Shown here: piece after piece, positions 1-43,481 of the stretch
How the letters are laid out: each line of letters begins with the position of its first letter
How positions within the stretch are numbered: position 1 is the first letter of the stretch
Source: an uncultured Ignavibacteria bacterium
GTDB taxonomy: Bacteria; Bacteroidota; Ignavibacteria; Ch128b
DNA length: 43,481 nt
Assembly (NCBI GenBank): GCA_937944105.1
Contig: CALDZP010000049.1
Location: forward strand, 1-43,481
Direction: 5' to 3'
Program-made: the position numbers and the translations under genes
The notes under the pieces: model-generated
Databases searched by the model: none
The model's input: only the letters and a program-made list of their open reading frames with translations
Told to the model about the DNA's origin: nothing

Positions 1-24
1 TTTTGCATCTTTGTGTTTATGTCA

Positions 25-110
25 AGGATTGCTTCGTCGTTTCACTCCTCGCAATGACTACTACAAGGGAACTGTCATTGCGACCCGCCAAAGTCGGGGA
101 AGCAATCTTT
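25..110. repeat. R-F inverted repeat pair 1
   Basis: The R unit (25-58) runs from AGGATTGCTTCG to CTCGCAATGAC. After a 15-base spacer the F unit (74-110) runs from GTCATTGCGAC to GGGGAAGCAATCTTT. The centre of F carries CCCGCCAAAGTCGGGG, which can form its own small stem. The spacer TACTACAAGGGAACT is almost identical to that of pair 4 (537-550), pointing to a duplication of the whole pair. Confidence 0.85.
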
Positions 111-122
111 TCTCTCATTCCA

Positions 123-200
123 GTCATTGCGGGCGGAGCGAAGAATTATTTTCTCTTATTCCAGTCATTGCGACCCGCCAAAGGCGGGGAAGCAATCTTT
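123..200. repeat. Two additional F-type repeat units
   Basis: A shortened F unit (123-143, GTCATTGCGGGCGGAGCGAAG) has lost its CAATC end. A full F unit (164-200) has the CCCGCCAAAGGCGGGG centre, a close match to the unit at 74-110. Both are preceded by the short direct repeat TTCCA or CATTCCA, which suggests they arose by local tandem duplication of F alone. Confidence 0.75.
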
Positions 201-247
201 TGTGGTTATGGCAAAAATTTTCACTTTGCATCTTTGTGTTTTTGTGA

Positions 248-325
248 AAGATTGCTTCGTCGTTTCACTCCTCGCAATGACTGCTAATTGAGATAGTCAT
301 TGCGAGCGGAGCGAAGCAATCTTTT
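248..325. repeat. R-F inverted repeat pair 2
   Basis: The R unit 248-281 and F unit 296-325 are separated by 14 bases. The outer arms AAAGATTGCTTCG and CGAAGCAATCTTT are perfect complements, as are the inner arms CTCGCAATGAC and GTCATTGCGAG, so the pair would form a long imperfect hairpin. Confidence 0.85.
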
Positions 326-370
326 CTAATTAAACCAATGATTTCCATTTTGCATCTTTGTGTTTTTGTA

Positions 371-457
371 AAGGATTGCTTCGAGACAGCCAGAGGCTGC
401 CTCTCGCAATGACTGCTAAGAGAAAATGTCATTGCGAGCGGAGCGAAGCAATCTTTT
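371..457. repeat. R-F inverted repeat pair 3, variant centre
   Basis: The R unit 371-413 is longer than the others. Its centre is replaced by GAGACAGCC-AGA-GGCTGCCTCTC, itself a hairpin. The ends AAGGATTGCTTCG and CTCGCAATGAC are kept. The F unit follows at 428-457 after 14 bases. A changed centre that still pairs suggests that structure rather than sequence is maintained. Confidence 0.85.
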
Positions 458-501
458 CTGGTTAAGCTAATTATTTCTCAATTTGTTTTTATGCTTTTGT
501 G

Positions 502-592
502 AAAGATTGCTTCGTCGTTTCACTCCTCGCAATGACTACTACAAGGAACTGTCATTGCGAGTTTCGATGAAAATTGTGGAAAAGCAATATTT
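502..592. repeat. R-F inverted repeat pair 4, decayed F arm
   Basis: The R unit 502-536 is intact. The F unit 551-592 keeps GTCATTGCGAG at its start and AAGCAATATTT at its end, but the centre has diverged to TTTCGATGAAAATTGTGG. A further, more degraded copy (CATTGCGG...GCGCAATCTTT) may lie at 621-663. Confidence 0.75.
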
Positions 593-766
593 TGTGGTAA
601 AGCCCAAAATCTCCAAAATGCATTGCGGTTCATTTGTGAGGTAATAAGTTAGCGCAATCTTTAATTGATTTTTGAAATAATGAATTTTAAAAAGTTTTTA
701 ATTAATAAAAATGTAGTCTAAAGCTTTTTTACCCTGCTACTCTAATTCTTGATTACAAAAGAAAAA

Positions 767-1198
767 TTAATCTAAACTAAAATCCTGACTAACTTCAAAA
801 GTAGTGTTATTCAACAAATCTTTTCCACGCATTATTAATTTATATTTACCCAGAGGATAAGATTGATCCAAGACAAAATTAACTTCTAAATTTAAGTACT
901 TACCAAATTTCTCACTTTGAATTCCTATTGAATCTAATTTCGCAATTGATCTAATTGTTCTATTGTCTGGAGTTATTAAATCAGCATCAAGGAGGATATG
1001 AAATTTATAATTCCCGTTGTCCTTAATTGTCTTAAATCCTTCAACTTTAACAGATGCATAAACTTCCTGCTGAGTTGATTCCTCATCAAGTGGTATTGAA
1101 TAAATATCTAAATCATAAATTCTAAAATCAACTTTTTCTTCTTTAGAACAACCAAGAATTAACAATGAAAGAAAGAATGAAACTAAAATCATTCTCAT
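767..1198 (-). CDS. Small lipoprotein of unknown function
   Basis: The 143-residue product has a clear type II signal peptide: charged MRM, a hydrophobic stretch and the lipobox LILGC, so the protein should be lipidated on Cys17 and anchored to a membrane facing the periplasm. The mature part (KEEKVDFRIYDLDIY onward) looks all-beta, like a single immunoglobulin-type sandwich, but I recognise no family. A GAGGT Shine-Dalgarno sequence precedes the ATG. It is the last gene of a five-gene minus-strand series behind the barrel protein at 1240-2859, 41 bases away, so it may work with that outer-membrane protein. No transcription terminator is evident between its stop codon and the repeat array. 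Confidence 0.7.
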   Translation of the reverse strand: MRMILVSFFLSLLILGCSKEEKVDFRIYDLDIYSIPLDEESTQQEVYASVKVEGFKTIKDNGNYKFHILLDADLITPDNRTIRSIAKLDSIGIQSEKFGKYLNLEVNFVLDQSYPLGKYKLIMRGKDLLNNTTFEVSQDFSLD

Positions 1199-1239
1199 AA
1201 AGACCTCGTTAATTGTTCGAAAATTTAAACTGATAATTT

Positions 1240-2859
1240 TTAGAATTCATAACCCAACTTCAACCCATAATCAAATTTTTTCAAACCAAATAATTGATCT
1301 TTTGACAGTGATTCTTGAAAGAAAGTTTGCAAATTAACATATGGAATTATTTGAAATCCTTTATAAAACAAATCAAACTTATAACCAGAAGAAAATGCAA
1401 CGATTAAAAGATTGAAATATTTTGGATTAATATTAGCCGGGGTCGGATTTAATCTTAATATTCCAACTTTTGTACTGAAATATAATTTATTTAAACTTTC
1501 AAATGGATAGAAACCTAAACCTGATAAAACTGCAAAAGCTACTTCATCAAACCTAAGTTGAAGATAATCATTTGAGATTTTTCTATTGGACTTCCAGTAA
1601 GAAAGTGTGTTAATGTTAAATAAATTATCGCTTAATTGAATTTCTAAATCTAACTCATAAGTCGAAAAATTACCTGTTTCATCAAAATTAAAATTAGCAT
1701 AACTTTTTGCCCAGTTCCCAATCGGTAATGAGTTAGAAATTCCAAAAGCAAAACCCAATTTCTTCGCATAAATTGATTTATTTTCTAAATGTTGTTTTTG
1801 TGCATTATACCAATTAATTTTTTTATTTAATGTAATATCGAAAGTCTCATAACCATAAATTTGAGGACTTAAAAAACTTCCTGTTGAAAATAATCTACCG
1901 CCAAATCCCAATCCAAGAGAATAATCAAGGTATGAAAATGAAACTTGCATCCCGTAATTATAAAATCCCTTTGAATATTTACCTGTGGATAAACCGACAA
2001 AATATTTAATTCCATAGCTTATTCTATTCGAAACATTTATTGGATTGCTACTTAATGTTAAGCCAAATTTTGTATCAAAAAATTGATTAAAATCTTTCCA
2101 ACTTTTAAATAATGCTTTAAATGAATTATCGGGCACACCATTAGTATGACTAATAAGAACTTTTCTAAACTCAATAAGAGAGTTTATATTCCCAGGATAA
2201 AAAGACAATAAATTATAATTAAAACCTAAAAGGAAAAGAGATGGATTTTCACCAAAAAAATCTTTCCCTAATTTGTCTTTTAATTTTACTCTATCACCAA
2301 AATTCATAAAAGACATTCCAATAATTAAATTTCTACCCAACAATTTTTCAGAATAAGACAAACCTGCACTTAACATTAAGTGTTTTCCTTTAAATTCATA
2401 ACCTTCACTAATGCCATAAGTAAATTTTACCCCTGTGGTAAGTTTTTCGTTTAGAATATGTGCATATCCAAATGAAAAAGTCCTTTCATAATTTTCATGT
2501 TCTTTTATAATATTTCCATACTGATCTATCTCTTTAGCTTTTTCAAGTTCCCAGTTTGAATACTCCAGTCCAAAATAATGTTTATCATAATTGAAAGTAA
2601 CGACCATATTACTCAATGGTTGTTGTTTACCCCACCAGAAATACAATGGATTTCGGAAGAATGAAATAGTTGCACCATTTTCATATGTGAGATTTGCTGG
2701 ATTTCCAGCCATTGCATTCACCGGGTCGAGTAATGTCAAATTTTGTTCACCTGTACCAATTGCCATAGAACTTCTTCCTAATCGCAAATGATAAAATACT
2801 TGACCAAACGAGATGTCAAAAAATAAAACTAGAAGGAAAATTGAGATTATTCTTTTCAT
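1240..2859 (-). CDS. PorV/PorQ-like outer-membrane beta-barrel protein
   Basis: The product (539 residues) starts with a signal peptide (MKRIISIFLLVLFFDISFGQ). The mature start, FYHLRLGRSSMAIGTGEQNL, followed by DPVNAMAGNPANLTYENG, matches the pattern shared by PorV/PorQ and FadL-type barrels ('LR.G..S.AMG....', '..NPA.L'). Alternating beta-strand sequence continues to a C-terminal Phe (LGYEF), the usual outer-membrane insertion signal. PorV-type proteins shuttle T9SS cargo from SprA to the surface or anchor it. The product is longer than typical PorV (about 390 residues) or PorQ, so it may be a paralogue with another role. An AGAAGGAAG ribosome site precedes the start. It sits just downstream of two T9SS cargo genes, in line with a secretion-related job. 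Family assignment is moderate; the outer-membrane location is strong. Confidence 0.62.
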   Translation of the reverse strand: MKRIISIFLLVLFFDISFGQVFYHLRLGRSSMAIGTGEQNLTLLDPVNAMAGNPANLTYENGATISFFRNPLYFWWGKQQPLSNMVVTFNYDKHYFGLEYSNWELEKAKEIDQYGNIIKEHENYERTFSFGYAHILNEKLTTGVKFTYGISEGYEFKGKHLMLSAGLSYSEKLLGRNLIIGMSFMNFGDRVKLKDKLGKDFFGENPSLFLLGFNYNLLSFYPGNINSLIEFRKVLISHTNGVPDNSFKALFKSWKDFNQFFDTKFGLTLSSNPINVSNRISYGIKYFVGLSTGKYSKGFYNYGMQVSFSYLDYSLGLGFGGRLFSTGSFLSPQIYGYETFDITLNKKINWYNAQKQHLENKSIYAKKLGFAFGISNSLPIGNWAKSYANFNFDETGNFSTYELDLEIQLSDNLFNINTLSYWKSNRKISNDYLQLRFDEVAFAVLSGLGFYPFESLNKLYFSTKVGILRLNPTPANINPKYFNLLIVAFSSGYKFDLFYKGFQIIPYVNLQTFFQESLSKDQLFGLKKFDYGLKLGYEF

Positions 2860-2904
2860 GTAGCTTCCTTCTATTTTTTTATTCTTCCATCAAGATAATA
2901 TTCT

Positions 2905-5721
2905 CTATTTTAAGACGATCATTTTCTTTTGAGAAATAAAATCCTCAGTCATCAATCGATAAAAATAAATTCCACTTGAAAATGTCGAAGCATCAAATGA
3001 TTTCAAATATGAACCTGCTTTTTGAAAATCGTCTACAAGAGTTATAACTTCCTGTCCAAGTGTATTATATACTTTTAATTGTACTTTTGTATCTATTGGT
3101 AAATCATAGGAAATGTAAGTTACTGGATTAAATGGGTTCGGATAATTTTGATATAGTTCAAATTTTGATGGCAAAATTTCGTTGGTATACTCAACAGAAG
3201 TTAATAGACCTGGTTCAGGTGAAGGCAATTTCTTAGTGGTATAAATACGAAATTCTCCTGGCTGAAGATTAATTGTCATTTGAGTATTTGTTACATTTAA
3301 ACTATCGCCATAAAAATAATTATACCACCATCCAGTACTTTGAAAATTTGGAGAAACAGTTCTTTGTACAACATCAAAGTTTCCAACAATTGCAACATTC
3401 ATTGAATCATGATTTAACCACAATCTTTTAACTGATCCACTAAAATCAGTTGTAAAATTCGTTGGCTTAGTGAAAACCGCATAACTTTTCCTCAAATCAA
3501 TTAATGTTGCAAATGTTTTGTAGAGTTTGTTTCTATTTGCATCTAAGAAGTATCCCCATCTGATTGGTTTTGGACCAGTTCTTCCATTGTATTCAATTGA
3601 ATAATCGTATCCAAGTTCACCGAATTGCCAGATCATTTTTGGACCTGGAACAGTAAAGAAAAATGCTCCAGCAAGTTTTATTCGTTCCAGCGCAGTTGCA
3701 AGATTTTTGATATTATAACTTCCGCTTGAATTTCCATAGACTAAATTTTTATACATCAATCTCTCTTCATCATGACTTTCCATATAACCAACAAGATGAG
3801 GTTTTGAAAAACCACGAGCTTTATAAGAAACTCGAGTAAAATCAGATTTACCTCCATCATGCCATCCCATAGTTGCTTCGTTGTAATTATAATTCATGTT
3901 TCCCCAGCTTAACATTCCATAATTTGTAAGAACCTGTTCTTCCGCATCCACGGCAAAATGTTCTAAAATGACATAAGCTGTTGAATCAAATTTCCAGATT
4001 GAATCGGCATAAGCTTTCAAAATATTTATCCTCGATTGATCGTATTGTCCCCACAACCCGACATCATTACCAGAATTTGTTTGAGTAAATCCTTTTGACA
4101 AATCAAATCTGAATCCATCCACTTTATATTCTTGTAAATAAAACTTCAGTGCCTGTGCAACTAATTCTTTTGTAGCTGGACTTTCATGATTGAAATCATA
4201 TCCAACATTGTAAGGATGTTTTGGAATTGGATTGAAGTATGGACTATTTGAAGCAGGTCTTTGATTTGTTTCATCCCACCACATTCTTACAAGCGATGAC
4301 TGTCCAAAGTTATGATTAAAAACAACATCTAAAATTACAGCAAATCCCATCTGATGAGCTTTATCAATGAAGGCTTTTAGTGCATTTTTAGTTCCATAAT
4401 ATTTATCCATTGCGAAATAAAATGTTGTATTATATCCCCAGCTTTCATTTCCTTCAAACTCATTTATTGGCATTAGTTCAATTGCATTTACACCAAGTTT
4501 TTTCAAATAATTTAATGTATCAGCTAAAGTTTTATAGTCATGAGTAGAAAGAAAATCACGAAGTAAAAGTTCATAAATTACAAGTTCAGTTTTATCTGGT
4601 CTTTGGAAATTAGTAACCTGCCAGTTGTATTTTGTTTCATTGATCTGAAAAACTGATACAAGATGAGTTGTTTTTCCAAATGGATAAGGTTTAAGATTCG
4701 GATAAACAGATGGTGGGATATATTGATCATTCCAGGGATCAAGAATTTTTTCGGTAAAGGGATCAGCAACTTTTAATTTACCATCTATGTAATATTGATA
4801 ACCATATTCTTCATAAGAATTTAAATTATTTATTTGAATCCAGAATCGATTCCCATCAGGAGTTTTTTTCATGTAGTAATTTGGATCAACTTCCCAATTT
4901 GTAAAATCACCGACCACATAAACATAATTTTTATAAGGTGCATATAAACAAAGTATAACGCTTGTACTGTCTATTACATTTACTCCATTTTTTATTCCAG
5001 CAGGTAACTCAGCAATTTGAACTGGAGCTCTTACTATAAAATAATTTGAATCAACTTTTACGTTTCCCACTGAATCTGTAGCAACAGCTCGAAGATTGAA
5101 TCTACCATGATTGAAAAACATCATTGTTCGACTTAAATAAGAGGTATCCGTTTGAGCAATTAAAGAATCATTTAGATAAAGTTTAAGAGATGTTGAACCT
5201 ACAGAAACAGCTGTAATTGTTATATTCTGTGAAGTGTTTATAATAGTTCCTTTTTCAAATGGACTTAGAAAACGAACATTAAGACCGGGTTTGTATAAAG
5301 GGAGAAAAATATCGCTTCCATCGACATCGCGACCGACTTTGCTACCATCAGCATTTCTGAAAACGAAGGCAAGTTTTAGAATATCTTCTGAATCAGGAAC
5401 ACCATAGTATTGAGGAATATTTATAGTAATTCGCCAAATATTATTTCCTATATATTGAATTTGTGGTTGATTAACTGGAGAACCCCATGTTGTTTTTACA
5501 TATCGCCAATCATTTGGGTGACGGCTCAAATTTGTAATCACTCCAGTATGAACATAAATTGGGAAAACCCCTATTAAAGCACCATTACCTTTGGTTACAT
5601 CATAATCAATGGTTATGACATCGTTTCGAGTTGCAAAGTAAGGAGTCCATTGCAAAACTTGTCCTTGTGAAATCCCTTCCAAAAATAAAATCAGTATCAA
5701 AAAAAATTTTATTTTCTTCAT
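2905..5721 (-). CDS. Secreted GH13 alpha-amylase-family enzyme with T9SS sorting domain
   Basis: The 938-residue product has a signal peptide (about 1-20), an N-terminal beta-sandwich (about 25-150), an Ig-like domain (about 150-235) and a CBM48-like module (about 245-345, with VVGDFTNWEV). A GH13 barrel follows (about 375-780). GH13 hallmarks are visible: DVVFNH (465-470), GFRFD with nucleophile D540, ILEHF with acid/base E587, and ESHD with D651. A short beta domain precedes the C-terminal T9SS type A sorting domain (about 860-938, LYQNYPNPFNP to the final KKMIVLK). It should hydrolyse or rearrange alpha-glucans at the cell surface; exact specificity (amylase, pullulanase-like or branching) cannot be read from sequence alone. 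Its ATG overlaps the stop of the upstream gene in an ATGA, implying coupled translation. Confidence 0.9.
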   Translation of the reverse strand: MKKIKFFLILILFLEGISQGQVLQWTPYFATRNDVITIDYDVTKGNGALIGVFPIYVHTGVITNLSRHPNDWRYVKTTWGSPVNQPQIQYIGNNIWRITINIPQYYGVPDSEDILKLAFVFRNADGSKVGRDVDGSDIFLPLYKPGLNVRFLSPFEKGTIINTSQNITITAVSVGSTSLKLYLNDSLIAQTDTSYLSRTMMFFNHGRFNLRAVATDSVGNVKVDSNYFIVRAPVQIAELPAGIKNGVNVIDSTSVILCLYAPYKNYVYVVGDFTNWEVDPNYYMKKTPDGNRFWIQINNLNSYEEYGYQYYIDGKLKVADPFTEKILDPWNDQYIPPSVYPNLKPYPFGKTTHLVSVFQINETKYNWQVTNFQRPDKTELVIYELLLRDFLSTHDYKTLADTLNYLKKLGVNAIELMPINEFEGNESWGYNTTFYFAMDKYYGTKNALKAFIDKAHQMGFAVILDVVFNHNFGQSSLVRMWWDETNQRPASNSPYFNPIPKHPYNVGYDFNHESPATKELVAQALKFYLQEYKVDGFRFDLSKGFTQTNSGNDVGLWGQYDQSRINILKAYADSIWKFDSTAYVILEHFAVDAEEQVLTNYGMLSWGNMNYNYNEATMGWHDGGKSDFTRVSYKARGFSKPHLVGYMESHDEERLMYKNLVYGNSSGSYNIKNLATALERIKLAGAFFFTVPGPKMIWQFGELGYDYSIEYNGRTGPKPIRWGYFLDANRNKLYKTFATLIDLRKSYAVFTKPTNFTTDFSGSVKRLWLNHDSMNVAIVGNFDVVQRTVSPNFQSTGWWYNYFYGDSLNVTNTQMTINLQPGEFRIYTTKKLPSPEPGLLTSVEYTNEILPSKFELYQNYPNPFNPVTYISYDLPIDTKVQLKVYNTLGQEVITLVDDFQKAGSYLKSFDASTFSSGIYFYRLMTEDFISQKKMIVLK

Positions 5722-6854
5722 TTGACATACTCCATCTTTTTTGATTCAGTGTAATTTCCAATTTTGATTGTATAAATATAAGTTCCTGAACTCAGTTTAT
5801 AATAATATCCATCAAACTCCATTTGATGATAACCATCTATATTCACTTGATTTTCTACTGACATAATTTCTCTACCAAGAGTATCTGTAACTTTAAATGT
5901 CAATGTCTTACCAACATATTCTTTGGGTATAAAATATCTTATAAGTGTTGAGTAATTAAATGGATTAGGATAGTTCTGATATAATACAATTTTAGTTGGG
6001 ACAAGACTTAATTCTTCAACTAAAGTTTGAGGTAGTGCGGGACTTCCAGCATTAATCCAGGCAGTATAAATTAACGATGCCAATCGATTGCTTGCTTTTT
6101 GAAAGAGATACTTAGTAAAATTACCTGTGTAATTCCATAATTTGGAGTAATACAATTCACTATTAGTATTTCCAGCAACCGATTTAGCCATACTATCTGC
6201 TCTCAATAAATCATCCAGATATGAATATGATTCAAATAAGTAATCGAAGATAAAATTGATTGGTTCATTAATATAAACTACTGGTTCAGAAGAGAAAGTT
6301 ATCTCATTTTGAAAACGATTTATCATTTGAGTTTCGTATCTTGAATGAATTCCTCTTTGTCCTGTGAACTGTCCGTCGTAGTTTCTTGTTATGTGAAGTG
6401 GTTGGTGACCATCGGCAACATAATGTCCTAAATCAGCAGCAATTAATTTTGCTCTATCCCAATCTTTTCGTTGAAGTGCAGAAGTTAAAGAATCAAAAGT
6501 GGATTTAGTAGCCCAGGGTAGAATTCCCTGTTGCCAGACATAATCCCAGCCATATCTTGATATTAATGTATCAATGGAGTAGGGAAAATTGCCTGATAAG
6601 AATTCCTGATAATTATCAATATCAATGAAGTGTTTATTTCCTTCAGTGGGATCAGAACTTTTTCTATAGTCTGCATCAGATGCATGCTGAGCTAAAAATT
6701 CAGACCAGAGATTATAACCTACCATTTCTTGAGGAAAATGTTTTGTTGAGTTTCTATTAATCAAACTATGACCAACACTACCCCAACCAAAAATTTCCTT
6801 TGAAATTAAAAAAAGAATTATAAGCGATAGAATAAGTGGGATAATCTTTTTCAT
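5718..6854 (-). CDS. Secreted zinc phospholipase C / S1-P1 nuclease-like enzyme with T9SS sorting domain
   Basis: After a signal peptide (about 1-23) the mature protein would begin at Trp24. A free N-terminal Trp is a zinc ligand in both zinc phospholipase C and S1/P1 nucleases. Further candidate ligands appear in family order: H29, D60 or D62 (ASDADYR), H75 (NKHF), H144 and D148 (DLGHYVADGH), H154 and H170/E174 (GIHSRYE). The HSxYE pair resembles bacterial phospholipase C, whereas P1 nuclease has Asp there, so a lipase or phosphodiesterase role is favoured over a nuclease. Residues about 290-378 are a T9SS type A sorting domain (LYQNYPNPFNYST). I chose the ATG at 6854 because GGAG lies seven bases before it; a TTG at 6866 would overlap the upstream gene. 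The stop overlaps the amylase start by four bases. Confidence 0.8.
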   Translation of the reverse strand: MKKIIPLILSLIILFLISKEIFGWGSVGHSLINRNSTKHFPQEMVGYNLWSEFLAQHASDADYRKSSDPTEGNKHFIDIDNYQEFLSGNFPYSIDTLISRYGWDYVWQQGILPWATKSTFDSLTSALQRKDWDRAKLIAADLGHYVADGHQPLHITRNYDGQFTGQRGIHSRYETQMINRFQNEITFSSEPVVYINEPINFIFDYLFESYSYLDDLLRADSMAKSVAGNTNSELYYSKLWNYTGNFTKYLFQKASNRLASLIYTAWINAGSPALPQTLVEELSLVPTKIVLYQNYPNPFNYSTLIRYFIPKEYVGKTLTFKVTDTLGREIMSVENQVNIDGYHQMEFDGYYYKLSSGTYIYTIKIGNYTESKKMEYVK

Positions 6855-6855
6855 T

Positions 6856-7275
6856 TTATTCTCCAATAATTTGAACTATAATTTTTCTTTGTCTTGCTCT
6901 ATTGTCAAAATCGATATAAACTATTTGCTGCCATGTTCCAAGCAACAGATGACCTTTTGAAAAGGGAATTTGTAGAGAAGCACCAAGCATCGATGCTCTT
7001 AAGTGGGAATATCCATTACCATCGCCCCATGTCTTGTCATGATGATAAGAGCGATTTGAGGGAATTAATTTTTCAAAAAGCTCAGGTAAATCTTTTAATA
7101 AACCTGGTTCATATTCAATTGTAGTAATTCCTGCAGTAGAACCGACAGCAAAAACAAGAACATTCCCTTCTTTTATTCCACTTCTTGTAACTATATCTTG
7201 AACTTTAGTAGTTATATCAATTATATCTGCATTTCCTCTTGTATTTATCTCGATTTTATCTGTTATGACTTTCAT
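6856..7275 (-). CDS. YjbQ/UPF0047 family protein
   Basis: At 139 residues this is full length for the family. Signature segments are GSTAGITTIEYEPGL (about 46-60), the histidine-rich YHHD...WGDGNGYSHLRASMLG (about 77-99) and LGTWQQIVYIDFDNRARQR (about 112-130). Members are small trimeric cytosolic proteins; the E. coli protein has weak thiamine-phosphate synthase activity, and the true role is unsettled. The conserved His/Asp cluster suggests metal binding. An AAAGAGGT ribosome site precedes the ATG. It appears to be the first gene of the minus-strand series leading into two secreted hydrolases, with one base between its stop and the next start; a functional link to secretion is not obvious. 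Confidence 0.9.
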   Translation of the reverse strand: MKVITDKIEINTRGNADIIDITTKVQDIVTRSGIKEGNVLVFAVGSTAGITTIEYEPGLLKDLPELFEKLIPSNRSYHHDKTWGDGNGYSHLRASMLGASLQIPFSKGHLLLGTWQQIVYIDFDNRARQRKIIVQIIGE

Positions 7276-7318
7276 TGAAAATTTACCTCTTTTTTTAATT
7301 ATAAAATTCTAAGTATAA

Positions 7319-7474
7319 AATAATCAGATTAAAATATTTAAGGAAAATTCTTTTAGAGATGTAATTCAAAATATTTTAATTCCAGTTGAGTGTAAAGATA
7401 AATATTATTCAGCAGCTTATCACCCAAATTTCTTGCAAAGAAATATTGAAAATCAATTTATAAAAATTTGTTGA
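7319..7474 (+). pseudogene. Decayed C-terminal remnant resembling peptide methionine sulfoxide reductase A
   Basis: One plus-strand reading frame between a stop at 7316-7318 and a stop at 7472-7474 encodes 51 residues with no start codon. Its end, KYYSAAYHPNFLQRN (about 7400-7444), aligns without gaps to the MsrA C-terminal segment 'FYYAEDDHQQYLHKN' / 'FYPAEDYHQDYLxKN': the Tyr pair, the His, the Leu and the Asn match, while the usual AED and HQ have become AAY and HP. The preceding VIQNILIP fits the MsrA strand 'I.TEI.P'. Nothing of the catalytic N-terminal part (GCFWG) remains; the YjbQ gene begins only 44 bases to the left on the other strand. Loss of most of the gene and of conserved residues indicates a dead fragment. 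This rests on motif memory only. Confidence 0.45.
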
Positions 7475-7492
7475 ATGAAAGTAAATCACAAA

Positions 7493-9106
7493 CTATTCAT
7501 TATTAAAATATTGTTGTAGAAAATATTTTGTATTTAAGTTCTCTCCTGTAGATATTTTAACCACTTCCTGCCATTCTACAGAAGAACCAAACTTAAAAAG
7601 ATTATTAATTAAATAGTGACCAATATCTTTATTATTAATTATGACATTGTTCCAGATATCATTAGAATTTAAAATTTTCTTGTGTAAGGTTGAGTTTAAT
7701 TGTGATGAAAAAATTTCACCCAGTAAATAATTATGATAGTAACAAGGTGAAGTGGCAATATGAATTTTAGTTGCCCAGTCTGGTTTGTTTCTATTTTGTG
7801 GTTTGTTCAGTTGAAGAAATTTTTTATGTAACTCCCACCATAAAGAGTTCAAGTCCTGATCTGGATTTTCATAGAGAGCTTTTTCAAATCTATACATGAC
7901 AAAAACCCATCTTGTAAAAATAATTTGATTCATTCTGGTGAAATTAATGGCTGAATTTTTTATCTGTGAGATTTTATTATCATCAAGAGCAAAAACTTTT
8001 TGAATCCAGATTGGATGAAGTGCAAGTTTACCAAATAACATCGCTATTGCTTCAGTAACAAAAATATGAGCAGCATCCCTAAGAGTAAAAGGTAAAGATT
8101 GATCAATGTATTTATCGTAAACAGCATGCCCATATTCATGAAGTAAAGTTCCCATCCAATCTACATTTGATATCACATTACATAATACTCGTATATCATT
8201 ACTTCTATCAATATTGATACAAAATGCATGTTGATTTTTCCCTGGTTTTTCAAACAAATCACTTCGATGGATTAAATCTTCTATTTCAAATCCTACACTT
8301 TTAAAGTATTCCTCAAGAATTTTAACGAGATTCTTATCAGTGTAAAAACCATTAAAATTTAATGAATATATAGAAGGAGCTTCTTGAAAGAATCTTTGTT
8401 GATAATGCCATGGCATTAAATCTTCTTTCGAAATCTTAAATCTTTCTGATAAGTCTTCATCAATTTTATTTTTAATTTCAGTGAATCTTGCAAGTGTTTG
8501 ATTTTCAAGCTCCCTAAAAATTGAGTCAAGTTCATGAGGAACTAATTCCGATAAAATTAAACTCATTTCGTGATAATTACTATAACCCAAAGCTTTTGCC
8601 TGATCGTTCCGCAACTTTACTAATTGCTTTAAATCATCAACTATTAAATCCCCAATCTCTTTACTTGCCTCCCAGGTCTTTTGAAGTATTTTAGAATCAG
8701 TCTCTTTTTTAAGTATCTCGTCAACTTCATTATCAGTTAATGTTTTACCATCGATTTTTGCTCTAAAAGATGTATAAACATTTTCGATTTTATTTTGTAG
8801 CCTCGTTATTTCTTCGAGTTTATCCAGATCATATTGATTTGGAAGAAACTCATAGTAAAGAATTTTAATTTGTCGTTGAGTTATTTTATCAAATTCAGAA
8901 ATTCTGGAATGCAATCTTTTTATCTCTTTAAAATAATTACGATCTCTGAAAAGCTTTATATATTCGAGTTGATATTTCGTAACTTGATCCCAATTTTCCT
9001 TCGTCCCATTAATAGAAGCATTCCAGTATGCAAGTGAACTTTTTATATAAATATCTTTAAATTGTTTTTCAAAATTTTCTAGGAAATTTGGTCTTGTAGT
9101 TGACAT
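7493..9106 (-). CDS. Zinc metallopeptidase of the M2/M3 (gluzincin) type
   Basis: The product is 537 residues, largely helical and without a signal peptide, so probably cytosolic. The zinc motif HEYGH is at 323-327 (LLHEYGHAVYD). The likely third ligand, E352, lies in VTEAIAML. The spacing from motif to Glu and the segment LPFTLRDAAHIFVTEAIA recall M2 (ACE-like) and M3 oligopeptidases, which cleave short peptides inside a deep groove. Which of the two is closer cannot be settled by eye. It starts 105 bases after the XdhC-like gene, so it may or may not share its transcript. AGGA lies upstream of the ATG. Confidence 0.78.
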   Translation of the reverse strand: MSTTRPNFLENFEKQFKDIYIKSSLAYWNASINGTKENWDQVTKYQLEYIKLFRDRNYFKEIKRLHSRISEFDKITQRQIKILYYEFLPNQYDLDKLEEITRLQNKIENVYTSFRAKIDGKTLTDNEVDEILKKETDSKILQKTWEASKEIGDLIVDDLKQLVKLRNDQAKALGYSNYHEMSLILSELVPHELDSIFRELENQTLARFTEIKNKIDEDLSERFKISKEDLMPWHYQQRFFQEAPSIYSLNFNGFYTDKNLVKILEEYFKSVGFEIEDLIHRSDLFEKPGKNQHAFCINIDRSNDIRVLCNVISNVDWMGTLLHEYGHAVYDKYIDQSLPFTLRDAAHIFVTEAIAMLFGKLALHPIWIQKVFALDDNKISQIKNSAINFTRMNQIIFTRWVFVMYRFEKALYENPDQDLNSLWWELHKKFLQLNKPQNRNKPDWATKIHIATSPCYYHNYLLGEIFSSQLNSTLHKKILNSNDIWNNVIINNKDIGHYLINNLFKFGSSVEWQEVVKISTGENLNTKYFLQQYFNNE

Positions 9107-9211
9107 TATCTAATAAATCCTATTTATTCTAACAAAATAGTTTTGAAAAGAATCTTTCTCAACATTAGAATTAATCCATTTCTGAAGATGTGATATTAAA
9201 ACCTTCTAACT

Positions 9212-10009
9212 TCATTTAATTTTTTTATACAATTCTGCTTGAAGTTCTGCAGCAATACTTAAAGCAATTTCCTGTGGACTTTCTCCACCAATATCAAGAC
9301 CAATTGGTGAATGAAAATTTGATAAATCAACATCACCAAAAATTTCTTTTATCTGGCTTTTAAGTTTTTGAGCTTTAGATTTAGAAGCAATAACACCAAT
9401 GTATCTTACTTTTAAGTTTCGAGCATAAATTTGCTCAATAACATCAAAATCATAACCATGACCATGAGTCATTACAACAATGAAAGCATCTTCAGGTGGA
9501 TTGAAGGAATAGGCATATTCAGAATAATCAGATAATACAATTTCATCAGCAAAGGGATTTGTTTCTTTTTTTGCAAATTCGGGACGATTATCAATAAGTA
9601 TTTTATAAAAATTCAAAAGACTCAATTGTTTCAGCAGTGCTTGCCCAACATGTCCACCACCAAAAATGTAAATAATTGGTTTATTACCGATTACTTCATA
9701 AAAAATCCAGCACCTACCACTACAGCTCATATTTAGAACTTTTGATTCTTCTTTGTCTAAAACTTTATCGGCTGAGAGTAAGTATTCTACAATACCACTT
9801 TCCTTCGATTTCAATCGCCTCAATGCTTCTTGAATTACCTCCTGTTCAATTTCACCACCTCCAACAGTACCCAAAGTTTTATCTTTATCTTCAACGATCA
9901 TCTTAAATCCTGTTTTTCCAGGTGTTGAACCTTCTGTCTTTATGATAGTGGTAAGTACAAATGGTTTGTTTTGTTTAAGAAGTTCAGAAGCTTTATCAAA
10001 AATATTCAT
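9212..10009 (-). CDS. xdhC: XdhC/CoxI family molybdoenzyme maturation factor
   Basis: The product (265 residues) has both halves of the family. The N-terminal XdhC domain carries TEGSTPGKTG (25-34), GTVGGGEIE (47-55) and a Cys pair (C96, C100). The C-terminal Rossmann fold carries IFGGGHVGQALL (115-126) and MTHGHGYD. XdhC proteins bind molybdenum cofactor, promote its sulfuration and insert it into xanthine dehydrogenase-type enzymes. No molybdenum hydroxylase subunit is found in this window, so the client must be encoded elsewhere. The gene starts three bases after the MocA-like gene, a pairing that supports both assignments. Confidence 0.88.
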   Translation of the reverse strand: MNIFDKASELLKQNKPFVLTTIIKTEGSTPGKTGFKMIVEDKDKTLGTVGGGEIEQEVIQEALRRLKSKESGIVEYLLSADKVLDKEESKVLNMSCSGRCWIFYEVIGNKPIIYIFGGGHVGQALLKQLSLLNFYKILIDNRPEFAKKETNPFADEIVLSDYSEYAYSFNPPEDAFIVVMTHGHGYDFDVIEQIYARNLKVRYIGVIASKSKAQKLKSQIKEIFGDVDLSNFHSPIGLDIGGESPQEIALSIAAELQAELYKKIK

Positions 10010-10012
10010 CAG

Positions 10013-10621
10013 TTAATCCTTCAATAGTTTTTCATAATCTTCTGGTGTGTCTATATCCTGAAGAATTTGAAAATAATTACATTTCCATAACTTTTTTGTA
10101 AAATTTTTCTTCTTACTGATAAGTCTGAGATTCGAATATGAATCTTCACTTAAAATTTCATTTACGAGCTTTTGACCAATAATGATCGGATGACCCAGTC
10201 TGCCATTAAACTCAGGTTGTATCCAGTCAGCTTCTTTTTCAATTTGTTTATAGAACTCATAATAAAATTTTTGCGGTAAAGACGGTTGATCCACTTGATG
10301 AATTAAAACAAAGTCATAATCTTTTAATTCTTTGAGTCCACATTGAATTGAACCAAACATCCCGGATTCAAAATTTTTATTAACAACAATTTTCAATTTA
10401 TTTAATAAGTCTATGGTAGAATTATCTTTCAGCAACGAATCAATCATTTTTTCACTTTCAAATCCAAATACAACAATTATCTTTTCGCAAACTAGATATA
10501 ATTTATTAATAATTTCTGAAATAAATGATTTGTTATTAATTTTAAGAAAAGCTTTGGCTTTACCTATTCTACCCGATTTACCAGCTGCAAGAATTAAACC
10601 TGAAATTTTATACTTATTCAT
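10013..10621 (-). CDS. mocA: MocA-like molybdenum cofactor nucleotidyltransferase
   Basis: At 202 residues this matches MobA/MocA-type NTP transferases. The nucleotide-binding start is GLILAAGKSGRIGKAK (8-23), the metal/substrate motif is HQVDQPSLP (about 105-113), and GRLGHPIII is the usual 'G..GHP' loop. MocA adds CMP to molybdopterin for xanthine-dehydrogenase-type enzymes; MobA adds GMP. The adjacent xdhC-like gene favours MocA, but related sugar nucleotidyltransferases cannot be fully excluded. The ATG overlaps the last eight bases of the threonine synthase gene. Confidence 0.8.
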   Translation of the reverse strand: MNKYKISGLILAAGKSGRIGKAKAFLKINNKSFISEIINKLYLVCEKIIVVFGFESEKMIDSLLKDNSTIDLLNKLKIVVNKNFESGMFGSIQCGLKELKDYDFVLIHQVDQPSLPQKFYYEFYKQIEKEADWIQPEFNGRLGHPIIIGQKLVNEILSEDSYSNLRLISKKKNFTKKLWKCNYFQILQDIDTPEDYEKLLKD

Positions 10622-11885
10622 TTAAATCAAACAACCATTCTTCAAATTTTTTTGCTTTCAAATTTTTGTTCCACGTCTTAAGTGAGTTCATATCTTTCAA
10701 GCCATTTCCAGTGAACATTAACAGATTCAATTCATTCCCGGTACACAATCCACTACTTACTGCTTGTTTGAAACCTGCAAAAGAAGCAGCCGATGATGGC
10801 TCAATAAAAATTCCAAATTTTTGAATTATTTCTTTCTGTGCAGAAAGAATTTCCTCATCACTTACCTCAATTGCAAATCCACCTGATTTAGTAATAGCCT
10901 CATCAGCCATATATAAATTTCTTGGTACTGATGCACAGATACTATCAGCAATTGTTTCAGCTGATTGAAGTTCAAATTTTTTTGATTTAAAATATCTCAC
11001 AACTTGATTACTTCCCGATGATTGAATTGCAATTAATCGTGGTAATTTCTCGATTAAGTCAAGTTCCTTTAATTCTAAGAATCCTTTGTATAATCCACCT
11101 ATAATAACTCCATCACCGACCGGGACAAAAATATTGTCAGGAATTTTCTGATTAAATGCAATTAAAATATCATAAGCAGCAGATTTTTTCCCTTCGATTG
11201 TTAAAGGATTATAAGCTGTATTTCGGTTTAACCACTTTTTCTTATTCGAAACTTCAAGACATAAATCGAAAGCATCATCATAAGTTCCATCAACTATAAA
11301 CAAGTTTGCACCATAAGCCTGAATTTGTATTCTTTTTGATTCTGGAATTGTTTTCGGAACAAAAATATTAGAATGCAGCCCAAATCTTGCACATATTCCA
11401 GCAATTGATGAGCCAGCATTTCCAGTTGATGCAGCTGATATATTTTTGATTCCAAGTTGAATGGCTTTCATTACTACTAAAATGCTCGCACGATCTTTAT
11501 ATGAAAAAGTTGGATTACGTGTATCATCAAAAGCAAAAAGGTTAAAACGATTATAATCAATTTTAATCAATGGTGCTGAATTAAGACTTAAACTTTTCAA
11601 TCGAGTTTCATCAATTAGTGGATAATTATTGTTTTTTCTATCAAATTCAAGAGGAAGTATTTCAGGGAAATTCCAGATTTCTCCACATTTTGAATTTGCG
11701 AGTTTATCTTTCAATTTGCCCTTTTTAATTTCTTGATAATCATATTTTAAGATTAAGACACCCTTGAGCGGTTGATTCCTTTTAGCTTCTCCGCAGGAGG
11801 GGCATAAATAAATTAATTCTCTTTCAATTTTATAGGCTGGAAAATCTTTACCACAATTTGAACACAAATAATAATAATGACTCAT
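10614..11885 (-). CDS. thrC: Threonine synthase (PLP-dependent)
   Basis: The 423-residue product begins with a zinc-ribbon (Cys at 8, 11, 28 and 31), often seen on threonine synthases. The PLP site is NPTFSYKDRAS with K130 as the probable Schiff-base lysine. The phosphate loop is STGNAGSS, GDGVIIGG is another PLP-contact loop, and the tail has IEPSSAASFAG. The reaction would be O-phosphohomoserine to threonine in the cytosol. No other threonine-pathway gene is nearby. Because it is co-directional and overlapping with two molybdenum-cofactor genes, a related fold-type II ammonia-lyase is a minor alternative. No clear Shine-Dalgarno sequence precedes the ATG. Confidence 0.85.
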   Translation of the reverse strand: MSHYYYLCSNCGKDFPAYKIERELIYLCPSCGEAKRNQPLKGVLILKYDYQEIKKGKLKDKLANSKCGEIWNFPEILPLEFDRKNNNYPLIDETRLKSLSLNSAPLIKIDYNRFNLFAFDDTRNPTFSYKDRASILVVMKAIQLGIKNISAASTGNAGSSIAGICARFGLHSNIFVPKTIPESKRIQIQAYGANLFIVDGTYDDAFDLCLEVSNKKKWLNRNTAYNPLTIEGKKSAAYDILIAFNQKIPDNIFVPVGDGVIIGGLYKGFLELKELDLIEKLPRLIAIQSSGSNQVVRYFKSKKFELQSAETIADSICASVPRNLYMADEAITKSGGFAIEVSDEEILSAQKEIIQKFGIFIEPSSAASFAGFKQAVSSGLCTGNELNLLMFTGNGLKDMNSLKTWNKNLKAKKFEEWLFDLNE

Positions 11886-11910
11886 GATTTTAATTTAATT
11901 TTTCGTTAAG

Positions 11911-13383
11911 CTAAGAATAAAATTTTTCACTGAATATATTTCCACGATTCAAGATAAGATTGGGGTCAAAAACTCTTTTGATTTCAAACATACTTTTCAG
12001 AACTTCATAAGGATACATTAACTCAAAATATTGAGCTTTTAATTTTCCAATTCCGTGTTCAGCTGAAATTGTCCCTTTCATTTCAACAGCCTTAATGCAA
12101 AAATCTTTATAAAGTCTAATGGCTAATTCATTCTGCTCTTCATCCGAAGGTAACATATTAAAGTGAAGATGGTTATTACCGATATGACCATATCCAACAT
12201 ATTCAATAGAATATTTTTTACATTGTTCACAACAATATCGATAAAATTCTCTGAAATATTCAGCTGGGACTGCAATATCAGTTCCAACCTTCTTAAGATT
12301 ATTTCGCGAAATATATTCATTAACAAGAACTGAAATTGAATGACGGAATTCCTTGATATTATTTATTTCTTTTTCATTAAACGCAAACCAAATATCGTCA
12401 AGGTTACCATTTGACTTTAAAATTAATTCAGATAATTGTTCTAAAATTTCTTCTTTTTCTTCTTTATAAATTTCTTGTTCATACCAAACAGCAAATTTTT
12501 TATTCGAAACCATCGGGAATTTTTCAGATAAGAATTTCAGCGATTTATCATCAAAGAATTCTAAAGCCCTCGGTTTAATTTTCTTAAATGCTTCTTCTTT
12601 TTCTTCTTTTCTTGCAATTGAAACAAACTTATAAACATCATTAAAGTTATCAAAAAAAATTACCATTGAAATCAATTCCAATGGTTTTTCGAGTAACCTT
12701 AATTCAGCTTCTAAAATTATTCCCAGTGTCCCCTCAGAGCCTATAAATAAATCAATTAAATCCATATCGGGAAGAATATAATAACCAGCGGCATTTTTAA
12801 CCTGAGGCATAGAAAATTCGGGTAATTTGAAATTATATTTGTTACCATTTCCTGTCTCAAAAGAAATGATGTAACCATTTGCTTTCCATTGACCTCTCTT
12901 TAAATCCAAAACTTCACCATCTGGTAAAAGTATTTTAAGTGCATTAACCCATCGTCGAGTTGGTCCATACTTTAGAGTACGTGCGCCTGAGGCATTTGTA
13001 GCTATGGTTCCACCGATCGAACAATTTTTTTCAGTTGGATCAGGAGGATAAAAAAGTCCAAATTCATCTAAATAATTTTGAAGTTCATTCAATGTTACAA
13101 AAGATTGAACCTTAACTGTTTTATTTTCAAGATTTAAGTCTAAAATCTCATTGAATTTCTCCATTGAGACAATAATTCCATCTTTTGGAACTCTTCCTCC
13201 AACAAGTCCAGTACCAGCACCTGAAATTGTAACTGGAGTTTTTTTCTCATTTGATATTTTGATGAGGGTAACTAATTCATCATAGTTTTCTGGAATGAAA
13301 AGCCCATCGCAACTTTTAGATTTATAATTGGATGCATCACTAAGATAATTCTGTATTAGATCTATTTCAGTTTTTACTATCAT
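11911..13383 (-). CDS. FAD-linked 2-hydroxyacid oxidase/dehydrogenase (GlcD type)
   Basis: The product is 490 residues with the FAD-binding PCMH fold: PVTISGAGTGLVGG (about 51-64), DPTEKNCSIGGTIATNASG (about 115-133) and YGPTRRWV. The C-terminal half has the FAD-oxidase C domain with GYGHIGNNHLHFN and AEHGIGKLK, and ends with FDPNLILNRGNIF, all typical of glycolate oxidase subunit GlcD and D-lactate dehydrogenases. There is no cysteine-rich iron-sulfur extension. It should oxidise a D-2-hydroxyacid such as D-lactate or glycolate at the membrane face or in the cytosol; the substrate cannot be read from the sequence. It is the first gene of the series running to the thrC gene (25 bases apart) and is divergent from the cargo gene at 13444. 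Confidence 0.87.
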   Translation of the reverse strand: MIVKTEIDLIQNYLSDASNYKSKSCDGLFIPENYDELVTLIKISNEKKTPVTISGAGTGLVGGRVPKDGIIVSMEKFNEILDLNLENKTVKVQSFVTLNELQNYLDEFGLFYPPDPTEKNCSIGGTIATNASGARTLKYGPTRRWVNALKILLPDGEVLDLKRGQWKANGYIISFETGNGNKYNFKLPEFSMPQVKNAAGYYILPDMDLIDLFIGSEGTLGIILEAELRLLEKPLELISMVIFFDNFNDVYKFVSIARKEEKEEAFKKIKPRALEFFDDKSLKFLSEKFPMVSNKKFAVWYEQEIYKEEKEEILEQLSELILKSNGNLDDIWFAFNEKEINNIKEFRHSISVLVNEYISRNNLKKVGTDIAVPAEYFREFYRYCCEQCKKYSIEYVGYGHIGNNHLHFNMLPSDEEQNELAIRLYKDFCIKAVEMKGTISAEHGIGKLKAQYFELMYPYEVLKSMFEIKRVFDPNLILNRGNIFSEKFYS

Positions 13384-13443
13384 CTAAAATCCATAAATTA
13401 TTTTTAACAGGTTCAAATTAAAAAAATATTTCAAAAAGTTACT

Positions 13444-15672
13444 ATGAAAAAAATCTTTTTTATACTTTCTGTTTTTATTCATCTTCAAGTCGTATCACAA
13501 CCATTAAAGATTTATACTGATTCGTTAATGCAACGAAACTGGCATGCAAATCATTCATGGGATACTGATTTTAATATTAAAAACCAATCTGAAAAACATT
13601 CTGGTTCAAATAGCATTTCAATCAGATACAAATCAGCTTATGCCGGATTCGTATTGTTCCTGGCAAATTTAAATACTTCTGGATACGATACCCTTGTATT
13701 CTGGATTAATGGTGGAAATGGAAGTGGTCAATCTTTCTGGATTAAAATTTCTTTTGATGGTAAAAATTATCACGATGGAAAATCATCCACCGATTATGTT
13801 CAAGTAGAATCTAATAAATGGAAAGAAGTTAAAATTCCTCTTTCCCATCTAATGAATGGAAATTACTACATTGTTTCAATTCTATTTCAAGAAAATAAAG
13901 GTTATGGTCAGGCTGAATTTTTTATTGATGATATTTATCTAACATCAATCGAAGGTAATCCAAAAATAGTCGATACGTATTTAAGCAGCTATAATTTCTA
14001 CCCAAAAGATAAAATAATAATACAAGCAAGTATTGTAGATAGCGATGGTTTAAGTGATATAAAGAAAGTTATACTGGATTGTAATGAAATTCTAAACGGT
14101 TTTGAAATACAACTTTTTGATGATGGATATCATAATGATCAATTAAGTAATGATGGAATTTTTGGGAATGAAATTGTTTTTCCATCAAATTCAAATACGG
14201 GAGAAAAAAGAATAAATATAATTGTCGAAGATTTTAGTGGAAAAAAAGCATCACAGGAAATATGGATTGGAATAATGCAGTATGACTCCATTCCAATTCC
14301 TGATGGTTTACCTAAATACCTTTCCATCGGAACTGGAACAATATCTTCAAATCTTTCCTGGCAGACAAACAATGGCAACGAATGCTGGGACATGGGCTAT
14401 CAATATATAACCTGGGGATGGTGGAACTGGTATGGTGAATTTGTTAAGAGATTTTGTGATGATGCTTATAGAAGAGGATATATACCTGTCATACCACTTT
14501 ATCTATTTCAAACTGGTGCTTCCGAGTTTGGATGCTATGGAAATGAATATGAAAAAATCTACTGTGCAATTAATAATGCTAACCTGATGCATGAATTCTG
14601 GAATAGATTTATTCAAATGTGTCAGGAAGCAAAAAGAAGCTTTGCACCAAAAGTTATTTTTCACATTGAACCAGATATGCTTGGTTATCTTCAGCAAAGA
14701 GCAATTAATGAAAATAAGAATCCTGATCAAATACCAGCTTTTGTTGATAATCCGAATTATCCAGATAATCTTATTGGAATGCATCGACGAATGATCGACA
14801 TTGTAAGAGAGTATTGTCCCCAAAAAGGTTTAATTGCTTTTCATGCATCACTCTGGGGAAATATTATTAGCTTAAAAGATAACGAAGAAAAAATTCTTGA
14901 TATTGAAAATCTTGCGAGAAACACAGCCAATTTTATTCTTCAGTTAAGCCCTGATTTCGACTTAATTTTTATGGATTGGTCAGATCGTGATGCAGGTTAT
15001 GATGGTATCTGGTGGGATAAAAAAAATCTTTCAGTTCCTAATTTTGCGCGTGTATTAATGTTCACAAATTATCTTTCAAAATTTACTCAAAAGAAAATTG
15101 TTCTTTGGCAGATACCAATTGGGAACGAATCATTACCTAACATACCCAATCAATATGCAGATAATCGACTTGATTATTTATTCGATCATCCCCTTGACAT
15201 AGCTAAATCAGGAATTATATCTCTTCTCTTTGGTGCCGGAATACCACAAATGACAACACAGTTTACTGACGGTGGACACTTAAAATCGCGTGCTCTTCAG
15301 TATTGTCAAAATGGTAAAGTAAGTTTAATCAATTTTAATCAAAAAGATTCTACGGTAAAACAATCCAATCCTGAAATAATATTTTATCAGAATTATCCAA
15401 ATCCATTTTCAAGTTATACTCATTTAAGATTTCAATTGCCTGAATACATAGACAGAACAACAAGTAAACTTATAACATTCGCACCAACATCAATTAAAAT
15501 CTACAACATACTGGGTCAAGAAGTTGGTGAGATTTTAAATGAGATAAAATCAGCAGGTCAATACGAAATTAAATTTCACCCTTATAGATTTCATCTTTCA
15601 AGTGGAGTTTACTTCCTTAACTTAAAATACGGTGAAATGTCAAAGATTATTAAGATTATCATTAGCAAATAA
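13444..15672 (+). CDS. Multidomain secreted T9SS cargo, possible glycan-active enzyme of unknown family
   Basis: The 742-residue product has a signal peptide (about 1-18). A carbohydrate-binding-like beta-sandwich follows (about 20-170; FVLFLANLNTSGYDTLVFWI, FFIDDIYLTS). Next is an Ig-like domain (about 180-275) with FDDGYHNDQLSNDGIFG, a pattern of so-called choice-of-anchor X domains. A large central domain (about 280-640) is rich in aromatic residues (WGWWNWYGEF) and contains HIEPDMLGYLQ and DLIFMDWSDRD, which could be acidic catalytic sites in a barrel. The end (about 655-742, FYQNYPNPFSSYTHLRF) is a T9SS type A sorting domain. HIEPD recalls the 'IEPD' of GH6 cellulases, but the rest does not convince me. 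It is a lone plus-strand gene with no obvious Shine-Dalgarno sequence, sharing a 60-base divergent promoter region with the GlcD-type gene. Confidence 0.78.
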   Translation: MKKIFFILSVFIHLQVVSQPLKIYTDSLMQRNWHANHSWDTDFNIKNQSEKHSGSNSISIRYKSAYAGFVLFLANLNTSGYDTLVFWINGGNGSGQSFWIKISFDGKNYHDGKSSTDYVQVESNKWKEVKIPLSHLMNGNYYIVSILFQENKGYGQAEFFIDDIYLTSIEGNPKIVDTYLSSYNFYPKDKIIIQASIVDSDGLSDIKKVILDCNEILNGFEIQLFDDGYHNDQLSNDGIFGNEIVFPSNSNTGEKRINIIVEDFSGKKASQEIWIGIMQYDSIPIPDGLPKYLSIGTGTISSNLSWQTNNGNECWDMGYQYITWGWWNWYGEFVKRFCDDAYRRGYIPVIPLYLFQTGASEFGCYGNEYEKIYCAINNANLMHEFWNRFIQMCQEAKRSFAPKVIFHIEPDMLGYLQQRAINENKNPDQIPAFVDNPNYPDNLIGMHRRMIDIVREYCPQKGLIAFHASLWGNIISLKDNEEKILDIENLARNTANFILQLSPDFDLIFMDWSDRDAGYDGIWWDKKNLSVPNFARVLMFTNYLSKFTQKKIVLWQIPIGNESLPNIPNQYADNRLDYLFDHPLDIAKSGIISLLFGAGIPQMTTQFTDGGHLKSRALQYCQNGKVSLINFNQKDSTVKQSNPEIIFYQNYPNPFSSYTHLRFQLPEYIDRTTSKLITFAPTSIKIYNILGQEVGEILNEIKSAGQYEIKFHPYRFHLSSGVYFLNLKYGEMSKIIKIIISK

Positions 15673-15741
15673 TATGGTAAAAAAATTAAAAATTTATTTT
15701 TCTTATACTGAAATTTTTTCGAACATTTAGAAAAAATCAAA

Positions 15742-15759
15742 CAATATTTATCAATATTG
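15742..15759 (-). terminator. Weak stem-loop overlapping the stop codon of the small barrel gene
   Basis: CAATATT (15742-15748) and AATATTG (15753-15759) form a 7-bp stem with a 4-base loop. In the minus-strand direction it is followed by TTTGATTTTTTC. The stem is almost all A-T, so termination would be weak. The region lies between two convergent genes. Confidence 0.3.
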
Positions 15760-16368
15760 AAAGCCTAAAGTTATTGCAAAACCTGAAGGATCTATTTTGT
15801 AATTGTAATTATCAATTTTTCCATTTGTCGGTTTGGCAAAATAGAAACGTGGTTCCAGAAAAATTTTCCCAATGAGAACTCGACCAGCTACAGTAAAAAA
15901 AACATCTCCACCATTTTGATTGGATGTTTTTTCAAACACTGTTCCCAATATGCCACTCGATTCTCGATATTGTACGGAGTAAAAATAGAAATAATAACCT
16001 CCACCAATGCCAAAATAAGCCTTTGTTTCTGCATCGGGTATCTCAAATAATTTATAAGCAACATTTGCATGAACAGGTAAAACTAAAAAAGCTTGATCAG
16101 TTATTTTAGGTTTTGGTTCAGAAAAAATATCGATAGTCTTTTTGATATATAGATCTATTGAACCACTTAGAAAGAACTTTAATTTATTAAATTCCGTGAT
16201 TCCGTCAATACCATAAATTAAACCATTGTTCAACTCCCTTGATGGTGCGTAAAAACCAAATTTTCCACTATAATATTGATTAATTTTACTCGAAATAGAT
16301 TTTACCGTGTTATCATCACTCCAGGCTAATTGACTTACAAAAATAAAAATGAACAAAATCTTTAACAT
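15751..16368 (-). CDS. Small outer-membrane beta-barrel protein, function unknown
   Basis: The 205-residue product has a signal peptide (MLKILFIFIFVSQLAWS) and then alternating beta-strand sequence with aromatic girdles, ending in ITLGFQY, where the terminal Tyr is an outer-membrane insertion signal. The length fits an eight-strand barrel of the OmpA/OmpW/porin-like size class. GGGYYFYFYSVQYRESSG and VLIGKIFLEPRFYF are probable strand pairs. GAGGT lies upstream of the ATG. It appears to be transcribed alone and converges with the cargo gene to its left. No specific family is recognised. Confidence 0.7.
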   Translation of the reverse strand: MLKILFIFIFVSQLAWSDDNTVKSISSKINQYYSGKFGFYAPSRELNNGLIYGIDGITEFNKLKFFLSGSIDLYIKKTIDIFSEPKPKITDQAFLVLPVHANVAYKLFEIPDAETKAYFGIGGGYYFYFYSVQYRESSGILGTVFEKTSNQNGGDVFFTVAGRVLIGKIFLEPRFYFAKPTNGKIDNYNYKIDPSGFAITLGFQY

Positions 16369-16565
16369 GATTTACCTCATTAATTGATTATAAGATTCAA
16401 TGCTAGAATATAAAAATATTTTAACATACTCTCAATGTAAAAATCGTAAGAAGCTCAAAATTAATCCTAAATTACTTAAAAAATTTTTTCTCAAAATTTT
16501 TTATGCGATTTATATTTTGTACAAGAAAAACATGAATATTAAAATATAATTTTTTCAATGATTAA

Positions 16566-18149
16566 TTAAAACTCAGTTGTAATATCTCTTCCAGTTACTG
16601 GATCAAAAAATCTAAATTCATCAACACGCAAAGAGACATCAAGTTCAACATTCAAAAAAATACGATATTTGATTCTCCATCGGATATATCTTGGAATAAA
16701 ACCTTTTAATATTTCATTTTCAAGAAATGGATTTATTTTTAATGTAACCTTTGGTAATAATTTTCCAATCTTAAATCTTCTTAACCAATGCTCAATATCT
16801 TTCAACAAACTTTCTTTAGAAATTAAAACTCCTGTACCTCCACAGGTGGGACAAACATCACGACTCCTTTGAAATATACTTTTTCGTACCCTTTGTCTGG
16901 TAATTTGCACAAGCCCAAATTCTGTCATCGGAAGAATTGATACCTTTGCTCTATCTTTTCTGAATTCTTTCTTCAATTCATCAAAAACTTTTTTCTTATT
17001 TTTTTCTTCTTCCAGATCAATAAAATCAATTATTATGATACCACCAATATCTCTCAACCGTACCTGACGACAAATTTCTCTCGCTGCTTCAAGATCAATT
17101 TTAAGTGAGTTCAATTCTTGATTCATTGAAGCTGCATATTTACCAGTATTTACATCAATAACTGTCATCGCTTCAGTCTGATCAATTACAATATGACCAC
17201 CACTTGGAAGAGGTACTATTCTCGAGTTAGCAATTCTAAGTTGTGACTCAATACCAAATACATTAAAAATTGGTTCTTTACCTTTATAAAGTTCAATTCT
17301 ATCCTCCAATTCTGGATGAACTTGATGTAAATATTCTTTTAACTGTTTATAAATTTTCTTTGAATCTACTATAATCTTAGAAACATCGTAATTGAATAAA
17401 TCCCTAATTACACTCGAAGTAGTACTGGCATCCTTATACACAAGAGCAGGTGCTTTTTCACTTTTGATGGTTTGTTCAATTTCCTTCCAGGTGTTAAGTA
17501 GCCTGTTTAATTCCTCTTTTATTGTTTCTTCATCTTCATTTGCGGCAACAGTTCTTATAATTGCACCAAATCCTTCAGGTATAATTGAACGAACAATTCG
17601 TCTCAGTCTTCGTCTTTTACGCTGATCGTAAATTTTCTTTGAGACACCAATCTTATGATCAAAAGGAAGAAGTACCAAAAATCTTCCTGGTATCGTAATT
17701 CTTGTAGTTACTCTAAAACCTTTATTTCCGACAGGTTCTTTTGTAACCTGAACAAGTATTTCCTTCCCCTTTTCAATCTTTGGAATTGTTGGTGCTTGAA
17801 TGGTTCTTTGATATTGTTGCTTAATTTGAGAAGCGGATTTAGTAATAGTCTCTTCGTCATCTTCTTCATCCAGATCAACATCCGAATCTTCGTCACCTAA
17901 GAGAGCATCGAGACCTTCCATTTTAGGATCAATGTCGGAAAAATGCAAGAAAGCATCTTGTTTATGACCAACATCAATAAAAGCCGCTTTAATTCCAGGA
18001 ATTACCTTAGCTACACGACCAAGATAAATATCCCCTATAGATCTTTGAGAATCGGCTTGTTCGACAAAATACTCTGTTAACAAACCATCTTCCGTAATTG
18101 CAATTCGAGTTTCTTCGCCAATCGAATTGATAATAATTTCTTTGTTCAT
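16566..18149 (-). CDS. rng: Ribonuclease G
   Basis: The product is 527 residues, RNase G-like without the long RNase E tail. The S1 RNA-binding region (about 37-145) starts GDIYLGRVAKVIPGIKAAFIDVG. The catalytic DNase I-like region has IDVNTGKY with D332 and IIIIDFIDLE with D375, matching the metal-binding aspartates of RNase E. The zinc-link CPTCGG is at 433-438. RNase G/E endonucleases mature rRNA and start mRNA decay. An acidic stretch (86-100, DEDSDVDLDEEDDEE) followed by a polar linker enlarges the S1 region compared with E. coli RNase G. The ATG follows an A/T-rich leader without a good ribosome site. It lies downstream of pnp, co-directional but separated by 373 bases with a possible terminator. 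Confidence 0.93.
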   Translation of the reverse strand: MNKEIIINSIGEETRIAITEDGLLTEYFVEQADSQRSIGDIYLGRVAKVIPGIKAAFIDVGHKQDAFLHFSDIDPKMEGLDALLGDEDSDVDLDEEDDEETITKSASQIKQQYQRTIQAPTIPKIEKGKEILVQVTKEPVGNKGFRVTTRITIPGRFLVLLPFDHKIGVSKKIYDQRKRRRLRRIVRSIIPEGFGAIIRTVAANEDEETIKEELNRLLNTWKEIEQTIKSEKAPALVYKDASTTSSVIRDLFNYDVSKIIVDSKKIYKQLKEYLHQVHPELEDRIELYKGKEPIFNVFGIESQLRIANSRIVPLPSGGHIVIDQTEAMTVIDVNTGKYAASMNQELNSLKIDLEAAREICRQVRLRDIGGIIIIDFIDLEEEKNKKKVFDELKKEFRKDRAKVSILPMTEFGLVQITRQRVRKSIFQRSRDVCPTCGGTGVLISKESLLKDIEHWLRRFKIGKLLPKVTLKINPFLENEILKGFIPRYIRWRIKYRIFLNVELDVSLRVDEFRFFDPVTGRDITTEF

Positions 18150-18522
18150 AAAATAATAAAAACCCCTTGTTTATTATGTCTAAAAAACCCATAGTCTTAA
18201 TTTTTTTTATTTAATAATTCACATTAAAATTTCTGTTTATTTTTATAGCTTCTTTAATTTCAAAATTCTAAAAAAGTCCCAAACTTACGGGAAAAGAAAA
18301 ACACAATTTGATGAATAAAATTTTTTTTAATTGAAAAATCTTTAATGGATGGATGGCGATTTTTAATGATAACCTTTCTAGCAAATAAGAGAGAGGAAAA
18401 AATTTTAACTCTCTCTTAGATAAAAATTTACTTTCTTTTGACATTCTGATAATACCATATAAAACCTCAAACCTAAATTCACACAAAAAACAAAAAAGAT
18501 CCATAAACGAAATTTTACATTT
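18150..18522. other. Intergenic region between pnp and rng
   Basis: These 373 bases hold no convincing gene. The one open frame crossing it (18268-18504, minus) encodes a 78-residue sequence without recognisable features or ribosome site. The region contains the inverted repeat at 18386-18418 and is very A/T rich next to rng, where the rng promoter must lie if rng is not read through from pnp. I see no tRNA or known regulatory RNA. Confidence 0.6.
18386..18418 (-). terminator. Possible pnp operon terminator (10-bp inverted repeat)
   Basis: TAAGAGAGAG (18386-18395) and CTCTCTCTTA (18409-18418) are a perfect 10-bp inverted repeat with a 13-base loop. It lies about 105 bases after the pnp stop. 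The minus-strand tail is only TTTGC, so an intrinsic terminator is possible but weak; a 3' mRNA-stabilising hairpin is an alternative. Confidence 0.4.
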
Positions 18523-20652
18523 TTATTTCTTTGGTGATTCTTGTTTTTTCACATCAGGTGGCGGGATTAATATCTTACGACTAAAAACAAGCCTACCATT
18601 ATCTTCTATCTTTATAAGCTTAACATCAATTTTTTCACCAACCTTAAAGTAATCTTCTATTTTATTAACTTTCTTATGATCAATTTGAGAAATATGAAGT
18701 AATCCCTCAACACCTGGAGCAATTTCAACAAATGCACCAAAATCAACAATTCTTTTTACATTAGCTTTATAAACTTTGCCAATCTGAGGTGGTTCTGTAA
18801 GCAATCTAATTCTTGAAATTGCTTCTTCAATTCCATCCTCATTTGTCGATGCAATATTTACTGTTCCATCTTCATCAATGGCAATTTCAGTTTTTGTATC
18901 TCGTTGAATAGATTGAATAATTTTCCCACTTGGACCAATAACAGCACCAATTTTTTCAACTGGGATTTTCACTTGAACAAGATGAGGTGCATATTTAGAA
19001 ATTTGAGATCTTGGAGCCGAAAGCGTTTCATTCATTTTCGAAAGAATAAACATTCTTCCTTCTTTTGCCTGAGCAAGTGCTTCAGCCATTATTTCATAGG
19101 AAATTCCTTTAACCTTAATATCCATTTGAAATCCAGTTATTCCATCTTCAGTTCCTGCAACCTTGAAATCCATATCACCAAGATGATCCTCATCTCCTAA
19201 AATATCACTAAGAATTTTATAATTATTTTCTTCGAGAATTAAACCCATTGCAATTCCTGCAACAGGTTTTTTAAGTGGTACACCACCATCCATTAAAGCT
19301 AACGAACCTGCGCATACTGTTGCCATTGAAGAAGATCCATTCGATTCGAGTATATCAGAAACCACACGAATTGTATAAGGAAATTCTTCATCTTTTGGTA
19401 AAAGATTTTTTAATGAGCGTTCTGCTAAATTTCCATGTCCAATTTCTCTTCTTCCTGGACCAGTATATCTACCTACCTCACCGACACTGAATGCAGGGAA
19501 GTTATAATGAAGCATAAATTTTTTCGTAGTTTCCTCAGGCAATAAACCTTCTACAAGTTGTTCATCTAATTTAGTCCCCAGCGTTAAAGTTGTTAAGCTT
19601 TGAGTTTCACCTCTTGTAAATAAAGCTGAGCCATGTGTTCTGGGAAGCAAACCCACTTCACAATAAATAGGACGAATATCCCTTGGACCTCTACCATCAA
19701 GTCGAATATTTTCTTCAAGGATCATTTTTCTCATTAGTTCTCGTTCAAGGTCATGAATAGCAGCTTTAATAAGAAATTCTCGCTCTGGATATTTTTCTTT
19801 TAATGCTTCAATTGTTTCAAGGTTGATTTGTTTAAGACTGTTGCGTCTAATTTCTTTTGTTGAAGGAGTATGGATTACTTGATTGATTTTATCATAACAA
19901 AGCTCACGAACTGTTTTAATTATCTCTTCTTCTTCAGGATAAGTCACAACTGTCTTTTTAGCTTTACCGATTTCCTCGACCAATTCTTTTTGTAATGATA
20001 CAAGTTGTTTTATATGTTCATGTCCAAATTTGATAGCTTCAAGCATCGTCTCTTCAGAGACTTCTCTTGCTTCTCCTTCAACCATTAAAATTGAATCTTC
20101 TGTTCCAGCAACAACAATTTCAAGTCGAGCATCTTCAATTTCTTTATAAGTTGGATTAACGATAAATTGATCGCCCAATAAACAGACTCTAACTTCACCA
20201 ATAGGGCCTTCAAAAGGAATATCGGAGATTGCAAGAGCAGCAGAGGCACCAACTGCTCCGATTACATCTGGATCGTGTTCCTGATCTGATGAATATACCT
20301 GAACGATCACTTGAGTTTCATTCATGTAACCTTTAGGGAATAAGGGCCTGATTGGTCGATCAATTAATCTTGCGGAAAGAATCTCTTTCTCTGTTGGTTT
20401 ACCTTCTCTTTTTATGAATCCACCAGGGATTTTACCAACAGCTGAATATTTTTCTCTATATTCAACTGAAAGTGGCAGAAAATCCTGACCTACTACTGCT
20501 TCGTCGGCGGCAACTGCAACGGCTAAAACTTTTGTATCACCAAAGCTTGCCATTACAGCTCCATTTGCCTGACGAGCAAATCTACCTGCTTCGAGTGAAA
20601 AAGTCTTTCCGTTAAGTTCCATTTCTTTTAATATTATCATATTTGTAACCAT
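18523..20652 (-). CDS. pnp: Polyribonucleotide nucleotidyltransferase (PNPase)
   Basis: At 709 residues this is full length: two RNase PH domains (about 8-145 and 315-545, the second with FTRGETQSL, PGRREIGHGNL and SNGSSSMATVCAG), a KH domain (VGAVIGPSGKIIQSI, about 560-620) and an S1 domain (VDFGAFVEIAPGVEGLLHIS, about 630-695). It degrades RNA 3' to 5' using phosphate in the cytosol. The ATG at 20650-20652 begins one base after the rpsO stop; a second ATG four codons on (MIILKEMELNGK) is also possible and gives the more usual N-terminus. It is the last gene of the rimP-to-pnp operon. Confidence 0.97.
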   Translation of the reverse strand: MVTNMIILKEMELNGKTFSLEAGRFARQANGAVMASFGDTKVLAVAVAADEAVVGQDFLPLSVEYREKYSAVGKIPGGFIKREGKPTEKEILSARLIDRPIRPLFPKGYMNETQVIVQVYSSDQEHDPDVIGAVGASAALAISDIPFEGPIGEVRVCLLGDQFIVNPTYKEIEDARLEIVVAGTEDSILMVEGEAREVSEETMLEAIKFGHEHIKQLVSLQKELVEEIGKAKKTVVTYPEEEEIIKTVRELCYDKINQVIHTPSTKEIRRNSLKQINLETIEALKEKYPEREFLIKAAIHDLERELMRKMILEENIRLDGRGPRDIRPIYCEVGLLPRTHGSALFTRGETQSLTTLTLGTKLDEQLVEGLLPEETTKKFMLHYNFPAFSVGEVGRYTGPGRREIGHGNLAERSLKNLLPKDEEFPYTIRVVSDILESNGSSSMATVCAGSLALMDGGVPLKKPVAGIAMGLILEENNYKILSDILGDEDHLGDMDFKVAGTEDGITGFQMDIKVKGISYEIMAEALAQAKEGRMFILSKMNETLSAPRSQISKYAPHLVQVKIPVEKIGAVIGPSGKIIQSIQRDTKTEIAIDEDGTVNIASTNEDGIEEAISRIRLLTEPPQIGKVYKANVKRIVDFGAFVEIAPGVEGLLHISQIDHKKVNKIEDYFKVGEKIDVKLIKIEDNGRLVFSRKILIPPPDVKKQESPKK

Positions 20653-20653
20653 T

Positions 20654-20920
20654 TTACTTTCTTAAATTTAATTCTTCGACTATCTTTCGATATCGTTCAA
20701 TGTCTTTATTCATTAAATATCTAAGAAGTCTTCTTCGTTTACCGACCATTTTAATTAGTCCCATACGAGAATGGTTGTCTTTTTTGTGTTCGTCAAAATG
20801 TTTGGTTAATTCATTAATTCTTGCTGTAAGAATTGCAATCTGTACTTCAGGGGTGCCAGTATTTTTCTCACTGCCACCATACTTCATAATAATTTCTTTT
20901 TTCTGTTCTTTTGTTAACAT
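20654..20920 (-). CDS. rpsO: 30S ribosomal protein S15
   Basis: The 88-residue product has the S15 signature: [35 protein letters not shown] and the C-terminal [10 protein letters not shown]15 binds the central domain of 16S rRNA early in 30S assembly. A strong AAAGGAG ribosome site lies nine bases before the ATG. It is followed immediately by pnp, the order conserved in most bacteria. A hairpin in the leader (20945-20966) may be an autoregulatory site. Confidence 0.98.
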
Positions 20921-20944
20921 ATGATTTACTCCTTTCTTTTATGT

Positions 20945-20966
20945 AATACCAGACTTAACCAGTATT
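20945..20966 (-). promoter_or_regulatory. Candidate S15 autoregulatory hairpin in the rpsO leader
   Basis: On the minus strand AATACTGG-TTAAGT-CTGGTATT can form an 8-bp stem with a 6-base loop, closed by a G-C pair next to G.U and U.G pairs. The same sequence on the plus strand pairs worse because the wobbles become C.A mismatches, which suggests an RNA element. S15 is known to recognise a G.U/G-C motif in 16S rRNA and in several unrelated rpsO leaders. The hairpin ends about 24 bases before the rpsO ATG. Confidence 0.4.
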
Positions 20967-20986
20967 AATTTTTAATTATGTTTTTT

Positions 20987-21931
20987 TTACTTTAATACAC
21001 TTAAAGAATCTAATCTCTTAAAACATTCCTGTTTGTCTTTTTGTAATTGTGTTTTCAATTCTTCCACAGATTCAAATTTTTTCTCATCCCTCAACCTATC
21101 AATAAATCTAACAGTAATAGGTTGATTATAAATATCCCCATTAAAATAAAAAATATGTACTTCCATTATTAAATCTGTCGTATTATTAAATGTGGGTCTG
21201 TAACCTATATTCATCATTCCATAAAAATTTTTTTCAGCAACATCAACTTCAACAAAATAAACACCTCTTGGAGGAATTAATTTATCTTTGTTTTTAATTT
21301 CAATATTTGCAGTTGGAAATCCAATCAATGCTCCCCTTTGTGTACCTTTAATAACTTTACCGCAAATTTCATATCTTTTTCCAAGCATTTTATTGGCTAA
21401 ATCTATATTTCCATTCATCAAAGCTTTTCTTATTCTGGTGCTACTAATTTTTTGATTATCCATCACTAAAGGTTCTACTTTTATCACATTAAAGTTTAGA
21501 GTATTGCCCAGAGAAATTAAAATTTCAGGATTTCCTTCTCTTCCCTTTCCAAAATGATGATCCGAGCCAACTACTATTGTATGAACTCCAATCCTATTAA
21601 CAAGGTAATCATCAACGAATGTTTTGAAATCAACTTGAGAAAATTCCTTAGTAAAATTTATCACAAAGACATTTTGAACTGATAAGTATTTTAAATATTT
21701 GAGCTTTTCTTCCAATGTTGTAATGATTTTAATTGAATTATTTCCAGAAAGAACGATTTGTGGATGTGGTTCAAATGTTATAACCAGATTTCGGCAATTA
21801 TTTTCTATTGATTGATAAATCAACTCATTAATTATTTTTTGATGACCAAGATGAACACCATCAAAAGTACCAACAGTTAGAACAGTATTCTTATCTTTTG
21901 TAATTTCATCTATGCTATAAAATACATTCAT
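20987..21931 (-). CDS. ribF: Bifunctional riboflavin kinase / FAD synthetase
   Basis: The 314-residue product has both modules. The N-terminal FAD synthetase has GTFDGVHLGHQKI (about 22-34, HxGH-like), VVGSDHHFGKGREGN and the ISSTRIRKAL loop. The C-terminal riboflavin kinase has GKVIKGTQRGALIGFPTANI, PRGVYFVEV and MNIGYRPTF. It converts riboflavin to FMN and then to FAD in the cytosol. It starts five bases after the truB stop. This insertion of ribF between truB and rpsO is common in bacteria outside the enterics. Confidence 0.96.
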   Translation of the reverse strand: MNVFYSIDEITKDKNTVLTVGTFDGVHLGHQKIINELIYQSIENNCRNLVITFEPHPQIVLSGNNSIKIITTLEEKLKYLKYLSVQNVFVINFTKEFSQVDFKTFVDDYLVNRIGVHTIVVGSDHHFGKGREGNPEILISLGNTLNFNVIKVEPLVMDNQKISSTRIRKALMNGNIDLANKMLGKRYEICGKVIKGTQRGALIGFPTANIEIKNKDKLIPPRGVYFVEVDVAEKNFYGMMNIGYRPTFNNTTDLIMEVHIFYFNGDIYNQPITVRFIDRLRDEKKFESVEELKTQLQKDKQECFKRLDSLSVLK

Positions 21932-21936
21932 CTTTA

Positions 21937-22647
21937 TTATTTTCTCTGTATTAGATTTTTTAATTGTTCAATTTCCAATGCATCTTCCAGAGTGAAATTA
22001 CCTATTTTCGTTCTTTCTAATTGATACAGGAAAGCTCCACAACCAAGTTTTTGTCCAAGTTCATGAGCTATCGAACGAATATAAGTTCCCTTTGAACACA
22101 CAATTCTAAATTCTGCAAGTGGAGGATTATAATTTAGAATTTCAAACTCATAAATATGAACTTTTCTTTGTTTTAAATTTACACTTTTACCTTTCCTTGC
22201 AAGTTCATATGCTCTTTTACCATTAATCCAGATAGCTGAATACATTGGTGGAATTTGTTCAATTTCACCTATAAAATCCTTTGAAACTTCTCTAATTAAA
22301 TCAAGACTTAAATGCGAAATGTCTTTTTCTTCTGATGCATCATCTATTGACTCTAAATCCATTGTTGGCGTTGTTTTCCCGAAAAAAACTTTTCCTCGAT
22401 ATTCTTTAATCTGATTTTGGAATTCTTCAATAGATTTTGTGAGATTCCCCGTGCAAAGAATTAATAAACCAGTAGCTTTTGGATCAAGTGTTCCCGCATG
22501 ACCAACTTTCTTTGCTTTAATTAAACTTCTAACCCTGTCAACAACTTTAAAAGAGCTCCAGTTGATTGGTTTATTTATTAAAATTACAGCACCTTGATTA
22601 AAATCTATATCACTTAAATCAATTGTTTTGTTTGTTATCATCTTCAT
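21937..22647 (-). CDS. truB: tRNA pseudouridine(55) synthase
   Basis: The 236-residue product contains INKPINWSSFKVVDRVR and KKVGHAGTLDPKATGLL, with D55 as the catalytic aspartate. GTYIRSIAHELGQKLGCGA near the end is also typical. It makes pseudouridine 55 in the T-loop of tRNAs. No large C-terminal PUA domain is present. The ATG at 22647 overlaps the 3' end of rbfA by 29 bases; a second in-frame ATG at 22641 is equally likely, and neither has a strong ribosome site, suggesting translational coupling to rbfA. Confidence 0.96.
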   Translation of the reverse strand: MKMITNKTIDLSDIDFNQGAVILINKPINWSSFKVVDRVRSLIKAKKVGHAGTLDPKATGLLILCTGNLTKSIEEFQNQIKEYRGKVFFGKTTPTMDLESIDDASEEKDISHLSLDLIREVSKDFIGEIEQIPPMYSAIWINGKRAYELARKGKSVNLKQRKVHIYEFEILNYNPPLAEFRIVCSKGTYIRSIAHELGQKLGCGAFLYQLERTKIGNFTLEDALEIEQLKNLIQRK

Positions 22648-22975
22648 GAATCTTTTTAATCAATCTATTGATATTATCAACATAATCAAGTGTATCATCA
22701 TAAAAAAAAGAAAGTTCGGGTATTCGTCTGATTTTTATTCTCTCAGCGAGTTTAGAACGGAAATGTCCTTTGGCATGGTTTAGTTTTTCAAGAGTAATCT
22801 TCCTTTTATCCTGATCAAAAATAGAGATATAAATTTTTGCATTTTGCAAATCACCAGAAACTTTGACAGAAGTAATAGTAACAAATCCTAATGCTGGGTC
22901 ATTTGTTTCACGTAATAAAATCATGCTTAATTCTTTTTTAATCAACTCAGCAACTTTTTCAATTCTTACCGACAT
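22619..22975 (-). CDS. rbfA: Ribosome-binding factor A
   Basis: The 118-residue product has the RbfA KH-like fold. The start is VRIEKVAELIKKELSMIL. Family features are DPALGFVTITSVKVSGDLQNAKIYISI and RIKIRRIPELSFFYDDT. RbfA helps late 30S maturation at the 5' end of 16S rRNA. The gene overlaps infB by 17 bases upstream and truB by about 29 bases downstream. Confidence 0.95.
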   Translation of the reverse strand: MSVRIEKVAELIKKELSMILLRETNDPALGFVTITSVKVSGDLQNAKIYISIFDQDKRKITLEKLNHAKGHFRSKLAERIKIRRIPELSFFYDDTLDYVDNINRLIKKIHEDDNKQNN

Positions 22976-25751
22976 TTTCCAATGTTCTTTGCTTTTCTAC
23001 AACTTTAAAGGCTTCAATTATGTCACCAACTTTAATATCATTAAAGTTGGCAATTTTAATACCACATTCTTTATGTGCGTCAACTTCTTTTACATCATCT
23101 TTAAATCGTTTCAAGCTTTCAATATCGCCAGTAAAGATTACAATTCCTTCACGAACTATTCTCACTTTATTATTTCTTTGAATTTTACCGTCCTTAACAT
23201 AACATCCAGCGATTGTACCAAATTTAGATATTCTAAATACTTCTCTCACCTCAACAGTACCAGTAATTTCTTCTGAAATTTCTGGTGCGAGAAGACCAAG
23301 GATAGCATTCTTGATATCGTTAATTGCGTCATAAATTATATTATAAAGTCGAATTTCAATTTTCTCTTTTTCTGCAAGTTTACGTGCTTCAAGATTAGGA
23401 CGAACATGAAAACCTAAAATAATTGCATCTGAAGCCATTGCAAGGTTAACATCAGTTACTGTTATAGCTCCCACTCCTCTATGAATAATATTTATTTTAA
23501 CTTCTTCATTTGATAGTTTCAATAAAGCATCTGATAGTGCTTCTACAGAGCCATCTACATCCCCTTTAACAATTAAGTTTAATTCTTTTACTTCTCCAAG
23601 CTTTGCGCTTTTCGCAATATCTTCAAGAGTAATGTGTTTAACACTTCTTAATTCCTGTTCTCGTTTGATTTGCATTCGTTTTGTAGCGATATCTTTAGCT
23701 ATTTTTTCTGATTCAACACAAATAAACTCATCACCGGGCTGAGGCTCCTTATCAAAACCAAGAATCTGAACAGGAGTTGAAGGTGGAGCTTCAGAGATAC
23801 GATTCATTCTCTCATCGTACATTGCCCTAACTCTACCATAAGCAACACCCGCAACAAATGGATCGTTTACTTTCAAAGTTCCTTTTAATACCAGAACATT
23901 TCCAACAATTCCTTTACCTCTATCTTTTTCAAAATCAAGAACATAACCACGTGCTTTTCTATCGGGATTTGCTTTAAGATCAAGAAGTTCTGCTTCAATC
24001 AAAATTTTTTCCAAAAGAACATCAACCCCCTGACCGGTTTTTGCTGAAATTTCAACCGACTGATATTTACCACCGTATTCTTCCACCAATACATTTTTAT
24101 CTGCAAGTTGTTGACGAATTCTTTCTGGATTTGCGGTGGGTTTATCAATTTTATTAATTGCTACAATGATTGGAACACCTGCCGCTTGTGCGTGATTGAT
24201 AGCTTCAACTGTTTGAGGCATAACCGAATCATCTGCTGCAACAACAAGCACAACTATATCAGTAACTTTTGCGCCACGTGCACGCATCGCTGTAAATGCT
24301 TCGTGACCTGGAGTATCAATAAAGGTTATTTGTTTTCCATTTGGTAATTCAACTTTATAAGCGCCAAGGTGTTGTGTAATTCCGCCAGCTTCACCGGCAA
24401 CAACCTGTGTGTTTCTAATGTAATCAAGTAATGAAGTTTTACCATGGTCAACATGTCCCATAATTGTCACAATAGGTGGTCTAGGTTTAAGTGTTTCAGG
24501 CAAATCTTGCTCATCATCAATAACAGTAATAGCCTCGTCCATAAATTCTACTGTAAAACCGAAATCATCGGCTATTAACTGAATCGTATCTTTATCCAGT
24601 CTTTGATTAATTGAGGCAACAATTCCATAAGATGTTAGTAATTTTTTAATAACCTCTGAAACAGAAACATTCATAAAATTTGCTAATTCTCCTACCGTTA
24701 CAAATTCAGTAACTCTCAATACTGTCTTTTCTTTCTCTAAAATTTCTTCCTGTTTTTTTAATTCCTCAAGTCGCTCTTTTTTCTTTTTCTTTCTGAGTGC
24801 AGCCCTTACTGAAAGCCCTGAATCGTCCATTGCTTCCAATGTTTTACGAATGCTCGTTTCAATTTCCTTTTCATCTATAATTTTTATTTTGCTCTTTTTG
24901 GCTTTCTTTGCTATCGTTGACTCTTCTTCAACTATCTGTTTTTTCTTTAAAACTTCTCTTAATTGTTTCTTCTTTGGTTTTTTCTTCTTTTTCTTTTTAT
25001 TTTTTGTCTCATCTTCCTCTTCTGTAGTCTTAACAACCTCTACAGGTTCTTCTACAATTTCTTCAGCTTTTTCTTTGCCTATATCTATTTTACCAAGTAC
25101 TTTTGGACCTTTGAATTGACCTTTGATTTCATCTAAAGAGGTATGTGCCTTCTCAGTTTTTGTTACTAATTCAGTTGATTTTTCCTCGACTAATTCTTCT
25201 GTTATTACAGGTTCTTTTAGTGGTTGAGTTTCTTTATCCGGTTCACCACTTTCGGAAATTGTTTCTCCTGATTCTTTTACCTCCTCTAAGGTTGGTTCAA
25301 CTCTTTCTGTGATTATCGGTGTCTCAAGAATTGTTTGACCCGATGTTGTGATTAATTCTTCTTGAGGAGTTTCAATTTTTCCTTTCGATATATCAAATTC
25401 TTCGATTACCTCTTTGGTTGTACTAACTTCCTCCGAAACTTTTTCTATTTTTTTGTCACTTCTTATGGAGAAAGAATCAGTTTTTTTATCTTTAGATTTT
25501 GTGGTTTTTTCGTCTTTTTTAGATCCTCTTAATTCAGCTAACTTTTTATCTTTTGTCTGAGCTGATTGCCATTCTTTCTTAAATTTTTCTAAAACTTTAT
25601 TATATGCGTCTTCATCGATTTTTGAAGCATGAGATTTTACTTCAAGGCCAAGTTCTTTTTTCAAAAATTCAATAACTCTTTCAACCGAAACATTTACTTC
25701 TTTAGCTACTTTAAAGACTTGATATGTTTTTTTGTTTTCTTTTTCAGACAT
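22959..25751 (-). CDS. infB: Translation initiation factor IF-2
   Basis: The product is 930 residues. Residues 1-60 look like the small IF2 N-terminal helix-turn fold (VFKVAKEVNVSVERVIEFLKK). Residues about 60-340 form a low-complexity, Lys/Glu-rich linker including a run of seven lysines near 252-258. A second IF2_N-like segment lies at about 345-400. The GTPase has GHVDHGKT (432-439), DTPGHEAF and NKID, followed by the C-terminal initiator-tRNA-binding domains. It delivers fMet-tRNA to the 30S subunit. Long charged linkers of this kind are usual in IF2. It begins 17 bases after nusA. Confidence 0.97.
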   Translation of the reverse strand: MSEKENKKTYQVFKVAKEVNVSVERVIEFLKKELGLEVKSHASKIDEDAYNKVLEKFKKEWQSAQTKDKKLAELRGSKKDEKTTKSKDKKTDSFSIRSDKKIEKVSEEVSTTKEVIEEFDISKGKIETPQEELITTSGQTILETPIITERVEPTLEEVKESGETISESGEPDKETQPLKEPVITEELVEEKSTELVTKTEKAHTSLDEIKGQFKGPKVLGKIDIGKEKAEEIVEEPVEVVKTTEEEDETKNKKKKKKKPKKKQLREVLKKKQIVEEESTIAKKAKKSKIKIIDEKEIETSIRKTLEAMDDSGLSVRAALRKKKKKERLEELKKQEEILEKEKTVLRVTEFVTVGELANFMNVSVSEVIKKLLTSYGIVASINQRLDKDTIQLIADDFGFTVEFMDEAITVIDDEQDLPETLKPRPPIVTIMGHVDHGKTSLLDYIRNTQVVAGEAGGITQHLGAYKVELPNGKQITFIDTPGHEAFTAMRARGAKVTDIVVLVVAADDSVMPQTVEAINHAQAAGVPIIVAINKIDKPTANPERIRQQLADKNVLVEEYGGKYQSVEISAKTGQGVDVLLEKILIEAELLDLKANPDRKARGYVLDFEKDRGKGIVGNVLVLKGTLKVNDPFVAGVAYGRVRAMYDERMNRISEAPPSTPVQILGFDKEPQPGDEFICVESEKIAKDIATKRMQIKREQELRSVKHITLEDIAKSAKLGEVKELNLIVKGDVDGSVEALSDALLKLSNEEVKINIIHRGVGAITVTDVNLAMASDAIILGFHVRPNLEARKLAEKEKIEIRLYNIIYDAINDIKNAILGLLAPEISEEITGTVEVREVFRISKFGTIAGCYVKDGKIQRNNKVRIVREGIVIFTGDIESLKRFKDDVKEVDAHKECGIKIANFNDIKVGDIIEAFKVVEKQRTLENVGKN

Positions 25752-25768
25752 AAATTTCCTGATAAATT

Positions 25769-27019
25769 TTATTCTTCAAATCCTTCTTTCAAGATAGTGA
25801 AAATTTCTGCAACTTTTTCGTCATCAAATCCTTCTATCTCTTTTATTTTTTCTTTACCAGCTTTCAAAACATCGATTGCTGTATCGTAACCAGCTTCAAT
25901 TAATTTTTGATATACTTCTTCTCCCAATTCTTGCTTAAAGTCAATTAACTCAATATCAATTTCATATTCCTCAATTGGTTTTTCTTCTCTTATTACATCG
26001 ATATCGTAACCTATTAATTTACCAACCAATCTAATGTTTTGGCCACCACGACCAACGATCAGAGAAACCTGATCAGCATCAGCCCAGATAATTGCTTTTT
26101 TATTTGCTTCGTCAATTTCTACTTTCTTCACTTTAGCAGGGTAAAATGCTCTTTTTAAGAATTGTTCTTTATCATCATACCATGGAATAACATCAATGCT
26201 CTCATTATTCAATTCTTTTACAATAGAATTTATTCTGACTCCTTTCATTCCAACACAGGCACCAACAGGGTCAATTCTTTCATCATTAGATACGACCGCA
26301 ACTTTTGCTCTTTCTCCTGGTTCTCTTGCTATTGCTTTAATTTCAACAATACCATCGTATATTTCGGGTATCTCCATTTCAAATAAACGCGCTAAAAACA
26401 TATTGTCAGCACGAGAAATTATTATTTTTGGTTCTTTCTTCTCTTTTATAACTTCTTTGATAACAGCACGAATTACATCTCCTTTTCTGTACTTTTCTTT
26501 TGGAATTTGTTCCTCTCTTGGAAGAATTAATTCGTTCTTATTATGATTTACAAGTATTTCATCTTTTCTAATTTGATAAATATCACCGACAACAATTTCA
26601 CCAACCTTCTGAGAATATTCTTTGTAAATAATATCTTTTTCAATTTCTCTCAGTTTTTGATTGAAAAGTTGCTTAGCTTGATTAATTAATCTTCTATCAA
26701 AAACATCGCCAAATTCTTTCACATCTATTTCTTCTGGATATATATCTCCGATTTCAAATTCTTCGTCTGTTTTCTTTCTTACTTCATCAATTGAAATCTG
26801 TGTCTTTGGATCTTTTACTTTTTCGACAATTTCTTTTTCAAGAAAGATTTGAATTTCGCCTCTTTCAAGATTTACTATAATTTCGAATTTAACTTTATCA
26901 CCAAATTTTTTTTTCATCAACGCTGTAAAGACTTCTTCAAATACTCCCACGAGTATATCTTTATCGATTCCCTTACCTTTAACAAGCTGGCTAAATGCTT
27001 CGACTATTTCTTGACTCAT
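25769..27019 (-). CDS. nusA: Transcription termination/antitermination factor NusA
   Basis: From the ATG at 27019 (preceded by AGAGG) the product has 416 residues. It contains the NusA N domain (1-about 135), an S1 domain (about 140-205, EIVVGDIYQIRKDEILV), KH1 (GACVGMKGVRINSI, 253-266) and KH2 (VGRGGQNIRLVG, 322-333). A helix-hairpin-helix tail ends EIEGFDDEKVAEIFTILKEG. A GTG at 27034 would overlap the rimP stop and lacks a ribosome site. NusA binds RNA polymerase and modulates pausing and intrinsic termination, relevant because a terminator hairpin precedes this operon. Confidence 0.96.
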   Translation of the reverse strand: MSQEIVEAFSQLVKGKGIDKDILVGVFEEVFTALMKKKFGDKVKFEIIVNLERGEIQIFLEKEIVEKVKDPKTQISIDEVRKKTDEEFEIGDIYPEEIDVKEFGDVFDRRLINQAKQLFNQKLREIEKDIIYKEYSQKVGEIVVGDIYQIRKDEILVNHNKNELILPREEQIPKEKYRKGDVIRAVIKEVIKEKKEPKIIISRADNMFLARLFEMEIPEIYDGIVEIKAIAREPGERAKVAVVSNDERIDPVGACVGMKGVRINSIVKELNNESIDVIPWYDDKEQFLKRAFYPAKVKKVEIDEANKKAIIWADADQVSLIVGRGGQNIRLVGKLIGYDIDVIREEKPIEEYEIDIELIDFKQELGEEVYQKLIEAGYDTAIDVLKAGKEKIKEIEGFDDEKVAEIFTILKEGFEE

Positions 27020-27030
27020 ATTAGAACCTC

Positions 27031-27486
27031 TCACCTAAATTTTATTAGAGTTTTTGCTTTAATAATATCTGAAAAATTTATTTCTAAAACTTTACCTCTA
27101 TCATCAAATACCAATTTATCATCCACAACATCTTTGAGAATCATCTCCTTTGTCATTGTCTTATCATCTATTCTATATGTAACAGAAAAGTATTTATTTT
27201 TATGTTTTGGATATTGTCTTAAGAATTTTAAGGGTCTATCGACCCCGGGCGACGAAACTTCTATCTGATCTTCTGGAGAAATATAATTTTCATCAACCAA
27301 AATTTTTTCAAGTTCTCTACTTATAATCGAACAGTCATCAATGGTCACATAAGTATCTTTGTCGATATAAAAAGTATATTTATAGACGTTTTTAATCTTT
27401 GAATAATTCAAATCAATTAAATACGCTCCAAGTTCATTAAGAATCGGTTCGATTCGAGTTTTTATTTTACTTATTAATTCAATCAT
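27031..27486 (-). CDS. rimP: Ribosome maturation factor RimP
   Basis: From the ATG at 27486 the product has 151 residues, the normal RimP length. Matching segments are ELGAYLIDLNYSK, YVTIDDCSIISRELEKIL and VSSPGVDRPLKFLRQY (the family's 'vSSPGldRpL' motif). RimP is needed for 30S maturation. The frame is open further upstream to a TTG at 27528, but that extension would translate the terminator hairpin and overlap the candidate promoter, so I reject it. There is no Shine-Dalgarno sequence: the 12 bases before the ATG are the terminator U-tract and ATCT. Confidence 0.92.
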   Translation of the reverse strand: MIELISKIKTRIEPILNELGAYLIDLNYSKIKNVYKYTFYIDKDTYVTIDDCSIISRELEKILVDENYISPEDQIEVSSPGVDRPLKFLRQYPKHKNKYFSVTYRIDDKTMTKEMILKDVVDDKLVFDDRGKVLEINFSDIIKAKTLIKFR

Positions 27487-27490
27487 AGAT

Positions 27491-27515
27491 AAAAAAAATT
27501 GCCCATTAAGGGCAA
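27491..27515 (-). terminator. Intrinsic terminator / attenuator directly before rimP
   Basis: On the minus strand TTGCCC-TTAAT-GGGCAA is a perfect 6-bp G+C-rich stem with a 5-base loop, followed at once by eight T residues, then ATCT and the rimP ATG. It is the clearest intrinsic terminator in the window. It could end sprA transcripts, attenuate the rimP operon, or both. Confidence 0.82.
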
Positions 27516-27527
27516 CATTGTTACACA

Positions 27528-27556
27528 ATAATACGGATAATTAAAGAGTTATTCAA
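27528..27556 (-). promoter_or_regulatory. Candidate promoter for the rimP operon
   Basis: On the minus strand TTGAAT (27551-27556), a 17-base spacer and TATTAT (27528-27533) resemble a sigma-70-type promoter. The start of transcription would fall near 27520, so the RNA would open almost directly with the terminator-like hairpin. In A/T-rich DNA such matches also occur by chance. Confidence 0.4.
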
Positions 27557-27659
27557 GTTTGATATTTAGATCCTTAAGATAAAAATTTTACTAAAAAAAC
27601 CTAAGTTAAAAAACATCAAATCTAAAATTAAAATAATCAGTTCTATCTCACTGCCTAAT

Positions 27660-30600
27660 TTAAATAGTCAGATTAATATTTAACCCTGCTTCATTGGTTG
27701 TTGTTGGTGGAATTTTAGAGGCGCCTTCTGGCTCAACTTTTGTTCTACGATAATAAATTGCAATAACTAATCTGGAACTGATAACATAACGAATTCTTGG
27801 TTCAAGAGTTGTCCTGATTGTTCCATCGCGAGGTATACCTTCTTCTTTGAAATTTAGCATATCATAATCTACAACTGAATTTTTCATTTGAGTGAAAGAA
27901 ATTGAAATATTTATATCGTTTTTTAAGGAGATCCCAAGGAATGGTAAATCAAATCCACTTTTTGTATAATTAATTGAAAACGAAATATCACGGGAAAAAG
28001 TCTCTGTTATGTTCTTAGATTGAACACCCATATCATAGCTAACTGTTGAACCAATTTTAAATTGTCCCCCAAGATTTCCACCGCCCCAGGGTTTAAAGGT
28101 AACATTCATCCCGAGCAATGGTTGAAAACCATAAGTGATTTTTTGTGATTGTGTTTCTTCAATTCCATCTGGGTTTAGTCTCCATGCTCTTGCAAATGAT
28201 GACTGATAAGAATGTTGCAGAGAAACTCTATTAGCAAATGAACTAAATATCGAATATTTTTCTAGACCATCCCAGGTTATACTCCAATTTGGTCGTGGAA
28301 TATATTTACTAAATTTTTTTAGTAATGGTAATTTACCAAGAATTGGTAATGTTTCGAATCCTTCGATGAAAGATTCAGCAAGATTTTCCTTTGGATTAGG
28401 AGCATTAGGATTGTATAACTCATTTACTCTTTTAATGTTGTTTTTGAAAAAGCTAAATATCAAAAAAGGTGGAAGTGTAACAAAAGAGCGATCAATGGTT
28501 CCTGCAGCAGCAATATTAGTAACTCTTACATTTCCAAGTGAATCGGTTTGTATATTAGTGGTTCGATTGAAACTCCAGTTTAATTTCCATGAAAGATCAA
28601 GCCTTGCCCCTTCCCATAAAGGTCTGGAGGTTCTTAAATCAACAGAATTGTTCTGAGTGATTTGATCACTCAAATTTCCATTTCTTGCTCTTTTACCTGG
28701 ATTTTGACTGAGACCGAGTTGATATAATCTAGGAGGACCATATTCATCTTTGTTCGGTGTAAAAAAGTTCCAGAAATTAGTTAAACCACTATTCATCCCT
28801 GCAAGGCCATTATTCATAGATGTATTTCTTTGTGAGAAATTGATAGTGATGTTATCATAATCAAACAAAGCCCACTTTATTCCACTCTTTAATGCTGAAT
28901 ATAACATAAGTAATGAGGAGGTTTTCTTTTCCTTTTGCGTTGTATCAGTAGTAGTTTGAGTTTGTTGACTTTGGAGCATACCAGGATATTCATTTGGTTT
29001 TGCATCATCTGGAATATCTTTAATTTGTCTTCGACTCCTGGGATCAACTTGGGGAGCTTTTATTCCAGATGGTGAAGTAGTTTCTTTAAATAATGGTTCC
29101 CAGATTTGCTTCCATCTAAGAGTCAATCCTGTGGTAATATTATTTGCAAAACTTGCAGCCCGACCAAGTTCTGGTTGTTGAAAATTATTTTGCCATCTGT
29201 AATCAACTGAATATCCCATTTGTATAGTGATATAATTATTTATATTAAAAATAGAAGGTAATCTTGGTTGAGTTCTGATTTCAAATCTCTGTCCAAATGA
29301 AAAATTCCTACCAAAAAGATTTGATTTGAAAATATCTCTAAATATTTCTCTATCGGTTCTTTGCACTTCAAAAACACTATCCCTACCTGAAGCAGTTTTA
29401 ACTGAATCAAGATAAGTTTCGAGATGAGCATAACTGCTTCCGAATTCAAAGGAATAAATTAATGAAGGATTTATAAAACCACCATCGGTCAATTTCCAAC
29501 CAAGTTGAAAACTTCTACTGGCTCTAAAATCTCGTTGAATATTTGGACGATTTGGATCTGTTCGATAAATGCTTGTAGCCCGATTTCGACTGACATTAAA
29601 ATTCATCCCAATATTAGTAGGAGTATAATAAAATCTCCAATTGTTAATGTCTCTGATAATCTCGAATAAATCACCAAAAAATGGTACACTTTTTCCCTCT
29701 ATAAAATTAGCAGGAGAAAACATGTATGAATATTGAGTAGTGAAATTCCATTGCCAATCTTTTTGCGATTCCAATGCAGGTGTTCTCGAGAATCTTCTGT
29801 TAAAATTAAAAGCAAATCCAAGATTATTCCAAATATCTTTGAATAAGAAAATTTCCGATGGAATTACTATCTTAATTGAAGATAACGACCAGCTTTCATT
29901 TTGTGAAAAGGATTCTGAAGTAGTTCGCAATCCACCTGCTATTCTTCGAGCTTCCAATTCGTTAAATCCATTTTCAATTAATTTTTGGTAAGCTTGTTCA
30001 ACTGCTTCATTAACAAGAATATCTGTATTTGGTAAATATAGAGGACGATCAATTTGTTCTGTTCGGGAATAATTTAATGTTAGAGAACTTCCTTTAAATT
30101 CAGATGGTAGAAATTTAATAAAGTCAATGCTACCTGAAAATCCCCAGTTTGTTCTTAATACTCTATCACCAAATCTGTTTTCGATGGTATGAAAGAATGG
30201 ATTTCGTTTACTGTAATTAAAATTAAGCCTGATGAAATCACCAAAGTTTAAAGCGAAACTTGTATTAAAAGCCCATCCTTCTCGATCATCGGCACCGATT
30301 AATCTTAATTCATTAACCCACAATTCTCCATTTATTGATTCAAGAGAATCAGAAGGATTTTTTGCTCGCTCATGAATAATTCCTATTAAGAACATTCCGA
30401 CCTGTGTCAAACTTGGATTACCCTTCATTCCATAAAATGCGCCTTCAGGTCCATCAGGAATAGGGACTTTTACAATTTGTGTCGAAGAATCACGTTTTTG
30501 CTTGATTGCAGTAATTTCTGAAAATTTTATAGTGATATTGTTCCAACCTTCTTGAATGGGTTCTCTGTATTCATAGTAATTATTAGAGTCTATTCCAAAT

Positions 30601-33600
30601 CTAATTACTATATCACCATCCCGTAAATCTTTAGTTCCGTGGTAATAAAGTTTCATTTCTCTGTAATTAAAAACATCCATAGGACGATAAAGGACTTTAA
30701 GTGCAAAAGTGGATTCTTTATATCTTAAGTTGTGGACACCAATCGCCAGAGATTGTTCGTTTTTATAAATTTTTTCAGTTCCAGTCTGTTGTTGAGTTCT
30801 ATCAAGTTCACGACCAACATCAGGAGGACTGTAATAATATGGTGAATTATCTTCAATATTCACTACAGAAAGGCTTATTTTTTCATCATTTTTAATTGCC
30901 TTTCTCCATTGATTACCAACAAGATTAAACTCAGCAATTCTTATATGCAACGAATCACTGATACCAGTAAACCACATTCTGATCATGTCTATGTTTGTAA
31001 AACTTGGTGAACCGATTTCTTTAATGAAGTCTTTTAAGGGAATTCTAAATTGATACCATTTAGTTTCAACTCCACCACCTACGATGTAAGGATTTGTTGC
31101 CCTATTAGTATCGAGTGGAATCTCATATTGAAAATATGAATTGAATAGATCAAGATTTCCGTTTCTGTTTAAATCTTCAGTGTCCGGGAATCTTCCTGCT
31201 TCAGTTAGTGACGCATTTCCTTCTGTTCCATTTATACCAGTATAATCCCCTGAACCGAGATTAAAATAAAAATTATCACCACTTGGATCTGGACCCAGGT
31301 TCGGATATAATTGTCTTTCAACTTCATCGGGGATGCCATCCAAACCTACATCTTCTCCTTGATCAATCAATTCATTTCGTTTTATAAAATCTTCCGTGTC
31401 GAGTTTTTTATTTGGTATAATATCTTCAGAAATTTTACCGAGATCTATATAAAGTTTTGCGTTTTCAGGAACTTTTTGTGGTAAAACCCAGAATTCAATG
31501 AATTCAATATTTTGATCAATAAAATTTGAAGCTGTTGATGAAAGTAGTTTCATCATTCCTCCCCAATTAAGATCTGGGAAAGAAAGATCAGGATAATAAT
31601 TATATTCACCTCTTAAAAATGGAGAATAAAAAACATCAAGTACAGTTACTTGTTCATTACCACGAGCTACAGTTTTTTTAGGCCATATTTGTTGAACACT
31701 AACATCACTTGGTAATCTATTAAACCAAAAAGTTTTGGCTTTTCTTCTCATTATAACTGTATCAATATTAGCATGAGGATATCCCATTGGTGGTGATGCT
31801 GATTTCCAGCTTGTATAATTTACACCAATTGATAAAATTTGTTTTGACCCCTCGAAATCATCAATATAAGCAACACTTTGACCTCTATCACTTACAATTG
31901 GGCTCTTTTTTGTATTTGGATCAGGATTTATATATGCTGCTTCGCCTCGAAATGAAAAATTAGACATTTCTTTTGTGGAAATAAAATTATTCAAAAAATT
32001 TGTAATGAAGGGTAACTCAAAAGATGTTTGAGCATCAATTCCATAAATTGAATTTGTTATTGGTTCTTCGCCCACTCTTACTTTATCTGAGAGAGTTTGC
32101 TGATTAAGAGTAAGCATTGAAAATCCGAATTTTGTTTTAGGATTTATATCAAGCTCCCCTCGCAGTCCAAAAAGAGATTTTGCAGCCAGTTGAAATAGTG
32201 TATTCTCTTCATATGAAATTCTAAGATCTGCATTAGGCAAAAGGGCTTGTTCATTGCGAATGATTAATTGACCAGTGTTGTAATCCACAATGTAATCAAC
32301 ATTAGGAACAAGTTCTCTACCACTAAGTCTTACTTTCACACTACCTTCAACAATGTTAAAGCCAAGATTAAAAGTATTTCTTGATGAACCGGAGGATTTT
32401 CCTACAATAATAAATTTATCTTTTGAGCTACTAAGTTTTGCTATACTTTGGAGTGTATCATATACTTCCAAATACATTAAAGAATCAGGTAAAACTGAAG
32501 GGAAATTTCTACCGAATGGTTGTAAAACCGGGAAGATGATTTCACCGGTTTCAGGAATTATGGTTCTGCCTGGTATAAAATCAAATTTACCATCTGGTCG
32601 CGGATTATTAGAATCATCAAAGATGTCAAGTCCAAATGCATTCAATAATTTATTTCCATTCCAATCGTTTCTTGCTTCTTGACCAGGTACTTCATACTGG
32701 ATATCAAGCTCAAATCCTTCTTTTGATACATTCCTTACACCAATCGGGTAAATATTTCTTAACTGTAATTTCCACGCCGTTTTATATTGAGGTTGTAAAT
32801 TTGAAGGTTTAATTAATTTTAGGATTAAAGTTACAGTATCAGGTACATCTGCGACAAATTCCCCGTAAAATATGTCGTTTTCGTTCCCTGGTTCACCTTC
32901 AATTCTATATGCAACTGCAATTGCATCTGTTTCGTTTATTTGAGTCTTAAATGTTATATAACCTGTTTCATAATGAACAGTGTAGTCAGACGGATTTAAT
33001 TTAATAAATCTACCAACTTCAATTTGGCCGGGAACTGGATCAATATTTCCTCTTAAATTTGCCGAGTATTGTTGATTTCTCTGTCTTGGTTCAAGATAAA
33101 TATATGCATTAGCTCTTCTTTCTTTTGGATCAGGCAGCCCTGTGAAAGTTTTCCAAACTTCAATGTCTTTTATTCTATAATATTCAACAGGTATTGGTGT
33201 GGGATTACCATACCATTTATTAAAAATGTTTAGTTCTGCAGAAGTATCGGCATAAATTGTGTCAACAAAGTAATGATTTGTAGAATACTCATAAATTCTT
33301 TTTTTAAATTGCTGAGCCTCCGAGCCACCAGAAAGAATCTTTTCTTTAACTTCACCTTTTTTCTGTGAGGCAATTGCAGTTAACCATAATGGGCCAAGCT
33401 GAAATTTAGCCTTTAAACCAAAAAGAGCTTCACCTCCACCGACGAGGGGAGATGTTTGAAGAGATACATTACCTGCTTCGACACTCTGAACAATTTCATC
33501 AGGATAACCAGTGTATTTAATCTTTAACTGATTTTCGTACTCAAATGTATTTTGAGTATTCCAATCAGCCATAATATTAAGTTTATCACCTATTGTCCCA

Positions 33601-34550
33601 TTAATATTAATCTGAACATCCTGTTTGAAATTTGGTTCATTTCGAACATTTCCAAGGAGTGAAGCTGTAACACCTTCGGTTTTTTCATTTCGCCAGCTTC
33701 CATCAATTGTAACAGCTCCGTTAATTCGTAAATTTATTTTCGGTGGTCCAAATATGCTTAAAACTGGATTTGAGGGAATCGGAATATCGATGTTTGTTAT
33801 CTGTGCAAAAATATCACCAAGTTCTTTTTTGCCAAGCTTAACATCATATTTGTAAGCAAGTTCTTCCCAATTTTTCCGATTCACATAAGCAAGACGAAGT
33901 TGAATATATTGTTCAATTGGGATTGTCAATCGAGCTTTCCACTCTTTTCCATCAATAGTTTCTTTAATTATAACAAATCTACCTGTTGAATCAAGTGAAA
34001 TAGATCTACTAACGAGGGCATCAGGTATTTTTAAAAAGAACGGATTTTTTCTCTTCTCAAATAAATTAACATGAGGTAGATCTTTTCTTTTATAACTGAA
34101 GTGTTTTATCCTGGCTGTTGAATCAATTGCAAGAGAATCAACTTTATATAATGAATCTCTTATAAGTAAAGAATCTTTTGATAATAATAAATCCTGTTCA
34201 GTGATTTTTTTAATTTCTTCTTCAAGTTTTATTTTTTCGTCAACATCATTTGTATCTGCTAATATCTTTGAATTAAGATTTTCTAATATTAAATCTTTGT
34301 TTGATAAAATATCTTCTCTGTGAAAACCTGTTTCCTCATTCAAATTATTTTTTTGATTGATAATAGTTGATAAATCTAATTTATTGTATAGCTTTAAATC
34401 CGAAATACCGGCTGTTGTTTTATCAGAAGTTAGAGGATAGTAATAATTATGGACAGGGTCGTTTTTTTCTTGATTAAAAAAAATGGACCCAATAAAAATT
34501 ACCGGGAGAAAAATTATTAAATAATTAAAGATAATATTTCTATTTTTCAT
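27660..34550 (-). CDS. sprA: T9SS outer-membrane translocon SprA/Sov
   Basis: The 2296-residue product is the largest in the window and of the usual SprA size (about 2300-2500). An N-terminal signal/anchor stretch (NYLIIFLPVIFIGSIFF) leads into a long beta-rich chain. Around 265-420 is a SprA_N-like segment (VQININGTIGDKLNIMADWN, SVEAGNVSLQTSPLVGGGEALFGLKAKFQLG), and similar FGLRGELDINPKTKFGFSML segments recur. SprA forms a very large single-chain outer-membrane barrel through which folded T9SS cargo leaves, assisted by PorV and driven by the GldLM motor; those motor genes are not in this window. Three cargo genes here carry matching sorting domains. The start codon has no Shine-Dalgarno sequence and abuts a 12-bp inverted repeat. 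No terminator is seen between its stop and the hairpin before rimP. Confidence 0.9.
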   Translation of the reverse strand: MKNRNIIFNYLIIFLPVIFIGSIFFNQEKNDPVHNYYYPLTSDKTTAGISDLKLYNKLDLSTIINQKNNLNEETGFHREDILSNKDLILENLNSKILADTNDVDEKIKLEEEIKKITEQDLLLSKDSLLIRDSLYKVDSLAIDSTARIKHFSYKRKDLPHVNLFEKRKNPFFLKIPDALVSRSISLDSTGRFVIIKETIDGKEWKARLTIPIEQYIQLRLAYVNRKNWEELAYKYDVKLGKKELGDIFAQITNIDIPIPSNPVLSIFGPPKINLRINGAVTIDGSWRNEKTEGVTASLLGNVRNEPNFKQDVQININGTIGDKLNIMADWNTQNTFEYENQLKIKYTGYPDEIVQSVEAGNVSLQTSPLVGGGEALFGLKAKFQLGPLWLTAIASQKKGEVKEKILSGGSEAQQFKKRIYEYSTNHYFVDTIYADTSAELNIFNKWYGNPTPIPVEYYRIKDIEVWKTFTGLPDPKERRANAYIYLEPRQRNQQYSANLRGNIDPVPGQIEVGRFIKLNPSDYTVHYETGYITFKTQINETDAIAVAYRIEGEPGNENDIFYGEFVADVPDTVTLILKLIKPSNLQPQYKTAWKLQLRNIYPIGVRNVSKEGFELDIQYEVPGQEARNDWNGNKLLNAFGLDIFDDSNNPRPDGKFDFIPGRTIIPETGEIIFPVLQPFGRNFPSVLPDSLMYLEVYDTLQSIAKLSSSKDKFIIVGKSSGSSRNTFNLGFNIVEGSVKVRLSGRELVPNVDYIVDYNTGQLIIRNEQALLPNADLRISYEENTLFQLAAKSLFGLRGELDINPKTKFGFSMLTLNQQTLSDKVRVGEEPITNSIYGIDAQTSFELPFITNFLNNFISTKEMSNFSFRGEAAYINPDPNTKKSPIVSDRGQSVAYIDDFEGSKQILSIGVNYTSWKSASPPMGYPHANIDTVIMRRKAKTFWFNRLPSDVSVQQIWPKKTVARGNEQVTVLDVFYSPFLRGEYNYYPDLSFPDLNWGGMMKLLSSTASNFIDQNIEFIEFWVLPQKVPENAKLYIDLGKISEDIIPNKKLDTEDFIKRNELIDQGEDVGLDGIPDEVERQLYPNLGPDPSGDNFYFNLGSGDYTGINGTEGNASLTEAGRFPDTEDLNRNGNLDLFNSYFQYEIPLDTNRATNPYIVGGGVETKWYQFRIPLKDFIKEIGSPSFTNIDMIRMWFTGISDSLHIRIAEFNLVGNQWRKAIKNDEKISLSVVNIEDNSPYYYSPPDVGRELDRTQQQTGTEKIYKNEQSLAIGVHNLRYKESTFALKVLYRPMDVFNYREMKLYYHGTKDLRDGDIVIRFGIDSNNYYEYREPIQEGWNNITIKFSEITAIKQKRDSSTQIVKVPIPDGPEGAFYGMKGNPSLTQVGMFLIGIIHERAKNPSDSLESINGELWVNELRLIGADDREGWAFNTSFALNFGDFIRLNFNYSKRNPFFHTIENRFGDRVLRTNWGFSGSIDFIKFLPSEFKGSSLTLNYSRTEQIDRPLYLPNTDILVNEAVEQAYQKLIENGFNELEARRIAGGLRTTSESFSQNESWSLSSIKIVIPSEIFLFKDIWNNLGFAFNFNRRFSRTPALESQKDWQWNFTTQYSYMFSPANFIEGKSVPFFGDLFEIIRDINNWRFYYTPTNIGMNFNVSRNRATSIYRTDPNRPNIQRDFRASRSFQLGWKLTDGGFINPSLIYSFEFGSSYAHLETYLDSVKTASGRDSVFEVQRTDREIFRDIFKSNLFGRNFSFGQRFEIRTQPRLPSIFNINNYITIQMGYSVDYRWQNNFQQPELGRAASFANNITTGLTLRWKQIWEPLFKETTSPSGIKAPQVDPRSRRQIKDIPDDAKPNEYPGMLQSQQTQTTTDTTQKEKKTSSLLMLYSALKSGIKWALFDYDNITINFSQRNTSMNNGLAGMNSGLTNFWNFFTPNKDEYGPPRLYQLGLSQNPGKRARNGNLSDQITQNNSVDLRTSRPLWEGARLDLSWKLNWSFNRTTNIQTDSLGNVRVTNIAAAGTIDRSFVTLPPFLIFSFFKNNIKRVNELYNPNAPNPKENLAESFIEGFETLPILGKLPLLKKFSKYIPRPNWSITWDGLEKYSIFSSFANRVSLQHSYQSSFARAWRLNPDGIEETQSQKITYGFQPLLGMNVTFKPWGGGNLGGQFKIGSTVSYDMGVQSKNITETFSRDISFSINYTKSGFDLPFLGISLKNDINISISFTQMKNSVVDYDMLNFKEEGIPRDGTIRTTLEPRIRYVISSRLVIAIYYRRTKVEPEGASKIPPTTTNEAGLNINLTI

Positions 34551-34553
34551 TTA

Positions 34554-34622
34554 GAGTATCTTATCAAAAATTGTTTCAAATATAACAATTAGTATCCGTA
34601 GAATTTACTCGATAAGATACTC
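34554..34622 (-). promoter_or_regulatory. Nested inverted repeat in the sprA 5' leader
   Basis: GAGTATCTTATC (34554-34565) and GATAAGATACTC (34611-34622) are perfect 12-bp complements 45 bases apart. Inside them AATTGTT (34569-34575) and AACAATT (34584-34590) form a second 7-bp stem. In the mRNA the 3' outer arm ends three bases before the sprA ATG, where a ribosome site should be. It could be an RNA switch on translation or a DNA operator. Confidence 0.55.
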
Positions 34623-34686
34623 CTCCAATTTATGGAAGGATTTTATGAAAATAATATTGTTCGAGTAACTAAAATTCACTTTCATA

Positions 34687-35388
34687 TTAATATTGAGTAA
34701 TGTCTTCTCTAAATACAGGGACCTGAATTTTATCAACGATTTCATTTTCATTTACAACAACCGCTGTTAGTTTATTTCCATAAGCACAACCAGTATCAAT
34801 ATAATAAACATTAGCATTTTTATCATGCATTGTTTCAAATCTTCGTGTATGTCCTATTACTTGCAATTTACCGATATTAATTAAATTCTCCCGTACCCAA
34901 ATAACTGAGTGATCAAATTCAAGATCAGGGGCAAGTACTTTTTCAATAAAATTATCGTGTGAACCATCGAGCTTATACTCTTTGAAGTATTTTTTATAAA
35001 ATTTTGAAATACCAGCGTGACAGATGAAAGCATCCTTTGTGTTATAAAACAATTTCAATTTTTCTACATAATCCAGATGTGGTTCAAGGTTTTTGGGATT
35101 GTTTTTATAAGAATTCAAAGTAGCAGCGTTACCATTCAAGAGCCAGGCCTTCGCCATTGATGAAAATGGTTCACGAAAATATTGAAGAAACATATAATCA
35201 TGATTACCCAAACAAACTTTTATATTATTTGCAATGCAAAAATGAATTGTTTCACTTGAAAAATTTCCTCTATCGACAAGATCTCCAACAGAGTAAACTT
35301 CAATTTCAGGATATTTAATTTTCAATTGAGAATACAATTCTTTTAATGTATTATAACAACCGTGTATATCACCAATGACTGCTATCAT
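34687..35388 (-). CDS. Metallophosphatase of the PrpA/ApaH-like PPP family
   Basis: The 233-residue product carries the phosphoesterase motifs in order: GDIHG (6-10), GDLVDRG (35-41), GNHD (61-64), a later FICHAGIS and VIGHTRRF, and YIDTGCAYG near the end. These bind two metal ions in PPP-type phosphatases, which act on phosphoproteins or on diadenosine tetraphosphate in the cytosol; the substrate is not evident. The ATG overlaps the stop of the CoA-transferase gene as ATGA, so translation is probably coupled. Confidence 0.87.
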   Translation of the reverse strand: MIAVIGDIHGCYNTLKELYSQLKIKYPEIEVYSVGDLVDRGNFSSETIHFCIANNIKVCLGNHDYMFLQYFREPFSSMAKAWLLNGNAATLNSYKNNPKNLEPHLDYVEKLKLFYNTKDAFICHAGISKFYKKYFKEYKLDGSHDNFIEKVLAPDLEFDHSVIWVRENLINIGKLQVIGHTRRFETMHDKNANVYYIDTGCAYGNKLTAVVVNENEIVDKIQVPVFREDITQY

Positions 35389-36731
35389 ATATAATTATTT
35401 TTCTTTGCGTAAAATTTCAACTCATCTCTGAAATCAGGATGAGCGATATTAATAAGTTGATACACTCTTTCCCGAATACTCTTCCCATGTAAGTAAGCAA
35501 CGCCATATTCCGTAACAACATAATGAACATCCGCACGATTTGTAACAACTCCAGCACCTGGTTTTAATGTAGAAACAATTCGAGAAATTTTAAAATCCTT
35601 TGTCGTAGAAGGAAGCGCAATAATGGGCTTTCCACCTTCGGATCTTGCAGCACCACGAATAAAATCAACCTGACCCCCAAAACCTGAATATAATTTTGAA
35701 CCAATCGAATCAGAGCAAACCTGTCCGGTAATGTCAATTTCAAGAGCAGAATTAATAGCAACCATTTTATAGTTTTGTGCAATAACAAATGGATCATTTA
35801 CATATTCTTGAGGATGAAATTCTATTGAAGGATTATTATCGATGTAATCATAAAGTTTCCTGCTACCCAGAACAAATCCAGCAATTGTTTTTCCAACATG
35901 TAATTTTTTTCGACGATTTGTAATTATTCCCTTATTAACAAGATCGATTATTCCATCTGAAAACATTTCAGAGTGAATACCAAGATCTTTTTTAGTATCT
36001 AAAAATTTTGATACCGAATCGGGAATTACACCAATTCCCATTTGTAGTGTTGAACCATCTTCGATTAATTCTGCAATATTTTGTCCAATTTTCGTATAAA
36101 CTTCTCTCATCTCGGGAGTTAAATCTTCTTTGAATTGAGGTAATTCGGCAATTGGTTCATCAACTTCAACGATGTAAGTAAGTTTATTTATATGAATAAA
36201 ACTATCACCTAAAGCACGGGGCATTTGAGGATTAATCTGAGCAATAATAATATCTGAATTTTCAGCGGCGGTTTTAATTAAACCTACTTCAACTCCAAAA
36301 CTACAGAAACCATGTTCATCTGGAGGAGAGAGATGAACAAAAGCTATATTTGGTTTTATCAACCCTTTTGCAAAGAGCAGTGGATATTCATAAAGATAGA
36401 TAGGGGTAAAATCAGCACGACCTTCATTTACAGCTTTTCGAGCTGCTGCCCCCATAAAAAACGAGATATGGTGAAATGATCTTTCCATTCCTGATTGAAG
36501 ATATGGCAAATCGCCAACAGTCAAAGCATGAAGAATCTCCACTCGCTCAAGTTCATCTTTTCGCGCCACCAGAGCATTAATTAAAGTCATGGGAAATGCA
36601 CAATTCCCATGCATAACTATTTTATCACCAGACTTAACAACTTTCACTGCTTCTTCCGGTGTTCGTAATTTAGATTTATAGTTTTGCAACCAGAAAGTCG
36701 ATTTAATATTCTTTGTAATTAATTCCTGCAT
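35385..36731 (-). CDS. Acyl-CoA transferase/hydrolase (4-hydroxybutyrate or acetyl-CoA type)
   Basis: The product is 448 residues, with the two-domain class I CoA-transferase layout. The N-terminal half has VKSGDKIVMHGNCAFPMTLINAL and the C-terminal half LQMGIGVIPDSVSKF, with HSEMFSDGI holding the probable catalytic Glu. VDFIRGAARSEGGKPIIALPST and DVHYVVTEYGVAYLHGKS are typical of acetyl-CoA hydrolase/transferase C-terminal domains. It would move CoA between short acids such as acetate, succinate or 4-hydroxybutyrate; the choice cannot be made by eye. It starts 12 bases after the alanine dehydrogenase gene. Confidence 0.87.
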   Translation of the reverse strand: MQELITKNIKSTFWLQNYKSKLRTPEEAVKVVKSGDKIVMHGNCAFPMTLINALVARKDELERVEILHALTVGDLPYLQSGMERSFHHISFFMGAAARKAVNEGRADFTPIYLYEYPLLFAKGLIKPNIAFVHLSPPDEHGFCSFGVEVGLIKTAAENSDIIIAQINPQMPRALGDSFIHINKLTYIVEVDEPIAELPQFKEDLTPEMREVYTKIGQNIAELIEDGSTLQMGIGVIPDSVSKFLDTKKDLGIHSEMFSDGIIDLVNKGIITNRRKKLHVGKTIAGFVLGSRKLYDYIDNNPSIEFHPQEYVNDPFVIAQNYKMVAINSALEIDITGQVCSDSIGSKLYSGFGGQVDFIRGAARSEGGKPIIALPSTTKDFKISRIVSTLKPGAGVVTNRADVHYVVTEYGVAYLHGKSIRERVYQLINIAHPDFRDELKFYAKKNNYI

Positions 36732-36743
36732 CTCAAATCCACC

Positions 36744-37865
36744 CTAATTATTTGAAAAGAAAAAAAGTTTTTTGAATTCGATATCAAAAAGTTCTGCTAA
36801 AGTTTGATTGGTACAATTACCATCGAATGTACAAACCCCACGAGAAAGACCATTGTTTAGCTTTAATGCATCTTCAATACCAGATTCAGCTATTTGCAGA
36901 ACATAATCTATTATCGCATTATTTAAACCATAACTTGCAGTTCTTGAAACAAGGGCTGGAATATTAGGAACACAATAGTGAATTACATTATGTTGAACAT
37001 AAACCGGATTTGAAATTGTTGTTGGATGACTTGTTTCAACGCAACCACCTTGATCAATCGAGACATCAATTATCACAGAACCAGGCTTCATTGATTTAAC
37101 CATAGCCTCCGTGACAATATGAGGAGTTTTTTCACCTTTAATCAGGACTGCACCAATTAATACATCAGCAAATTTTACGGCTCGTTCAATGGTATAAGGA
37201 TTTAATACAACAGTAGTAATAGATTTACCTAGTAGATCTTCAATTTTTTTTAGCTTATTCAAATCTTTATCAAGAACAATTACTTGAGCACCAACCCCCA
37301 AAGCAGTTCGAGCAGCATTTGTTCCTACCGTCCCGGCACCTAAAATTACAATAGCAGCTGGCGCAACTCCTGGAATTCCACCAAGTAACATTCCTCGACT
37401 CACATCAAGGTTTTTTTCAAGATATCTGGCAGCAATTTGAATCGACATTTGACCAGCTATTTCACTCATTACGCTCAAAATTGGCAAATTACCATCAGAA
37501 TCTTCAACAAGTTCAAAACCAATTGATGTAACTTTTTTTTCTAAAAATATTTCAAGAATTTTTCTTCGCATAAAAAGGTGTAGAAATGAAAAAACAATTT
37601 GTTCAGGATTTAACTTTAATGCTTCTTCTTCTGTGAATGGAGCTACTTTAAGCACTAACTCGGAACGGTTTATAGCTTCATCAACTGAATAGACAATTTT
37701 CGCACCTACTTCTTCAAATTCTTCATTTGTAAATCTACTTTGCAGCCCTGCATCTTTCTCAACAAAAACCTGATGACCATGATCAACCAGCAATTTTACA
37801 CCCGCTGGTGTTAAGGCTATTCTTTTTTCTTCAAAGTGTGTTTCCTTTAATATCCCAATTCTCAT
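36744..37865 (-). CDS. ald: Alanine dehydrogenase
   Basis: At 373 residues it matches the family length. The start MRIGILKETHFEEKRIALTP is shared by alanine dehydrogenases and transhydrogenase alpha subunits. The NAD-binding loop is VILGAGTVGTNAARTALGVGA. VIIDVSIDQGGCVETSHPTT and the family's NIPALVSRTASYGLNNA complete the signature. It reversibly deaminates alanine to pyruvate and ammonium with NAD in the cytosol. It is the first gene of a three-gene operon with an acyl-CoA transferase and a phosphatase, which suggests a fermentative or nitrogen-linked pathway passing through pyruvate and acetyl-CoA (inference). Confidence 0.93.
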   Translation of the reverse strand: MRIGILKETHFEEKRIALTPAGVKLLVDHGHQVFVEKDAGLQSRFTNEEFEEVGAKIVYSVDEAINRSELVLKVAPFTEEEALKLNPEQIVFSFLHLFMRRKILEIFLEKKVTSIGFELVEDSDGNLPILSVMSEIAGQMSIQIAARYLEKNLDVSRGMLLGGIPGVAPAAIVILGAGTVGTNAARTALGVGAQVIVLDKDLNKLKKIEDLLGKSITTVVLNPYTIERAVKFADVLIGAVLIKGEKTPHIVTEAMVKSMKPGSVIIDVSIDQGGCVETSHPTTISNPVYVQHNVIHYCVPNIPALVSRTASYGLNNAIIDYVLQIAESGIEDALKLNNGLSRGVCTFDGNCTNQTLAELFDIEFKKLFFFSNN

Positions 37866-38103
37866 TTATTGCTCATTTTTTATTTATAACGCACTCAATT
37901 TAAATAATTTTTATTTATCTATGAACTAAGATTAGTTAAAAAAAATCATAGGAAAGTAAATTTCTAGAAATATTTTTTGGTTTTTTATCCGATAAGGTTA
38001 TACCCCGAATTTTTCTAAACATAAGAAATAAACACAGCTTTTCAATAACCTTTGTATTCTTTAAGTTGTCTTTAGTGTAGAAAACTTTAGAATATACTTA
38101 TTT

Positions 38104-40491
38104 TCAAAATTCATATTGAGTGAAAAAATTTACAATTGATTCATTTTTTATAGGTCTTGAATTAATTAAATAGCGAATATTCATATTGACTGAAAAATTT
38201 TTCATGAAGTAATATTGATTTGATAAATCAATAACTACTCTTTTGAGATTGCCAAAATATGGATTGATAGAAAATGTTGATCTCAATTTATTATTAAATG
38301 AAATTAAACTCGAACCCAAACTAAAGGAATAGTAATTGAACTTCGAAAGCGCAACATACGATTTACTTAAATTGGTTCCCAAAAATGTATAGAAAGATTT
38401 ATCCCAAAAATTTTGAATTGAAAAATTAATTGCTAAAAATTTAGCTGAAAGATTTTTATCTGTATAATCTTGTTTTTTACTTGTAATTAAATTCAGAAAA
38501 ATTCGATGTGGTACTTTCAACTTTAGATTATAGTTGGATGATAAAGAAAATTGATTTGTTATTTCATTCAAATAATTCTGCCTTCTGATAGTATCAGCAT
38601 TAATTGGATCAACATCATTTTTTACTCGAAAATTGGAATAACCAAAAGTAAAATTAGGAAAATTCCTTCTCAAGTATAATGAGATTGAACTCTCAAAATT
38701 CTTAAAATTTGTTGTGGCAAGTTTAGTATTCTGTAAATTATCTTTGAGATCTTCATAACTAACTGAAATAAATATTTGATTATCATATAATCCAATTCTA
38801 TCCATCACCTGAAAACCTTTTATATCATTCCTTAAAAAGTTCTGTCCAAAAGAAGTATAATCATTACCACGATATATGTAAGAAGATTTAAAGTAATTAC
38901 CAAAGTAATTAACACTCATACTAACGTCTAAAGCAAAAGTAGGAAGTTTTTGTGGATTCAAAGGCACAATAAACTGATTAATTGTGATGAAATTTTTTCC
39001 AATATCCCTTACTCTTTTTATAATGCTTGGATCTCCGCCAAAAGGTTTCCCTTCACCGAAAAGTGAGTCTATTAATTTATCAGTAAAATCACCGGTTGAA
39101 ATATCATTATTTATAATTGAGAAAGCGCTTTGAGCTTTAAATAATATTCTTTGATTATCAATTCCAATTAATAGATCAGAACCAACCGTAACATTTTCTT
39201 TCGGTCTTGCTCCAAATTGAATTGAACTCAATTCATCCTTAGAGTGTAAATATGTGAAACCAAGCTGGAAATTTTGCCCTTTTCCAAAATAAGGACGAAT
39301 TGCAAAAAGTCTTCTTTGGTAAGTACCTAGTTTCACTTTTGCAAAAGGTTGACCAAATTTTGATGAATCTACCGGAATTATATCAGACCCTATTACAGCA
39401 CTATCTCGTGAAAAAAGTTGAATTAAATTTCCTTCAATTTTACGGACTATTTCACCATATGATGCCTGAATATTAAAAAATCCAAGTTCAAAAGTTCCTG
39501 TTACACCACGAAGACGTTTACCATTCATAATTAATGTTGGATACATTGGATAATGGTCGCCTATATAGAACTTTAAGATATTCATATCAATATTTAAAAG
39601 GAATCTATTTTGTGGCTGAAGAGTAGGCTTCTCTTCATTTGTTAAATATATATTTAAAGTCGATTTTAGTATTCCATAACCACTATTCAATGATAGATTA
39701 ATCCTGTTGAAGTTGAAATTACCTGACCTCATATTTTCGTAAATCGATTCACCTCTGAATTGACCAGTATATTCAAATTTAGATCTTGAAATTATTTGCT
39801 TTTCCTCTTCTGCAACTACTCGAAATGACTCATCCGAAATGTACAGCGGTTTACCAGTCGAATCATATAAAATCACTTTAAAATTGTTCAATCCTAACTT
39901 TAAGTTTTTGATGCTACCCTGTGGAAGCAGAATTAAATCTTGACTAATTACAAGAAATGGAGTAACCTCTTTTTCATTAATCCAGATTCGAGTAAATTCT
40001 TTTTTTACTCTTGAACTTGTTCTCAGTAAAGAAATTGCAAGAAAAAAATCATTCTGACTTATTGGTTCGTCTTTAGAGGGACTTAAAATAATAATTTGCT
40101 CATCAATTGATTCGAGTTTCTTAACATTGACTCTAAAATAATTTCCCGTTTCTGAAGCATTACGGGGATAATTCAATACAATTCCCTTTGTTGTTAATAC
40201 CTTTATGTAATATTCTATATATGGAAATACAACATAATCCTTAGGAATTGTCGCTGAGATTATACTACCCTGTATATTCATTTCGATCACAGAAAATTCC
40301 ATTCTTCCAAATGTTCTGTAATAAAGAAAAGCTTGTTGAATTTCAAAATTCTCAATTACATTAAGTTGAATTTGCAAAGGTTGATTCTCATAAATTTCCT
40401 GGATTTCATTCTGTGGGATAAACTCCTGCTGACTATATGAAGGGTAAGATATAATAGTGCTTAAAATGAATAGTATTATTAATATTCTCAA
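38104..40491 (-). CDS. Large outer-membrane beta-barrel protein, function unknown
   Basis: The 795-residue product has a signal peptide (about 1-20, ending PSYSQ). Two N-terminal beta-sandwich segments (about 25-115 and 120-230) are followed by a long run of amphipathic strands from about 240 to the end, closing with FFTQYEF, a C-terminal Phe typical of outer-membrane proteins. No TonB box, plug domain or OmpA motif is seen, so it is not an obvious TonB receptor. A GGAGAG site precedes the ATG. It follows the FecR-domain gene by 135 bases in the same direction and may belong to the same envelope cluster. I cannot name a family. Confidence 0.7.
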   Translation of the reverse strand: MRILIILFILSTIISYPSYSQQEFIPQNEIQEIYENQPLQIQLNVIENFEIQQAFLYYRTFGRMEFSVIEMNIQGSIISATIPKDYVVFPYIEYYIKVLTTKGIVLNYPRNASETGNYFRVNVKKLESIDEQIIILSPSKDEPISQNDFFLAISLLRTSSRVKKEFTRIWINEKEVTPFLVISQDLILLPQGSIKNLKLGLNNFKVILYDSTGKPLYISDESFRVVAEEEKQIISRSKFEYTGQFRGESIYENMRSGNFNFNRINLSLNSGYGILKSTLNIYLTNEEKPTLQPQNRFLLNIDMNILKFYIGDHYPMYPTLIMNGKRLRGVTGTFELGFFNIQASYGEIVRKIEGNLIQLFSRDSAVIGSDIIPVDSSKFGQPFAKVKLGTYQRRLFAIRPYFGKGQNFQLGFTYLHSKDELSSIQFGARPKENVTVGSDLLIGIDNQRILFKAQSAFSIINNDISTGDFTDKLIDSLFGEGKPFGGDPSIIKRVRDIGKNFITINQFIVPLNPQKLPTFALDVSMSVNYFGNYFKSSYIYRGNDYTSFGQNFLRNDIKGFQVMDRIGLYDNQIFISVSYEDLKDNLQNTKLATTNFKNFESSISLYLRRNFPNFTFGYSNFRVKNDVDPINADTIRRQNYLNEITNQFSLSSNYNLKLKVPHRIFLNLITSKKQDYTDKNLSAKFLAINFSIQNFWDKSFYTFLGTNLSKSYVALSKFNYYSFSLGSSLISFNNKLRSTFSINPYFGNLKRVVIDLSNQYYFMKNFSVNMNIRYLINSRPIKNESIVNFFTQYEF

Positions 40492-40626
40492 CCAATACTC
40501 TCCAGAGCTTTAATCAAAAATATTTCACACCAAAATAATTTTTTAAACTTCCAAAACCTAAAGACTAATTATAAACCTATAGCTAAAAATAAGTAGTAAA
40601 TTTTCTATTAATATTTTAAATCACTA

Positions 40627-41328
40627 TCATTCAAAATCCAGGTAATAAATTCTAAATGTTCCCTGCGGAGTTTGAACACGGATAAATTTCTCATTTGTTT
40701 TAAGTGAATTTCTTACTTCGTTTAGTTGTTGTTCATTTGCTTTAGTAATCGAAACTGTTCCCTCCACTGTGACTACAGATGAATTACCAGCCTCTACCGT
40801 TCCAGATTGTTGTACACCGAATAATGCTCTTACTTCAACTGTTCCAGTTTCAACAGTCAAAATAGTTTGTCCATCCTCAAAAACATTTACTAATCCCGAA
40901 GTACCACGTATTGTAGCAACAGCTGTAGGTGTAGTAATAATAAATTCATCTTCATCTTTTTGCTCTTCCACATCAAATCTCATTTTACCCACATCAATTT
41001 TTGTATTTTTTATTAAACCACGATCTTTTTTGTCAGCAAAAATTGTAATCACTGAATTTTCTCTGACTCTTAAACTACTTCCATCAATAAATCTAATGAC
41101 TGCAACGGATTTATCACCTGTTCTAAGTTGATCTTTCGCTTCAAGTGGTGTGGCTGGTTTGGTCACTACCCAATCTTTTTGTGGTTTCTTATGTTTTACA
41201 TCCTGGATAACCTTCAAAACTATTGCAGCATTATAACTTGGCGAATTTGAGGGGAAAGGTAAAAAAGCCATAAAAACAATTGAGCTTAAAAAAATAATAC
41301 CATTGAATATTAAATTTATTTTTTTCAT
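40627..41328 (-). CDS. Exported FecR-domain protein
   Basis: From the ATG at 41328 (preceded by GGGGG) the product is 233 residues. A GTG at 41340 in the same frame is less likely because that G-run would then lie inside the gene. After a signal peptide (about 1-22) comes the FecR domain: AVIRFIDGSSLRVRENSVI, MRFDVEEQ and the hallmark TPTAVATIRGTSGLV (about 135-149). Classical FecR is a membrane anti-sigma regulator, but here the protein has only a signal peptide and no sigma factor gene is nearby, so it is probably a periplasmic or surface protein using the FecR fold as a binding module. It begins 15 bases after the Ig-like gene. Confidence 0.82.
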   Translation of the reverse strand: MKKINLIFNGIIFLSSIVFMAFLPFPSNSPSYNAAIVLKVIQDVKHKKPQKDWVVTKPATPLEAKDQLRTGDKSVAVIRFIDGSSLRVRENSVITIFADKKDRGLIKNTKIDVGKMRFDVEEQKDEDEFIITTPTAVATIRGTSGLVNVFEDGQTILTVETGTVEVRALFGVQQSGTVEAGNSSVVTVEGTVSITKANEQQLNEVRNSLKTNEKFIRVQTPQGTFRIYYLDFE

Positions 41329-41343
41329 AGATACCCCCACAAA

Positions 41344-42369
41344 TTACTCTTTAGTAATTCTTAAGATATTATTTGCATTCATTTCGAGAAAATTTACAAG
41401 TTCTTCAAAAGTCATAATTGTTCCATCTTCTTTTCGAATTTGCAATTTCGAAGGATCAAATCTATCACTTCCTAAAAGCTGAAAAAGTTCATTTGAACCA
41501 AACCTTTGCATGACATTATTAAATCTTTGAATTAATTGCTGATAGTATTGTGATTCAGGATTTAGAATCGAAAAATTCACAATTTCACTAAAAATTTTTT
41601 TGCCACCAGCTGGTCCTGGAATATTTGCAGAAATTTGTAAGACAATTTCACTACCTGGCTTTAATTCTCTTTCAAGTAAATTTCTCAAATTAACACTTGT
41701 TTGAGTACCTGTACTTTTATTGTTCACAAGTGGAGTTCCTCGAAGCAAGGCTTCTTCAATTGATTGATTTTGATCTGTTCTTTCAGATGCTTTAATAAAG
41801 TATTCTGAAGCCCCGAAAACGGGTGTCCATTCAACCAGAATATTTCCTGCATCATAAGACTGATTTGTTCTTGGGTTAATTATAGTAATTGTCTGAGAAG
41901 GATTAAAGAAAACTAAATTTTTTGTATCAGAAGCGAGTAGATTCTGACTTGTAGAATCATAAAGCATAACGGTCAATCTGTATTCGCCTGTTGGTTTTCC
42001 AAAATTCAAATTTTCTTCAATCAATTTTGTATTAGAACGATGATCATAAATACGAACATCAACTTTACCAATGTCATCATTGCATAGTGTACGAGCTAAA
42101 AATGGTCTGGTAATAAACCAGGCAACTTCAACAAAATCCGGTGAACCAATTTTTTTCCATTCAACTTTTCCAGCCATCACAACCATTTGTCCAGGAGCAT
42201 TTATCTCTGCACAAAAAATTCTTGGTGCCCCTTGTAGATCATTTAGTGTTGCAAAAGAAGCAAAATCTGTTGTAGTAAGCTCGGGGAAAACAACCAAATT
42301 TATTGAAGGCTGAGAATACATTTGCAAAGAGATCAATATAAACATCAATAATGGCTTTATAATATTCAT
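41344..42369 (-). CDS. Exported protein with Ig/Fn3-like domain, function unknown
   Basis: The 341-residue product has a signal peptide (about 1-20, MYSQ). An N-terminal beta domain (about 22-150) with a few Cys is followed by a fibronectin III/Ig-like domain (about 160-260, TIINPRTNQSYDAGNILVEW, FGASEYFIKASE). The tail is helical (about 265-341, YYQQLIQRFNNVMQRFG). GGAGGG lies just before the ATG. It is the first gene of the pair with the FecR-domain protein, so the two probably act together at the envelope. No enzyme motif is visible. Confidence 0.7.
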   Translation of the reverse strand: MNIIKPLLMFILISLQMYSQPSINLVVFPELTTTDFASFATLNDLQGAPRIFCAEINAPGQMVVMAGKVEWKKIGSPDFVEVAWFITRPFLARTLCNDDIGKVDVRIYDHRSNTKLIEENLNFGKPTGEYRLTVMLYDSTSQNLLASDTKNLVFFNPSQTITIINPRTNQSYDAGNILVEWTPVFGASEYFIKASERTDQNQSIEEALLRGTPLVNNKSTGTQTSVNLRNLLERELKPGSEIVLQISANIPGPAGGKKIFSEIVNFSILNPESQYYQQLIQRFNNVMQRFGSNELFQLLGSDRFDPSKLQIRKEDGTIMTFEELVNFLEMNANNILRITKE

Positions 42370-42519
42370 AATCCCTCCGTTATTTTATTCAATTATAATA
42401 ATGAGTAAATTGGAATTAAATTCATATAAAATTTAAAATAAATTCCGTTTTAATATACTTTTTTTCGGTCAATTTTCAATTTTTGTTTGTAAGTAATCAA
42501 ATATTCTTGATGTGAGAAA

Positions 42520-43481
42520 ATGCTTAAAAAATTATTAGAAATTTCAATAAAACTTACTTCTGAAAGAAACCTTGATAAATTACTTAGTTTAATTGTTGAA
42601 TATTCTTTAGAATTCCTGAATGCCGAGCGAGCAACAGTTTTTTTATATGATGAAAAAAATAAAGAACTCTATTCAAAAGTCGGCACAGGTGTTAATCAAA
42701 AAGAAATCAGATTTTCAATTGAAGCAGGCATTGCAGGTTATGTTGCTCGAACAGGAGAAACCCTCATAATACATGATCCTTATAATCACCCTCTATTCAA
42801 CAAAGAAATTGATTCCAGAACTGGATTTAGAACAAGGGATATTTTATCAGTTCCGATGAAAAATTTAGAAGATAAAATTATTGGTGTTTTTCAAGTATTA
42901 AACAAAGTTGATGGTAAATTCAATCAATTAGATTCTGAATATGCACAAGCCTTAGCTTCAATTTCCGCAGTGGCAATAGAAACTGCTCGTTTGATAGATG
43001 AACAAAAGAAACAATACGAACTTCTACAAAAAGCTTATAATGAATTACAGGAAGCACAAGAGACAATAATAAGACAGGAAAAATTTGCAACTATAGGTCA
43101 GCTGGCTTCAGGCATTAATCATGAGATTAAAAATCAACTTGGTGTTGTAATGGCGGTTGAAGCAATAAGAAAAATGTATCCTGATAACGCAAAAGTACAG
43201 ATGTATACTCAATTAATTCTGGAAGCCAGAAATAGAATTGTAAGTTTATTAGATGAAATACGAGACTTCGCAAAGAAAAAAGATTATGAAAAATCTGAAA
43301 CCGAATTGATCCCTCTCATTAAAAACACTATAACTTTATGTCAATTTGATAAAGATCTAGATTCCATTAAAATTATTTTTCAACCAGATGAGAGTTTGCA
43401 ACCACTCTCCCTTATCAATGCCGATAAAATTCAACAAGTTTTGATTAATCTTATCCGTAATGCGGGACATGCGTCCCCTCC
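42520..43481 (+). CDS. GAF-domain sensor histidine kinase, cut off by the window edge
   Basis: The frame opens with ATG at 42520 and stays open to the last base (320 codons). Residues about 10-160 form a GAF sensor domain (ATVFLYDEKNKELYS, EAGIAGYVARTGETL, VPMKNLEDKIIGVFQVLNK). A coiled-coil linker follows (about 160-190), then the kinase dimerisation domain with GQLASGINHEIKNQLGVV, where H201 is the predicted phosphorylated histidine. The start of the ATP-binding N-box (INLIRNAGHA, about 309-318) is the last thing visible. No membrane segment is present, so it is cytosolic. The H-box has HEIKNQL where most kinases have HEINNPL. The rest of the ATPase domain, and any receiver domain, are outside the window. 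Confidence 0.88.
   Translation, partial: MLKKLLEISIKLTSERNLDKLLSLIVEYSLEFLNAERATVFLYDEKNKELYSKVGTGVNQKEIRFSIEAGIAGYVARTGETLIIHDPYNHPLFNKEIDSRTGFRTRDILSVPMKNLEDKIIGVFQVLNKVDGKFNQLDSEYAQALASISAVAIETARLIDEQKKQYELLQKAYNELQEAQETIIRQEKFATIGQLASGINHEIKNQLGVVMAVEAIRKMYPDNAKVQMYTQLILEARNRIVSLLDEIRDFAKKKDYEKSETELIPLIKNTITLCQFDKDLDSIKIIFQPDESLQPLSLINADKIQQVLINLIRNAGHASP

Follow-up and report, generated by a model that had tools for sequence, protein, structure and literature searches.

A conserved hairpin and T-tract at the head of the rimP-nusA-infB operon suggest a promoter-proximal attenuator in Bacteroidota

Results

A promoter-like box, a hairpin and a T-tract stand directly before rimP

The DNA analysed here (the window, 43,481 nucleotides of contig CALDZP010000049.1) comes from a genome of the class Ignavibacteria, the closest named relative of which by RimP is 'Ignavibacteria bacterium isolate SKW60' (75% identity, same genus). 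On its minus strand, rimP (27031..27486) is the first gene of an operon in which nusA (25769..27019), whose product is the candidate sensor, is followed by infB (22959..25751). Pfam searches confirmed the identities that the initial annotation had given to these three genes and to rbfA, truB, ribF and pnp, and the start position of RimP agrees with that of its relatives.

Read along the minus strand, the region upstream of rimP consists of a promoter-like sequence, TTGAAT-17 nt-TATTAT, which includes the -7 box TATTATTG (27526..27556); a 9-nt spacer; the terminator hairpin GTTGCCC-TTAAT-GGGCAAT (27498..27516); a tract of eight T (27491..27498), seen in the sequence and in the pattern scan; and the four bases ATCT, after which the rimP ATG begins (27486-27484). 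The whole element through the rimP start reads TTGAATAACTCTTTAATTATCCGTATTATTGTGTAACAATGTTGCCCTTAATGGGCAATTTTTTTTATCTATG. The hairpin was found by pattern scan (7 bp, 4 GC, loop of 5) and is backed by folding and by covariation across 153 genomes, and the promoter-like sequence by pattern scan and by phylum-wide enrichment of the box. TTGAAT-17-TATTAT (27556-27528) scores 9 out of 12 in the pattern scan, and TATTATTG (27533-27526) departs at a single position from TAnnTTTG, the -7 box of Bacteroidota. Both the hairpin with T8 four bases before the ATG and the promoter-like sequence just upstream were thus where the initial annotation had placed them. The missing Shine-Dalgarno sequence, which it had also pointed out, is indeed absent at rimP, but this is unremarkable because 13 of the 24 window genes tested lack even a loose one.

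Within the window itself, the hairpin ranks second among the terminator-like sites in 12 kb and its isolated stem folds with -10.3 kcal/mol, while folding of the 91-nt stretch gave a z-score of only -1.8. Taken from the window alone, the evidence for the element would be modest, because terminator-like sites in the scanned 12 kb number 11 against 5.8 expected and promoter matches do not exceed chance (47 found vs 51.7 expected).

Two coding interpretations of the region were considered and rejected. If RimP began at the TTG at 27528, its N-terminus would run through the hairpin, but this extension is unconserved and its frame is closed inside the hairpin in L005; a leader peptide overlapping the hairpin (ATGTTGCCC...TGA) lacks its ATG in the close relatives L002 and L003. 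A phage search using the leader DNA returned no match.

The element is kept upstream of rimP across nearly the whole phylum

The search covered the DNA upstream of rimP in 153 genomes from over 40 families of Bacteroidota and used a fixed criterion (at least 5 stem pairs including 3 GC, a loop of 3-10, at least 6 T in 9, within 150 nt). A hairpin followed by a T-tract was present in 123 of the 153 genomes, against 7.5 expected from dinucleotide shuffles of the same DNA, and therefore its occurrence before rimP is not due to chance. Under a relaxed criterion applied to a larger region the count rose to 148 of 153, against 15.9 in shuffles, with some of these calls doubtful (families f4 and f11). 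As a control, ORFs were scored within 100 nt upstream in 20 stretches of Bacteroidota DNA, each of 20 kb; such a site preceded 18 of 248, of which 9 were rimP, leaving about 4% of other genes. Comparison of these genomes indicates that the element is kept across nearly the entire phylum, so that the hairpin and U-tract expected in the upstream DNA of relatives turned out to be conserved far beyond the close ones. In family f24 (e.g. L037, L038, L052) the NusA branch is very long, at 2.4 changes per column, and rimP nonetheless has a leader hairpin, GTGGGG..CCCCAC, before it.

In the relaxed-criterion set, the end of the T-tract lies a median of 15 nt from the first in-frame start codon. In 108 of 148 genomes the 60 nt preceding the stem contain a box resembling TAnnTTTG, compared with 60 in shuffles, and the distance of this box from the stem peaks at 10-19 nt. 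Since the box is enriched before the stem and the T-tract lies close to the start codon, the promoter would be located upstream of the hairpin, and the leader of the mRNA, counted from the predicted start site, would be mostly hairpin.

The stem sequence is free while pairing is maintained

The relaxed-criterion set contains 61 different 5' arm sequences. The arm is TTGCCC in the window's family, TAGCCCG in f3, f9 and f12, TCGCCC in f10 and f42, GTCCCG in f40 and f43, GTGGG in f16, f22, f24 and f27, GAGGGGAC in f28, f33, f35 and f36, and GTGAG in f30. Even within one class the arms can be swapped (GCCC..GGGC vs GUGGG..CCCAC). Because of this swapping, the hairpins could not be aligned in register by plain MAFFT, and pairing was therefore tested by exchange of arms: with the T-tract alone as anchor, the bases preceding it, or those of another family put in their place, were tested for pairing with the genome's own upstream sequence. 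Own arms paired in 103 of 136 genomes and foreign arms in 12%. This indicates that the sequence of the stem varies by lineage with its pairing preserved, and since both the sequence and the order of the arms change freely, it argues against sequence-specific recognition of the stem.

Where rimP is missing or located elsewhere, the element precedes nusA

RimP is a maturation factor of the 30S subunit. In two families of the window's class, f13 (G020, G029, G038, G047, G160, G195, G205, G219 and G223) and f18 (G150, G187, G201 and G240), the RimP N-terminal domain was not found in any of the 13 genomes, which are up to 100% complete, nor was there a match above threshold to the C-terminal domain, and no space for rimP is left between the leader and nusA. 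All 13 genomes carry a promoter-like box, a hairpin and a T-tract before nusA. In f13 the block CTATATTTG...GACGCTCC-TAAA-AGCGTC-TTTTTT is almost invariant, and the nusA start codon follows about 100 nt later. The f18 stem, TGGGCT..AGCCCA, matches that of f7, a sister family with RimP in which this stem stands before rimP. In four genomes of f11 (genera g19 and g37), rimP lies apart and has no leader of this kind; directly preceding nusA in them is a CAGACTTT..AAAGTCTG hairpin followed by a T-tract, so that the same arrangement is found before nusA in 17 genomes overall. Since f13 branches apart from both f18 and f11 in the NusA tree, at least two separate events are likely. An exception is genus g13 of f11 (L207-L209, L211, L213, L214). 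Most of its genomes have rimP and nusA at unlinked sites, no clear promoter-hairpin leader was found at either gene, and before nusA the order seems to be reversed, with the hairpin ahead of a conserved promoter-like stretch.

A further observation concerns the f13 leaders. Between promoter and hairpin, L193, L196, L199, L201-L204 and L206 contain ATG-TTT-ATG-x, often followed by a stop codon. This short frame is largely conserved, being absent or altered in L197 and L198, and might represent a leader peptide or chance.

Judged from these gene arrangements, which amount to a natural experiment, the element appears to belong with nusA and not with rimP. Loss of rimP leaves the element in place, which disfavours RimP as the sensor, and the element's staying before nusA adds support to NusA in that role.

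Discussion

NusA stimulates hairpin folding and intrinsic termination. We therefore consider, with moderate confidence, that the element is a promoter-proximal intrinsic terminator whose efficiency would be set by NusA, providing feedback on the nusA operon. From the anatomy described above we infer the start site, the termination event and the response to NusA as follows. RNA polymerase would start at about 27520, the hairpin would begin at about +5 and the U-tract would end at about +30; a part of the polymerases would then release an RNA of about 30 nt and the remainder would continue into rimP-nusA-infB. In a leader that is essentially the hairpin alone, no alternative antiterminator fold appears to fit, and the fraction reading through would thus have to be set by a factor acting on the polymerase or on the hairpin. 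The likeliest factor is NusA: more NusA would increase termination, and this in turn would lower NusA, which suggests that the protein limits its own production through an early end of transcription. The feedback attenuator proposed in the initial annotation is in this respect strengthened by the conservation of the hairpin, by the upstream box and by the persistence of the element before nusA, all tests at the level of sequence. Against this reading, weak terminators are typical NusA substrates, yet the leader stems (median -9.6 kcal/mol) did not come out clearly weaker than 3' terminators in these genomes (median -10.9 kcal/mol, p = 0.18), and genus g13 of f11 seems to lack the arrangement.

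Any signal that is read at the start of the nusA-infB operon would also fit the association with nusA. A promoter-proximal terminator or pause that serves as an attenuator for a signal other than NusA (translation initiation, IF2, NusG or a nucleotide level), or as an unregulated throttle, is in our judgement rather unlikely. With the start codon so near the U-tract a ribosome could compete with termination, f13 has its short conserved ATG..stop between promoter and hairpin, and infB remains in the same operon; against this, no leader peptide is conserved across families, survival of the element after rimP loss speaks against RimP as sensor, and a specific binder would have to act without a conserved sequence.

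The hairpin might also be a 5'-terminal mRNA stabiliser or translation element, with the U-tract as a landing site for the ribosome (S1-like) and no termination involved. A leader made mostly of hairpin and U-tract beside the start codon would suit such a role, as would the small number of Shine-Dalgarno sequences in Bacteroidota, but we regard it as improbable: a GC-rich stem with a short loop and an immediate T-tract is the combination of an intrinsic terminator, the T-tract is as rich as those at real 3' ends (7.8 vs 7.1 T in 9), and the f13 copy lies too distant from the nusA start for a start-site element. Very improbable, in our view, is a plain terminator of the upstream gene, with transcription of rimP depending on readthrough or on a promoter at another place. 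In the window this gene is sprA, which is codirectional with rimP and has its stop codon about 145 nt upstream of the stem, and the hairpin could stop readthrough from it. However, the element stands at the operon head in over 40 families and after rimP loss, a promoter would not fit into the few bases that usually separate U-tract and start codon, enrichment of promoter-like boxes is seen on the upstream side of the stem, and hairpins with a T-tract are scarce before other genes.

The preferred reading, a terminator set by NusA, has close precedents. The initial annotation mentioned premature terminators upstream of rimP in Gammaproteobacteria; they are in fact known more widely, the rimP-leader being described as the most ubiquitous attenuator (Naville and Gautheret 2010, PMC2965389), with occurrences in Firmicutes, Gammaproteobacteria and others. 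As outlined there, it is a premature terminator heading rimP-nusA-infB, 4-130 nt before the start codon, which in its general form has no visible antiterminator, NusA being the best candidate sensor, and it is marked by a 5' arm that is G-rich and conserved, GGGc..gCCC (PMC2965389). The window likewise has a hairpin and U-tract upstream of rimP in a rimP-nusA-infB operon, but its stem, TTGCCC..GGGCAA, has a C-rich 5' arm and departs from this motif. G-rich 5' arms are present in other Bacteroidota families; unlike in the rimP-leader, arms in this phylum vary and swap, and the element can precede nusA in the absence of rimP. Rfam scans at gathering and permissive thresholds detected no known RNA at the locus; RF01770 'rimP' had no match there, and a direct search of G000 and relatives with it gave sub-threshold matches elsewhere only. 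We therefore file the window element as a probable variant that would work like the rimP-leader and falls outside the Rfam model and the published arm motif.

In B. subtilis, NusA regulates its own gene by stimulating termination in the 5' leader of nusA (reviewed in PMC12288461), and the likeness would lie in an intrinsic terminator of the 5' leader that controls entry into the nusA operon. The B. subtilis rimP (ylxS) leader is given as about 180 nt (PMC2965389), whereas in the window only a few bases would separate the predicted start site from the hairpin. Compared with a leader of that type, the hairpin and U-tract are present, the promoter is predicted from motif and distance, and no alternative fold appears to fit. 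Within the phylum, the transcriptome map of Flavobacterium psychrophilum reports that rimP is preceded by a structured 5' element, which other Flavobacteriaceae share and which has no Rfam match (PMC9723704). That element shares phylum and gene with ours; in the account of it in that map it is given for one family, without a mechanism and unlinked to nusA (PMC9723704). Set against these descriptions, the kind of device is already known, and what the present comparison adds is its phylum-wide extent, the exchange of arms, the short distance to the predicted promoter and the association with nusA.

Feedback by NusA at a terminator has been reported for one Firmicute and suspected elsewhere, and the present comparison extends its anatomy to nearly a whole phylum, one that has its own promoter type and makes little use of Shine-Dalgarno sequences. 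The retention of the element with nusA upon loss of rimP separates the candidate sensors. Tentatively, and as something we hold possible rather than probable, the element may be a minimal attenuator of phylum-wide distribution, composed of promoter, hairpin and U-tract, that senses NusA through the polymerase and not through the RNA sequence; its stem could then be rewritten and its arms swapped, with its place before nusA being required even where rimP has been deleted. Any hairpin of suitable strength at this position should then support the feedback.
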